Assembly: GCA_001780725.1 (NCBI GenBank)
Contig: MFIM01000027.1
Span: 1 to 48,840 of the forward strand
Source: Candidatus Giovannonibacteria bacterium RIFCSPLOWO2_02_FULL_45_28
Lineage (GTDB): Bacteria > Patescibacteriota > Minisyncoccia > UBA11713 > 2-01-FULL-45-33
Reading direction: 5' to 3'
Length of the DNA stretch: 48,840 nucleotides
The position numbers and the translations under genes were made by a program. Below are positions 1 through 48,840 of the stretch, in pieces. The stretch's first letter is position 1; each line of letters opens with the position of its first letter. The notes beneath the pieces were generated by a model, which worked only from the letters and a program-made list of their open reading frames with translations, did not search any database and had not been told where the DNA came from.

Positions 1-157
1 TGCTGGTAATATCCCCTTAATCCTACCAGCGACGGCGCCGCAGGGGTATTACCGATGTATCTCATCTTCTTCATGCACACCGTGGGATAGGAATGAAATA
101 ACAAAACAGATACAACATTTAATCCAAGGGGCTTTCGGCTGAACGCATTTCGGCATA
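1..157. other. Left edge, no assigned gene; inverted repeat and an open frame
   Basis: No gene is recognised here. An imperfect inverted repeat pairs ggtaatatcccc (5-16) with ggggtattacc (43-53), and gctggta (2-8) can alternatively pair with taccagc (24-30). Plus frame 2 is open from the window edge to a TGA at 137-139 (45 codons, with a helix-like end), so this could be the 3' end of a gene cut by the window. Codon content is not distinctive enough to claim it. Confidence 0.25.
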
Positions 158-313
158 CTACACCTCCAAATAGAACCGTATCGGATAACCGACGACGGCC
201 AGCGCTACAACAAGCGCAATTACCAGCGCGAATCCCCAGAAAATAAGTTTGGGGCTTTTGGTTTCAAAAACTTTCTCGTTTTGCGCAATCAACCAAGCCA
301 ATTGCCTATCCAT
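158..313 (-). CDS. Small single-pass membrane protein
   Basis: A 51-residue protein of unknown function. After a polar N-terminus (MDRQLAWLIAQNEKVFE) there is one hydrophobic segment (about residues 26-44, FWGFALVIALVVALAVVGY) and a short tail, which suggests one membrane-spanning helix. The frame opens further upstream at 346, but the ATG at 311-313 is preferred because a strong purine-rich Shine-Dalgarno (AAGGAGGAGG, minus strand) ends 4 bases before it. It is divergent from the antitoxin gene at 361 and shares its intergenic promoter region, which holds the palindrome ATGCTAGCAT. Confidence 0.55.
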   Translation of the reverse strand: MDRQLAWLIAQNEKVFETKSPKLIFWGFALVIALVVALAVVGYPIRFYLEV

Positions 314-325
314 AAAACCTCCTCC

Positions 326-354
326 TTGCTTTCCTCTAAAAATCATGCTAGCAT
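326..354. promoter_or_regulatory. 29-bp promoter/operator repeat, copy 1, with ATGCTAGCAT palindrome
   Basis: This 29-bp segment recurs at 867-895 with 27 of 29 bases identical. It begins TTGCTT and ends in the perfect 10-bp palindrome ATGCTAGCAT (345-354). The palindrome offers TATGCT-like -10 boxes on both strands, towards the antitoxin (361, plus) and towards the small membrane protein (313, minus). The two copies bracket the toxin-antitoxin pair, so an autoregulatory operator is possible; that is inference. Confidence 0.5.
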
Positions 355-360
355 AACATT

Positions 361-567
361 ATGAATGGGTCAACGATACAAGAGAAAAGAATAGGCGATA
401 TAGCTCACAAGCAAGTAATGGCGGCATTGCGGGAAATTTTGAGCGATCCTGATCGCGGCCTTGAGTTGAGAGCTGGTTTTGTCAGTCGTGTTAAAAAATC
501 TATGCGCTCAAAAGAGGCTGGAAAAGTGAAGAATTTGGAAGAAGTTTTGGCAAATCGCGCTGCTTAA
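361..567 (+). CDS. Antitoxin partner of a RelE/ParE-type toxin
   Basis: A 68-residue, mostly helical charged protein lying directly upstream of a RelE-like toxin, with 2 bases between them. The segment LREILSDPDRGLELR and the basic tail ending KNLEEVLANRAA resemble small antitoxins seen next to RelE-type toxins in Patescibacteria (recognised by pattern only). The expected role is to bind and block the toxin and to repress the pair. The ATG lies 6 bases after the ATGCTAGCAT palindrome, so the transcript would have almost no leader. The DNA-binding fold is not clear from sequence alone. Confidence 0.6.
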   Translation: MNGSTIQEKRIGDIAHKQVMAALREILSDPDRGLELRAGFVSRVKKSMRSKEAGKVKNLEEVLANRAA

Positions 568-569
568 CC

Positions 570-851
570 ATGGATCAGTGGAAATTTAATATTACGGAGG
601 ATGCGCAGCTGGATTTAGCTAAATTGGACATTCAAGTAAAAAATCGGGTTTTGGCAAAATTGGATTGGCTGGTGAATCATTTTGAAGATATTACTCCAAT
701 TCCTTTGGGAGAACCACTCAAGGGGTTTTTCAAATTGAGAGTGGGTGATTGGCGGATAGCATACGAAGTAGAGGATGCCAAGAAATCGGTGACTGTTCAC
801 GCAATTGACCGCCGCGACAAGGTTTATAAAAAATTACTTAGAAGAAAATAA
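570..851 (+). CDS. RelE/ParE-superfamily toxin
   Basis: A 93-residue protein with the RelE/ParE fold signature: an N-terminal strand (WKFNITEDAQLDLAKL), two helices, then PLGEPLKGFFKLRVGDWRIA and a final VTVHAIDRRDKVYKKL. The LKG..KLRVGDWRI..EV block is the usual core of ribosome-dependent mRNA interferases and related toxins. The basic residues R and K in the last two strands fit an RNA-cleaving RelE better than a gyrase-poisoning ParE, but this is not certain. It is almost certainly co-translated with the antitoxin ending 2 bases upstream, and there is no Shine-Dalgarno of its own. Full length for the family. Confidence 0.8.
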   Translation: MDQWKFNITEDAQLDLAKLDIQVKNRVLAKLDWLVNHFEDITPIPLGEPLKGFFKLRVGDWRIAYEVEDAKKSVTVHAIDRRDKVYKKLLRRK

Positions 852-866
852 AAAAAAGAGTATTGC

Positions 867-895
867 TTGCTTTTCTCTAAAAATTATGCTAGCAT
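867..895 (+). promoter_or_regulatory. 29-bp promoter/operator repeat, copy 2
   Basis: Near-identical copy (27 of 29) of 326-354, again ending in ATGCTAGCAT (886-895). Read as a promoter it gives TTGCTT (863-868), a 16-base spacer and TATGCT (885-890). It lies between the toxin stop and the chaperone gene at 938. A second -10 candidate, TATAAT (923-928), lies 9 bases before that ATG and would give an almost leaderless clp transcript. Confidence 0.45.
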
Positions 896-937
896 TTAGT
901 TACGCAAAAGTCAAATCGGTGTTATAATTTTTTACAC

Positions 938-3613
938 ATGCCTCCTTACGGACAATTTACGATAAAAGCCCAGGAAGCGCTCAAAAAAGCGCATGAGCTG
1001 GCAATAGAGCGCGGCGGAAGCCAAATTGACGCCATGCATCTTTTGGCCGCCTTGGTGCTGCAGGAAGAAGGCCTTGTGCCATCGCTGTTGGATAAATTGG
1101 AAATAGACCAAAACAGTTTGATTGATTTGGTGCTGAACAATCTTGACTCCACGCTCCGCACCAACATTCTTTCTCCGTCGCACCAGATTTACCTGACACC
1201 GGAACTGGCTCGGGTTTTGGAGGAAGCCCACAAAGCCGCAGGATTTTTGAAAGACGAGTTTATTTCCACAGAACATTTATTTTTAGGCATTTTGGAGTCT
1301 CCTTCAAAAGCCCGCGAGATTCTTGCGCGATTTTCTCTAAATCGCGAAATTGTGCTGCGCGCTCTCGCCGACATTCGCGGATCGCAACGGGTAACCGATG
1401 TGGAACCGGAAAACAAATATCGCGCGCTTGAAAAATATTCCAGAAATTTAACGCGTTTAGCCCGCGAAGATAAATTGGATCCGGTAATCGGCAGGGACAA
1501 TGAAATTCGGCGGGTGATGCAGGTATTGTCGCGCCGCACCAAAAATAACCCGGTTCTCATGGGTGAAGCCGGAGTCGGCAAAACCGCTATTGTGGAGGGT
1601 TTGGCGGAGCGCATTGCGTCCGGAGATGTGCCGGAGACTTTAAAAGGCAAAGAGCTGATTTCTCTTGATTTGGGCGCGCTTGTTGCGGGCACCAAATACC
1701 GCGGCGAATTTGAGGAAAGATTGAAAGCTGTAATGAAAGAGCTGGAGCGCGCCGCCGGCAAGGTGCTTCTTTTTATTGACGAAGTGCATACGTTAGTCGG
1801 TGCCGGCGCTGCCGAGGGGGCGATAGACGCTTCCAATATGCTTAAGCCGGCGCTTGCTAGAGGCGAGCTTCACGCCATTGGCGCAACCACGATTAAAGAA
1901 TACCAAAAATATATTGAAAAAGACGCGGCGTTGGCACGGCGGTTTCAGCCTGTTTTTGTTGACGAACCCGCGCATGACGATGCCGTTGCTATTTTACGGG
2001 GCATTAAAAATAAGTATGAGCTCCACCACGGCATCAGGATTGCCGATTCTGCAATAACCGCGGCAGTAAACCTTTCGGCTCGTTACATTACCGACCGCTT
2101 TTTGCCGGACAAGGCTGTTGATCTGATTGACGAAGCTGCCTCTTCTTTGAGGTTGCAGATGGAAAGCCAGCCGGATGAATTGGAACACACCAGGCGCGAA
2201 GTCATGAAACTGGAAGTTGAAAAGGAGGCGCTAAAAAAGGAGGACAATCCGGAAGCAAAGCAAAAAACGCGCCGGCTTCAAAAACAAATTGAAGAGTTGA
2301 AAGAAGAAACCTCCGGTTTGGAAATGCGCTGGAAGCACGAAAAAGAAACAATTGACGCCATCCGGCAATTAAAGAAAGATCTGGACGCACTGCGGCAGGA
2401 ATCGGATGCGGCGGAGCGGAGAGGGGATTTGGCCAAAGTTGCTGAAATACGCTACGGCCGGATTCCCGAATCGGAACGGAGGCTTTTTGTGGAGGAGAGT
2501 AAGCTCCGGAAACTGCAATCATCCAGAAGAATACTGCGGGAAGAAATAACCGAAGAAGATATTGCCGACATAGTTTCCCGCTGGACGGGCATACCGGTGA
2601 AAAAAATGCTTGAGTCGGACGCTAAAAAACTTTTGAGAATGGGGGATGCGCTCAAAAAGCGTGTTGTTGGGCAGGAGGAAGCCATAGAAAAGGTGTCCCA
2701 AGCCATCCGCAGGTCGCGCGCGGGAATTGCCGACGAGAAACGTCCGATCGGCTCATTTATATTTTTGGGGCCTACCGGAGTCGGTAAAACCGAGCTTGCT
2801 TTGGCTTTGGCTGAATTTTTATTCAACGACGAAAAAGCGCTGGTGCGGGTGGATATGTCTGAGTATATGGAGCGGCATGCGGTTTCTAAATTTATCGGTT
2901 CGCCGCCCGGCTACGTTGGTTATGAAGAGGGGGGAAATCTTACGGAGACCATACGCCACAGGCCGTACGCGGTGCTCCTTTTTGACGAAATTGAAAAAGC
3001 GCACCCGGAAGTTTTCAACATTATGCTTCAGATTCTTGATAACGGAGTGCTAACCGATGCCAAGGGAAGGCATGCGAATTTCAAAAATACTGTGATTATT
3101 ATGACGTCAAACATAGGCGGAGAATTTATCCGCGAGATTGAAAGCTTGGGATTTGTCGGTGCGCAAGATGACCGCGTGAAAAAAGAAGAAGAACTCAAAT
3201 TAAAAATTCAGCGCGCGCTTGAACACAATTTCAGGCCGGAGTTTTTGAACCGTTTGGACGAGATACTTATTTTTAATTCGCTTGACGCGGCGGCTCTAAA
3301 GCAGATCGCCAAAATTCAACTCTTGCGCCTTACCGAAAGGATTGGGGCGCGCGGGATTACTGTTTCGGTAAGCAAAGCGGCGGAAGATGCGCTGGCTAAA
3401 GAAGGATATGACCCGAACTATGGCGCGCGGCCATTGAGACGTCTTATTCAAAGCAAGATTTTAAACCCGCTTGCGGAAAAAATTATTTCAAAACAAATTA
3501 AAGAAGGGGACACGGCGCATGTTGATTATAAAACCGGCGTGTTTGTGATTGAGGGTAGGAAAAATCAGCAGCCTTTGCCAAAAAGCCCAAAAAGGGTTAA
3601 AATTACTGTGTAG
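938..3613 (+). CDS. clpB: ClpB-type AAA+ disaggregase with a ClpC-like LGF loop
   Basis: An 891-residue Hsp100 ATPase that unfolds or disaggregates proteins using two ATPase rings. Order: Clp N domain (about 1-150), first AAA+ module with Walker A GEAGVGKT (209-216) and Walker B LLFIDE (277-282), a long coiled-coil middle domain (about 405-525, rich in E, K, R and including RWKHEK and [16 protein letters not shown]), second AAA+ module with Walker A GPTGVGKT (611-618) and Walker B VLLFDE (679-684), then the C-terminal D2 small domain. The long middle domain is ClpB-like. An LGF tripeptide at 737-739, in the segment where ClpA/ClpC/ClpX carry their ClpP-docking loop, is not expected in ClpB. 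The start follows TATAAT (923-928) by 9 bases and has no Shine-Dalgarno. Confidence 0.9.
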
Positions 3614-3629
3614 TCCGCCGGTAGGCGGA
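3614..3629. repeat. Short GC palindrome TCCGCC-ggta-GGCGGA
   Basis: A perfect 6-bp stem with a four-base loop directly after the clp stop codon and 5 bases before tRNA-Tyr. There is no T-run, so it is not a convincing terminator. The CCGCC/GGCGG core recurs in larger palindromes at 41832-41854 and near 41046-41068. Confidence 0.5.
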
Positions 3630-3634
3630 TAAAC

Positions 3635-3719
3635 GCGCAGGTGGCGGAGTGGTCAATCGCACGCGGCTGTAAACCGCGCGCCCGGAAGGGCTACGAAGGT
3701 TCGAATCCTTCCCTGCGCA
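3635..3719 (+). tRNA. tRNA-Tyr (GTA)
   Basis: Acceptor stem GCGCAGG (3635-3641) pairs with CCTGCGC (3712-3718), discriminator A at 3719. Anticodon GTA at 3669-3671 lies in the loop of the CGCGG/CCGCG stem. A long variable arm (GCCCGGAAGGGC region) makes it a class II tRNA, as expected for bacterial Tyr, and the T arm GGTTCGAATCC is present. CCA is not encoded. Confidence 0.95.
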
Positions 3720-3826
3720 AAAAATTGTTTTTGTGATAAAAAAGATAAAAAATAAATATGTTGTGCTATCGGAAACGACCGGCAGGAAATTCGGGACACA
3801 CCGAACAAAAATCGCAATAATATATT

Positions 3827-3899
3827 AGCCGATGGCCGGATTTGAACCGGCGACCTACTCCTTACCATGGAGTTGCTCTACCAACTGAGCTACATCGGC
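3827..3899 (-). tRNA. tRNA-Thr (GGT)
   Basis: On the minus strand, acceptor GCCGATG pairs with CATCGGC. The anticodon stem ACTCC/GGAGT encloses the loop ATGGTAA, giving anticodon GGT for Thr. The T arm CCGGTTCAAATCCGG is intact. CCA is not encoded. It lies 11 bases downstream of tRNA-Trp on the same strand. Confidence 0.95.
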
Positions 3900-3910
3900 A
3901 TGCTGAATTG

Positions 3911-3981
3911 CGGGTCCACTAGGATTCGAACCTAGATCAGCGGTTTTGGAGACCGCAATTCTGCCATTGAACTATGGACCC
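3911..3981 (-). tRNA. tRNA-Trp (CCA)
   Basis: Minus strand. Acceptor GGGTCCA pairs with TGGACCC, with discriminator G. The anticodon stem GCGGT/ACCGC encloses CTCCAAA, giving anticodon CCA for Trp. The 3' CCA end is not encoded. It sits 7 bases downstream of the L33 gene, the familiar rpmG to tRNA-Trp order, but secE and nusG do not follow. Confidence 0.95.
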
Positions 3982-3988
3982 ATTCTAT

Positions 3989-4147
3989 CTATTTCTTTGC
4001 CTCCTTGTGCGCGGTGTGTTTTCGGCACCAGCGGCAAAACTTGGAAAGCTCTATTTTGCGTTCCACCTTTTTCTTGTTTTTGCGGCTCCAATAGCCCACT
4101 CTTTTACAGCTTTGACACTGGAGCTTTATAAGATTATCTTGGGACAT
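3989..4147 (-). CDS. rpmG: 50S ribosomal protein L33
   Basis: A 52-residue protein, a component of the large ribosomal subunit near the E site. The minus strand reads MSQDNLIKLQCQSCKRVGYW and ends KHTAHKEAKK. Two CxxC pairs (CQSC and CRWC) match the zinc-binding form of L33, and the length is typical. A TACAAT -10 box (4154-4159, minus) lies 6 bases before the ATG with a TTGCAA -35 at 4176-4181, so the message is probably leaderless. It is followed by tRNA-Trp and tRNA-Thr on the same strand, probably one transcript. Confidence 0.93.
   Translation of the reverse strand: MSQDNLIKLQCQSCKRVGYWSRKNKKKVERKIELSKFCRWCRKHTAHKEAKK
4112..4140 (+). promoter_or_regulatory. Promoter for the gene at 4176
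   Basis: Consensus TTGACA (4112-4117), a 17-base spacer and TATCTT (4135-4140). It lies antisense within the L33 coding sequence and reads into the downstream gene, which has AGGAGG (4165-4170) 5 bases before its TTG start. Confidence 0.6.
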
Positions 4148-4175
4148 AGAAGCATTGTAACAGAAGGAGGCGGTT

Positions 4176-4688
4176 TTGCAAGTTGAATATTTGCAAGCGG
4201 TTGTATTATTTTTGTTGGCTTGTTGGATATTGGCAGCCGCATTTCACTCTTATTTTATACCGGCACTGGACACGAGTTCCCGCGACCATATACTTGATTT
4301 CATAATTTCAAAAAAGGGTTTAAAAATAAAACCCGAACTGGCTTTGCCTGATATTTATATTTTATCAATTCAAGATGTCGCTGGTGCAAACTTGATAACC
4401 ATGCCGATTCTGGAAGCATCCGGCATGCCCGATTTTTATGTGGAGCGCTATCACAAGACATGGAACAGGATTTTAATCGCCGAAGGATGCCGTCAGAATA
4501 TTTTAGTGCATTCACTTGTGCACTATGTGCAATTTGAATATGAGCCGGCGCTGATGTCTTTGAAAGAAAAAGAAAAGGAAGCGTGGGATATCACAAAGCA
4601 GTATTTAAAGCATTATTATCCGTGGCGCTATTGGGCGCTTACGATTCCTTACGGGTTTTATAATTGGTGGACCTCGGCGCCGTATTAA
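4176..4688 (+). CDS. Membrane-anchored protein with a degenerate zincin motif (HSLVH)
   Basis: A 170-residue protein of unknown function. The N-terminal hydrophobic stretch (about 8-23) is a signal anchor. The segment ILVHSLVHYVQFEYE (H112 and H116) resembles the HExxH helix of zinc peptidases, including the following YVQ, but the catalytic Glu is replaced by Ser. This suggests a catalytically dead relative or a coincidental match. The start is TTG, chosen because AGGAGG ends 5 bases upstream. A hairpin terminator overlaps its stop codon. The C-terminus is rich in Trp and Tyr. Confidence 0.55.
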   Translation: MQVEYLQAVVLFLLACWILAAAFHSYFIPALDTSSRDHILDFIISKKGLKIKPELALPDIYILSIQDVAGANLITMPILEASGMPDFYVERYHKTWNRILIAEGCRQNILVHSLVHYVQFEYEPALMSLKEKEKEAWDITKQYLKHYYPWRYWALTIPYGFYNWWTSAPY

Positions 4689-4707
4689 TTACGGCTTTTT
4701 ATTTTTG
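4679..4707 (+). terminator. Terminator overlapping a stop codon
   Basis: Stem GCCGTA (4679-4684) / TACGGC (4690-4695) with loop ttaat, followed by TTTTTATTTTT. The TAA stop of the upstream gene (4686-4688) lies inside the loop. Confidence 0.7.
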
Positions 4708-4729
4708 GTTGGCTATTTCCGCGCCGTGC

Positions 4730-5872
4730 TCATTTGCGCTTATTTACGATGTCGCACTGCTCGGGTATTAATTCAGACATCCCACCTTTTTCGGACAATA
4801 AATTAAATTCGCTGAATTTACTTCGGGGGATGGTTGTTTCTTCATCGGGATGACCAAGCCCCAAGGCGTGCCCTAATTCATGAGCAAAAGTCGACAACAT
4901 CCTTTTGGGGAGAATTATTTCTCCGGCGTCTTTATTTAAAAAATGAATGTACGGCCAGCTGATGAGTATTGCGTTGGCATTGATACTTGTTACGCCGGCT
5001 GGGCTGACGTTCGTCTCAAGATTCCAAAGCTGATTCCCAAAAAGAAAAATTCCAAAGTCTCCTTTCGGCACTTCAAGCGCTCGCATAGCTTCAACAACCA
5101 ACTCTTCTAATCTTTCCGTGGATACCACTATCGACGGCACGCCACCGTGTTCTTCGTAGAGACTCGACAAGAAACGGCCGTTTTTCAATTTCACTTTCTC
5201 GGCCCGCACGATTTTTACCGTTCCCAAGTCAAACGCTATGCCGCATTGGTCCCAAAGCCCGTTTATGTGCGGTATTACCGTTTTTTCAAATACTTTCGCA
5301 ACCGACGGCGATACACTCCCAGTAGTATCGCTGTCGGAAGCAAAGCTGGAATCGGTTTCTAATTCTGTTCTGGTTCCGCTTAAGATAAAGAAGTGAATTT
5401 TTTTGCGGCGCGAAATTGATCGTTGGGCAGTTTGTTCTTTATCATAATAATCATATAAAGCGACTGGCTCACCGGCTTGGTATTTAAGAATATATGGTTC
5501 GCTCATATGGCCGGCGCTGTCAACCAAAATAAATCGCTGTAATGAAAAATGCGGCTCGGGCACCAGTTGGGAAAAAGAAACTGTCCCGTTATAGATACCC
5601 GAGGCGGAGGATTTCAAATCAGAAACCGAATCAACCATCGAGCTGCCCGGCGAATCAAGCTCCTCAAATCTCGATTCGGCAAGGTCGCCGTCGCCATCTT
5701 GAAATTCTAGCATACCATCAATTGATTGGTTTAGTGGAATTTTTTCCGGAAAATCAACTTTTACTATTTTCGGCGTGGGCGGCAGCGTCTGAAAATAAAA
5801 ATATGCGAATAAACCAAGGAGGCCGATTGCCGCCACCGCTACAATTATGCCAATGATTTTTAAAACCTTCAT
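4730..5872 (-). CDS. Membrane-anchored metzincin-type metalloprotease
   Basis: A 380-residue protein. An N-terminal membrane anchor (about 5-27) is followed by an Ig-like extracellular region (about 30-135) and a C-terminal protease domain. The zinc motif HELGHALGLGH (331-341) matches HExxHxxGxxH exactly, and a Met in SEKGGMSEL (M365) is placed to form the Met-turn, so this is a metzincin (matrixin- or astacin-like), probably active outside the cell. Substrates are unknown. Its ATG lies 4 bases after the stop of the 970-residue surface protein gene, so the two are co-transcribed. No propeptide cysteine switch is obvious. Confidence 0.85.
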   Translation of the reverse strand: MKVLKIIGIIVAVAAIGLLGLFAYFYFQTLPPTPKIVKVDFPEKIPLNQSIDGMLEFQDGDGDLAESRFEELDSPGSSMVDSVSDLKSSASGIYNGTVSFSQLVPEPHFSLQRFILVDSAGHMSEPYILKYQAGEPVALYDYYDKEQTAQRSISRRKKIHFFILSGTRTELETDSSFASDSDTTGSVSPSVAKVFEKTVIPHINGLWDQCGIAFDLGTVKIVRAEKVKLKNGRFLSSLYEEHGGVPSIVVSTERLEELVVEAMRALEVPKGDFGIFLFGNQLWNLETNVSPAGVTSINANAILISWPYIHFLNKDAGEIILPKRMLSTFAHELGHALGLGHPDEETTIPRSKFSEFNLLSEKGGMSELIPEQCDIVNKRK

Positions 5873-5876
5873 CTTT

Positions 5877-8789
5877 TTACTTCAAAAGCTCAAGAATCGG
5901 CCAGAGAAGCAACGCGAATGGGCTTTTGTTTTGCAGAAATGAGCTCGGCATAAATTGTTTGCATGCCGGATCTTGATAATTTTTAGTGCAATAGGTCTTG
6001 CATTCTTCTGGAGTTGTGCAACCGCCCGGCCCGCTAAAATTCGTCGCTGGCGGTGGAGTCGGTGTTGATCCGTCTCCAACATATGGTTCCGGGACGGCGT
6101 AGGCGGCGCAGGCCGGATCAGTGTAATGGGTGGTACAATAAGTCGTGCATTCTGCCGTGCTTTGGCAACCTCCGGGACCGCCGCCAGAACCTCCGCCTCC
6201 GCCGGAAGAAGCGCTACATTTTCCATTACTGCCTGCATTAAAGATTGCTTGGACTTCAGGCGCGCTTAGTGCTCTATTGTATACGGAGACCTCGTCGATG
6301 AGACCGGAGAAAAGCTCTGTAATTCCAAACCGGTCATCCCACGCGCCAAGCGTAAAGGGAGCCGGGCTTGTTGTGTTAGCATTTGCGGCTTCGGCGGTGC
6401 CATTCAATTGGCCATCTATATACAAACTCATTGTTCCGGAACCGATTCTTGTCGCAGCAACATGATGCCAGGCCCCTGAACTTATTGGCGCGGAAACACT
6501 GCCTCTGGGCTTGTCGGCGTTGCCGACAGTTTCGCCAGCAAAAAATTCTATTATGCTTTTATCTTTGCCGATAACCAGCCAATAACCGGCCCCGTCGCCG
6601 CTCATCGGATAGTTTGATTTTCTGATGATATTGCCCTTGGATGAGCCGCCGCCGTCCCAATTAATCCAAGCTTCCAATGAGAATGGGCCTGTTCCAAAGT
6701 TTAACTTTTCCGAATTTTCATCTTTAACGTATTCGCCGGATGCGTCAAATTTAAACGCATTCCCAACTTTTCCAGGAGCGAGGGTCACGCCGCTAACCGC
6801 ATTTGACAATACATCATCATCCACCCAACTCACTAAACCTGATGGGGGTGGAACACAGCTTTGGGTTGGAGGTGGTGGTTGCGGGAACGGCGGCACAACA
6901 GGATTTCCGCCTCCGCCACCTCCTCCGGGACCTTTACAGACGCCTTCATATTGCACCCCTCCGCCCTGGTCTTCGGCATGACATGCACTTACCCAGGTAT
7001 TATTGTCATTTCCGCAAACCGGGTCGGCAATATCCGAGCACGGCTTATCTGGCTGGCCATTTCTTATACAAACACCCTCATGAAGAATTTCTGTGCCTTG
7101 TTGCTTTGCGTGGCATTCATTAAAATATGTTGTTTCAACGCCCGATGGCGCTCCTTTTCCATTTATTCCGCAGACATAAGAGGCGCTCATACCTTTACTT
7201 ACGCACTCCAAAAAACTCGTACCGGGGTCGGTGGGAAAATCGCCTCCGCCAAAACCGCAAGCCTCCGGATTAGATGTGCAATAAGCCTCGCATTCTTCGC
7301 GGGATTTGCATCCTCCGGGGCCTTCAAAGCCGCTGCCTTCAAATTTAAATTGTCCGCGCATTTCCTCCGGCAGCATTGATTCAATGCATTCGCGCATTTT
7401 TTCACCGATTTCCGGACCCCCGAAAGATAAGTTTTTACCGGGTTCCTGCCCAGAAATACCGGGCGCTCCTATAATTTTCTCAACGCATTCTTTCACTCCG
7501 GGATCGGCGTTTTCCAGTGATTCTCTCATAAACTTCATTCCTTCCTCCGCGCGTTTTAAGTCTTCTTCGCTAATCAGTCCATTGTCTTTGGCGAAAGCAA
7601 GGCAAACTTCTTGGTTCGCTGGATTTTGGCAGAATGTCTGGCAAGCTCTTCCGCGGCAGCCTCCGGGACCCTTGCCACCTGTTTTTTTAATTATTTCTTT
7701 TTCTTGATCTGAAAGCAGGCCCGCTTCTTCGGCGAAAGCCACGCATGTATCAAAATTATTTTCATCCTCGCAAAACGCCTCGCAGGCCTCTTTGGTTTTA
7801 CATCCTCCCGGCGTTTTGCCTTGCTTCATCAACGGTATAAATTTTTCCGCTTCCTGCAGTTCTTGCTCGCTCATAAAGCCCGATTCTTTTGCAAAAGCAA
7901 AACATTCGTCAATATGCTCCGGACTTTGGCAATAAGCCTCGCAGGCCTTTTTGTTGCGGCAATCTCCCGGAAATTTTTTACCTGCGTCTAATGCGGCTTT
8001 GACTTTTTTGGCTTCAGAAAGTTCGCGCTCGCTCAAAAAACCATGATCTTCTGCGAATTTAACGCATTCGTCAATTTTCCCGATATCATTGCAGTAGCTT
8101 TCGCAGGTGGCTTCGGTTTTGCACCCTCCCGGTCCGCCGCCGCTCTTAACAACTTCTATAAATTTTTTACCACGCTCAATTTCTTCCCGCGGTATCAAAT
8201 TGTGTTCTTCAGCAAACGCAACGCAGCGCTCCATATTCGCCGGACCGTCGCAATATTTTTTGCACGATTCTTCGCTTGAGCAATTGCCTAATTCGGCGAT
8301 GGGATATTTGAGTTCCTTTTTAGGTTCCACAGAAGTCGGCGCTGGAGTTGGAGCCACGACGCTAGGGGTCGGAGCCGTAGCGGGCGGCGGAGGCTCCTTG
8401 CTCAATTTTTTCACTTGAGCTCGGCCGCTCGCATCCGTAGAGGAAATTTCAAACTCTGTTTCTCCGCCACGGCAGTCAACAATCCTGCCCTTAACTGTTT
8501 TGGCCAAATCCGAATCGTTGACCGCGCCGATATTATCAATTTTCCTGCTTTTGGGACAACCCCCGAGGTCGCCACTGTAAGGCGGCTTATCGGTTGAAAA
8601 CTCTAAAGCGAAAGACTGAATGCCTTCAGGGTCGCCAAATGTTAACACAAAAAGATCGCTGCTTTTATCTTTTACCAGAGATAAAGTGGCGTTCCCCGTG
8701 GTCTGGGCTTGGGCGATAAAAAAAACAAACACAAGCAAGCCGATTAGGCTTAATTTACTTAACTTGCTTAATTTGCTTGATTCGCTCAT
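5877..8789 (-). CDS. Secreted Cys-repeat / Kazal / LamG surface protein
   Basis: A 970-residue exported protein. It has a hydrophobic signal segment (about 13-29) and a Pro-rich linker (133-155). Five full modules of about 45-50 residues follow the pattern C-x4/5-C-x2-[YF]-C-x8/9-C-x2-FA-x3-G-[LF]-[IL]-[SP] (from about 169 to 410), with shorter modules at about 493-511 and twice near the C-terminus. Two Kazal-like regions (about 529-574 and 583-618, with PVCGNDNNTW) and one LamG/concanavalin-like domain (about 650-855) lie between. Kazal domains usually inhibit serine proteases and LamG domains bind glycans or proteins. The start overlaps the upstream small gene by 4 bases, and a metzincin gene follows. 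The repeat module is not one I can name. Confidence 0.75.
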   Translation of the reverse strand: MSESSKLSKLSKLSLIGLLVFVFFIAQAQTTGNATLSLVKDKSSDLFVLTFGDPEGIQSFALEFSTDKPPYSGDLGGCPKSRKIDNIGAVNDSDLAKTVKGRIVDCRGGETEFEISSTDASGRAQVKKLSKEPPPPATAPTPSVVAPTPAPTSVEPKKELKYPIAELGNCSSEESCKKYCDGPANMERCVAFAEEHNLIPREEIERGKKFIEVVKSGGGPGGCKTEATCESYCNDIGKIDECVKFAEDHGFLSERELSEAKKVKAALDAGKKFPGDCRNKKACEAYCQSPEHIDECFAFAKESGFMSEQELQEAEKFIPLMKQGKTPGGCKTKEACEAFCEDENNFDTCVAFAEEAGLLSDQEKEIIKKTGGKGPGGCRGRACQTFCQNPANQEVCLAFAKDNGLISEEDLKRAEEGMKFMRESLENADPGVKECVEKIIGAPGISGQEPGKNLSFGGPEIGEKMRECIESMLPEEMRGQFKFEGSGFEGPGGCKSREECEAYCTSNPEACGFGGGDFPTDPGTSFLECVSKGMSASYVCGINGKGAPSGVETTYFNECHAKQQGTEILHEGVCIRNGQPDKPCSDIADPVCGNDNNTWVSACHAEDQGGGVQYEGVCKGPGGGGGGGNPVVPPFPQPPPPTQSCVPPPSGLVSWVDDDVLSNAVSGVTLAPGKVGNAFKFDASGEYVKDENSEKLNFGTGPFSLEAWINWDGGGSSKGNIIRKSNYPMSGDGAGYWLVIGKDKSIIEFFAGETVGNADKPRGSVSAPISSGAWHHVAATRIGSGTMSLYIDGQLNGTAEAANANTTSPAPFTLGAWDDRFGITELFSGLIDEVSVYNRALSAPEVQAIFNAGSNGKCSASSGGGGGSGGGPGGCQSTAECTTYCTTHYTDPACAAYAVPEPYVGDGSTPTPPPATNFSGPGGCTTPEECKTYCTKNYQDPACKQFMPSSFLQNKSPFALLLWPILELLK

Positions 8790-9079
8790 TCAAATGGATT
8801 CTTGTAAGTGTCTTTAAACGGATTGGCGCGGTCTATAGGATTTAACTCCGGCACCTTGCCTTTAATGGGGTTGGACTTTACGTCTATTGCGGGCGCGCTT
8901 ATAGCCTTAATGGCGTCTTCGGCGGTTTTGACAGGTTCCGGCGCTTTTTTTCTTGCGGAATAATACCAAAAAACAAGGCCTAAAACGGCTAAAGCCATCA
9001 AAATTGCTCCAAATTTAATAAGATTCGTTTTCTGACTTTCCACAAGTTTATTATACACATCTTGCATTATTTTTTCCAC
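8786..9079 (-). CDS. Small single-pass membrane protein heading the protease operon
   Basis: A 97-residue protein with one membrane helix (about 22-41, FGAILMALAVLGLVFWYY) and a soluble tail with Pro, Lys and Asn, ending in NPFKDTYKNPFE. No family is recognised. It overlaps the 970-residue gene by 4 bases, so the three genes form one operon. The GTG at 9077-9079 is chosen because a CATACT -10 box (9085-9090, minus) lies 5 bases upstream, matching the leaderless pattern elsewhere; an ATG at 9067 is the alternative. It may tether or help export the downstream proteins (inference). Confidence 0.6.
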   Translation of the reverse strand: MEKIMQDVYNKLVESQKTNLIKFGAILMALAVLGLVFWYYSARKKAPEPVKTAEDAIKAISAPAIDVKSNPIKGKVPELNPIDRANPFKDTYKNPFE

Positions 9080-9090
9080 ACGCTAGTATG
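9062..9090. promoter_or_regulatory. Divergent promoter with shared CTAG core
   Basis: Plus strand: TTGCAT (9062-9067), a 16-base spacer, TAGTAT (9084-9089), reading towards 9119. Minus strand: CATACT (9085-9090) reading towards 9079. The two -10 boxes overlap around CTAG (9083-9086), much as at 345-354. Confidence 0.45.
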
Positions 9091-9118
9091 TGGATAGATT
9101 TGAAAATGGGGGAAGAAA

Positions 9119-11740
9119 ATGGCGAAAGCAAAGAAAGCAAAAAGGGTGAAAGGTAAAAATCCAAACGTCGCTCCAAAAAAACGCGTTGATTGGAGCAAGG
9201 CGCCAAAAGAATTTTTAGTGAGTATCAGGGAATTGCCTTGGAACGAAATACTTGATGCAATTGAAAAGAAAACCGGTGTAAGACCTAGTCGGCGATCTGC
9301 TTATTACGCTTTCCATAAGGCGAGAATCAGCTTGCCATACCACAAGGAAAACAGACCTGTCAATGAAAAGAAAGAGATGGAAAACGGTGAGCTAATTCCG
9401 GCAAAGCCGAGGAATAAGAAAAAAAATGGCATAAGCGAAGAAGAGAAAAAGATTCTTGAGATTCTTGCGCAGGAGCCACTTGGGCTCCCAATGCAACTGC
9501 TTGCTGAAAAAACCGGGGTCGGGAAAAGGGAGATTGTAAAAAAAATCCAGAAGCTTAAAACGCTTTTGGATGAGAAGGGCTTCTTCCTTTCTGTCAATGA
9601 AAGTAAAAAAACTGTTAATGTTGCAAGAAAGGGTTTTGAAAATATTGAGCCGAAGATTATTGAAATAAAAGTTTCTCCAGAAGAGTACATTAAATGCGGC
9701 GCGAACGTCGGAGTGTTCGCTGGACCTTTTTACGGAAGTGAAGGATATCGGGACGGGCTAATTGAGCTCAATGCCTATGTGCAGAAAGTGCATGCCGTGC
9801 ACTTCCTGTCGCTCCTTGGGTTGGTAGATGGGCGAGATTTGGAGGAACAGGCTAAGGTTCGGGCAGGTTCGCGCTCTAAGAATAAAGAGTACCAATACTG
9901 GGAAAATTTGTTTATTTCCCAGATTGCCAGAGAGCTTTCGTTTTGCCTTCCCAAAATAAAAAAGCCTGATGGTTCGCTTGTGAAGACCTATATATCTACA
10001 AGCCCTAAGGTGGACAAGAACATTGGCGAAGGCATCGCGCTTTTGCTTTCCGAATTGCGGAACGAGGACATAGTTTACTTCGGAAGCAAAAACAACCACC
10101 CGCTCATTGTGAAATACATAGGCGACGAAGGCAAAACCCTGCTTCCTATTACGATCCAGAAATCTTATTTGCCGGCGCAATACGCCTCAACCAAGATTCA
10201 AGGACAGCATCGCAAGCTTCTTAAGATTCACAAGGCCTCCGATATTTTGGTTTTTGGTGGATACGGCGTTTTTGTCCATAAACCTGCTGTCGGAGAAAAA
10301 TCCCGCCCGTATATCGGACTCCCCACCTTACATGCTATTTCTGAACAAGAAACTCGCAACGATTCTGAAAGCGAAATCGGAACAAGAACCATAAAATGGC
10401 GCCCGGACGGAAATTACACGGTTACCTCATCAGATTTTAAGTGGTTATTGCGCCAAGAGCGAGATTTAATTAAGGCTCCGCCAAGCGCGAACGAAACGCA
10501 GAAAAAAATCATCAGCGTTCTTAAAGAACGCGCCACGTTCATCGGTGTTTTGGCGGACAGGCTCGGTGTTTCAAGAGATGAGATCAAAAAAACAATTGAG
10601 GAGCTTGGTTATTTCCGCGCAGGCATTGTGTACGACAAAACCAGCAGGCTGTTTGATTTTTCCAACGAATGGTTCCAAAAAAAGATCAGATATACTTGGC
10701 CGGAAAATTTCGCGGAAGAGGCCATAGTGTCGTTGGCTTGCTTGCATGCTCTAGCAACTTATCCTGCTGACGGCAGAATTCTTACGGATTGTAAGTTTTT
10801 GCTTGACAGAGTTCCTAATTACATTTTAGAAACACGAGCTACCGCATTGGTCATAGCCGGAGACCTTATCCAGGGCTCCAAAGTGCACAATTTGCATTTG
10901 CGCGGTGAGGTTTTTCAAGGGCTTGGGCTTACTGTCCAAGAGCGTGTATCGGCTTACCTTGTGGGGCAAATGATGATTAGGCCTTTCAGAGTGTGGTTTG
11001 CTGAATTCATGCAAGATAAAAAGCCGGAGTCGCTGACTAAAGAAACGCTTATTGCGGCTTTTGAACGATGCCTTGTGACTCTCGGTTTTTGCGCGGGGAA
11101 CCATGATTTGTGGCAAACCGGAGACGCGGTAAGGGCTTTGTGGACGTTCCAGCAAGATCTAGTATGGTTTTTGATGCAAGAGATTTCTAAGACGCTTCAA
11201 ACATATTCGTTGAGCATGGACTTTCTTACATTGGCAGCGTTTTTATCGCTTAAGATTATTCGGGATTGGCCTGACGGACAGATTAGATACCGCACGCCAG
11301 CAGGGATTGCAGTCAAGATCGTGCACCCTCATACGGCGAGAACTGAAACAGCCAGCATTCCTCCAGAGAAACTTCTTTCACAGCACAGCCTTGCGCAGTA
11401 TGTTATTTCGGGGAATTGGCATACTGCGTTTGATATGCAGCAATCAGACGAATTCATGGGGCTGCGTCATATCGTGACAAACCCTACTGTGCTTTTGCGA
11501 ACTTTTTTTGAAGACAATAAAATGAAGCGCACGGACTTCGGAGTTAATGTCAGTTGGCTTAGATCATATCAGGGTCGGATTTACGAAACCGAAAGTGGAT
11601 TTTGGGGAGATAAAATTACGGATGAGTACACTAGGGAAAACAACGCGCGAATGGAAGAAATTCTGCATGAAATAGGAGAAGATATCTTCAGCTCAAAATA
11701 CGGCAAAAAAGCTGTTGAAGAAGTCAAAGCTCCGCAATAA
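9119..11740 (+). CDS. HTH-containing calcineurin-like metallophosphoesterase with a second, degenerate half
   Basis: An 873-residue protein. It has a very basic N-terminus, a winged-helix-like segment (about 106-150, LLAEKTGVGKREIVKKIQKL), a first large domain (about 195-405), a second HTH-like segment (about 458-500, LADRLGVSRDEIKKTIEEL) and a second large domain (530-830). The second domain carries metallophosphoesterase motifs: VIAGDLIQG (578-586), AGNHD (659-663) and GNWH (765-768). The first D-x-H motif appears as CLH (541-543), with Cys in place of Asp. The first domain has matching positions (LLGLVDG, FGGYGVF) without the metal ligands. A phosphodiesterase or nuclease acting on nucleic acid is plausible but unproven. 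A weak Shine-Dalgarno (GGGGGAAG) precedes the ATG. It is transcribed alone and has its own terminator. Confidence 0.6.
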   Translation: MAKAKKAKRVKGKNPNVAPKKRVDWSKAPKEFLVSIRELPWNEILDAIEKKTGVRPSRRSAYYAFHKARISLPYHKENRPVNEKKEMENGELIPAKPRNKKKNGISEEEKKILEILAQEPLGLPMQLLAEKTGVGKREIVKKIQKLKTLLDEKGFFLSVNESKKTVNVARKGFENIEPKIIEIKVSPEEYIKCGANVGVFAGPFYGSEGYRDGLIELNAYVQKVHAVHFLSLLGLVDGRDLEEQAKVRAGSRSKNKEYQYWENLFISQIARELSFCLPKIKKPDGSLVKTYISTSPKVDKNIGEGIALLLSELRNEDIVYFGSKNNHPLIVKYIGDEGKTLLPITIQKSYLPAQYASTKIQGQHRKLLKIHKASDILVFGGYGVFVHKPAVGEKSRPYIGLPTLHAISEQETRNDSESEIGTRTIKWRPDGNYTVTSSDFKWLLRQERDLIKAPPSANETQKKIISVLKERATFIGVLADRLGVSRDEIKKTIEELGYFRAGIVYDKTSRLFDFSNEWFQKKIRYTWPENFAEEAIVSLACLHALATYPADGRILTDCKFLLDRVPNYILETRATALVIAGDLIQGSKVHNLHLRGEVFQGLGLTVQERVSAYLVGQMMIRPFRVWFAEFMQDKKPESLTKETLIAAFERCLVTLGFCAGNHDLWQTGDAVRALWTFQQDLVWFLMQEISKTLQTYSLSMDFLTLAAFLSLKIIRDWPDGQIRYRTPAGIAVKIVHPHTARTETASIPPEKLLSQHSLAQYVISGNWHTAFDMQQSDEFMGLRHIVTNPTVLLRTFFEDNKMKRTDFGVNVSWLRSYQGRIYETESGFWGDKITDEYTRENNARMEEILHEIGEDIFSSKYGKKAVEEVKAPQ

Positions 11741-11754
11741 CGCGGAGCTTTTTT
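11728..11754 (+). terminator. Rho-independent terminator
   Basis: Eight-base stem AGCTCCGC/GCGGAGCT, loop aataac, followed by a T-run (11749-11754). The TAA stop of the 873-residue gene (11738-11740) is in the loop, and the 5' arm encodes its last residues. Confidence 0.85.
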
Positions 11755-11808
11755 CTATGCGAAACATTGTGATTAAGCCAAAGTTTAATAATCAGACGGA
11801 GGTATTTT

Positions 11809-12429
11809 ATGGATTGTGTTTTTTGCGATAGAAGTCAGTTTGAAGAGCGGCTTTGCGGAGAAACCAAGGATTTCTGGATAATCGCGACTTTGGGGCAGAT
11901 AACCGACGGCGGGTATGTTCTTTTGGCGCCAAAGAGACATGTTGAGTGCGTTGGAGCGATGCGGGAGCCGGAAATTGATTCTTTGAATGAACTTTTGTTT
12001 AAAACGCGAAACGCGCTAATAAACGAATACAGCAATAGAGGGATTGTTTTTGAACATGGCATCGTATGTCAGACTATTAAACATGCGCATTTACATTTAC
12101 TGCCCGGAACAATCGATACTCTAAACGTCTTGTTGAGAATTGTGCAGGATTTCCCGCCTCAAAAATATTTGTTTTCTACTGTTCCGTCTTTAACAAACCT
12201 ACAGAGTATGTACAAAGACAAGCCGTTGCCGTATTTATTGGGACAAGACATTATGGACAGCGGTTTTGTAATTTGCTGGAACCCACTGGCGCCGCCGCAG
12301 TATTTGCGGATTGTTGTAGCTGAAGTGTTGGGCAGGCCCGAACGAGCAAATTGGCGAACGATGGATCCAGAATTTGATAAAAAATTGTGGAGCGAAACAG
12401 TAAAAAGGCTGAAGCCGTATTTTAAATAA
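11809..12429 (+). CDS. HIT-family (histidine triad) protein
   Basis: A 206-residue protein of the HIT superfamily, nucleotide hydrolases or transferases acting on the alpha-phosphate of dinucleotides or nucleotide conjugates. The N-terminal MDCVFCDR is a CxxC start typical of HIT proteins, and the triad KHAHLHLLP (H92, H94, H96) carries the catalytic histidines. The C-terminal 100 residues extend beyond the core fold and end in a WxxTxxxLKPYF segment. The ATG at 11809 follows GGAGG by about 8 bases. Substrate cannot be told. Confidence 0.85.
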   Translation: MDCVFCDRSQFEERLCGETKDFWIIATLGQITDGGYVLLAPKRHVECVGAMREPEIDSLNELLFKTRNALINEYSNRGIVFEHGIVCQTIKHAHLHLLPGTIDTLNVLLRIVQDFPPQKYLFSTVPSLTNLQSMYKDKPLPYLLGQDIMDSGFVICWNPLAPPQYLRIVVAEVLGRPERANWRTMDPEFDKKLWSETVKRLKPYFK

Positions 12430-12462
12430 AAAAGTCCTCTGCTGGTTGGCGGATGGGCTTTT
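12430..12462 (+). terminator. Possible terminator after the HIT gene
   Basis: Arms aaaagtcc (12430-12437) and gggctttt (12455-12462) pair with one G-T wobble around a 17-base loop. The T-run is short. It sits immediately after the TAA stop. Confidence 0.45.
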
Positions 12463-12473
12463 TATGTTAAAAT
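12446..12473 (+). promoter_or_regulatory. Promoter for pcm-mltG
   Basis: TTGGCG (12446-12451), a 16-base spacer and TAAAAT (12468-12473), which ends 6 bases before the ATG at 12480. This predicts a leaderless message. It overlaps the preceding hairpin. Confidence 0.5.
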
Positions 12474-12479
12474 GGTTCC

Positions 12480-13112
12480 ATGGATTTAGCTGATATGCTT
12501 ATCAAAAAAGGCGTTTTAAAAAATCCGAGGCTGATTGAAGCGTTCCAAGCGGTGGATAGAAAGTATTTTGTTCCAAAAGAGTTAAAAAGCCATGCTTACA
12601 TTGACGAGCCGCTATCCATCGGCGAAGGGCAGACGATTTCCCAGCCGTGGACGGTGGCGTTTATGCTGGAGCTTTTAGATCCTATACCGGGCGACAACAT
12701 TATGGAAATTGGCTACGGTTCAGGATGGCAGACGGCGCTTTTGGCGGCGACCGGGGCAAATGTGTACGCGATTGAGAGAGTGCCGAAATTGTGCGAATTT
12801 GGAAAGAGAAATTTTGAGGAATTTTTTAAGAGGGGGAGGGGGTTTTATTTTTCAGCGCGCTTTTTCTGCCAAGACGGCACTCTGGGGCTTCCGGAAATCG
12901 CCAAAAAAATCGGGGGATTTGATAAAATTATAGTCGCGGCGGCTGGAGAAAAATTGCCAGAGGCGTGGAAAAACCAGCTAAAAATCGGTGGCAAAATCGT
13001 AGCTCCTATTGCGCATAGCATTTTTGAATTTATAAAAAATCCGGACGGTTCGTTTAACGAGCGCGAACACCGAGGCTTCGCTTTTGTTCCGCTTGTCCCC
13101 GATAAAAAATAA
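12480..13112 (+). CDS. pcm: Protein-L-isoaspartate O-methyltransferase
   Basis: A 210-residue SAM-dependent methyltransferase that repairs isoaspartyl residues in damaged proteins. Family signatures are VDRKYFVP (25-32), the loop EGQTISQP (49-56) that contacts the substrate, and the SAM-binding motif NIMEIGYGSGWQTALLA (73-89). Length is normal for the family. There is no Shine-Dalgarno; a TAAAAT box lies 6 bases before the start. Its stop codon directly abuts the ATG of mltG, so the two are translationally linked. Confidence 0.92.
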   Translation: MDLADMLIKKGVLKNPRLIEAFQAVDRKYFVPKELKSHAYIDEPLSIGEGQTISQPWTVAFMLELLDPIPGDNIMEIGYGSGWQTALLAATGANVYAIERVPKLCEFGKRNFEEFFKRGRGFYFSARFFCQDGTLGLPEIAKKIGGFDKIIVAAAGEKLPEAWKNQLKIGGKIVAPIAHSIFEFIKNPDGSFNEREHRGFAFVPLVPDKK

Positions 13113-13874
13113 ATGGAAGAAAATAAAAATTATTTAAATAAATACTTAATTTGGACAGCGGTAGCTGCCGCGCTTGTTTTGCTTTACGTTTTTATAAAAC
13201 TTCCGGAATGGGCAGGACCGCGGGTAGAACCGGCGTCTAGAGAAATTACAATTACAATTCCAGAAGGGTTTAACGTCCGCCAGATAGGCGATGTTTTTGA
13301 AAAACTGGGAATTTTTTCTAAAGAAGATTTTGTGGCGGCAGCGCAGAAAGAAGAAGGATACTTATTCCCCGATACTTACAGGTTTTATAAAGACGCCGAG
13401 CCGCAGGACGTCATAGAAAGAATGAAGGCAAATTTTGGCAAAAAAATCACGCCGGAAATTTTGGCGGAAATAAAGAAAAATAAGAAAACCTTAAGCGACG
13501 TTGTTATTGTGGCGTCTTTGCTTGAAGAAGAAGTTGGTGCCGCGGAGGACAGAAAGATCGTCGCCGGAATTTTATGGAAAAGGCTGGAGCGGAAGATGGG
13601 GTTAAACGTTGACGCCGCTCTGACTTATGTTTTGGGCAAGGCGAGCCATGAATTGACAGCGGAAGATTTGAAATACGATTCTCCATACAACACTTATCGC
13701 TACCGCGGGTTGCCTCCTACGCCGATTTCCAACCCCGGCCTGGATACCATTTTGGCGACGTTAAATCCCACACCATCGCCATATTTTTATTATTTGACAG
13801 ATAAAGAAGGCAAAGCGCATTACGCCGCAACTTTGGAAGAACACGCCCTTAACAAATTCAAATATTTGCGCTAG
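13113..13874 (+). CDS. mltG: Endolytic murein transglycosylase, short form
   Basis: A 253-residue YceG/MltG-type lytic transglycosylase that cuts nascent glycan strands at the membrane. It has an N-terminal membrane helix (about 12-29), one LysM-like segment (ITITIPEGFNVRQIGDVFEKLG, split over 45-67), EGYLFPDTYRF (81-91) and the catalytic region VVIVASLLEEE (130-140), where E138 aligns with the catalytic Glu of ASIVEKE. Downstream, YDSPYNTYRYRGLPPTPISN is the typical C-terminal signature. At 253 residues it is shorter than usual (about 340), mainly in the N-terminal periplasmic region. The start abuts the pcm stop. Confidence 0.9.
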   Translation: MEENKNYLNKYLIWTAVAAALVLLYVFIKLPEWAGPRVEPASREITITIPEGFNVRQIGDVFEKLGIFSKEDFVAAAQKEEGYLFPDTYRFYKDAEPQDVIERMKANFGKKITPEILAEIKKNKKTLSDVVIVASLLEEEVGAAEDRKIVAGILWKRLERKMGLNVDAALTYVLGKASHELTAEDLKYDSPYNTYRYRGLPPTPISNPGLDTILATLNPTPSPYFYYLTDKEGKAHYAATLEEHALNKFKYLR

Positions 13875-13916
13875 GATTTGCACAGATTGATAAGGAAAAA
13901 TCAAGGAGCTGGACAA

Positions 13917-14948
13917 ATGAAAATATTTGTTGTGGGCAACGGAGCCTTCGGAACGGCTTTTACGGGGAAAATGGCGAGACAGAGGCACGCAACGTATCAA
14001 TGGTGCTCAACTCATGATTATCCGCATCTCAAACAAATGCTTGAACTTCAGAGAATGCCGGTAAAAGAAAATAAACTTTATTTGCCGGGAGTGGAACTTA
14101 GTAACAGCATTCAATTTACCGACAGTTTTGAGCCGGCCAAAATCGCGGATGTTGTTTTACTTGCGCAGCCTACAAAATTTATTTGGCAGTCTTTTTACGC
14201 CGTGGCCGGTATGATCAAAGAAAATCCTAAAATGACCATCGCGCTGCTCTCTAAGGGCTTTGATGCGGGGTCCCGGCGCGCTTTGGGTGCTGCCTTAGAA
14301 GATTATTTAAGATCCGGTTTTAAATTCTACAGATTTGCCGTAATTTCCGGACCGACTTTTGCAAGAGATTTAATCGCGCCGGAGAAGAAGCACACTATTT
14401 CCGTTGCAAGTTATAATTTGGGCGCCATTAAAAAACTAAAAGAAATGGCCCAAGGAACAGGCCTTACGCTTCGTGGCACAACTGATCTTTCCGGTGTAAG
14501 TTGGGGCGGGGGGCTTAAAAACGCCTACACTATCGGCTATGGGCTTTTGGAAAAACGGCTTGGCAAAGAACTTCTTTTTGAATATCTTTTGCTTTCGCTT
14601 CAAACGGAAATAAAAAAGTTTTTGGAATTTGCCGGCGCACGCCCAGAAACACTTTGGTCCCCGGCTGTTTGGGAAGATTATTATATGACAGCCCGCGGCG
14701 ATTCACGAAATAGGAGATTCGGTCAATTTCTCGCTGAATATCATAAGCCGGAAGAAATTAAAGAGCACACCAGAACAAATACTGTTGAGGGGTATGAAGC
14801 AATGATGATTTTGTGGGAGATCGCGCAGGAAAATGGTTTGGATATCCCGCTTTTGCACTGCATTCACGCAATTTGCGATAGTGAACACGGAGCGAGTCCG
14901 GGCACTTTCGTAGAATGTTTCAATAGAGTAAAAGCCTTGTCTGGTTGA
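13917..14948 (+). CDS. gpsA: Glycerol-3-phosphate dehydrogenase [NAD(P)+]-like protein
   Basis: A 343-residue protein with an N-terminal Rossmann motif MKIFVVGNGAFGTAF, then LLSKGFDAGSRR (family ATKGL region), VISGPTFARDL (family LSGPSFA) and SWGGGLKNAYTIGYGLLE, with the Lys of the catalytic GALKN motif. The reaction is dihydroxyacetone phosphate to sn-glycerol 3-phosphate for lipid synthesis. The sequence is divergent, so a related dehydrogenase is possible. The frame opens at 13878, but AGGAG (13904-13908) sits 8 bases before the ATG at 13917, which also begins the Rossmann strand. Its last codons form part of a terminator and of the rpsP promoter. Confidence 0.8.
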   Translation: MKIFVVGNGAFGTAFTGKMARQRHATYQWCSTHDYPHLKQMLELQRMPVKENKLYLPGVELSNSIQFTDSFEPAKIADVVLLAQPTKFIWQSFYAVAGMIKENPKMTIALLSKGFDAGSRRALGAALEDYLRSGFKFYRFAVISGPTFARDLIAPEKKHTISVASYNLGAIKKLKEMAQGTGLTLRGTTDLSGVSWGGGLKNAYTIGYGLLEKRLGKELLFEYLLLSLQTEIKKFLEFAGARPETLWSPAVWEDYYMTARGDSRNRRFGQFLAEYHKPEEIKEHTRTNTVEGYEAMMILWEIAQENGLDIPLLHCIHAICDSEHGASPGTFVECFNRVKALSG

Positions 14949-14961
14949 CACGGCTTTTTTT
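14931..14961 (+). terminator. Terminator of gpsA, overlapping its stop and the rpsP -35
   Basis: Stem AAAGCCTTGTC (14931-14941) / GACACGGCTTT (14947-14957) with one mismatch, loop tggtt, and a T-run to 14961. The TGA stop (14946-14948) and TTGACA (14945-14950) fall in the loop and 3' arm. Confidence 0.75.
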
Positions 14962-14973
14962 GTTTACTATACT
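14945..14973 (+). promoter_or_regulatory. Consensus promoter of rpsP
   Basis: Perfect TTGACA (14945-14950), a 17-base spacer and TATACT (14968-14973). The ATG of rpsP lies 7 bases after the -10 box, so transcription should begin at or near the start codon. Confidence 0.85.
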
Positions 14974-14980
14974 TACTACT

Positions 14981-15289
14981 ATGTTAATTATCAGGCTTCA
15001 GCGCGTCGGCAGGAAAAACGATCCGAATTTTCGGATGGTTGTAGTTGAGAAAAAACGCGCTCCGAAAAGCGGGGCGTCTTTGGAGACTGTCGGATCGTAT
15101 AATCCAAAAACCAAAAAAGTACAGTTGAAAAATGACCGTATTAAACATTGGCTCATGAAAGGCGTACAGCTTTCCGACACCGCTCATAATATGCTGGTAA
15201 AAGCAAAAATTATTGAAGCTCCTAAAATTAATAAAGCCGGAGGGGCCAAAAACAGCGAGGTATTGACAAAACCAGCAGAGGGAGTATAA
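14981..15289 (+). CDS. rpsP: 30S ribosomal protein S16
   Basis: A 102-residue small-subunit protein. The N-terminus MLIIRLQRVGRKNDPNFRMV, then VVEKKRAPKSGASLETVGSY and LKNDRIKHWLMKGVQLSDT, match S16 throughout; the last 25 residues are a lineage-specific tail. The open frame extends upstream to 14945, but ATG 14981 is the conserved start and follows the TATACT box by 7 bases. It is followed by a KH-domain gene, the usual neighbour of rpsP. Confidence 0.95.
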   Translation: MLIIRLQRVGRKNDPNFRMVVVEKKRAPKSGASLETVGSYNPKTKKVQLKNDRIKHWLMKGVQLSDTAHNMLVKAKIIEAPKINKAGGAKNSEVLTKPAEGV

Positions 15290-15348
15290 TAAGAGCATAA
15301 TCCGAAAGGTCGAAAATCGGCATTAGAAACTAATCTAATTTCAAGCAA

Positions 15349-15681
15349 ATGGCTGCAAAAGGATCATCTAGCGCGTACTCTGACGAGGAATTTTTGGAGT
15401 ATGTGGTAAAAGCGCTTGTAGACAATCCCAGCGCCGTGAAAGTTAGCCGCAAGGTTGATGAGATGGGCGTACTTTTGTCCGTGAAAGTGGACAAAGAAGA
15501 CGTTGGCAAGCTCATTGGCCGCCAGGGAAATACTGCAAATGCGCTGCGCACCTTGCTCCGCGTGGTAGGCATTAAAAACCACGCCAGAGTGAACCTCAAA
15601 ATTGAAGAGCCGGAAGGTTCTACGCATGTGAGAGGAGGCGGCAGGGGAGTAGACGAAGTTGTCGACGACCTTAAACTATAA
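15349..15681 (+). CDS. khpA: KH-domain RNA-binding protein (KhpA/YlqC family)
   Basis: A 110-residue protein with a single KH domain. The GxxG loop is GKLIGRQG, preceded by VKVDKEDV and followed by NTANALRTLLRVVG, all typical of KhpA. It is expected to bind RNA, alone or with KhpB, and has been linked to cell-size control in other bacteria. The N-terminal 10 residues and the Gly-rich tail (HVRGGGRGVDEVVDDLKL) are extensions. It lies 59 bases after rpsP, and three hairpins follow the stop. Confidence 0.85.
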   Translation: MAAKGSSSAYSDEEFLEYVVKALVDNPSAVKVSRKVDEMGVLLSVKVDKEDVGKLIGRQGNTANALRTLLRVVGIKNHARVNLKIEEPEGSTHVRGGGRGVDEVVDDLKL

Positions 15682-15700
15682 TTTTTGCGAAAGCAAAAAT
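15681..15700. other. GNRA-tetraloop hairpin
   Basis: Eight-base perfect stem ATTTTTGC/GCAAAAAT closed by the tetraloop GAAA, at the khpA stop codon. It is the first of three hairpins in about 90 bases between the convergent genes. Confidence 0.6.
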
Positions 15701-15702
15701 CC

Positions 15703-15728
15703 AAAACCCCGCCTTTAGGCGGGGTTTT
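15703..15728. terminator. Bidirectional terminator
   Basis: Eleven-base perfect stem AAAACCCCGCC/GGCGGGGTTTT with loop ttta. It is flanked by A- and T-rich arms on both strands, so it can serve khpA and the convergent minus-strand gene. Confidence 0.85.
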
Positions 15729-15742
15729 GAGTTAACAAAAAT

Positions 15743-15768
15743 AAAACCGGCGATTAAGCGCCGGTTTT
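15743..15768 (-). terminator. Terminator of the minus-strand Cys-cluster gene
   Basis: Ten-base perfect stem AAAACCGGCG/CGCCGGTTTT. On the minus strand it runs into TTTTATTTTTG. The TAA stop of the gene (15754-15756) is in the loop. Confidence 0.8.
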
Positions 15769-16212
15769 GATTGAGATCAATGCTGATACCTCATTTGTCA
15801 AATTTTTAAGTTCTACGCTTTTATCTCGCAATGTTCTGGCCAATCTCTTCTCAAAGATTTTTTTCTGATTTTCTCTTGAACGCAATTGTAACAACGTAGG
15901 CGCTTGCGCAAATTCCGCTTGTTCCAGTTTTTGCAAATCTACAACATACTGTTCATACCTTTTCCATCCCATAAAATTATGGGTGGTCGCAAAAGTGTTA
16001 TTACACCTTAAACAATATCTGCTACATTCATTCGGCCCGAAATTTTCTTGATATTGCGTTATTTGTTTGCAAATTGTGCAATATCCGAAATCAATTATTG
16101 TATATTCGTGTGGCGCGCTTTTTTCGTTCCGCAACGCATCCGCGACTTTTAAAAAATCTTCAGCGGTTTCAAGTTTTTGAGCCATATCGTATTTGTATTT
16201 ATAGTCGGCCAT
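15754..16212 (-). CDS. Hypothetical protein with a zinc-ribbon-like Cys cluster
   Basis: A 152-residue protein, not recognised. Its centre has C45xxC48 (YCTICKQ) and C63, C67xxC70 (CSRYCLRC), consistent with one bound zinc. The C-terminal third is helical and basic (RSRENQKKIFEKRLARTLRD). The frame is open upstream to a TTG at 16269, which would overlap trmD, so the ATG at 16210-16212 is preferred although no Shine-Dalgarno is visible. It is convergent with khpA and divergent from trmD. Confidence 0.5.
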   Translation of the reverse strand: MADYKYKYDMAQKLETAEDFLKVADALRNEKSAPHEYTIIDFGYCTICKQITQYQENFGPNECSRYCLRCNNTFATTHNFMGWKRYEQYVVDLQKLEQAEFAQAPTLLQLRSRENQKKIFEKRLARTLRDKSVELKNLTNEVSALISIKTGA

Positions 16213-16256
16213 AGAACCCACTTTTAGATGTTCTAGTTTAAAGTTATCAACTCGGA

Positions 16257-16262
16257 TATAAT
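16257..16262 (+). promoter_or_regulatory. TATAAT box of trmD
   Basis: Perfect TATAAT 6 bases before the ATG at 16269. The -35 region is weak (TAGTTT at 16234-16239, 17-base spacing). The position supports 16269 over 16263 as the start, because an ATG at 16263 would precede the transcription start. Confidence 0.6.
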
Positions 16263-16268
16263 ATGTCA

Positions 16269-16970
16269 ATGCGGTTTGATATTATTACCATATTTCCAGA
16301 AGCTCTCCACGGCTATTTTAATGAGTCCATAATTTCGCGCGCGCAGAAAAATAAATTAGTTAACATCAAAGTTTGGGATTTAAGAAAATTTTCTCGCGAT
16401 AAGCATAAGAAGGTGGACGATAAACCGTATGGCGGGGGGCCGGGGATGGTTCTGAAGATTGAGCCGATTGCGAAGGCGCTAGAGTCAATTTTAAAACTTA
16501 GACGCCGGACGTCTAAGTCAAAGACGTCCGGCGTCTTAATCGTTCTTCTCTCCGTCTCCGGAAAACAATTTAATTCCAAAATGGCCGCTGATTTCGCAAA
16601 AAAATACAATCATATTATTTTAATAGCTGGCCATTACGAAGGCATAGACGAACGAATTAAAAAAGTGATTGAGAATTGGAAATTAAAAATTGAAAATTTA
16701 TCAGTAGGCCCCTACGTTCTTACCGGCGGAGAGTTGCCGGCGATGGTTATTGTTGACGCAGTTTCGCGCCATATCCGCGGCGTTTTGGGGAAAGCTGAAT
16801 CTTTGGAGGAAAAACGCCACGGAGTCGGTGTGCCGGTTTATACCAGACCAGAAATTTTCAAATTTTTGGATAAAAAATACAAAGTTCCTCCGGTGCTTTT
16901 GTCCGGCAACCACAGAAAAATTAATGTGTGGAGAAAAATGCGCGCGAAGTGGATTATTTCGGAAGGGTAA
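16269..16970 (+). CDS. trmD: tRNA (guanine37-N1)-methyltransferase
   Basis: A 233-residue SPOUT-class methyltransferase that makes m1G37 in tRNAs and prevents frameshifting. Signatures are MRFDIITIFPEAL at the start, KPYGGGPGMVLK, GHYEGIDERI and GPYVLTGGELPAMVIVDAVSR, the last two forming the trefoil-knot SAM pocket. The end is HRKINVWRKMRAKW. At about residues 78-90 a 15-bp inverted repeat (16500-16514 / 16522-16536) adds RRRTSKSKTSGV in the variable loop between helix and strand. The 3' end overlaps the convergent PEGA gene by 17 bases. Confidence 0.93.
   Translation: MRFDIITIFPEALHGYFNESIISRAQKNKLVNIKVWDLRKFSRDKHKKVDDKPYGGGPGMVLKIEPIAKALESILKLRRRTSKSKTSGVLIVLLSVSGKQFNSKMAADFAKKYNHIILIAGHYEGIDERIKKVIENWKLKIENLSVGPYVLTGGELPAMVIVDAVSRHIRGVLGKAESLEEKRHGVGVPVYTRPEIFKFLDKKYKVPPVLLSGNHRKINVWRKMRAKWIISEG
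16500..16536. repeat. In-frame inverted repeat within trmD
   Basis: Fifteen-base perfect arms agacgccggacgtct and agacgtccggcgtct separated by 7 bases. Each arm is itself nearly palindromic (GACG...CGTC). It encodes a Lys/Arg/Ser/Thr loop and leaves the trmD frame open. Confidence 0.8.
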
Positions 16971-17868
16971 TTTCCAAATAATTTCCGTCATCTAAAACAA
17001 TAATCTCGTCGGGCTCCAAAGATATGATATTTGGTTGTTTCCCTTGATAAAGCGGGAAAGCGTTCTGCCTGCCGGAAGAATCCATCTCCAGCGCCCAAAC
17101 ACCGTTTGACATAGTTGCAATCAGCCAATCGGGCCAATCTGGATAGGAGAAAACCTGGCGAATCGGGCCCATAAAATTGTTTGGGCCTACTTGCAAAAAT
17201 GGGTTTTTTTGCCACTCCGGCATTTTTTTTGCGTCCTCAAACCAAAAGGTATCAATAACGCCGGAATCCCAATAAATCACCCGTGAGAATGTTTCATCAA
17301 AAACGCTTTCTTTTTTGCTTCGTAAAATTTCCGCGGTTGTCGTACCAAAAATTTTGTAAATATCAAAAAGTTCTTTATTTCTATAAAATTTCTTGTCATC
17401 CCCCAAAATTATAAAATCCTCCGTTTTGGGGATTGCCCAAAATTTTTTTATTGACGCGTATGGGGGCTTATTTTTTTTTATCGGCGGGGTTGTGGTGCCT
17501 AAAATTTTGCCGTCAGGATTTTTCGGCACCAAAAGCGCCGAGCGTGCCGTAACAGTTTCCGACATTACCTCCAATTGTTTTTCCCAGTCCCAAAATCCTT
17601 CTTTTGTTACGGAAACTTTGTATGTTCCGGGCACCAAGTTTTTAATGAGTCCGCTTTTCCCCAAAAACGACGTGCGTTTATGTCTTGAGTCTATAAAAAT
17701 ATCAGCGCCCGTTTCGGAGGCTTGAATAAAAATTCCTCCGGTCTTTAAAATTTTGAAATCGCGCGAAATTCCGTAACCCAAACTGTAAAGAAGGATTGGA
17801 ACGGCGGCAATAAAAAAAAATGATATTGAAGCGTAGAAAAAGACGCGGCGTTTAGCTTTAGTCAGCAT
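16954..17868 (-). CDS. PEGA-domain membrane protein
   Basis: A 304-residue protein: one membrane helix (about 12-31, ASISFFFIAAVPILLYSLGYG), then a PEGA domain with GGIFIQASETGADIFIDS and LVPGTYKVSVTKEGFWDWE, typical of surface-exposed carbohydrate- or wall-associated modules, then a long C-terminal region that may form a propeller-like fold. The frame opens at 17910, but ATG 17868 begins the basic pre-helix segment and has TAAAAT just upstream. It is divergent from murA by 35 bases and overlaps trmD at its 3' end. Confidence 0.7.
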   Translation of the reverse strand: MLTKAKRRVFFYASISFFFIAAVPILLYSLGYGISRDFKILKTGGIFIQASETGADIFIDSRHKRTSFLGKSGLIKNLVPGTYKVSVTKEGFWDWEKQLEVMSETVTARSALLVPKNPDGKILGTTTPPIKKNKPPYASIKKFWAIPKTEDFIILGDDKKFYRNKELFDIYKIFGTTTAEILRSKKESVFDETFSRVIYWDSGVIDTFWFEDAKKMPEWQKNPFLQVGPNNFMGPIRQVFSYPDWPDWLIATMSNGVWALEMDSSGRQNAFPLYQGKQPNIISLEPDEIIVLDDGNYLEITLPK

Positions 17869-17903
17869 TGATTTTAATCCCAATTTATCATACATTTGAA
17901 GCG

Positions 17904-19214
17904 ATGGCAAAATTTTTAGTGAACGGAGGCAGGGCGCTGGAAGGCGAGATTTCGGTTTCCGGCTCCAAAAACGCGTCTTTGCCGGCTCTGGCGGCTTCGC
18001 TGCTTTTTTCTGATGCGCCTCCGCTGTTTCAAAACCTTCCTGAAATTGAAGATATCAAAAGAATGAAAGAGCTCCTTCAAAGCCAAAAAGACGGGAGATT
18101 TGATTATGAAGTCGCAAAAAAAATCCGCGCTTCTATTTTGGCTGTCGGTCCCGCTCTTGCTAGATTCGGCCGCTCTTCTTTTCCGCATCCGGGAGGGTGT
18201 GTAATAGGCGCGCGCCCGATTGATGTTTTTTTTGATGGTTGGAAAGCAATGGGGGCAATTGTAGAAAAAACGCCGCCAAGCGGGAAGAAACCTGGTTTTT
18301 TGGCGGTCTCAAAACCAGGTTTCGAGGAGCTGGGCGGCGTTCACTCTATCCCAATTTACGAAATCCGTGCGCCTCAAGGACTTAGGGGCTGCGATTTTAC
18401 TTTTAGAGTGCCCAGCGTTACCGGAACAGAGGGTTTAATGATGACAGCTGTTTTGGCGCAAGGGCGGACGATTTTAAGAAACGTTGCCGAAGAGCCTGAA
18501 ATTCTAAGCTTGGCCGATTGGCTTAATAAAAATGGCGCAAAGATCGGCGGAGCGGGCACGCACACCATAACTATTGAAGGCCGCGGCGGAAAGCTGCTTT
18601 CCGGACAAGTTCCATTTTTGGCGCCGCCGGACCGCATAGAGGCAGGAAGTTTGGCAATTTTGGGGGCAATCGCGGCCAAAAAAATGACTATTAAAAATTT
18701 TCCTGAAAATGAACTTACGGCTCTGCTTGGGGTTTTAAAAACCGCAAGAGCTGAATTTGAAATAACGCATCATGACCACTCGCTATTCCCATCCATTACC
18801 TTAAAGCGAGCAACGAAGTTGCGAGCGGTTAATGTTCAAACAAAAGAATATCCCGGATTTGCCACGGATTTGCAAGCGCCGTATACCGTTCTTGCAACGC
18901 AGGCCGAAGGCGTGAGCATGATACACGAAACTATTTTTGAGGGGCGCCTAAATTATGTGGAAGATTTGAATAAAATTGGAGCGCGGATTAACCTTTGCGA
19001 TCCGCACCGCGCAATAGTGCACGGACCCTCTAATTTAACAGGATGGAATCTTGAGGGGCCGGATATCAGGGCGGGGCTTGCGTTTTTGATAGCCGCACTC
19101 GTAGCCAGAGGAGAATCTCAAATCGGCAATATTTATCAAATTGACCGCGGCCACGAAAAAATAGACGCACGCCTCCGCGCGCTAGGCGCGGATATTAAGA
19201 GGATGGAAGCTTGA
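17904..19214 (+). CDS. murA: UDP-N-acetylglucosamine 1-carboxyvinyltransferase
   Basis: A 436-residue enolpyruvyl transferase catalysing the first committed step of peptidoglycan synthesis (PEP onto UDP-GlcNAc). Seen are SGSKNASLPALAASLLF near the N-terminus, the active-site loop HPGGCVIGARPID retaining the Cys that fosfomycin modifies, KEYPGFATDLQAP, and DIRAGLAFLIAALVARG near the end. The start at MAKFLVNGG is the family start, although the frame opens at 17868. A 73-bp palindromic element (18269-18341) adds about 20 residues (GKKPGF...SKPGFEE) between WKAMGAIVE and YEIRAP, inside the open reading frame. Confidence 0.93.
   Translation: MAKFLVNGGRALEGEISVSGSKNASLPALAASLLFSDAPPLFQNLPEIEDIKRMKELLQSQKDGRFDYEVAKKIRASILAVGPALARFGRSSFPHPGGCVIGARPIDVFFDGWKAMGAIVEKTPPSGKKPGFLAVSKPGFEELGGVHSIPIYEIRAPQGLRGCDFTFRVPSVTGTEGLMMTAVLAQGRTILRNVAEEPEILSLADWLNKNGAKIGGAGTHTITIEGRGGKLLSGQVPFLAPPDRIEAGSLAILGAIAAKKMTIKNFPENELTALLGVLKTARAEFEITHHDHSLFPSITLKRATKLRAVNVQTKEYPGFATDLQAPYTVLATQAEGVSMIHETIFEGRLNYVEDLNKIGARINLCDPHRAIVHGPSNLTGWNLEGPDIRAGLAFLIAALVARGESQIGNIYQIDRGHEKIDARLRALGADIKRMEA
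18269..18341. repeat. Double-palindrome element inside murA
   Basis: Outer stem aacgccgcc (18269-18277) / ggcggcgtt (18333-18341). Inner arms gaaacctggtttt (18287-18299) / aaaaccaggtttc (18311-18323). GGGAAG precedes the first arm and GAGGAG follows the second. The same layout is seen at 34686, 35809, 41603 and 46639. Confidence 0.85.
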
Positions 19215-19239
19215 CTTCGAAATGTTTTGCGCTTATCAT
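19211..19239 (+). promoter_or_regulatory. Promoter of hicBA
   Basis: TTGACT (19211-19216), a 17-base spacer and TATCAT (19234-19239), 6 bases before the ATG at 19246. The TTGACT overlaps the murA stop codon (TGA). Confidence 0.65.
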
Positions 19240-19245
19240 AACCTT

Positions 19246-19500
19246 ATGAAGAAAAAATTAACCAAAAAAGTGTACCAATATACAGCAGTTTTTGAATTAA
19301 ATAAGGGCGGCGGCTATACTGCGATTATCCCTGCTTTGCCGGGCTGTATTTCGGAAGGAGATAATTTTGAGGAGGCGCTAAAAAATATTGAAGAAGCAGC
19401 CTTACTTTACCTTGAAGATTTACGTGCGGATAAAATGCTTGAGGAATTTGCAAAAGACTCTCAAAAGATAGTCTTGGCTCCGATAAAAGTAATGGCATAA
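19246..19500 (+). CDS. hicB: HicB-family antitoxin
   Basis: An 84-residue antitoxin of the HicAB type. The core KKVYQYTAVFELNKGGGYTA, IPALPGCISEGDNFEEALKN and IEEAALLYLEDL is the degenerate RNase H-like fold of HicB. No separate DNA-binding domain is visible after it. The upstream in-frame start at 19222 is less likely because the promoter's -10 box lies at 19234-19239. It precedes the toxin gene, the reverse of the classical hicA-hicB order. Confidence 0.85.
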   Translation: MKKKLTKKVYQYTAVFELNKGGGYTAIIPALPGCISEGDNFEEALKNIEEAALLYLEDLRADKMLEEFAKDSQKIVLAPIKVMA

Positions 19501-19507
19501 AACTGCT

Positions 19508-19726
19508 GTGCCAAAACTGCCAAGAGTTAAACCGAGAGAAATTATTGGCGCGCTAGAAAAAGCGAGCTTTTATTTTACTCGCCAGAAAGGCAGCCACAAG
19601 CTTTATAAAAAAGACAAATGCAGGGTTACGATTGCTTATCACAACAAAGATATGAACCCCAAAACCTTAAAACACATAATAGAGCAGTCCGGCCTAACAT
19701 TAGAAGAATTTATTAAATTGCTTTGA
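19508..19726 (+). CDS. hicA: HicA-family mRNA interferase toxin
   Basis: A 72-residue toxin with the small dsRBD-like fold of HicA. The catalytic His lies in RQKGSHKLYKK, preceded by IIGALEKASFYFTR, and the end is LKHIIEQSGLTLEEFIKLL. It is expected to cleave mRNA when released from HicB. The start is GTG, 7 bases after the hicB stop, with no clear Shine-Dalgarno, which suggests coupling to hicB translation. Confidence 0.88.
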   Translation: MPKLPRVKPREIIGALEKASFYFTRQKGSHKLYKKDKCRVTIAYHNKDMNPKTLKHIIEQSGLTLEEFIKLL

Positions 19727-19734
19727 TGCTGCGA

Positions 19735-19763
19735 TTGAAGTGGGGAGAATAAAATGCTATAAA
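19735..19763 (+). promoter_or_regulatory. Promoter of the first mreB
   Basis: TTGAAG (19735-19740), a 17-base spacer and TATAAA (19758-19763). The ATG is at 19776, leaving a leader of only a few bases. Confidence 0.6.
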
Positions 19764-19775
19764 TGAGGCATATTC

Positions 19776-20792
19776 ATGATTAATTTTTTCATCAAAAAAA
19801 TCGGGATAGATCTTGGAACGGCTAACACGCTGGTCTATGTTCCAGGAAAAGGCATTTTGCTAAATGAACCATCTGTGGTGGCGGTTGCCCTTCCTGAAAA
19901 TAAAGTGCTTGCGGTCGGCAACGAAGCTAAAGTTATGATTGGGAGGACACCAGAGACAATCGTTGCTTACCGCCCGATGAAAGACGGAGTAATCGCCGAT
20001 TATCGCGTTACGGAAGCCATGCTACGCTATTTTATTTCCAAAACTGTTGGGCGCTGGAATTTGATGCGCCCGGAAGTTTTGGTTTCCGTTCCGGCGGGCG
20101 TTACTTCAACCGAACGAAGATCGGTGGTGGAAGCAGCCATAAAAGCCGGAGCCAAATCGGCCTATGTTGTAAAAGAACCGGTGCTTGCGGCAATCGGCGC
20201 CGGAATTCCCATTCACGAACCGCGAGGTCATATGGTTGTAGATATCGGTGGAGGCACAACCGATGCGGCGGTAATTTCTTTGGGGGGCATTGTGAGCTCC
20301 ATTTCCGTAAAAGTCGCCGGCAACAAGATTGATCAGGCGATTTCGGATTATATTAAAAAGCAATTCAATCTGGCAGTGGGGGATTCAACCGCCGAACAAA
20401 TAAAAATAAGCATAGGATCGGCAACCCCAATAGAAGAAGAGTTGGTTATGACAATAAAAGGGCGCGATTTTTTAACCGGGCTTCCGAGATCAATAGACAT
20501 CCGCACCAATGAAATAGTAAAGGCGATTGACGGCGAGCTCCGCGATATCGTAAAAGCCATCAAGCAGGTTTTGCACAATACTCCTCCGGAACTTGCATCG
20601 GACATAATAGAAAACGGAATTGTGATGACGGGCGGAGGGTCGCTTTTGCGAAATTTAAATTTGCTGGTTAGCCGTTCCACTGGCGTTCCGACGACTGTTG
20701 CCAAAGACGCACTTTATTGCGTAGCCAAAGGCACTGGCATTGCGCTGGAGCATTTAGAGGCTTACAAGAAAAGCATTGTTGCTAAACGATAA
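19776..20792 (+). CDS. mreB: Rod shape-determining protein MreB (paralogue 1)
   Basis: A 338-residue actin-like protein that forms membrane filaments directing cell elongation. Seen are phosphate-1 loop IGIDLGTANTLVYV, connect/phosphate-2 region MVVDIGGGTTDAAVISLGG and adenosine motif NGIVMTGGGSLLRNL. The N-terminus MINFFIKK is short and hydrophobic, as in membrane-binding MreBs. Here the gene is followed by a holB-like gene and frr, not by mreC, in contrast to the second copy at 24232. Its last 17 bases overlap the next gene. Confidence 0.93.
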   Translation: MINFFIKKIGIDLGTANTLVYVPGKGILLNEPSVVAVALPENKVLAVGNEAKVMIGRTPETIVAYRPMKDGVIADYRVTEAMLRYFISKTVGRWNLMRPEVLVSVPAGVTSTERRSVVEAAIKAGAKSAYVVKEPVLAAIGAGIPIHEPRGHMVVDIGGGTTDAAVISLGGIVSSISVKVAGNKIDQAISDYIKKQFNLAVGDSTAEQIKISIGSATPIEEELVMTIKGRDFLTGLPRSIDIRTNEIVKAIDGELRDIVKAIKQVLHNTPPELASDIIENGIVMTGGGSLLRNLNLLVSRSTGVPTTVAKDALYCVAKGTGIALEHLEAYKKSIVAKR

Positions 20793-21363
20793 ATCTCACG
20801 CTTATTTATTTTCCGGCAATGACGAAAAGGCAAAAAATCAGGCAATTGAATTTTTAATGTCTCGTTTTTTGGAAAAAAACTGGAGACACAGCCCGGATTT
20901 TTTTAAGGTAGCCAGCGATCCAATTACAATTGACGACGTGCGCGCGTTGAAAATAAGAGCTTCGCAAAGTCCCGTAGCGGGGCTATATAACGTTTTTTTG
21001 ATAGAGAGTATTGAAAATTTGAGCAGAGACGCTGCTCCGGCGCTTCTGAAACTTCTTGAAGAGCCTTCGCAGAGGTGCGTTATAATAGCAACAACCGCCA
21101 ACGCAAGAGCTGTTTTACCGACAATCAAATCCCGCCTTTCCACATTCAGATTTTGGAACAAGAGTGCGCTCGAAAAAGATTACGGCAAAGACGATTTTGG
21201 GGCAGCTTTGCAAAAATCACTGGCCAGAGCCGAGGCGGGCGCGAGAACAAGTCCGACGCAAGACAATATTTCAAAATTTGAAAAAACGCTTGAAATTTAT
21301 AAAATTATAAACGACCCCACCGCCAACAAAAGGCTTTTGGGCGAATATTTAAATTTAATTTAA
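20776..21363 (+). CDS. holB: DNA polymerase III delta'-like clamp-loader protein, short
   Basis: A 195-residue AAA+-fold protein resembling the N-terminal half of the clamp-loader delta' subunit: HAYLFSGNDEKAKNQAIEFL, then PDFFKVASDPITIDDVRALK, YNVFLIESIENLSRDAAPALLKLLEEP and IKSRLSTFRF. The Walker A site is absent (SGNDEKAKN where GxxGxGKT is expected) and the sensor I SRC motif is reduced to SRL, as in non-ATPase delta' subunits. The C-terminal collar domain is largely missing (family about 300-330). The TTG start overlaps mreB; the stop overlaps the frr ATG by one base. Confidence 0.75.
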   Translation: MLLNDKSHAYLFSGNDEKAKNQAIEFLMSRFLEKNWRHSPDFFKVASDPITIDDVRALKIRASQSPVAGLYNVFLIESIENLSRDAAPALLKLLEEPSQRCVIIATTANARAVLPTIKSRLSTFRFWNKSALEKDYGKDDFGAALQKSLARAEAGARTSPTQDNISKFEKTLEIYKIINDPTANKRLLGEYLNLI

Positions 21364-21914
21364 TGATTGATTTTCCAAAAGAGGAAAAGGAATTCAAAAA
21401 TATAATATCGCGATTTGAAGAAGAGCTAAAAAAAATCCGCACCGGCCGGGCAACTTCTTCGGTTTTGGAAGGAATTCTTGTAGAATCTTACGGGGTTCAA
21501 ACACCGCTTATGCATGCGGCAGCCTTGTCTTCGCCGGACCCGAAAAGCGTGCTGATTCGCCCTTGGGATAAAAATTTGCTTCCTGCCATTGAGCAGGCGC
21601 TTGCAAGGGCCAATCTGGGGCTTTCTATAATTTCCGAATCGGATCAAGTCAGAGTTGTTTTTCCGGCGCTTACTGAAGAGCGCCGGAAAGAGTTCGTCAA
21701 GATGGTCGGCAAAAAAGCAGAAGAGGCGCGCATATCTGTCAGACAGCGCAGGGATGAAATATGGAAAACAATCCAGGAAGAAGAGCGAGCCAAAATCATA
21801 TCAGAAACACAAAAATATTCACAAAAAGAAAAAATGGAGAAAATGGTTGAAGAAGTAAATAAAAAAATTGCGGAGTTGGCCGAAAAAAAAGAAAAGGAGA
21901 TCATGAGCATTTAA
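21363..21914 (+). CDS. frr: Ribosome recycling factor
   Basis: A 183-residue two-domain protein that, with EF-G, splits post-termination ribosomes. The family features are ELKKIRTGRATSSVLEGILV, the central domain with DPKSVLIRPWDKNLLPAIEQAL and FPALTEERRKEFVKMVGKKAEEA, and a C-terminal long helix ending EKEIMSI. Length is canonical. The ATG overlaps the preceding TAA (TAATG), so translation is coupled. Confidence 0.95.
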   Translation: MIDFPKEEKEFKNIISRFEEELKKIRTGRATSSVLEGILVESYGVQTPLMHAAALSSPDPKSVLIRPWDKNLLPAIEQALARANLGLSIISESDQVRVVFPALTEERRKEFVKMVGKKAEEARISVRQRRDEIWKTIQEEERAKIISETQKYSQKEKMEKMVEEVNKKIAELAEKKEKEIMSI

Positions 21915-21918
21915 CGCG

Positions 21919-22974
21919 ATGACATTAATATTTTTTTTAATAATTTTGCTGGCGCTGGTTCTTTCTCATGAATTTGGGCATTTTTTTGCCGCGCGCGCGT
22001 TTGGGATAAAAGTTGAGGAATTCGGATTTGGCATTCCCCCGCGGATTGCGGGCATCTGGCGCGATAAAAAGGGCACTCTTTACTCTCTTAATTTTTTGCC
22101 GTTCGGCGGCTTTGTAAAAATATTCGGCGAGGAGGGTGACGGGTCGGACCAACCCGGAAGTTTTGGATCAAAACCCGCATGGTCAAAAGCTTTAGTTTTG
22201 GCAAGCGGAGTTTTAGCTAATATTTTGCTGGCTTATATGATTTTTAGTTTTGTAAGCTGGGCGGGCGCGCCGCAGGTAATTTCAGAGGAAGAAAGAAGCT
22301 TTTATCAGGACGCAAAAATTACTATCATAGATTTGGCGCCCGCGTCGCCGGCAGCTATGGCCAGCATTAAAGTCGGCGATCAGGTCGTCGGTTTTTCAAA
22401 AATAGAAAACTTCCAGAATTTTGTCAGGGAAAATCAAGGCCAAAACATTAACGTTTCTTTGCTCCGCGGAAAGGAGACGCTTGCAATTACAGTATTAGCC
22501 CGCGCTAATCCTCCGGAGGGAGAGGGGCCGCTTGGAATCGCGCTGGGCTATGTGCGCATAAAAAAATCGCCGTGGTACCTTGCGCCGATTGACGGCGCGC
22601 GGCTGGCTTGGCAGACGCTTGAAAGCACCGTTTTGGGTTTTTTTGAAATTGTTAAAAATATTGCAAGAAAAGAAACAGCAAATATTCAAGTGGCTGGGCC
22701 GGTGGGGATTTTCAATATCACATCTTCTGCAGTAAGCATGGGGCTAAATACGATTTTAATCCTGACTGCTATTCTCTCAATAAATCTGGCGGTGATTAAT
22801 GTTTTGCCATTCCCCGGGCTTGACGGCGGGCGGTTATTTTTCCTTCTGATTGAGGCAATCCGCGGTAAGCGGATTTCGCCAAAAATCGGCGCTTTTACTC
22901 ACAGTCTTGGTCTTGCCATCCTTATAATTTTGATGATTTTAATAACTTACCACGACATTGCGAAAACGTTCTGA
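21919..22974 (+). CDS. rseP: Site-2 (RseP-type) intramembrane zinc metalloprotease
   Basis: A 351-residue polytopic protease that cuts transmembrane segments of regulators or signal-peptide remnants. The first helix contains LSHEFGHFFAARAFG with the HExxH zinc motif. A PDZ domain follows (about 130-200, IIDLAPASPAAMASIKVGDQV), and the third ligand is in NVLPFPGLDGGRLFFLL. A last membrane helix ends the protein. It lies 4 bases after frr and upstream of proS, a common bacterial order. Confidence 0.92.
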   Translation: MTLIFFLIILLALVLSHEFGHFFAARAFGIKVEEFGFGIPPRIAGIWRDKKGTLYSLNFLPFGGFVKIFGEEGDGSDQPGSFGSKPAWSKALVLASGVLANILLAYMIFSFVSWAGAPQVISEEERSFYQDAKITIIDLAPASPAAMASIKVGDQVVGFSKIENFQNFVRENQGQNINVSLLRGKETLAITVLARANPPEGEGPLGIALGYVRIKKSPWYLAPIDGARLAWQTLESTVLGFFEIVKNIARKETANIQVAGPVGIFNITSSAVSMGLNTILILTAILSINLAVINVLPFPGLDGGRLFFLLIEAIRGKRISPKIGAFTHSLGLAILIILMILITYHDIAKTF

Positions 22975-22993
22975 CTCGGGTTATTATTAGCCC

Positions 22994-24220
22994 ATGCGGC
23001 TTTCGGAATTGTTTGCAAAAACCAAGAGAGCTTCGCCAAAAGACGAAGAATCAAAAAACGCCCAACTTTTGGAGCGGGCCGGTTTTATTCAAAAGCTCTC
23101 CGCCGGAGTTTATACTTTTTTGCCCCTCGGCCTTAGGGTTTTAAATAAAATAGAAAATATTGTCCGGGAGGAAATGAACAAAGCCGGAGGTGTTGAGATT
23201 TTAATGCCCGCTTTGCACCCAAAAGAAATTTGGGAAGCGACCGGACGTTGGCAGAGTTTTGGCGCGTTGTTTAAGACAGAGAGCGCTTTTGGCGGCCAGT
23301 ATGCCTTGGGGCCTACTCACGAAGAGGTTTTATATTCTTTGCTTAGAAATCACATAAGCTCGTACCGGGATTTGCCGGTTTGTGTTTATCAAATTCAAAC
23401 AAAATTCCGGGACGAGAAAAGGGCAAAAGCCGGATTATTGCGCGGAAAGGAATTTCGGATGAAGGATTTTTACAGTTTTCACGCTGATGATCAAGACAGG
23501 GATAAATATTATGAAGCCATGAAAAAGGTATATCTCGCCGTATTTCAAAAACTTGAACTTAATGCAATTCCTACAGCGGCCGGCGGCGGCACCTTTTCCG
23601 AACTTTCAATGGAATTTCAGGTTCCGTGCGAATCCGGCGAAGATGTTGTTTACTTGTGCAAAAAATGCAATGAAGCGGTGAATAAAGAGCTGGCGGGTTC
23701 CGCCCCTTCAAAATGCCGGAGTTGCGGCGGAGGGGCGGATGAGATAAAAACAATTGAAGTTGGCAATATTTTTCCTTTAAAAGAAAAATTTGCCAAAGAT
23801 TTTAATTTGAGTTTTAAAGATAAAAACGGCAACGCCCGGCTGGTTTCAGCAGGATGCTATGGCCTTGGCACTTCTCGTGCAATGGGCGCCATTGCAGAAG
23901 TTATGAACGACGAAAAGGGCCTTCGCTGGCCTGGAAGCGTGGCTCCTTTTAAGGCGCATCTTATAGAGCTGGACGCAGGTGCGTCAAAAATTTACAAAGA
24001 GCTTGTTGCAAAAGGGACAGAAGTATTATATGATGACCGCGCCGGAAGCGCTGCTGGCGAAAAATTTGCGGACGCAGATCTTATAGGCATTCCGCTACGT
24101 ATTGTTGTGAGCAAAAAAACTATTGCCAAAAACTCTGTGGAAGTAAAAAGGCGCTACGATGTTCAAACTGAATTAATTAAAATTCCCGACATTTATTCAT
24201 ATATTAGTAAAAATTTGTAA
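22994..24220 (+). CDS. proS: Proline-tRNA ligase without the editing insert
   Basis: A 408-residue class II aminoacyl-tRNA synthetase. Motif 2 region YQIQTKFRDEKRAKAGLLRGKEFRMKDFYSFH is split between strands, motif 3 is YGLGTSRAMGAIAE, and the anticodon-binding domain follows from about residue 310. Bacterial ProRS is usually about 570 residues with an INS editing domain between motifs 2 and 3; here that region is short and has CKKC and CRSC pairs that look like a zinc ribbon. Loss of INS predicts no cis-editing of Ala-tRNA(Pro). Confidence 0.9.
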   Translation: MRLSELFAKTKRASPKDEESKNAQLLERAGFIQKLSAGVYTFLPLGLRVLNKIENIVREEMNKAGGVEILMPALHPKEIWEATGRWQSFGALFKTESAFGGQYALGPTHEEVLYSLLRNHISSYRDLPVCVYQIQTKFRDEKRAKAGLLRGKEFRMKDFYSFHADDQDRDKYYEAMKKVYLAVFQKLELNAIPTAAGGGTFSELSMEFQVPCESGEDVVYLCKKCNEAVNKELAGSAPSKCRSCGGGADEIKTIEVGNIFPLKEKFAKDFNLSFKDKNGNARLVSAGCYGLGTSRAMGAIAEVMNDEKGLRWPGSVAPFKAHLIELDAGASKIYKELVAKGTEVLYDDRAGSAAGEKFADADLIGIPLRIVVSKKTIAKNSVEVKRRYDVQTELIKIPDIYSYISKNL

Positions 24221-24231
24221 TTAGTAGCGCT

Positions 24232-25284
24232 ATGTTTAGTAAATTTTTTGGAATATTTTCAAAAGATTTGGGTATTGATTTAGGGACAGCCAACACCCTT
24301 GTTTACGTCAAGGGAGAGGGCGTTTTGATCAACGAACCGTCCGTTGTTGCGATTAATCAAAAAACCGGGCAGGTGGTCGCTATCGGCAGCGAGGCTAAAA
24401 AAATGGTAGGGAGAACCCCGGGCCACATAACAGCTTTGAGGCCTTTGGTGGAAGGAGTAATTTCCGATTTTGAAGTAACGGCCGAGATGCTGAATTATTT
24501 TATAAAAAAAGTGCACAGTCCAACCCAACAGCTTTTCGCGCGGCCGAGAGTTGTCATAGGCATCCCTTCCAGCATTACGGAAGTTGAGCGCCGGGCGGTA
24601 AGGGATGCAGCCCGAAACGCCGGAGCGCGCGAAGTTTATTTGGTAGAGGAGCCGATGGCCGCCGCAATCGGCGCGCGGCTTCCTATACAGGAAGCTGTCG
24701 GAAATATGGTTATAGATCTCGGCGGAGGAACAACGGATATTGCGGTTATTTCTTTGGGAGGGATAGTGGCTTCAAGAAATTTGCGGATTGCCGGAGACAG
24801 ATTTAATGAAGACATTGCGGCTTACGCCAGAGACGAATTTAAACTTTTGATCGGCGAACGCACTGCGGAAGACATTAAAATTTCTATTGGTTCTGTTTGG
24901 AAAACCAACGAAATATTGGAGGGTGCGCTTCGCGGGCGCGATCTGGTCACAGGCCTGCCTCGCGAAGTGCTGGTTACCGACAGCGATATCCGTGCGGCTT
25001 TGGCTAAATCCATGCGCACGGTTATTGACGCGGCAAAAAACACAATTGAAGATACGCCGCCGGAATTGGTTTCCGATATTATGCACCGCGGCATCTTGCT
25101 GGTAGGAGGAGGAAGCCTAATACGCGGATTGGACAAGCTTTTGGAGCGGGAAACAAAAATGCCGGTTTATCTCGCCGAGGATCCGCTTACAACGGTTGTC
25201 CGGGGCACGGGCATAATCCTGGAAGACCTGGAAAGCATATCCGAGGTTTTTATTGAAGACGATTATGATTTACCTCCCCAATAA
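24232..25284 (+). CDS. mreB: Rod shape-determining protein MreB (paralogue 2)
   Basis: A 350-residue actin-like filament protein with LGIDLGTANTLVYVKGEG, MVIDLGGGTTDIAVISLGG and RGILLVGGGSLIRGLDKLL. It is the copy associated with mreC, mreD and PBP2 and is likely the main elongation MreB. Compared with the first copy, the same motifs are present but the flanks and C-terminus differ (tail SISEVFIEDDYDLPPQ), so this is an old duplication, not a recent one. The last 20 bases overlap mreC. Confidence 0.93.
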   Translation: MFSKFFGIFSKDLGIDLGTANTLVYVKGEGVLINEPSVVAINQKTGQVVAIGSEAKKMVGRTPGHITALRPLVEGVISDFEVTAEMLNYFIKKVHSPTQQLFARPRVVIGIPSSITEVERRAVRDAARNAGAREVYLVEEPMAAAIGARLPIQEAVGNMVIDLGGGTTDIAVISLGGIVASRNLRIAGDRFNEDIAAYARDEFKLLIGERTAEDIKISIGSVWKTNEILEGALRGRDLVTGLPREVLVTDSDIRAALAKSMRTVIDAAKNTIEDTPPELVSDIMHRGILLVGGGSLIRGLDKLLERETKMPVYLAEDPLTTVVRGTGIILEDLESISEVFIEDDYDLPPQ

Positions 25285-26008
25285 ACCCCCACACCAAAAG
25301 TTTTGGTGTGGGGGTAAAAAATCTTATACACTCATTATTTTATGGGCAGTGCTAGTTGCGCTAGTTTTTTTTAATAAAAGCCACGCGTTAATACAAAATA
25401 TAATAGTCAAAACATCAATGTTTTTGGTCCCGGAACGTCTTGCCCAAAAAGACAGCGCAAACATCGCGCTATTTCTAGAACAAATAAGGGCGCTTAAATT
25501 TGAAAACAACAAATTAAAAACTGCGCTAGAAATTCAAAATCATTATCGCGTTATTCCGGCCAAAATAAAATTTGGCGGCGGATATCTTTTTATAGATTAC
25601 GTGTTTGCTGATGAAGGCGCTAAATCAGGCATCAAAGAAAACAATATTGTTGTAACCGAAAACAACGTTTTGGTCGGGCAGGTGGAGGCGGTTGGCGCAA
25701 ACTGGAGCAAGATTAAAAAAACCGGCAGTCTCGGGCAAAAATTGACTTTGATCGGCGAAGATCCGAATTTGAGCTTTGACGCTGTTGGGCTTGGAGGAGG
25801 CGAGCTAGCGGCCGAACTTCCTGCACGTTTGAGCGCCGTATTTAAACCTGGTGATACTTTGCGCTGGGCGGAAAATCCGAATTACACGGTCGGACTGATT
25901 GATAAAATAGATTTTAAAGAAGGCAACCCATTCGGAAAAATCTTAATTGTGAGCCCAATATCTCCATCGGCGGTAATTTGGGTTAACATCTTACCAAACA
26001 ATGATTGA
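25265..26008 (+). CDS. mreC: Rod shape-determining protein MreC
   Basis: A 247-residue protein with one membrane helix (about 22-38), a coiled-coil segment (about 70-95) and a C-terminal beta domain, as in MreC, which links MreB to the periplasmic synthases. The ATG at 25265 is used; an in-frame TTG lies at 25253. The segment directly after the mreB stop is a 31-bp palindrome (25285-25315) that encodes KPPHQKFWCGG at the cytoplasmic N-terminus. Neighbours mreB and mreD, both overlapping, support the call more strongly than motifs do. Confidence 0.85.
   Translation: MIYLPNKPPHQKFWCGGKKSYTLIILWAVLVALVFFNKSHALIQNIIVKTSMFLVPERLAQKDSANIALFLEQIRALKFENNKLKTALEIQNHYRVIPAKIKFGGGYLFIDYVFADEGAKSGIKENNIVVTENNVLVGQVEAVGANWSKIKKTGSLGQKLTLIGEDPNLSFDAVGLGGGELAAELPARLSAVFKPGDTLRWAENPNYTVGLIDKIDFKEGNPFGKILIVSPISPSAVIWVNILPNND
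25285..25315. repeat. Perfect 15-1-15 palindrome in mreC
   Basis: Arms acccccacaccaaaa and ttttggtgtgggggt around a single G (25300). It starts one base after the mreB stop codon and is read as codons of mreC. No T-run follows, so it is not an intrinsic terminator. The same format occurs at 48051-48081. Confidence 0.8.
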
Positions 26009-26294
26009 TCAAAGAACCCTTTTTGCCGCATTTTTATATAGCGTGACTTTTGACAGGATTTACTTATTTCCGACTATAATTGTTGTGTTGTTTTTTAACC
26101 TGCTGCCGTTCCGATTGAAATTTATTAATATTGCAATCTCAGGCATTTTTGGCTTGTTGAGTTTGGGAATATGGAATTTGTGGCTGAACAGTTGGAACTT
26201 GTTTTCTTATGCATTCGCTTTGCACCTTTTAACGTACTGTTTTATACTTTTGGTTATAATTTATATTTTTCATGAGGAAAAAAAACAATTCTAG
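26001..26294 (+). CDS. mreD: MreD-like membrane protein
   Basis: A 97-residue, very hydrophobic protein with three or so membrane segments (about 9-35, 38-58, 68-90). Assigned by position between mreC and PBP2 and by hydrophobicity. MreD is usually 150-180 residues, so this is a reduced form or a distant replacement. It overlaps mreC by 8 bases and the PBP2 gene by 23 bases. Confidence 0.65.
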   Translation: MIDQRTLFAAFLYSVTFDRIYLFPTIIVVLFFNLLPFRLKFINIAISGIFGLLSLGIWNLWLNSWNLFSYAFALHLLTYCFILLVIIYIFHEEKKQF

Positions 26295-27954
26295 AGAAAT
26301 AGAAATTGACGAAATTTTTCTTGATCATATGAATGCGCCGGGTTTTCATAAAGAAAACATGGAAGGAATGATTGAAAATCCGATAAAGCGCAGGGTTTTT
26401 TGGGCGTTGGGCTGTTTTTTGTTTTCTGCATTGGCATTATTTGCCTTTCGGGTCGGATTTTTGCAGATCATGCAAGGAAAAGTATTTTATGAAAGATCGG
26501 AAAAAAACTATCTGCGCGTGGTAAGCTTGATACCGAAGCGCGGGATTATTTATGACCGCGACGGAAATGTTCTGGCTTATAACGAATACGAAGACGGCAA
26601 AATATTAAGAAAATATCCTTCGGAAAATTTTTTGCACGTTTTGGGTTACTTAAATTCATCGCCCAGCGCAAGCGACGGCAACATTTTAACAGGCGCGGAT
26701 GGCCTGGAAGCCGCTTACGAAGATATCTTAAAAGGGGTTTTAGCAAAAAAAATTGAAGAAGTGGATGCCAATGGCAGTATAATAAGCTCCGGCGCGCTGG
26801 AAAACGGCGAGCCCGGGCAAAGTCTTTTAACCAGCTTATCGCGCGATTTAGAAAATAAATTGGGAAGCGCAATTTCGGCTACTATGCTGGAACGCGGATT
26901 TACGGGCGGAGCCGGAGTTTTTATAGATGTCAGGAGCGGCGAGATTCTTGCGCTGGTCAGTTTCCCGGAATTTGACCCTAATTTGCTGAACGAGCTTGCT
27001 GGAAAATTACTGCGTGATGAGCGTAAACCGTTTTTAAACCGCGCTATTTCCGGCCTTTATCCGCCGGGGTCAATTGTAAAACCGGCATTGGCCGCCGCAG
27101 CTTTAGCTGAACATATTATCACTCCTGATAAAAAGATTTTAAGCGCCGGCAGTATAGCATTGCCTAATCCATACGACGCCAATCGGCCGAACATTTTTCC
27201 TGATTGGAAAGCTCACGGCTGGGTTGATATGCGGCAAGCATTGGCCGTCTCCAGCGACGTTTATTTTTATGAAATCGGCGGCGGCTATCAAGACCAGCAG
27301 GGTTTGGGCGCCTGGAATATCAAAAAATACTTATCATTGTTCGGATTAGGAGAACGTGCCGGAATAGATTTGCCTGGAGAAAATGCTGGGCACCTGCCGG
27401 ATCCTTCCGAAAAACAAGACGGCAGAGACTGGACTATCGGCGATACCTATCATATTTCAATCGGCCAAGGCAATATGGTTGTTACGCCAATTCAAATGGC
27501 TGTATATGCCGCTACCATTGCGTCCGGCGGAGTTATGCCTTATCCTCATTTAGTACGCGCTTTGATTGACCAGGACAAAAAACCCACGCAAGTTTTTTCA
27601 TATCCGCCAAAAAAACAAATTGAAATATCGCCGGGTGTCTTCAGCGTTGTAAAAGACGGCATGCGCGAAGCTGTAAAAAGCGGGACGGCTGCCGGGCTCG
27701 GGTGGCTTCCTTTCCCGGTAGCAGCGAAAACCGGTACGGCCGAAATCGGAGAAATAAATAAGGTTCATTCATGGTCTATCGGATTTTTTCCATATGATAA
27801 ACCGCAAGTGGCCTTCGCGATTTTAATGGAAAGTGGTCCCAGGCAAAATACCATAGGCGCCACTTTCGTGGCCTCTGAAGTGTTGCGATGGATAGCGGAT
27901 ACCGATTTCCTTAAAAAGATGCAAAATGATATACTATTAACAACTAATATTTAA
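26272..27954 (+). CDS. mrdA: Penicillin-binding protein 2 (elongation transpeptidase)
   Basis: A 560-residue class B PBP that crosslinks peptidoglycan during elongation. It has a cytoplasmic N-terminus, a membrane helix (about 42-64), a dimerisation region with PKRGIIYDRDGNVLAYN, and a transpeptidase domain with SxxK GSIVKP (S267, K270), the SxD motif VSSDVYFYEIGG as in PBP2 proteins, and the KTG motif AAKTGTAE. The pedestal region (about 110-200) is shortened relative to E. coli PBP2 (about 630). It is encoded with mreBCD. The ATG at 26272 is inside the mreD end. Confidence 0.92.
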   Translation: MRKKNNSREIEIDEIFLDHMNAPGFHKENMEGMIENPIKRRVFWALGCFLFSALALFAFRVGFLQIMQGKVFYERSEKNYLRVVSLIPKRGIIYDRDGNVLAYNEYEDGKILRKYPSENFLHVLGYLNSSPSASDGNILTGADGLEAAYEDILKGVLAKKIEEVDANGSIISSGALENGEPGQSLLTSLSRDLENKLGSAISATMLERGFTGGAGVFIDVRSGEILALVSFPEFDPNLLNELAGKLLRDERKPFLNRAISGLYPPGSIVKPALAAAALAEHIITPDKKILSAGSIALPNPYDANRPNIFPDWKAHGWVDMRQALAVSSDVYFYEIGGGYQDQQGLGAWNIKKYLSLFGLGERAGIDLPGENAGHLPDPSEKQDGRDWTIGDTYHISIGQGNMVVTPIQMAVYAATIASGGVMPYPHLVRALIDQDKKPTQVFSYPPKKQIEISPGVFSVVKDGMREAVKSGTAAGLGWLPFPVAAKTGTAEIGEINKVHSWSIGFFPYDKPQVAFAILMESGPRQNTIGATFVASEVLRWIADTDFLKKMQNDILLTTNI

Positions 27955-27957
27955 TTT

Positions 27958-28422
27958 ATGGACCAAGATTCAACATATTTTTCAAAAGAGGGACTCGCCA
28001 AATTAAAAAGCGAACTAGAACACCTCAAAACAAAGAAACGAAAAGAAATCGCAGATCGCTTGGAATACGCCAAAAGCTTAGGTGATTTATCGGAAAACTC
28101 CGAATATCAGGAAGCAAAAGAATCGCAGATATTAAATGAAGGTAAAATCGCGGAATTGGAAGATATGCTGCGAAGATCCGTGGTGGTTGAACATACTCGG
28201 GTTGATATGGTTGATATCGGGTCGCAAGTTTTAGTTAAAGATCAAAACGGCAACGAGACAAATTTTATCATTGTCGGATCAAAAGAGGCCGCTCCCGGAG
28301 AAAATAAAATCTCGCATGAATCTCCCGTCGGCAAGGCTCTTTTGGGCCATAAAAAATTTGAAAGCGTTTTGGTTAAAACGCCAAAAGGCGCAGTTGAATA
28401 TAAAATTTTAGACATAAAATGA
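27958..28422 (+). CDS. greA: Transcription elongation factor GreA
   Basis: A 154-residue factor that stimulates RNA cleavage by backtracked RNA polymerase. The N-terminal coiled coil (STYFSKEGLAKLKSELEHL) carries the acidic tip LGDLSENSEYQEAKE, and the C-terminal FKBP-like domain includes SPVGKALLGHK and GAVEYKILDI. Canonical length. It starts 3 bases after the PBP2 stop and overlaps lysS by 4 bases (ATGA). Confidence 0.95.
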   Translation: MDQDSTYFSKEGLAKLKSELEHLKTKKRKEIADRLEYAKSLGDLSENSEYQEAKESQILNEGKIAELEDMLRRSVVVEHTRVDMVDIGSQVLVKDQNGNETNFIIVGSKEAAPGENKISHESPVGKALLGHKKFESVLVKTPKGAVEYKILDIK

Positions 28423-29873
28423 TACGGGACTGGCGCGTTAAAAAACTTGAAATTTTACGCAAAGCTGGCATTAATCCTTATCCGGCTGGCCCCGCCTTTT
28501 CTGTTTCACCGATTCAGGAAATCAGAAAAAATTTTAGAAAGCATTTAAACTCAAAAAAAAACATCGGTTTGGCTGGCAGAATAATGGCCAAGCGCGAACA
28601 TGGCGGGTCTATATTTATGGATATTTTCGACGGTTCTGGGAAATTGCAGATTTTTTTTGCAAAAGATAAAATTGGCGAACCCCCCTTTTCTTTATTGGCG
28701 GAAACCATTGATATTGGCGATTTCGTCGCCGTACAGGGCTGCGCTTTTTATACTAAAAAAAGTGAGCCGACAATTGAAGCCCGTAAATGGGAAGTGTTGG
28801 TTAAATCATTATTGCCTTTACCGGAAAAATGGCACGGACTTCAAGACGTAGAAGAGCGTTTTCGCAAGCGTTATTTGGATATATTGATGAATCCTCTGGT
28901 GCGCGATAGATTTTTGTTGCGTTCGCGCTTGATTGCCGAGATGAGAAATATTTTAGATGAGGCCGGATACATGGAAACGGAAACGCCGATTTTGCAGCCT
29001 ATTTACGGCGGGGCTTTGGCGGAACCCTTCAAAACGCACCATCGCATGCTGGATATGGATATGTATTTGCGCATAGCTCCGGAACTTTACTTAAAAAGGC
29101 TTTTGGCTGCCGGTTTTAATAAAGTGTACGAAATCGGCAAAAATTTTAGAAACGAGGGATTGGACGCTACTCATAATCCGGAATTCACCACGATTGAACT
29201 CTACGAAGCTTATCGGGACGCGGAATATCTTAGAAATTTTATCGCGCAAATTTTAGAAGCGCTTATTAAAAAATTGCTCGGAAAAACTGTTTTTAAATTC
29301 GGTGAAGAGACTATAAAATTCACAAAAAAAATACCAACAATAAAATTTTGGCATGTTTTGGAAAGATATGCTCTTTTGCCCGGCGCAGAAAAATTAAACC
29401 GCGACGATTTGTCGCTTAGAGCCAAGCAATTCGGAATAACCCCGGAAAGCTGGGAGACAAAAGAGAAAATTGCAGATGAACTTTTTAAAAAAATTTGCAG
29501 GCCAAAAATGATTCAGCCTGTTTATGTAGTGGACTATCCGGTAGAAATGTCGCCATTAGCAAAAAACATTAGCGGAAATAGCGGTATCGTTGATCGCTTT
29601 CAATTAATCTTGGGCGGCGTTGAACTCGTAAACGGATTTTCGGAACTAAACGATCCGGAGGAGCAAAAAGCAAGGTTGGAAACGCAGGAAACTTTAAGGA
29701 AAACGGAAAACAAGGAGGCTCATCCAATGGACGAAGAATTTATTGAGATGCTGGAATACGGCATGCCTCCGGCTGCCGGCTTAGCTGTCTCAATTGACCG
29801 TCTGGCCATGCTTTTAACCGATACTCATAATGTCAAAGAAGTTATCCTCTTTCCTACAATGAAACCTCGCTAA
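28419..29873 (+). CDS. lysS: Lysine-tRNA ligase, class II
   Basis: A 484-residue synthetase with an N-terminal OB-fold anticodon domain (about 40-140, GLAGRIMAKREHGGSIFMDI), motif 1 VRDRFLLRSRLIAEMRNILDE, motif 2 YEIGKNFRNEGLDATHNPEFT and motif 3 GLAVSIDRLAMLLT near the end. Full length for bacterial LysRS. It forms an operon with greA through an ATGA overlap. A strong hairpin follows the stop by about 37 bases. Confidence 0.95.
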   Translation: MIRDWRVKKLEILRKAGINPYPAGPAFSVSPIQEIRKNFRKHLNSKKNIGLAGRIMAKREHGGSIFMDIFDGSGKLQIFFAKDKIGEPPFSLLAETIDIGDFVAVQGCAFYTKKSEPTIEARKWEVLVKSLLPLPEKWHGLQDVEERFRKRYLDILMNPLVRDRFLLRSRLIAEMRNILDEAGYMETETPILQPIYGGALAEPFKTHHRMLDMDMYLRIAPELYLKRLLAAGFNKVYEIGKNFRNEGLDATHNPEFTTIELYEAYRDAEYLRNFIAQILEALIKKLLGKTVFKFGEETIKFTKKIPTIKFWHVLERYALLPGAEKLNRDDLSLRAKQFGITPESWETKEKIADELFKKICRPKMIQPVYVVDYPVEMSPLAKNISGNSGIVDRFQLILGGVELVNGFSELNDPEEQKARLETQETLRKTENKEAHPMDEEFIEMLEYGMPPAAGLAVSIDRLAMLLTDTHNVKEVILFPTMKPR

Positions 29874-29910
29874 GTGAATAAGCTGTGAATAAATAAGCCT
29901 GTTTAGCTTT

Positions 29911-29942
29911 ATCCCGCACATTTTAGTAAAAATGTGCGGGAT
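29911..29942 (+). terminator. Strong hairpin after lysS
   Basis: A fourteen-base perfect stem ATCCCGCACATTTT/AAAATGTGCGGGAT with loop agta. Only a weak T-rich tail follows (ttgcattt). It separates the mre-lysS unit from the mraZ unit. Confidence 0.75.
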
Positions 29943-29959
29943 TTGCATTTACTCGTTAA

Positions 29960-30017
29960 GTGGATTAAAATGGAAGTAAGGTGGGAAAAGGTGGATAAAT
30001 CTGTGGATAATGTGGAT
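29960..30017 (+). promoter_or_regulatory. GTGGRW repeats upstream of mraZ (MraZ operator or DnaA boxes)
   Basis: GTGG-[AG]-[AT] repeats start at 29960, 29981, 29991, 30003 and 30012 (spacings 21, 10, 12, 9). MraZ is known to bind direct TGGG-type repeats spaced about one helical turn upstream of its own gene, so an autoregulatory operator is likely. The last two copies also read TGTGGATAA, identical to the complement of the DnaA box TTATCCACA. The mraZ ATG is at 30030. Confidence 0.65.
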
Positions 30018-30029
30018 AACTTTTAAACT

Positions 30030-30452
30030 ATGTTAATCGGCGAATATTTACATACGATAGACCAAAAAAACCGCCTTTCGGTACCTTCAAAATTTCGCAA
30101 AGATCTGGGAGAGATTGTCGTACTGACCAGAGGACTGGATAAATGTCTGTTTTTGTACACATTGGTTGAGTGGCAAATACTGGCCGAGCGGCTAGCCAAA
30201 TTGCCGTGGGGCAAAGCGGAACATAGAAGTTTTGTGCGCGCAATGATCGCCGGAGCAACCGATTTGGAAATTGATTCTTTGGGAAGAATACTTTTGCCGG
30301 ATTATCTTAAGGTTTATGCCAGACTGGATGGCGCAGCGCAAATTGTCGGCCTTTATAATCGGGTGGAAATATGGAATCCGGGATTGTGGGTAAAATATAG
30401 CGAAGAAAACCGGGAAAATATTGAAGCGGTAGCGGAAAACATAGATATATGA
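30030..30452 (+). CDS. mraZ: Transcriptional regulator MraZ
   Basis: A 140-residue AbrB-fold regulator made of two SpoVT/AbrB-like repeats. The first contains GEYLHTIDQKNRLSVPSKFR and the second ATDLEIDSLGRILLPDYLK; the DxxxR signatures are seen in both. It is the first gene of the division and cell-wall group and normally represses it. The ATG follows the GTGG repeats by about 12 bases, and its stop overlaps rsmH. Confidence 0.95.
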   Translation: MLIGEYLHTIDQKNRLSVPSKFRKDLGEIVVLTRGLDKCLFLYTLVEWQILAERLAKLPWGKAEHRSFVRAMIAGATDLEIDSLGRILLPDYLKVYARLDGAAQIVGLYNRVEIWNPGLWVKYSEENRENIEAVAENIDI

Positions 30453-31297
30453 TACACGAGCCGGTTTTATTAAAAGAGATAATCGCACTTTTAAATCTTA
30501 AAGAGGGAGATAACGCAATAGACGCAACTTTAGACGGCGGGGGACACGCTAAAGCCATGTTTGAGAGCATCAAACCGTCCGGAAAAATTCTCGGCATTGA
30601 TCAGGATTCGGAAATGGTAAAAAAAATGAACAGTATAAAAAATCTAGTCGCTGTGACCGGAAATTTCAGAGATATTGGAGAAATCGCGTCGCGCAACAAT
30701 TTTAAAAACCCGAAAGCCATACTCTTTGACCTTGGTTTGTCGCGGTGGCATCTGGAAAAAAGCGGAAGGGGATTTTCTTTCCAGAAACCAGATGAGCCGA
30801 TTTTGATGCAATTTGATGCCGGATCTCAAAAAAACGCCGCTATCATTCTTAATGCTTATCCGGAAACGGAACTTGCAGAAATTTTTAAAAAATTCGGTGA
30901 AGTCCGCGCGCCGCATCAAATTGCAGAAAAAATAGTTTTTGCAAGAAAAAGAAAACGCATTTATTCGGTAGGGGATTTACTCGCAATTTTAGGCATTAAA
31001 AATAAAAAAAGTTTGGCGAAAATATTTCAAGCACTGCGCATTGCGGTAAATGACGAACTGGCGGCGCTTGAGGAGGCGATTCAAGGAGGCTTCAGAATAC
31101 TTGTTCCGGGCGGCAAACTTGCAGTGATATCATATCACTCTTTGGAAGACAGAGTTGTAAAAAACTTTTTTAAAAGCGAAGTTGCGAAGGGAAACGCAGA
31201 AAATATTTTAAAAAAACCGCTAGCCCCTGCGCTAGAAGAGATTTCAAAAAACCCCAGCGCAAGAAGCGCAAAATTAAGAGTTTTACAAAAAATATGA
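30449..31297 (+). CDS. rsmH: 16S rRNA (cytosine1402-N4)-methyltransferase
   Basis: A 282-residue SAM-dependent methyltransferase. The start MIHEPVLLKEIIALLNL, the SAM-binding region DATLDGGGHAKAMFESI, the motif ILFDLGLSRWHLEKSGRGFSF (family DLGVSS) and the C-terminal VISYHSLEDRVVKNFF are all present, ending with NPSARSAKLRVLQK. Slightly shorter than E. coli RsmH (313). Second gene of the dcw-type group, overlapping mraZ and the next gene by 4 bases each. Confidence 0.95.
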   Translation: MIHEPVLLKEIIALLNLKEGDNAIDATLDGGGHAKAMFESIKPSGKILGIDQDSEMVKKMNSIKNLVAVTGNFRDIGEIASRNNFKNPKAILFDLGLSRWHLEKSGRGFSFQKPDEPILMQFDAGSQKNAAIILNAYPETELAEIFKKFGEVRAPHQIAEKIVFARKRKRIYSVGDLLAILGIKNKKSLAKIFQALRIAVNDELAALEEAIQGGFRILVPGGKLAVISYHSLEDRVVKNFFKSEVAKGNAENILKKPLAPALEEISKNPSARSAKLRVLQKI

Positions 31298-31644
31298 TTT
31301 TTTATTTACAATACAAAAATAATTTAACATTGCCGATTGTGGCGGCGTTGGAAGACCTGCCGTTAAAAAGGAAGGTGGGTATTTTGAAAAGCCTTGTTTT
31401 TGCCGTGATTGCGTTTATGACAGTGTACATTTATCTAGTCGGATTGGTGGTGGCGCAAAACTCTACTCGGGAAAATTTAAACCAAACATTGGAAAAAATA
31501 TTGATTTTAACAAGCCATACGGAAAATGCTCTTATTAAAGAAAATACGGAAAAGGGTATGGAATATTTTATAGCTGCCGGATACGAAAAGCCAAAAAAGC
31601 TTGAGATGATAGAAAAGATCAGCAATGTCGCCGCGAATTACTAG
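31294..31644 (+). CDS. ftsL: FtsL-like bitopic division protein
   Basis: A 116-residue protein with one membrane helix (about 32-54, SLVFAVIAFMTVYIYLVGLVV) followed by a predicted coiled coil (NSTRENLNQTLEKILILTSHTENAL). There is no sequence motif to confirm it. The call rests on topology, size and its position between rsmH and ftsI, where ftsL lies in most bacteria. It overlaps ftsI by 20 bases. Confidence 0.6.
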   Translation: MIFYLQYKNNLTLPIVAALEDLPLKRKVGILKSLVFAVIAFMTVYIYLVGLVVAQNSTRENLNQTLEKILILTSHTENALIKENTEKGMEYFIAAGYEKPKKLEMIEKISNVAANY

Positions 31645-33301
31645 CATCATATTTTGCTTCGTTTTGCTCATTTCAATAGCAGCATCGCGACTCTTTTTTC
31701 TTCAAGTAATAAAACACCAAACTTATTTTGACGCAGCGCAAAAACAGCAAAATTTCAGCAGCATGCTGGCTCCTAAAAGAGGTGATATATTTTTTAAAAC
31801 CAAAGACGGGGAGCCTTATCGCGCTGCGGAAACTAAAATAGGCGCGCTTTTATACTTAAACACCAAGCTTCTGCAAAATCCAGGAGATACATATAATAAA
31901 TTGAATGCCATTACATCAATAGACCGTGATTTATTTGATCAAATTATTAACAAAAACAATGATCCGTATGAAATTTTAAAACACCGTTTACCGCAAGAAG
32001 AAGTTGAGCGCGTTCTTTCGCTTGGCTTGCCGGGCGTGGGTTTAGAAGAAGAAAGATGGAGATTTTATCCGTCGGATTTCAGGGCCAGCCATGTGCTTGG
32101 ATTTGTTTCTGCGGCTTCAGACAAGTCTGCGGGGCAATACGGCATTGAAAAATATTATGACGAAACATTGCGCGGCATTCGCGGACAGATTTTGGGCGAT
32201 AAAGACGCACGCGGCATACTTATTGCTCTTGGTAATTATTTGAAAGTAGAACCTGAAGAAGGAGAGGACGTTGTTTTGACAATTGAACCCGTATTGCAGC
32301 GTACGGCCGAAGACGAACTTGCAAAACTAATGGCAAAGTGGAACGCGCAAGGCGGGGGTATTATTATTGTTGAACCAAAAACCGGCAGCATTAAGGCATT
32401 GGCGGCCTCTCCAAATTTTAATCCGAATGAATACCAAAAAGAAAAAAATCTTGGTGTTTTTTTAAATCCGTTCACGGAAAAAATATTTGAGTTAGGATCG
32501 GTGTTCAAGCCTTTGACTATGGCTTCGGCCATTGACCAGGGAAAAGTAGGGCCGGATACAACATACATAGATACGGGATGGGTAAAAATAGGCGATCGTA
32601 TCATAAAAAATTTTGATGGCAAAGCGCATGGCGTGCGCACAATGACGGAGGTTTTGGAAGAGTCGCTAAATACCGGCGCGGTTTTTGCAATGCAGAAGCT
32701 CGGAGGCGAAGCGCTTAAGGAATATTTTTACCGCTTCGGTTTGGGGGAAAAATTGGGCATAGACTTGCCGGGGGAACTTAGGGGGGACTTAAGCAATCTG
32801 GATTCCGGCAGAGAAATAGAATTCGCAACCGCATCTTTTGGACAGGGGATTGCCGTAACTCCGTTGGAGCTTACTATGGCTCTTTCGGTTTTGGCAAACG
32901 GCGGAAAACTGATGAAACCTTTTATAAAAGACGGGAACTCGCCGCAAGTAATTAGGGATGTAATCAAGCCCGAAACCTCCGAGGCGGTTACAAAAATGCT
33001 GGTGGACGTTGTTGATATGTCGCTCGCGGGTGGGCAGGCAAAATTTCCGCACATGAGCATTGCGGCAAAAACAGGTACGGCGCAAATACCGGCTGCTTTG
33101 AGCGGCGGCGGCAAGGGATACGGCGACGAATATTTGCATTCCTTTTTCGGATATTTTCCGGCATATGATCCGAAATTTCTTATTTTTATATTTTTGGAGC
33201 GGCCGCAAGGCGTCAAATACGCATCACAGTCAATAACCGGCACTTTCAAATCACTGGTTGAATTTTTAGTTAATTATTATACAATACCACCTGACAGATG
33301 A
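31625..33301 (+). CDS. ftsI: Division-specific penicillin-binding protein (FtsI/PBP3)
   Basis: A 558-residue class B transpeptidase. It has a membrane helix (about 6-25), a dimerisation domain with LAPKRGDIFFK, and a transpeptidase domain with S292-V-F-K295 (GSVFKPL), S347-L-N349 (ESLNTGAVFA) and K482-T-G (AAKTGTAQ), the three catalytic motifs in order. The SxN form and location in the mraZ-rsmH group distinguish it from PBP2 at 26272. It overlaps murF by 4 bases. Confidence 0.92.
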   Translation: MSPRITSIIFCFVLLISIAASRLFFLQVIKHQTYFDAAQKQQNFSSMLAPKRGDIFFKTKDGEPYRAAETKIGALLYLNTKLLQNPGDTYNKLNAITSIDRDLFDQIINKNNDPYEILKHRLPQEEVERVLSLGLPGVGLEEERWRFYPSDFRASHVLGFVSAASDKSAGQYGIEKYYDETLRGIRGQILGDKDARGILIALGNYLKVEPEEGEDVVLTIEPVLQRTAEDELAKLMAKWNAQGGGIIIVEPKTGSIKALAASPNFNPNEYQKEKNLGVFLNPFTEKIFELGSVFKPLTMASAIDQGKVGPDTTYIDTGWVKIGDRIIKNFDGKAHGVRTMTEVLEESLNTGAVFAMQKLGGEALKEYFYRFGLGEKLGIDLPGELRGDLSNLDSGREIEFATASFGQGIAVTPLELTMALSVLANGGKLMKPFIKDGNSPQVIRDVIKPETSEAVTKMLVDVVDMSLAGGQAKFPHMSIAAKTGTAQIPAALSGGGKGYGDEYLHSFFGYFPAYDPKFLIFIFLERPQGVKYASQSITGTFKSLVEFLVNYYTIPPDR

Positions 33302-34566
33302 GAGTAATTATAAAAAATTTAATAACGCGAGTTTTGGTTTGGGAAGCTAAAATGGCTCTGCGCCGCCATGGCCCGCAAATCATCGGCATTACCGGTTCGG
33401 TTGGCAAATCTTCCGCAAAAGAAGCTGTTTTCGCTGTTTTAGAACAAAAATTCAATGTCAGAAAGGGGCTCAAAAGTTATAATAGTGAACTTGGGCTTTC
33501 GCTTGCGGTGCTAGGCCTTGAAACCAGATGGCTTAACCCGATAGGGTGGCTTAATAATATATATTTGGGATTTAAAGAAATATTTAAAGAGTTCCCAAAA
33601 ATTTTGATATTGGAAATGGGTGTGGATCGGCCAGGAGATTTGGATAAATTATTAAAAATCGCGCGTCCTGATATTGCAATTGTAACCGCCGTGGGCGAGA
33701 TACCGGTGCATGTTGAATTTTTTGCGGGTGCGGAAGAGGTTGCCAAAGAAAAGGCAAAAATATTGAAAAGTTTGCCGGCAAACGGCAAAGCAATTCTGAA
33801 TTACGACGACGAAACGGTTTGGGCAATGAAGGAAAAAACTAACGCAGAAGTTTTGGGTTTCGGTTTTGCTTCGGGCGCTGATGTAGTCGCTTCCAATTAT
33901 CAAATTTCCGAAAACGGAATTTCTTTTAAGATAGAGCATAATGGTTCAACCGTGCCGATCCGCCTCAAAAATGTTTTTGGAAAACAAGCGGTATACGCAA
34001 GCCTCGCAGCCGCAGCCGCCGGGCTTGTCCACTCAATGAATCTCATTGAAATTTCAGGGGCTTTACAAAAATACCAGCCGCCTCCCGGCAGACTGCGTTT
34101 AATACAAGGAATTAAAAATAGTTTTATTTTAGACGATTCATATAACGCATCTCCGCTTGCCGTGCACGCCGCATTGGATACATTAAAAGACTTTGCAGGA
34201 AAACGAAAAATGGTTGTATTTGGAGATATGCTGGAAATCGGGAAATTTACCATATTGGCGCACAAAGCGGTCGGAGAGAGAGTTGCTTCATTTGCTGATT
34301 ATTTTGTAACGGTTGGTCCGCGCGCGAAATTTTCGGCAGAAGAAGCTGTCTCACGCGGCATGCCGAAAGAGCGCGTAAAAAGTTTTTCTACAACCAAAGA
34401 GGCCGCGGGATATATAAAAAATATTATGCAAGAAGGCGACCTGATTTTAGTAAAAGGTTCGCAGGCAATGAGAATGGAACGAATTGTGGAAGAAATTATG
34501 GCAACTCCGGAAGATGCCCCCAAATTGCTTGCAAGACAAGATAAATTTTGGAAAGATAAGGAATAG
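33298..34566 (+). CDS. murF: UDP-MurNAc-tripeptide:D-Ala-D-Ala ligase (MurF) family
   Basis: A 422-residue Mur ligase: P-loop GITGSVGKSSAKE (30-42), central ATPase domain with LILEMGVDRPGDLDKLLKIARPDI and ILNYDDETVW, then the C-terminal domain with LDDSYNASPLAVHAALDTL and LVKGSQAMRMERIVEEI. These fit MurF better than MurC, D or E; a MurF/Mpl-like ligase of different peptide specificity cannot be excluded. The family's N-terminal UDP-binding domain is nearly absent (P-loop at residue 30, usually about 110), so the substrate must be held differently. Confidence 0.85.
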   Translation: MRVIIKNLITRVLVWEAKMALRRHGPQIIGITGSVGKSSAKEAVFAVLEQKFNVRKGLKSYNSELGLSLAVLGLETRWLNPIGWLNNIYLGFKEIFKEFPKILILEMGVDRPGDLDKLLKIARPDIAIVTAVGEIPVHVEFFAGAEEVAKEKAKILKSLPANGKAILNYDDETVWAMKEKTNAEVLGFGFASGADVVASNYQISENGISFKIEHNGSTVPIRLKNVFGKQAVYASLAAAAAGLVHSMNLIEISGALQKYQPPPGRLRLIQGIKNSFILDDSYNASPLAVHAALDTLKDFAGKRKMVVFGDMLEIGKFTILAHKAVGERVASFADYFVTVGPRAKFSAEEAVSRGMPKERVKSFSTTKEAAGYIKNIMQEGDLILVKGSQAMRMERIVEEIMATPEDAPKLLARQDKFWKDKE

Positions 34567-34571
34567 CTATT

Positions 34572-34643
34572 GGCCTCTTCGTCTATCGGCTAGGACGCAG
34601 CCCTCTCAAGGCTGAAAGATGGGTTCGACTCCCATAGGGGCCG
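34572..34643 (+). tRNA. tRNA-Glu (CTC)
   Basis: Acceptor GGCCTCT (34572-34578) pairs with AGGGGCC (34636-34642) with one G-U, discriminator G at 34643. The anticodon stem CAGCC/GGCTG encloses CTCTCAA, giving anticodon CTC for Glu. T arm GGGTTCGACTCCC present. CCA is not encoded. Confidence 0.95.
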
Positions 34644-34685
34644 AAAATAAAATAAACTGTATCAAGGTTTTATAATGTTTTATAA

Positions 34686-34752
34686 ACCGCTTCGCGGGAA
34701 AACATCCGATGTTTGAAGCACGCCAACATCGGATGTTGAAGAGCGGAGCGGT
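34686..34752. repeat. Double-palindrome element, intergenic copy
   Basis: Outer stem accgcttcgc (34686-34695) / gcggagcggt (34743-34752), one mismatch. Inner arms aacatccgatgtt (34701-34713) / aacatcggatgtt (34725-34737). GGGAA precedes the first arm; GAAGAG follows the second. The inner arm is identical to those at 41032-41044 and 41615-41627. Confidence 0.8.
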
Positions 34753-34783
34753 GTTATCCACAGCTTTTTAATAAAAATTTCTT

Positions 34784-34810
34784 TTGTTTAATTTTTATAA
34801 ACTCTATACT
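34784..34810 (+). promoter_or_regulatory. Promoter of the giant fibre gene
   Basis: TATACT (34805-34810) with TTGTTT (34784-34789) at 15-base spacing, which is slightly short. The first ATG downstream (34818) is 7 bases after the -10 box and opens a 12-codon leader frame. Confidence 0.45.
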
Positions 34811-34817
34811 TAAAAAT

Positions 34818-34856
34818 ATGGAGTTTATTCATCTTTCTTGCAAAAGCTTTCTATGA
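34818..34856 (+). CDS. Possible 12-residue leader peptide
   Basis: ATG at 34818 begins MEFIHLSCKSFL and stops at TGA 34854-34856. That TGA overlaps an ATG (34853-34855) of the giant gene in the ATGA arrangement used elsewhere in this window for coupled genes. The ATG is 7 bases after TATACT, the same geometry as rpsP. No conserved function can be claimed. Confidence 0.35.
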   Translation: MEFIHLSCKSFL

Positions 34857-37800
34857 AATATATGAAAGAAAAGTATCTTTCAGCATCAGAAGCCGCGCGC
34901 TTATGTAATTATCATCGTATTTATGTTGGGCAGCTTTGCCGCGGAGGAAAAATTGATTGTAAAAAATTTGGAACGGATTGGATGGTGTCTGAAGAGTCAA
35001 TTTTAAATTACAAAAAAGAACTCACCAGTAAAAACCTATCCCTTACCCCTTCCCAAGGAAGGGGAAAAAACAACACCCTCCCCTTTGGGGAGGGTGAGGG
35101 TTGGGTTACAGAAAAAAGCTCCTCCACTTTACAAGACATCTTTCACGCGCAAGATAAGCCTGATGACGTGTGGGACAGGGCGATTTTGGGCGAAAAAGAG
35201 AAAGAAGCTTTTTGGTTCCCGGAATTTTCTCTGAAGCAGTGGTCGCTGGGAGCAGTCTCTCTATCGTCAATACTAATTGCCGCGCTGATTTTTTATAACG
35301 CAGGCGCAATCAAAAATTCTATCGCGGACGCGGTTGAAAGTGTTAATGTCTCCGCGAAAAACTTCGTAACTAAAACATCGTCAATCCCTCTCCTTGCGAA
35401 GGAGAGGATGGGGAACGTGGTTGAGTTCACCTCCTTAATAAGGAGGAGTGGTGAAGGGGTAGTGGAGATTTTCAATAATTTTGGAAGTTCAGGCTTGGAA
35501 CTTGCGCAAAACGGCAAAGATTGGGTTTCGGAAACCGCATCTGCCGTCGCCGATGAAATTAAAAATGGCTCTGCTCTATTAAACAAAATCCCTGATGTGG
35601 TTGCGGATAATCTCATCTTCGTGGAAAAAAAGGCTCTTGTGGCTCTTTCACTGCCCAAATTTTCTCTTCCTTTTACTTTGGAAGATGTCCGGCTTTCGCT
35701 TTCTGACATTAAGATGCGGTTTTTCAATAATATTTTTGCCGCTCGCGACTACATCGTCTTTCTGGGTTTAGATATTAAAAAGGTGGCGCTAGATTTTGTA
35801 TCGTCGCCCTCGCCGTCAGGGAAAACACTCGGTGTTTTTGGGGATTCAACACCGAGTGTTGAGGAGGACGGCGAGCAAAAACCGTCGCCCCTCATTGTCA
35901 GTAAAAACCTACCCCTTACCCCTTCCCAAGGAAGGGGAAAAAACAACACCCTCCCTTTTGGGGAGGGTGAGGGTGGGGTTACAGAAAAAAGCCCCCCCTT
36001 TTTACAAGGGGAGGGTTTGGAGAGGTCAAGAGGTGTTGATGAATCTTCCATCATCTCCCGCGTCCTTTCTTCCATTAATATCACGCAGCGTTTTCAGGAA
36101 TTGGAAAACCGTCTCACTTCCAACCTCTCACTTCTCATCTCTAATATTGAAAAACGCATTCCACCCAACGTCCAAAATCCGGTTGTTTTTTTAACCGCGT
36201 CTGCACCCTCTCCTATAAGAAATGATCCGCCGCAGCAGATTAGCGGAGTTTCCGCCGGCTTTGGAGATTTCTCGCAGGGGATTTCAACCGGAGGAAATCT
36301 TTCGGCGACCGGAAATGTCACTTTGGGCGACGACGCGAAAACCGCGAGCATTGCTTCAAGCGTTTGGGATATTACTTCTGCCGGCGCGGCTTCCGGATTT
36401 ATATCTCTCTCTACAAACTCTCTTTCCGCGTCCACATTTAATTTGTCGGGGCTTTTAACAACCGGTGGATTTATTGCAACAGCCTCTTCAACAATAATTG
36501 GGGATTTAACTTTTCAAAATGCAACTTCTACCGGATATTTATCAGTGACCGGTTCAGCAACTTCAACATTTGCCAACGGAATAAAACTTACAGGAGGATG
36601 TTTTCTTTTGCTTGACGGCACTTGCGCCGGGACAGGAAGCGGCTCTGGTTTGACTGGCACGATTGGGCAAGTCGCGTACTTCTCGGGGACCGACAGTGCG
36701 GTCGGCACCTCCACCATCGTCATTTCAACGAGCGGCAATGTCGGCATCGGGACAGCGGCGCCGCAAACCATTCTTGATGTCTTGGGTACCGCCTCATCCA
36801 CTCTCTATTTAGCAAATATTGGTTCTGAATCTGCCCCAGCGTACTCATTCGCGGGCGGTTCAAATGGGGGGTTCTTTCAAAATCCATCAGGTACTATCGG
36901 AATATCAACAGGAGGGGCTGCGAGGGTAACGTTCGCGAGTAGCGGACTATCTATGGGCGTGAATGGTACTGCGGCGAGTCCCAGCATCGCTTGGAGTGCA
37001 GACGGTGATACTGGTATCTTCCGCGATAGTTCTGACCAACTTGCTTTCACTGCCGGCGGCATTGAGGCGCTAAGATTTATTGAGGTAAATAGTATAGTCA
37101 CTTCGTATTTTAATGCAGGCAACGTCGGCATCGGGACGACTTCGCCTTCGGCTACGCTCAGCGTAGCTGGCAACACTTATCTTGATTCCAATTTAATTAC
37201 TTATTCTTCCTCAACCGCCGCGAATCTTACCATTTCATACCAGCGCGCGGCGACGACGACGATTCCACAAAGTATAAATGCTTTTGCCATCGGAACCACC
37301 ACCGGACCAACCGCGCCAATTCTTTCAATTGATGGTCTAAATGGAAGAGTCGGCATCGGGACGGCAAATCCTTTAGTGCCGTTGCAATTGAATGGCAATA
37401 TATTCCATATAAATAATGATAATGCCGAAATTGGATTAGGATCTTCGAGATCGTTCAATAGGCTCCTAGTAGATAGTGATACTAATGTTGGATTGGTAGG
37501 CAAGAAAAATGTGTGGATAGGCATTGACTCAGATAATAGCGGCACGGACGCCACCTTTGGTATAGTTGCCAATGATGATTGGTTGGGTGGGAGCGAAACG
37601 CCGTTGTTTACTGTTACAGAGGCTGGCTCCGTCGGTATCGGGACGACGAGTCCCGCAAGTTTGCTCTCCGTGGCTGGCAACACTTATCTTGATTCCAATT
37701 TAATTACTTATTCTTCCTCAACCGCCGCGAATCTTACCATTTCATACCAGCGCGCGGCGACGACGACGATTCCACAAAGTATAAATGCTTTTGCCATCGG

Positions 37801-40800
37801 AACCACCACCGGACCAACCGCGCCAATTCTTTCAATTGATGGTCTAAATGGAAGAGTCGGCATCGGGACGGCAAATCCTTTAGTGCCGTTGCAATTGAAT
37901 GGCAATATATTCCATATAAATAATGATAATGCCGAAATTGGATTAGGATCTTCGAGATCGTTCAATAGGCTCCTAGTAGATAGTGATACTAATGTTGGAT
38001 TGGTAGGCAAGAAAAATGTGTGGATAGGCATTGACTCAGATAATAGCGGCACGGACGCCACCTTTGGTATAGTTGCCAATGATGATTGGTTGGGTGGGAG
38101 CGAAACGCCGTTGTTTACTGTTACAGAGGCTGGCTCCGTCGGTATCGGGACGACGAGTCCCGCAAGTTTGCTCTCCGTGGCTGGCAACACTTATCTTGAT
38201 TCCAATTTAATTACTTATTCTTCCTCAACCGCCGCGAATCTTACCATTTCATACCAGCGCGCGGCGACGACGACGATTCCACAAAGTAGAAATGCTTTTG
38301 CCATCGGAACCACCACCGGACTAACCGCTCCAATTTTTTCAATTGATGGTCTAAATGGAAGAGTCGGCATCGGGACGGCGGCGCCAAGCGCTACTCTTAC
38401 CGTGCTTGGATCAGGCACCCTGCTTTCGCTCCAAAGTGGTGGTGGGGTGGCGTTTAGCGTTTCTACTTCTCAAATGCTTTTTGATGCTGATAATCAGCCT
38501 TTTGCTATTGGTGAAAATGCAGATTATTCACTTGGACATAATTCAACCACAGATAATTTTGAGATAGTTGATGGAAGTACAATAGGAACAAACGTTAGGA
38601 TGGTTATAAGTAGCTCCGGCAACGTCGGCATCGGGACGACGAGTCCGGCTGCCACACTCTCCGTAACTGGCAACACTTATCTAGATTCAAACTTAATTAC
38701 TTATTCTTCCTCAACCGCCGCGAATCTTACCATTTCATACCAGCGCGCGGCGACGACGACGATTCCCAATCTCGCCATCAACGCCTGGAGCATTGCCACC
38801 TCAACTTCCAATACTCCCGTCTTTACCATCTCTTCCACTTCTTCTCCCTTCGGACTGATAGGCATAGGCACCTCTTCTCCTTCTTACACCCTCTCAATTG
38901 CAGGAAACGAATACCTTACAGGAGGACTTGGAGTCGGCAAAGCCACCACAACCGCAGGAGTCATTGAATCTTCGGGACTCATACTCTCCGGAGGAGTCTT
39001 TGCGGCTTTGGGAACTGCAACCTCAACATTCTCGGGAGATATCAATCTTCCTACAGGCAAGTGCTACCAGGTGAATGGAACTTGCACTCTCATGAGCGCC
39101 ATTACATCTCTTAACGGACTTACTGGAACAACACAGACATTTGCTTCAAACGACTTAATTAGCATTGTTTCTCCCGCCGCCGGCACTGTACACAACTTCT
39201 ACGGCTCAACAACTCCCACTTTTGGATGGCTGCATGCAACGTCTTCAACAGCTTCGTTCTTTACAGGAGCTTTGGGTATCGGGACGACGAGTCCGTGGGG
39301 ATTGCTTTCAGTAAATCCAGATGGCATCTCCGGCCCCGCTTTCGTAGTCGGGTCTTCAACAGCAACTAATTTCATAGTAACCAACGGCGGCAACGTCGGC
39401 ATCGGGACGGCGGCACCTACTGCCGGACTCATGTTAGATATTAGGGGCGATATGTCTGTGAACAATGATGGTTACTATGCTTTTGCCGAAGATAAGGTTA
39501 ACTGGAGCATACACGGAAGGACCACTGACTCTACGACCATGTTAGGTTCGGCACTCAAAACAACGATTATCCCCGGTTCCGGTACGACCGAAGGCTTTGC
39601 TATTGCTGGTGCTGGCCTAGCGAGTTCTTTTGAAGCAAGAAACGATGGACAAATATACATGAAAGGCAACGTCGGCATCGGGACGACGAGTCCGGCTACC
39701 ACACTCTCCGTAGCAGGAAACACTTATTTAGATTCCAATTTAATTACTTATTCTTCCTCAACCGCTGCGAATCTTACCGTTTCCTACCAAAGAGCGGCGA
39801 CGACGACGATTCCAATAAATACCGTCTATGCTTGGTCTATCGCGACCTCCACCACCGCATCTCCTCTTTTTACTTTCAATACGAACGGGCCCTACGCGAC
39901 TACTTCCATAAATGGCGGATTTGTTTTGAATAACGGCGCAGTTAATTACGATTCATCAAGCGGCATAATTTCCGCGGATTCAATTCAGACCGGGCCCATG
40001 GGTTTTGACACCGACGCCGGAATTGTTTCCTGGATTGACATGCCAAGCTCTACCACCACCGCAAATATTGTAAACAGCTATTCCGCTATGCTGGATAGCA
40101 CAGCAATCCTCACGATTTACGGCACAACCACAACTTCAGGAAATATAACTTACGGTCATGTCGGCATCGGGACGACCAGCCCAACCATTGCTCGCCTTTC
40201 CGTTCAAGGCAACATCGCCGCTTTTGGCTGCATACGCTCCGCCACTTCTACTTATTCCATCGGGCCCGCAAGTTGTGTAGACATCGCCGAAACATACCCT
40301 ATATCGGAAGATGCCTCGGCTGGGGACATTATGATGGTAGGTCCGGATGGAAAATTAAAAAAAGCCACGGATCGCGCGGGGCTAATTGGCGTTGTGTCAA
40401 GCGAGCCGGCAATATTATTGGAAGGGCCTGTGGCGTTTTTCGGAAGCCAAATTAACAATCAAACACTAGAGCATAAAACTGGCTCTATGGCGCCCATTGC
40501 TTTAGCCGGAAGGGTCCCTGTAAAAGTTTCGGCAGAAGGCGGCCCAATAAAACCGGGAGATAGAATAACAATTTCTTCGGCGCCCGGAGTCGGAATGAAA
40601 GCTACCACCTCCGGCCAGACCGTTGGGATCGCTTTAGAGCCGTACGACAGCGGAGAAATCGGTAAAATAATTGTTTTTATAAATCTTGGTTATTCAAAAC
40701 TGGATTCAGGATTATCTCAAGCGCTGGATGGAAATGGGGGATTAATTGTTGATCAGGCAAGCGGCAAAATGAAATCTTCTTACACTTTGGATATGGACAA

Positions 40801-41377
40801 TAACGACATTATAAACGCGCGGAAAATTCTCTCTGCCTCCGGGCTTTGGTCAATTGACGAGAACGGGAAGCTAATCGTTCAGGAAATTGAAACCAAAAAA
40901 CTCACTGTAACAGGACAGCAGGGGATTACTATTTACGACCGCGTTACAGGACAACCCGTTTGTGTTTATTCCGAAAACGGAGTTTTGAAGTCGGAAGATG
41001 GGGAGTGTTGGGCCGCCGAAACTGGCGGGAAAACATCCGATGTTTCCGCCGAAGGCGGATCCGCCTCTGGCGGAGAGGAGCTAGTTTCGGATACTGACCC
41101 TCCAACAATCTCAATTTTGGGCAACAATCCTTCCGCCATTAATGTAGGCGGAACCTATTCTGACATGGGGGTCACGGTAACTGATAATATTGATCAAAAT
41201 TTGGGATACACGGCTTCTTTAGATGGCGGGCTTGAACTTTTGCAGGGAGATGGACTTCAAATTGATACCTCAAAGGCTGGCGAACATATAATTATTTACA
41301 CGGCAGCGGATTCGGCAGGGAATACCGCTTCGTCCACAAGAACAGTAGAAGTAGTAGAAATTTATGGAAATCAGTAG
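34853..41377 (+). CDS. Giant HTH-anchored fibre-like surface protein
   Basis: About 2,174 residues. Order: an excisionase/MerR-like helix-turn-helix (YLSASEAARLCNYHRIYVGQ), a linker full of palindrome-derived peptides, a membrane helix (about 135-153 from the upstream TTG), a further linker, then a long beta-rich stalk with about 13 VGIGT[TAS][SAN]P-type repeats, a domain starting CVDIAETYPISEDASAGDIM that is typical of the end of such fibres, and a C-terminal Ig-like domain (DPPTISILGNNPSAINVGGTYSDMG, split here as one region). It is probably a cell-surface adhesin or pilus-like fibre. The ATG at 34853 is preferred over the in-frame TTG at 34838 because it overlaps the leader stop; ATG 34862 is also possible. 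Two exact-looking 507-bp tandem units lie at 37166-38179. Confidence 0.75.
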   Translation: MKYMKEKYLSASEAARLCNYHRIYVGQLCRGGKIDCKKFGTDWMVSEESILNYKKELTSKNLSLTPSQGRGKNNTLPFGEGEGWVTEKSSSTLQDIFHAQDKPDDVWDRAILGEKEKEAFWFPEFSLKQWSLGAVSLSSILIAALIFYNAGAIKNSIADAVESVNVSAKNFVTKTSSIPLLAKERMGNVVEFTSLIRRSGEGVVEIFNNFGSSGLELAQNGKDWVSETASAVADEIKNGSALLNKIPDVVADNLIFVEKKALVALSLPKFSLPFTLEDVRLSLSDIKMRFFNNIFAARDYIVFLGLDIKKVALDFVSSPSPSGKTLGVFGDSTPSVEEDGEQKPSPLIVSKNLPLTPSQGRGKNNTLPFGEGEGGVTEKSPPFLQGEGLERSRGVDESSIISRVLSSINITQRFQELENRLTSNLSLLISNIEKRIPPNVQNPVVFLTASAPSPIRNDPPQQISGVSAGFGDFSQGISTGGNLSATGNVTLGDDAKTASIASSVWDITSAGAASGFISLSTNSLSASTFNLSGLLTTGGFIATASSTIIGDLTFQNATSTGYLSVTGSATSTFANGIKLTGGCFLLLDGTCAGTGSGSGLTGTIGQVAYFSGTDSAVGTSTIVISTSGNVGIGTAAPQTILDVLGTASSTLYLANIGSESAPAYSFAGGSNGGFFQNPSGTIGISTGGAARVTFASSGLSMGVNGTAASPSIAWSADGDTGIFRDSSDQLAFTAGGIEALRFIEVNSIVTSYFNAGNVGIGTTSPSATLSVAGNTYLDSNLITYSSSTAANLTISYQRAATTTIPQSINAFAIGTTTGPTAPILSIDGLNGRVGIGTANPLVPLQLNGNIFHINNDNAEIGLGSSRSFNRLLVDSDTNVGLVGKKNVWIGIDSDNSGTDATFGIVANDDWLGGSETPLFTVTEAGSVGIGTTSPASLLSVAGNTYLDSNLITYSSSTAANLTISYQRAATTTIPQSINAFAIGTTTGPTAPILSIDGLNGRVGIGTANPLVPLQLNGNIFHINNDNAEIGLGSSRSFNRLLVDSDTNVGLVGKKNVWIGIDSDNSGTDATFGIVANDDWLGGSETPLFTVTEAGSVGIGTTSPASLLSVAGNTYLDSNLITYSSSTAANLTISYQRAATTTIPQSRNAFAIGTTTGLTAPIFSIDGLNGRVGIGTAAPSATLTVLGSGTLLSLQSGGGVAFSVSTSQMLFDADNQPFAIGENADYSLGHNSTTDNFEIVDGSTIGTNVRMVISSSGNVGIGTTSPAATLSVTGNTYLDSNLITYSSSTAANLTISYQRAATTTIPNLAINAWSIATSTSNTPVFTISSTSSPFGLIGIGTSSPSYTLSIAGNEYLTGGLGVGKATTTAGVIESSGLILSGGVFAALGTATSTFSGDINLPTGKCYQVNGTCTLMSAITSLNGLTGTTQTFASNDLISIVSPAAGTVHNFYGSTTPTFGWLHATSSTASFFTGALGIGTTSPWGLLSVNPDGISGPAFVVGSSTATNFIVTNGGNVGIGTAAPTAGLMLDIRGDMSVNNDGYYAFAEDKVNWSIHGRTTDSTTMLGSALKTTIIPGSGTTEGFAIAGAGLASSFEARNDGQIYMKGNVGIGTTSPATTLSVAGNTYLDSNLITYSSSTAANLTVSYQRAATTTIPINTVYAWSIATSTTASPLFTFNTNGPYATTSINGGFVLNNGAVNYDSSSGIISADSIQTGPMGFDTDAGIVSWIDMPSSTTTANIVNSYSAMLDSTAILTIYGTTTTSGNITYGHVGIGTTSPTIARLSVQGNIAAFGCIRSATSTYSIGPASCVDIAETYPISEDASAGDIMMVGPDGKLKKATDRAGLIGVVSSEPAILLEGPVAFFGSQINNQTLEHKTGSMAPIALAGRVPVKVSAEGGPIKPGDRITISSAPGVGMKATTSGQTVGIALEPYDSGEIGKIIVFINLGYSKLDSGLSQALDGNGGLIVDQASGKMKSSYTLDMDNNDIINARKILSASGLWSIDENGKLIVQEIETKKLTVTGQQGITIYDRVTGQPVCVYSENGVLKSEDGECWAAETGGKTSDVSAEGGSASGGEELVSDTDPPTISILGNNPSAINVGGTYSDMGVTVTDNIDQNLGYTASLDGGLELLQGDGLQIDTSKAGEHIIIYTAADSAGNTASSTRTVEVVEIYGNQ
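35027..35120. repeat. PSQGRG palindromic repeat, copy 1
   Basis: About 93 bases that recur at 35900-35993 (offset 873, in frame) with about three differences. It contains two hairpins, ccccttcccaaggaagggg and accctcccctttggggagggt. It encodes LTPSQGRGKNNTLPFGEGEG within the linker of the giant protein. Confidence 0.85.
35387..35446. repeat. Pair of short palindromes in the fibre linker
   Basis: Hairpin cctctccttgcgaaggagagg (35387-35407, minus its outermost pair) and hairpin cctccttaataaggagg (35430-35446). Both are read through in frame (LLAKERMGNVVEF, SLIRRSGEG). Confidence 0.6.
35809..35875. repeat. Double-palindrome element in the fibre gene
   Basis: Outer stem ctcgccgtc (35809-35817) / gacggcgag (35867-35875). 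Inner arms aacactcggtgtt (35824-35836) / aacaccgagtgtt (35848-35860). GGGAAA precedes and GAGGAG follows. It encodes SGKTLGVFGDSTPSVEEDG. Confidence 0.85.
35900..35993. repeat. PSQGRG palindromic repeat, copy 2
   Basis: Near copy of 35027-35120. It lies 25 bases after the double-palindrome element, so this linker has collected several inserted repeats within 1 kb. Confidence 0.85.
37166..38378 (+). repeat. 507-bp tandem duplication plus partial third copy
   Basis: Two units (37166-37672 and 37673-38179) encode identical 169-residue blocks; the antisense translations are also identical, so the DNA is essentially unchanged. A partial third copy (38180-38378) differs at a few positions (for example T to G in the SIN/SRN codon). 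Each unit holds two VGIGT repeats and the segment GNTYLDSNLITYSSSTAANL. In-frame, so copy number can change fibre length. Confidence 0.9.
41024..41079. repeat. Composite palindromes at the fibre C-terminal region
   Basis: The arm aacatccgatgtt (41032-41044) within ggcggga...tttccgcc is followed by ccgccgaaggcgg, atccgcctctggcgg and GAGAGGAG. It looks like a double-palindrome element whose second half was replaced by CCGCC/GGCGG-type repeats. It encodes GGKTSDVSAEGGSASGGEE, placed just before the Ig-like domain. Confidence 0.65.
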
Positions 41378-41993
41378 AAACTTATGGAAATTGATTTTGA
41401 TTGCGGCGCTGATTTTGGGTGCGGCGAGTTTCTATAAGTTTCAATTTATTTCCACAAGTTTCAATGATTCCAATGGCTCTCAACCAGTTTCAACCAATTT
41501 CAACGAATATCGCAACGCAGATTTCAAATTTTCTTTTCAGTATCCTAAAAACCTAACTCTCCAGGAATTTGATGATGAAAGGGGACATGTGATTTTGTTT
41601 GAGGCGAGCGGGAAAACATCCGATGTTGAATCCCCAAAAACATCGGATGTTGAGGAGCTCGCCGGCTTCCAAATTTTCATAGCTCCTTTCGACGAAGAAG
41701 GCCCAATAACTCCCGAACGCATAAAAAAAGACTTGCTTAATATTGTCGTGGAAAATCCAACTCCGACAAAAGTCGGCCCTTCGACAGGCTCAGGGCAAGC
41801 TGACGCTTTGAGTTTTGTCGGAGAAGGGGACCCGCCTACCGGCGAGGCAGGCGGCTTTAAAACCGCCGAGGTCTGGTTTGTTTATCCCCCCGAACCCTAC
41901 CCCAACGGAAATTATCTTTATCAAGTCACCGCGAAGCTGGAGGACGCAACTTTAATAGAAGAGATTTTGAAAACATGGAGATTTAGCCGCTGA
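41364..41993 (+). CDS. Small membrane-anchored protein carrying three palindromic insertions
   Basis: A 209-residue protein with an N-terminal membrane helix (about 8-24) and a conserved-looking C-terminal half (FKTAEVWFVYPPEPYPNGNYLYQV and LEEILKTWRFSR-like end, here LIEEILKTWRFSR) resembling PsbP-like or similar small lipoprotein folds. The frame NADFKFSFQYPKNLTL is typical of such Patescibacteria proteins. It contains the double-palindrome element (41603-41663), a CCCTTCGACAGGCTCAGGG-type repeat (41761-41823) and a CCGCC repeat (41832-41854), all in frame. It overlaps the giant gene by 14 bases and its stop codon lies in the left arm of the GxxExxY cassette. Confidence 0.6.
   Translation: MEISRNLWKLILIAALILGAASFYKFQFISTSFNDSNGSQPVSTNFNEYRNADFKFSFQYPKNLTLQEFDDERGHVILFEASGKTSDVESPKTSDVEELAGFQIFIAPFDEEGPITPERIKKDLLNIVVENPTPTKVGPSTGSGQADALSFVGEGDPPTGEAGGFKTAEVWFVYPPEPYPNGNYLYQVTAKLEDATLIEEILKTWRFSR
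41603..41663. repeat. Double-palindrome element in the 209-residue gene
   Basis: Outer stem ggcgagc (41603-41609) / gctcgcc (41657-41663). Inner arms aacatccgatgtt (41615-41627) / aacatcggatgtt (41639-41651). GGGAAA precedes and GAGGAG follows. Encodes SGKTSDVESPKTSDVEEL. Confidence 0.85.
41761..41823. repeat. CCCTTCGACAGGCTCAGGG-type nested palindrome
   Basis: Outer stem ctccgacaaaa (41761-41771) / ttttgtcggag (41813-41823), 11 bp perfect. Within it is cccttcgacaggctcaggg (41777-41795), a short palindrome family seen in many bacterial genomes. Encodes PSTGSGQADAL. Confidence 0.75.
41832..41854. repeat. CCGCCT/AGGCGG palindrome
   Basis: CCGCCT (41832-41837) pairs with AGGCGG (41849-41854). 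It is read in frame as DPPTGEAGGF and lies 8 bases after the previous palindrome. Confidence 0.55.
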
Positions 41994-42029
41994 TACTTCG
42001 CTGATTACTACGCAGATAAAACGCTGATC
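41987..42029 (+). repeat. Left GCTGAT array of the GxxExxY cassette
   Basis: Begins CCGCTGATA and repeats CGCTGAT, CGCAGAT and AACGCTGAT up to the ATG at 42031. The right array (42421-42467) is its inverted counterpart. It overlaps the last two codons and stop of the preceding gene. Confidence 0.7.
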
Positions 42030-42030
42030 T

Positions 42031-42435
42031 ATGAAAAACAAAGTAAAATATTTTTTATACGAGAGGGAGTCCTACCTTATACGAGGGGCGTGTTTTGAGG
42101 TATGGAAAGAATTTAAAGGTATGTTTAAAGAATCGGTAATAGACCGCGCTCTAAACATCGCGCTTGAATCACGCGGCTTAAAAGTTGAATCGCAGAAGAG
42201 AATTGATATCTACTTTAAAGATAAAAAGGTGGGCACTTATGTTCCCGATAAAATTGTTGAAGGCAAGATTCTGCTCGAGTTAAAAGCAAAACCATTTATT
42301 ACTAAACAAGATATTGAACAATTTTGGAAGTACCTTAAGGGCTCACAATACAAACTTGGGTTTCTTATAAATTTTTCACCCACGAGATTACAAATTAAAC
42401 GCGTCGTATATGATACTGCCCGTAAATCAGCGTAA
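42031..42435 (+). CDS. GxxExxY-family protein
   Basis: A 134-residue protein of the GxxExxY family, small proteins of unsettled function with a PD-(D/E)XK-like look. Seen are YLIRGACFEVWKEF, the signature region GMFKESVIDRALNIAL (a variant of GxxExxY with D-R in place of Y), and ILLELKAKPFITKQDIEQFW, containing the E-x-K typical of nuclease-like folds, then YLKGSQYKLGFLINF. It is a compact cassette bounded by GCTGAT-rich inverted arrays, which suggests acquisition as a unit. Its 3' end overlaps the start of the LamG gene by 26 bases. Confidence 0.8.
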   Translation: MKNKVKYFLYERESYLIRGACFEVWKEFKGMFKESVIDRALNIALESRGLKVESQKRIDIYFKDKKVGTYVPDKIVEGKILLELKAKPFITKQDIEQFWKYLKGSQYKLGFLINFSPTRLQIKRVVYDTARKSA

Positions 42436-44593
42436 AATCAGCGTTTTTATCAGCATGATATCAGCGGTCGTTGTAGCCGCCTTTCTTTTTATCGTATCAC
42501 CCAATAGTGCGGCGGCCGCCTTACTCATAAATCGCCCCTTATATATCGGCTTAAATAGCGGCCTCGTCGGCTACTGGTCTTTTGATGGCCCGGATATGGC
42601 GAACGTCACCGCTTACGACCGCTCGGGTAACGCGAACAACGGCACTCTCACCAACGGCCCCACTCGAGCAGTAGGCAGAATCGGCCAGGCGCTGGAGTTT
42701 GACGGGGCAGATGACAGAGTTGATATCAGCTCCCCCAGTTTTAATGGCGCAGAACCATTTACAATCAGCGTATGGATAAAACCTGCGAGTTTGGGGGAAG
42801 GAAGTTTGGGACGCATTATGTCGTTTAATAATGCCACTACTGATGACTTAAGAATGGGTGTCGGTCCATTAGTAAATTTTTCCCCCAATGGTGGTGCGGG
42901 AGGGGATTGTGACTCTAACAATATTACTCTTAATGTTTGGGTTCATGTGGTGTTTACGCTTTCAAGCACAGGTGTTTGTACATTTTACATTGATGGAGTG
43001 AATCAAACTTTTGATAGTTCTGGTCAAACAATCGGGGCTTCAACAAGTTTTTCCATAGGAAATTTGGTAGGTGGCGTAACTAGAACTTTCGACGGTCCCA
43101 TTGACGAATTCCGTTTCTACAATCGCATCCTCTCCCCAGACGAAATAAAACGCCTCTATAAAATCGGGGCGACGCTGAAAGTCAATAAACCCAACTATGT
43201 GGGGTTGGATAACGGCCTCGTCGGCTATTGGTCTTTTGACGGGCCGGATATGGCGGGGAACACCGCGTACGATAGAAGCGGGCAAAACAACCACGTCTCT
43301 TCTACCGGGTCAAATATGCCTACTCGCTCGGCTGGAAAAATAGGGCAGGGACTGAAGTTCGACAATGCCAATGATTATATTGAGATTACTTCCTTTGCGC
43401 GCGGAGGCAACTTTACCTGGGCGGGATGGATTTTCCCCATAACCACCGGTGGGGGAGATAAAGGCAGACTATTCAATAATGGCATCACAGGGGCTATACA
43501 GGTTGGTTTGTATGTAAGCGGATCGCCTACACCATATATAGAATTAACAACCAATACTGGAGTATGGAGAAGCCCAAGTGGGAGCATAGAACTGAATAAA
43601 TGGCAACATGTAGCAGTTGTTTTTGATTCCACCTCTACGAATAACGATCCTGTTTTCTATATCAATGGATCTTTAGTATCAACATCGGAGTTTACTACGC
43701 CCACGAATACGCCATCGGACAATGTTTTGCTTACTATTGGAAATAATCCTAATACCGAGCTTACTAGGACCTTTGACGGAACTCTTGATGAAATGCGTGC
43801 CTACAACCGCGCGCTGTCGGCGGACGAAATCAAACGCCTCTACAAAATCGGGGCGACGCTGAAAGTAAATAAACCTAACTACGTGGGCTTAAATAGCGGC
43901 CTCGTCGGCTACTGGTCTTTTGACGGCCCGGATATGTACAACAACACCGCGCTTGACCGCTCCGGTCAGGGCAACAACGGCACGCTCACAAACGGCCCCA
44001 CGCGCAAAGTTGGCCGCATCGGCCAGGGGCTGGAGTTTGATGGGAGTAATGATTATGTGGATATTGCCAACGAAAGTAACTTTGATTTTGAGCGTACCCA
44101 ACCATTTTCATATTCTCTATGGACAAAACCTAAGGCTGGGGATACCAGTATTTCCTTAGCGCTTGGAAAAATTTTAGATTCTGGAAATTTCACTGGATGG
44201 GCACTTCTTACAAATTACGATTATAGTTCTAACACCGAAGTAGCCGGCAGATTAGCTGTAGCACTTGTCAATATCTCCGGTACCACAAATGCTATTGGTA
44301 TTGAGGCTGATTCAAAGATCAATGATGGAGGATGGCATCATTATACTGTTACATATGATGGTTCAAGCTTTGCAAGTGGTATAAAAATCTATGAAGATGG
44401 TATATCACTTGCTCTTAATGTTGCTTCTGATAGCCTTACCGGTTCGATACTTAATAACGTTAATGTAGAAATCGGTGATAGAGATAGTGGTGCGAGTTCC
44501 TTAAACTATCCCGGCCTTATCGACGAAGTCCGCATCTACAACCGCGCGCTTTCCGGCGATGAAATCAAGCGGCTCTATAATTTGGGACGGTAG
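42410..44593 (+). CDS. Exported protein with three LamG domains
   Basis: A 727-residue protein with a signal or anchor sequence (about 12-37) and three LamG/concanavalin-like domains of about 220-240 residues. Each begins near NSGLVGYWSFDGPDM, continues with YDRSG..NNGTLTNGPTR and IGQGLEFDG, and ends with EIKRLY. Linker DNA between domains is nearly identical (43148-43203 and 43831-43884). A surface glycan-binding role is likely. Two starts are possible: ATG 42410, where the N-terminus MILPVNQRKISVF is encoded by the cassette array, or ATG 42455 (MISAVVVAAF). Both lie in the array, so the cassette appears to have replaced the original 5' end. Confidence 0.85.
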   Translation: MILPVNQRKISVFISMISAVVVAAFLFIVSPNSAAAALLINRPLYIGLNSGLVGYWSFDGPDMANVTAYDRSGNANNGTLTNGPTRAVGRIGQALEFDGADDRVDISSPSFNGAEPFTISVWIKPASLGEGSLGRIMSFNNATTDDLRMGVGPLVNFSPNGGAGGDCDSNNITLNVWVHVVFTLSSTGVCTFYIDGVNQTFDSSGQTIGASTSFSIGNLVGGVTRTFDGPIDEFRFYNRILSPDEIKRLYKIGATLKVNKPNYVGLDNGLVGYWSFDGPDMAGNTAYDRSGQNNHVSSTGSNMPTRSAGKIGQGLKFDNANDYIEITSFARGGNFTWAGWIFPITTGGGDKGRLFNNGITGAIQVGLYVSGSPTPYIELTTNTGVWRSPSGSIELNKWQHVAVVFDSTSTNNDPVFYINGSLVSTSEFTTPTNTPSDNVLLTIGNNPNTELTRTFDGTLDEMRAYNRALSADEIKRLYKIGATLKVNKPNYVGLNSGLVGYWSFDGPDMYNNTALDRSGQGNNGTLTNGPTRKVGRIGQGLEFDGSNDYVDIANESNFDFERTQPFSYSLWTKPKAGDTSISLALGKILDSGNFTGWALLTNYDYSSNTEVAGRLAVALVNISGTTNAIGIEADSKINDGGWHHYTVTYDGSSFASGIKIYEDGISLALNVASDSLTGSILNNVNVEIGDRDSGASSLNYPGLIDEVRIYNRALSGDEIKRLYNLGR
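42421..42467 (-). repeat. Right GCTGAT array of the GxxExxY cassette
   Basis: On the minus strand it begins CCGCTGATATCATGCTGAT and continues AAAAACGCTGAT, TTTACGCTGAT, TTTACG, matching the left array in inverted orientation. It supplies the first codons of the LamG protein. Confidence 0.7.
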
Positions 44594-44613
44594 ATTTTTG
44601 TTGGGAAATATGC

Positions 44614-44619
44614 TATAAT
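44614..44619 (+). promoter_or_regulatory. TATAAT box of the first AbiE-like pair
   Basis: TATGCTATAAT with TATAAT 6 bases before the ATG at 44626. The -35 region is weak. The same sequence ATGCTATAAT occurs before the second pair (45568-45577). Confidence 0.55.
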
Positions 44620-44625
44620 GAACAA

Positions 44626-44823
44626 ATGTATAACTGGTCAACCGATATAAAAAACCTTAAAAAACACCCGGAAAAATATAAAATCTGGAGGCTTGAACAG
44701 ATGATAAATTTTGGTTTGAATGGTAAAAAATTGAAAGAATTTGAGCTTAATAAATATTTTAACAAACTCAAAATCGATCCGTATCGTCGTAAATTTTTAA
44801 AACTACTTTTGAATGGAAAGTAA
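44626..44823 (+). CDS. Small antitoxin-like protein of an AbiE-type pair
   Basis: A 65-residue basic protein (YNWSTDIKNLKKHPEKYKIW, then RLEQMINFGLNGKKLKE and a Lys-rich end). Similar small proteins lie upstream of AbiEii-type nucleotidyltransferases in Patescibacteria; they are presumed antitoxins. It overlaps the toxin gene by 11 bases. It is likely leaderless. It begins 33 bases after the LamG stop codon. Confidence 0.65.
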   Translation: MYNWSTDIKNLKKHPEKYKIWRLEQMINFGLNGKKLKEFELNKYFNKLKIDPYRRKFLKLLLNGK

Positions 44824-45469
44824 AATTTTAGACGAAAGGCAAATTAAATTTTTAGAAGAATTTCAAAAAATACCATTTTTGAAAGATAATTTTTATCTTA
44901 CCGGAGGGACGGCTCTTGCGGCTTTTTATCTCAAACATCGTTATTCGGAAGATTTGGATTTTTTTTCGGAAAAAGAAATAGATCTTTTAAATTTAGACAC
45001 GTCGTTAAAAAAACTTCAGAAAACATTAAAGCCGAATAAGGTTGATTTTCAGCAAAGCTATAATCGCAACTTATTTTTTTTGAGTTTCGGAAAACATATT
45101 TTAAAAACCGAATTTACTTATTTCCCATTCCTGAGAATAGACAGCAAGGTTTCAAAAAAAGGCATTTCTGTAGATAGCTTGATAGATATCGCGGTAAATA
45201 AGCTTTTTACCATATATCAGAGGGTTGCCGCGCGGGACTATATAGATTTGTATTTTATAATTGAGCGAGAAGACTTTAAAATTAACGACTTGATTTTGAA
45301 AGCTAAAGCAAAATTTGATTGGAATGTAGATCCTATACAGTTGGGGGCGCAATTTGTTAAATCCGGAGAAGCCGAAGATTTTCCAAGAATGATTGAGAAA
45401 ATCAAAACAGCTGTTTGGAGAAAATTTTTTATTGATGAAGCGAAAAAACTAAAGAGAAAAATTATTTAA
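44813..45469 (+). CDS. AbiEii/AbiGii-family nucleotidyltransferase toxin
   Basis: A 218-residue nucleotidyltransferase of the AbiEii toxin family (DUF1814). The GG-[ST]-x..DxD core is YLTGGTALAAFYLKHR followed by SEDLDFFSEKE. The conserved second block is VDSLIDIAVNKLFTIYQRVA, then ARDYIDLYFI, with the catalytic Lys (VNKL) and the RDYIDLYF motif intact. Related toxins transfer nucleotides to tRNA and block growth or phage propagation. The end of the gene directly adjoins a LamG 3'-end remnant. Confidence 0.85.
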   Translation: MESKILDERQIKFLEEFQKIPFLKDNFYLTGGTALAAFYLKHRYSEDLDFFSEKEIDLLNLDTSLKKLQKTLKPNKVDFQQSYNRNLFFLSFGKHILKTEFTYFPFLRIDSKVSKKGISVDSLIDIAVNKLFTIYQRVAARDYIDLYFIIEREDFKINDLILKAKAKFDWNVDPIQLGAQFVKSGEAEDFPRMIEKIKTAVWRKFFIDEAKKLKRKII

Positions 45470-45470
45470 T

Positions 45471-45551
45471 GGCCTCATCGACGATGTCCGCGTCTACAAC
45501 AGGGCGCTTAATGGGAACGAGATTAAGAGATTGTATAATTTGGGGAGATAG
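45471..45551 (+). pseudogene. Remnant of a LamG gene 3' end (copy 2)
   Basis: One base after the AbiEii stop, 26 codons plus a stop read GLIDDVRVYNRALNGNEI and KRLYNLGR. This is the exact counterpart of the LamG gene end at 44513-44593 (27 codons each, with many synonymous differences). There is no start codon or upstream LamG sequence, so it is a fragment left or brought by recombination. Confidence 0.85.
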
Positions 45552-45571
45552 ATTTTTACTCAAATGCATGC

Positions 45572-45577
45572 TATAAT
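45572..45577 (+). promoter_or_regulatory. TATAAT box of the second AbiE-like pair
   Basis: TATAAT within CATGCTATAATAAGG, 6 bases before the ATG at 45584. Its placement relative to the preceding LamG stop is very like that of the first cassette. Confidence 0.55.
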
Positions 45578-45583
45578 AAGGGC

Positions 45584-45817
45584 ATGATTCCATCCAACAT
45601 TAAGCGGTATTTTTGGGAAGTAGATACGGAAAAACTTAATCCCAAGAAGCGTCCGGAATATATTATTTCGCGGCTATTAGAATACGGCAGGCCCGACGCG
45701 ATCCGCTGGGCATGGAGGTCTTTTTCTAAAAAAGAATGGGGAAAGGCGTTAAAATTACGTGAGGTGTCAAGGAAAAGCAAAAATTTTTGGTTGCCGTTTT
45801 TGTCTAATAAACAATGA
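45584..45817 (+). CDS. DUF6922-like antitoxin of an AbiEii pair
   Basis: A 77-residue protein beginning MIPSNIKRYFWEVDTEKLNP, then YIISRLLEYGRPDAIRWAW and SRKSKNFWLPFLSN. This matches small DUF6922-type proteins that pair with AbiEii nucleotidyltransferases; assigned from pattern memory. It overlaps the next gene by 4 bases (ATGA). It differs from the small partner of the first cassette, so the two cassettes belong to different subfamilies. Confidence 0.65.
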   Translation: MIPSNIKRYFWEVDTEKLNPKKRPEYIISRLLEYGRPDAIRWAWRSFSKKEWGKALKLREVSRKSKNFWLPFLSNKQ

Positions 45818-46212
45818 ATTTTTCTTTGGAAAATATCAGGCCCAATGTCAGGGCTCTGGCGGAAAAATTAAGCGCCAAAAGTTTTATTAGTAAGTTTTAT
45901 TTGGCGGGCGGAACTGCTATCGCACTATTTTTTAATCATAGGCGTTCTGACGATTTAGACTTTTTTTCGGAAAAAATGTTTAAAGGAGTGGCTTTGATAA
46001 ACAATTTAAAAAAAACAGGTAAATTCGAAACACTCAAAACAGACGAAAACACCTTAATCGGCAAATTAAATGGCGTCAAAAGTCTTGCTTATTTTAATGA
46101 CGCAGAATACGATGAAATGCCAGAAATGTATATTGATATTAAATGGCGGGAGGTAAAAAATTTTTTCTTGAAACAAAAGTTGGTTTTAGCCAAAAAGTTC
46201 TTCGGAATTTAA
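45814..46212 (+). CDS. AbiEii-type nucleotidyltransferase with a central deletion
   Basis: A 132-residue protein with the N-terminal core YLAGGTAIALFFNHRRSDDL followed by DFFSE, then an abrupt join LNGVKSLAYFNDAEYDEMPE. In full-length relatives (about 200 residues) the GVK strand is followed by a region with the conserved Lys helix and KDFIDLYFL, and SLxYFxDAExDxMP comes about 70 or more residues later. That region is missing here, at about 46075-46085, in frame. The product has probably lost catalysis. It could be an inactive remnant or an antidote-like paralogue. Confidence 0.7.
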   Translation: MNFSLENIRPNVRALAEKLSAKSFISKFYLAGGTAIALFFNHRRSDDLDFFSEKMFKGVALINNLKKTGKFETLKTDENTLIGKLNGVKSLAYFNDAEYDEMPEMYIDIKWREVKNFFLKQKLVLAKKFFGI

Positions 46213-46219
46213 TTGTGCG

Positions 46220-46252
46220 AGAATCAAGCGGCTTTATAATCTCGGCCGTTAG
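46220..46252 (+). pseudogene. Remnant of a LamG gene 3' end (copy 3)
   Basis: Eight bases after the AbiEii stop the sequence reads [R]IKRLYNLGR and TAG, matching the last codons of the LamG gene. It shares aatcaagcggct with copy 1. The YN codons supply TATAAT (46235-46240), which may now be the -10 box for the glycoside hydrolase gene 7 bases after the TAG. Confidence 0.75.
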
Positions 46253-46258
46253 ACAAAT

Positions 46259-47338
46259 ATGAAATTTGCGTTAAAAATCATATTTATATTTCTGATTTTT
46301 GTGGCCATTCTTATTTTACTTGCTCCGGCAAAACAGAAACTTTCTTACGGAGTCACTTTTTCGCAAAAATTTTCAGAAGAGTTTGGGTTTGAATCTGCAA
46401 ACGGTATGGCGGGTTGGAAGCGGAATTATCTCGCGCTTCTGGACGATTTGAAAGTTAAAGATTTGCGTCTCGTAGCATATTGGGATTTGGTAGAACCCGC
46501 CGAAAGCCAATTTAATTTTAAAGATTTGGATTGGCAAATTACCGAAGCTGAAAAACGCGGAGCAAAAATTATTTTAGTAGTAGGCAGAAAAGTGCCAAGA
46601 TGGCCGGAATGTCACATTCCATCATGGGCGCGCTTTTCAACGCCACCCGGGAAGAAGTCCGACTTCTTTGGGGTTTCGAAGTCCGACTTCGAGGAGGGCG
46701 GCGTTTTCCAGCGCGCCCAATTACTAAATTACATTAAAACAACCATAGAACACTACCGCTCCAACCCCGCTATCATTGCTTGGCAGGTTGAAAACGAACC
46801 CCTGTTTCCGTTCGGCGAGTGCGGCACAATTCCAGTTTCGCTTTTAAATCAGGAAATTAAATTGGTGAAATCGTTGAGCAATAAGCCGGTTATTTTAACC
46901 GATTCCGGCGAGTTGGGGTTCGCTTGGCCGTACCTTGCCGCAAAATCCGACATCTTCGGCACTACATTATATAGATATATAAACAACAGATTTTTAGGCG
47001 ATATCCGTTATTCGCTTATTCCGGCTTATTATTTTAGAATTAAAGCGCGGTGGGCTGGCAAGATTTTAGGGAAACAAATAATAATTTCTGAGCTGCAAGC
47101 CGAACCGTGGTCGCAAGTTTCCCTTGCCGAGACTTCTTTTGATGACCAAGCTAAAAGTATGAGTCCGGAAAAATTCAGAGAAATTATTGATTACGCCGAA
47201 CGAAGCGGTTTTCCTAAGGCCTATCTTTGGGGCGCGGAATGGTGGTATTGGATGAAAGAAAAACAAGGGAGGCCGGAGATGTGGGAAGCGGCACGGAGCG
47301 CAATTAATAACCCGCCTGCCGGACGGGCAGGTTTCTAA
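46259..47338 (+). CDS. Membrane-anchored glycoside hydrolase (TIM barrel, GH5/GH42-like clan)
   Basis: A 359-residue exported enzyme with an N-terminal membrane helix (about 4-21). Clan GH-A features: IAWQVENEPLFPF with N179-E180 as acid/base, and QIIISELQAEPW with E278 as likely nucleophile; DLRLVAYWDLVEP begins an early barrel strand. Substrate is unknown. A double-palindrome element (46639-46705) adds GKKSDFFGVSKSDFEEGG at about 131-148, and the C-terminus NPPAGRAGF is encoded by another GC palindrome (47311-47331). It probably shares a transcript with the GH1 gene 20 bases downstream. Confidence 0.75.
   Translation: MKFALKIIFIFLIFVAILILLAPAKQKLSYGVTFSQKFSEEFGFESANGMAGWKRNYLALLDDLKVKDLRLVAYWDLVEPAESQFNFKDLDWQITEAEKRGAKIILVVGRKVPRWPECHIPSWARFSTPPGKKSDFFGVSKSDFEEGGVFQRAQLLNYIKTTIEHYRSNPAIIAWQVENEPLFPFGECGTIPVSLLNQEIKLVKSLSNKPVILTDSGELGFAWPYLAAKSDIFGTTLYRYINNRFLGDIRYSLIPAYYFRIKARWAGKILGKQIIISELQAEPWSQVSLAETSFDDQAKSMSPEKFREIIDYAERSGFPKAYLWGAEWWYWMKEKQGRPEMWEAARSAINNPPAGRAGF
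46639..46705. repeat. Double-palindrome element in a glycoside hydrolase gene
   Basis: Outer stem aacgccacc (46639-46647) / ggcggcgtt (46697-46705), one mismatch. Inner arms gaagtccgacttc (46654-46666 and 46678-46690), each palindromic around a central C. GGGAA precedes and GAGGAG follows. The outer stem is nearly the same as in murA. Confidence 0.85.
47311..47331. repeat. GC palindrome forming the C-terminus of the glycoside hydrolase
   Basis: CCTGCC (47315-47320) pairs with GGCAGG (47326-47331), with an outer CCCG/CGGG. It encodes PPAGRAG, followed by Phe and TAA. Confidence 0.6.
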
Positions 47339-47359
47339 TTTCTAATATCTAATTTCTAA
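47332..47359 (+). repeat. Four tandem TTTCTAA heptamers between two genes
   Basis: TTTCTAA, TTTCTAA, TATCTAA, TTTCTAA fill the whole gap between the two glycoside hydrolase genes. The first copy contains the TAA stop of the upstream gene and the last A of the fourth copy is the A of the GH1 ATG. Confidence 0.75.
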
Positions 47360-48621
47360 TGCAGTACAAATTTCCAAAAAATTTTTTGTGGGGGGCGGCG
47401 ACTGCCGCTCATCAAGTTGAGGGTTGGAATCATAATGATTGGAGTGAATGGGAAAAAGAAAATGCTAGTCGTTTAGCAGAAAATACCGAAAACAATATAT
47501 CATCTTACACTAGACGCTGGAAATTGCCAGATTATATAAAAAATTCTTACCCATCGCCGTTTAGCCCAGAAAATTACATTTCCGGTCGGGCTTGTGACCA
47601 TTATAATCGCTTCCGCGAGGACTTTGATATCGCTAAGTCTCTTGGCCACAATTCCCACCGTTTCTCTATTGAATGGTCTAGAATTGAACCGGAGGAGGGG
47701 AGATGGGATGAAAAAGAAATCGCTCATTATCAGGAAGTGATCAATGCGCTTAGAGAACGAGGGATTGAGCCGTTCGTGACACTTTGGCATTGGACATTGC
47801 CTGTTTGGGTCGCCAAACAAGGCGGTTGGGAAAACAAGAAAACAATAGGTAATTTCGCACGCTACGCAGAAAAAATTGTTGAATCTTATCCTGAAGTAAA
47901 GTTTTGGATTACGCTAAATGAACCGGAAATTTATACAATGAATAGTTATTTGCGCGGGAAACGGCCCCCGCAGAAAAAATCGTTTTTTAAATTCTTGAAA
48001 GTTTATAGAAACTTGGCAGAGGCGCATAAAAAAGTTTACATCATAATTCATCCCACTTGGGTGTCGGACACCCAAGTGGGAATTGCCAAAAACAACTCTT
48101 ATTTTGAGGGCTGGCTCGCGCCGATTTTAAATTATCTTTGGAATAATTGGTTTTTGAACAAAATCAAAAATCATCAGGATTTTATCGGGCTAAACTATTA
48201 TTTCCATAATCGCATTAAGGGTTTTAAATACAATCAAAATGAAAACAAGTGGGTATCCGATCCCGTGTGGGACGGTAATTTTTGGGAAATTTATCCGGAA
48301 GGGATTTATCATGTTTTGAAAGATTTAAAAAAACATAACAAGCCGATTTATATTACCGAAAACGGGGTTGCGGACGCGCGCGATGTTTATCGCGAAAAAT
48401 TCATAAAAGAACATTTGCGCTGGGTTCACAAGGCTATTTCCGAAGGCACAGACGTGCGTGGATATTTTTATTGGTCGCTTTTGGACAATTTTGAGTGGGA
48501 TAGCGGTTTTGCGCCGCGATTTGGATTGGTTGAAATGAATTACCGCACAATGGAGCGCCAGATTAGACAAAGCGCCTACGCTTATGCTAAGATAGCGAGA
48601 GAAAATTCAGTGACGGCATGA
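47359..48621 (+). CDS. Glycoside hydrolase family 1 (beta-glucosidase type)
   Basis: A 420-residue GH1 enzyme that hydrolyses beta-glycosides with retention. The N-terminal signature FPKNFLWGAATAAHQVEG is present, with HNSHRFSIEWSRIEP, the acid/base in WITLNEPEIY (E188), the nucleophile in YITENGVAD (E334) and YFYWSLLDNFEWDSGFAPRF near the end. No signal peptide is seen, so it is probably cytoplasmic. A perfect 15-1-15 palindrome (48051-48081) encodes HPTWVSDTQVG at about 231-241. It overlaps the next gene by 4 bases. Confidence 0.93.
   Translation: MQYKFPKNFLWGAATAAHQVEGWNHNDWSEWEKENASRLAENTENNISSYTRRWKLPDYIKNSYPSPFSPENYISGRACDHYNRFREDFDIAKSLGHNSHRFSIEWSRIEPEEGRWDEKEIAHYQEVINALRERGIEPFVTLWHWTLPVWVAKQGGWENKKTIGNFARYAEKIVESYPEVKFWITLNEPEIYTMNSYLRGKRPPQKKSFFKFLKVYRNLAEAHKKVYIIIHPTWVSDTQVGIAKNNSYFEGWLAPILNYLWNNWFLNKIKNHQDFIGLNYYFHNRIKGFKYNQNENKWVSDPVWDGNFWEIYPEGIYHVLKDLKKHNKPIYITENGVADARDVYREKFIKEHLRWVHKAISEGTDVRGYFYWSLLDNFEWDSGFAPRFGLVEMNYRTMERQIRQSAYAYAKIARENSVTA
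48051..48081. repeat. Perfect 15-1-15 palindrome in the GH1 gene
   Basis: Arms tcccacttgggtgtc and gacacccaagtggga around a single G (48066). It is read in frame. Same arm length and one-base centre as the palindrome in mreC. Confidence 0.8.
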
Positions 48622-48840
48622 TAAAAGGAATCATTTTTGATCTTGATATGTGCATATGCGATACTTTGACTGTTCCAAAAAGCGCTTTGGATCCTGCTTT
48701 AAAAATATTGCGTAACTCCGCGTTGTCGCCGCAATTGGTGGCAGAGGTTGAGACCGCTCTATGGAATACCAGCTGGGATGATATTATTCAGATTTATTCA
48801 ATTCCGGAGCCAATTGCCAGCGAACTGGGAAACGCGTATG
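48618..48840 (+). CDS. HAD-superfamily hydrolase, N-terminal part
   Basis: Open to the window edge (74 complete codons seen). The start MIKGIIFDLDMCICDTLTVP contains the HAD motif I DxD (FDLDM) and the following cap entry. It overlaps the GH1 stop by 4 bases, so it is in the same operon. A sugar-phosphate phosphatase or phosphoglucomutase role would fit the neighbour, but the deciding residues lie outside the window. Confidence 0.75.
   Translation, partial: MIKGIIFDLDMCICDTLTVPKSALDPALKILRNSALSPQLVAEVETALWNTSWDDIIQIYSIPEPIASELGNAY

Follow-up and report, generated by a model that had tools for sequence, protein, structure and literature searches.

Why does a single small gene lie between two inverted arrays of short repeats, the first of which ends the gene before it and the second of which begins the gene after it? 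This arrangement occurs in Candidatus Giovannonibacteria bacterium RIFCSPLOWO2_02_FULL_45_28, in the stretch of 48,840 nucleotides that was analysed here and is referred to as the window. An earlier note on this DNA had described a GxxExxY gene between inverted arrays, placed between two genes, with the features of a mobile unit and no transposase. Is this a mobile element? If so, is it moved by the protein that it encodes, or is that protein a passenger?

The left array (41987 to 42029, forward strand) consists of four CGCWGAT units phased at 11, 12 and 11 nt, with CGCTGAT starting at 41988, 41999 and 42022 and CGCAGAT at 42011. The right array (42425 to 42467, reverse strand) has four mirrored units at the same 11/12/11 spacing, ATCAGCG starting at 42426, 42437 and 42460 and ATCAGCA at 42449. 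When the 45-nt arms are compared, 33 of 45 positions match, and 2000 shuffles gave no more than 22. Three such units in a row are found at a single site in the 886-kb genome, which is this cassette. The GxxExxY gene (42031 to 42435, forward strand) encodes 134 aa, matches TIGR04256 and PF13366 (a predicted PD-(D/E)XK fold) and is the sole gene present; the cassette contains no transposase or recombinase. The gene does lie between inverted arrays, but the 405-bp frame does not fit exactly between them, as had been claimed, since its last codons and stop (42433 to 42435) are inside the right array.

Both arrays reach into the neighbouring genes. The upstream host gene (41364 to 41993, forward strand; 209 aa, no Pfam match) takes its last residues and its stop codon from the left array, the TGA (41991 to 41993) being within the first left unit, an overlap that had been correctly recognised. 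The downstream host gene (42410 to 44593, forward strand; LamG/Laminin_G_3, 727 aa) has candidate ATGs at 42410 and 42455, both in frame, the first shortly ahead of the right array and the second contained in it. This array encodes the start of the gene and the front of its signal peptide.

Further arrays are present in the window. A gene-less pair is made up of TAGAAAT/TGGAAAT units at about 10 nt, with a left arm (41346 to 41395, forward strand) where the 2179-aa and 209-aa genes meet and a right arm (41427 to 41516, reverse strand) coding for residues that follow the signal peptide in the 209-aa gene. The inverted score of the pair (41346 to 41516) is 19.0, and 300 shuffles reached at most 12.5. 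A single-arm phased array of CTTAATT units (8749 to 8782, reverse strand) is found at another stop/start overlap, where it encodes the signal-peptide front of a 970-aa gene.

The same junction has been found in other states in relatives. In a genome of the same family (G003, L149) the last residues of the upstream homologue are ...ATWKFQ, and the LamG homologue starts at an ATGATG that shares bases with the upstream TGA, leaving the junction empty. In another relative (G005, L147), where the neighbour is 70% identical, the junction is occupied by a different one-gene cassette with inverted phased arrays of its own. Its gene belongs to PF05635 23S_rRNA_IVP (S23, a four-helix protein). Here too the LamG signal peptide is encoded by the right-hand array (MKNFKLLILIFHFSLLIFNFGARSA). 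Because the junction is empty in the first relative and the right array encodes the signal peptide in the second, the cassette of the window is seen to rewrite the start of its neighbour, as does the G005 cassette with different cargo. The earlier proposals that a cassette had been placed between two genes, and that its right array supplies the LamG start and part of the signal peptide, are borne out.

How general are such arrays? GxxExxY genes were found in 59 of 380 Patescibacteria genomes searched, most of those sampled probably being draft metagenome assemblies, and one genome may carry as many as 11 copies, at unrelated sites; 'four helix bundle' genes were found in 67 of 116. Arrays were scored by the match of the left flank to the reverse complement of the right flank. 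At GxxExxY loci the median was 14.5 within a locus; flanks taken from different loci, and flanks compared in direct orientation, each gave 7.5. Of 109 GxxExxY loci, a set in which higher-scoring hits are favoured, 55% scored above 13.5; among ordinary genes, 1 of 54 did so (Mann-Whitney p = 2e-16). For S23, a larger set of 70 loci gave a median inverted similarity of 16.25 versus 7.5. In a seed-based test, repeated units in both flanks exceeded the 99th percentile of shuffles at 74% of GxxExxY and 80% of S23 loci; about a quarter of loci have no detectable array. Outside the phylum, similar arrays beside GxxExxY genes are clear in Bernardetia, Bacteroides finegoldii and Gemmatirosa, which extends them to Bacteroidota and Gemmatimonadota; they are weak in Treponema and not distinct in other named organisms. 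Neither phage records nor two IMG/VR scans yielded GxxExxY relatives, and there was no PHROG or PADLOC match.

The expectation that CGCTGAT arrays would be found at other GxxExxY genes held for the inverted arrays but not for the motif, which is a dialect of the window element only; relatives carry other units, and the unit style is particular to each cargo family. Arrays without the gene, whose wide occurrence had been named as evidence against the proposal, do exist to some extent, both as gene-less arrays, one of them beside the cassette in the window, and as arrays around S23 genes, and they widen the finding rather than refute it. Might the repeats be due to chance or composition? CGCWGAT is in excess in the window, with 22 observed and 10.7 expected. 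Two shuffled windows, however, contained no arrays of at least 4 units, and the mismatched-locus, direct-orientation and ordinary-gene controls are all far lower, so that this explanation has a negligible probability. Hairpins at cassette edges are not enriched in general (0.29 versus 0.21 per kb). Despite this, the LepA loci L002 and L017 have striking edge hairpins.

The cassettes have a preferred setting. Between two co-directional genes, GxxExxY is in the sense orientation in 72 cases and antisense in 2, and S23 in 56 and 2. The median distance from the upstream stop to the gene match is 50 nt, as is that from the match to the next start codon. Other copies are inserted in frame: within LepA (five genomes), RecG (three) and a GT4 glycosyltransferase, before type IV pilin-like proteins, before RuvX, behind RuvC and behind a formyltransferase. 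In LepA, RecG and other hosts the insert is open throughout its length and is read in the frame of the host, and in LepA and RecG it is located between conserved NTPase motifs and leaves both domains readable. The eight LepA and RecG copies form one group in the tree (UFB 98, SH-aLRT 34). Within it the RecG pair from one family and the LepA pair from the window's family are sisters, which suggests a jump between host genes. The window genome has a LepA copy of its own (L002), which is absent from the LepA of the same genus (L117) and from those of L118-L120 in the same family.

Turnover was surveyed in eight genomes of one genus. At one ABC-transporter junction the genes overlap by ATGA in three genomes, and two further genomes have GxxExxY cassettes there, of two different sorts. 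Before tpiA the states observed are an empty junction, a nearly empty one, or an insert, which is GxxExxY in one of two dialects, S23, a remnant of DUF559 or a GIY-YIG gene that is broken, the last being a weak match (E 3e-4; 21.3 bits against a cut-off of 22.6). In the ATP synthase operon of the same genus, GxxExxY, S23 and gene-less arrays are found between subunit genes. No target-site duplication is evident at the LepA or window site, where the empty sites are too diverged.

Could the gene instead be an ordinary resident, with the repeats acting as local regulators or terminators and without mobility? Its purifying selection and its direction, shared with its neighbours, would fit a resident gene. 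Such a gene would not be expected to leave empty sites within a family and a genus, to share one junction with different cassettes, to occur at unrelated sites in the same genome or to be inserted inside conserved genes, and we regard this explanation as very improbable. The empty sites that had been sought were thus found both in same-family genomes and within one genus, and the mobile-unit features noted earlier, inverted ends and a single gene, are now joined by empty and filled sites. The mobility of the cassettes is well supported and, in our view, close to certain.

The units themselves vary among elements. A grammar of roughly [CT][AG]CN[AG]A[TA] is shared, although the extraction of units imposed C at position 3, a purine at 5, A at 6 and non-G at 7, leaving positions 1 and 2 free. 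The similarity of a left unit to its own right arm is 0.57, versus 0.36 to the right units of other elements. The more alike two proteins are, the more alike are their units (Mantel r 0.47, 16 s.d. above permutation). GC content is excluded as the cause, r being 0.47 after its removal, with a permutation maximum of 0.13. Plain linked inheritance would also be expected to yield this correlation, but it does not explain how about eight units in two arms are altered together.

Spacing is mirrored between the arms, being equal in register in 57 of 82 cases and in 18% out of register. Spacer sequence is near background and units are equally alike in and out of register, so that base pairing of the arms is not supported as the conserved property. 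Mirrored spacing with free spacers is the pattern that would be expected of phased binding sites and not of a base-paired stem.

This bears on whether the element acts as RNA, its arms pairing in the transcript and the insert being processed or excised like the S23-coding intervening sequences (IVS) of 23S rRNA. The strong sense bias and the inverted arms are consistent with such an element, and S23 is a cargo common to both (PMC4990558). The free spacers and the lack of in-register likeness among units argue that pairing is not the conserved trait, no Rfam intron was found, and the inserts in LepA, RecG and other hosts are read through, RNA excision being unlikely for these in-frame copies. 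An RNA-level element is therefore improbable overall, if less so than a resident gene. Group I and II introns were rejected by the lack of an Rfam match in ten loci, and an intein by the absence of a Hint splicing domain, PDDEXK_3 being alone in the LepA, RecG and other inserts.

What does the protein contribute? The window protein scores 97 bits against TIGR04256 (cut-off 35) and 95.6 against PF13366 PDDEXK_3 (cut-off 22). The predicted catalytic residues D73, E83 (E or D) and K85 are present in 99 of 100 relatives, among which E34, Q97 and Y101 hardly vary. The AlphaFold2 model has high confidence (pLDDT 91.8) and places the D...(D/E)xK residues on an alpha/beta core; the nearest PDB folds are Cas4-like SSO0001, LHK-Exo, lambda exonuclease and Hjc-type resolvases, all with TM <0.5. 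On profile and model the protein is a predicted PD-(D/E)XK nuclease. Compared with L005, dN is 0.106 and dS about 2.4, which is saturated; the gene is under purifying selection.

We consider it somewhat probable that the locus is a mobile, selfish one-gene cassette whose nuclease most likely binds the phased units and cuts DNA for movement or homing. Its ends would be the inverted arrays, with short units phased at roughly one helical turn, and the predicted nuclease would bind these units as phased sites and make the cuts by which the cassette moves or homes. The cassette would persist in the sense orientation at operon stop/start junctions or in permissive loops of open frames, where its gene could be expressed from the host promoter. 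The arrays themselves provide a stop or a start codon, or coding sequence that does no harm, which keeps the host genes readable. The anatomy of the cassette, its mirrored geometry and sense orientation, the empty and filled sites, the conserved catalytic residues and the in-frame hosts are observed. That the protein binds its own units, cuts DNA and drives movement in cis is what we infer.

The main rival to an encoded nuclease is movement in trans, in which array-ended cassettes would be moved by host repair or another enzyme, with GxxExxY, S23, DUF559 and GIY-YIG as interchangeable passengers or helpers. S23 genes, which have no nuclease domain, are flanked by phased inverted ends of the same type, gene-less array pairs occur, and the one tpiA junction may hold any of these cargoes or nothing; the nuclease may accordingly be a passenger. 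Yet its active site is almost never lost, the gene is under purifying selection, and each cargo family has its own unit style, with the unit tracking the protein. We therefore judge movement in trans to be rather unlikely, though the most serious of the alternatives to the encoded nuclease. More tentatively, and with a little less confidence than would make it probable, the cassettes may represent a minimal class of mobile element in several phyla, with dialect end arrays read by a lone PD-(D/E)XK or S23 mobility factor, adapted to stop/start junctions and, in one subclade, in frame in the NTPase domains of LepA and RecG.

Genes for GxxExxY, a protein with no role assigned to it, and for the 'four helix bundle' protein are both frequent here and would gain a role as the cargo of selfish cassettes, and short repeat arrays such as ACCGCAGAGGACGCAGAGG beside them may be accounted for. 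Selfish DNA is seen to rewrite stops, starts and signal peptides, to turn over within a genus and, although it has no splicing domain, to enter the frames of LepA and RecG. If the proposed mechanism is true, the cassette would be a nuclease-only mobile element with an evolving end-code.

Is such an element already known? No description of these arrays was found in the open-access papers searched; subscription papers lay outside the search, and the novelty of the element is therefore provisional. Because, to our knowledge, no described family joins a lone nuclease gene to end arrays that are phased and specific to the element, we hold the cassette to be new in kind; it seems to be a form of selfish DNA not described before. 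In Rickettsia palindromic elements, DNA with inverted repeats has entered genes in frame and is translated. We know of no nuclease gene between the arms of these elements or of PARCELs, nor of an element-specific phased unit or a link of unit to protein in either. PARCELs resemble the cassettes as inverted-repeat DNA that is translated in frame within genes (PMC2996958). MITE and REP-BIME elements (PMC3733652) are likewise small, with inverted ends and gene-less derivatives. Unlike them, the cassettes have no family-wide end sequence and no transposase or RAYT seen adjoining, and the gene-bearing form codes for a PD-(D/E)XK nuclease. DNA transposons and IS elements invite comparison through the inverted ends with mirrored spacing, but here the unit changes from element to element.

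The 23S rRNA IVS with an S23 frame (TIGR02436 / PF05635) is also a compact selfish DNA whose inverted ends enclose a single short gene, and its S23 family is one of the cargoes here, at the window's own junction in G005. The cassettes are not such elements by location, being in protein-coding operons and genes and not in rRNA. Their ends are arrays of phased units, the cargo in the window is a predicted nuclease and not S23, and copies inserted in frame are read through in translation. Free-standing homing endonuclease genes (PD-(D/E)XK, GIY-YIG, Vsr-like) share with the cassette one small nuclease gene, a sporadic distribution, empty and filled alleles of the same site and a position beside or inside conserved genes. 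The cassette differs from these in having phased inverted arrays at both ends, promiscuous sites and no intron or intein. If all one-gene selfish inserts were grouped together, it would be one more form of them.

The genome to which the window belongs carries a second GxxExxY cassette, inserted in frame in the GTPase domain of LepA (locus L002, contig C20), and further downstream in the same LepA lies a second array, gene-less, QRNSASSLRESAANA, which is also present in genome G002. Near-perfect hairpins are found at the right edge of the LepA insert in both L002 and L017, the corresponding insert in another genome, with stems of 18 nt and 12 nt; in each hairpin the cassette edge repeats the neighbouring host sequence in inverted orientation. 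These hairpins differ between the two genomes, and edge hairpins of this type are not a general property of the cassettes.

The ATP synthase operons of two other loci (L092 and L107) also contain GxxExxY cassettes, at atpA/atpG, atpD/atpC and atpF/atpH, the subunit names being assigned by reading the translations. At operon junctions within one genus (L264, L268 and L271) there are remnants of GIY-YIG and DUF559 and a gene-less GTCATTGCGAGG element, with other palindromic ends. These are possibly additional cassette types.

Within the window, a single-arm phased array on the minus strand (8749-8782) is located at a stop/start overlap and gives the 970-aa protein the front part of its signal peptide, MSESSKLSKLSKLSLIG. 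An AbiEii-type nucleotidyltransferase (PF08843) is encoded at 44813-45469, and a second frame, short and AbiEii-like, occupies 45814-46212. Further palindromic coding inserts (AACATCCGATGTT; CCCTTCGACAGGCTCAGGG) are present between 41033 and 41800, at 41033-41100, 41610-41660 and 41780-41800, in the same genes as the arrays, and these look similar to REP-like elements.
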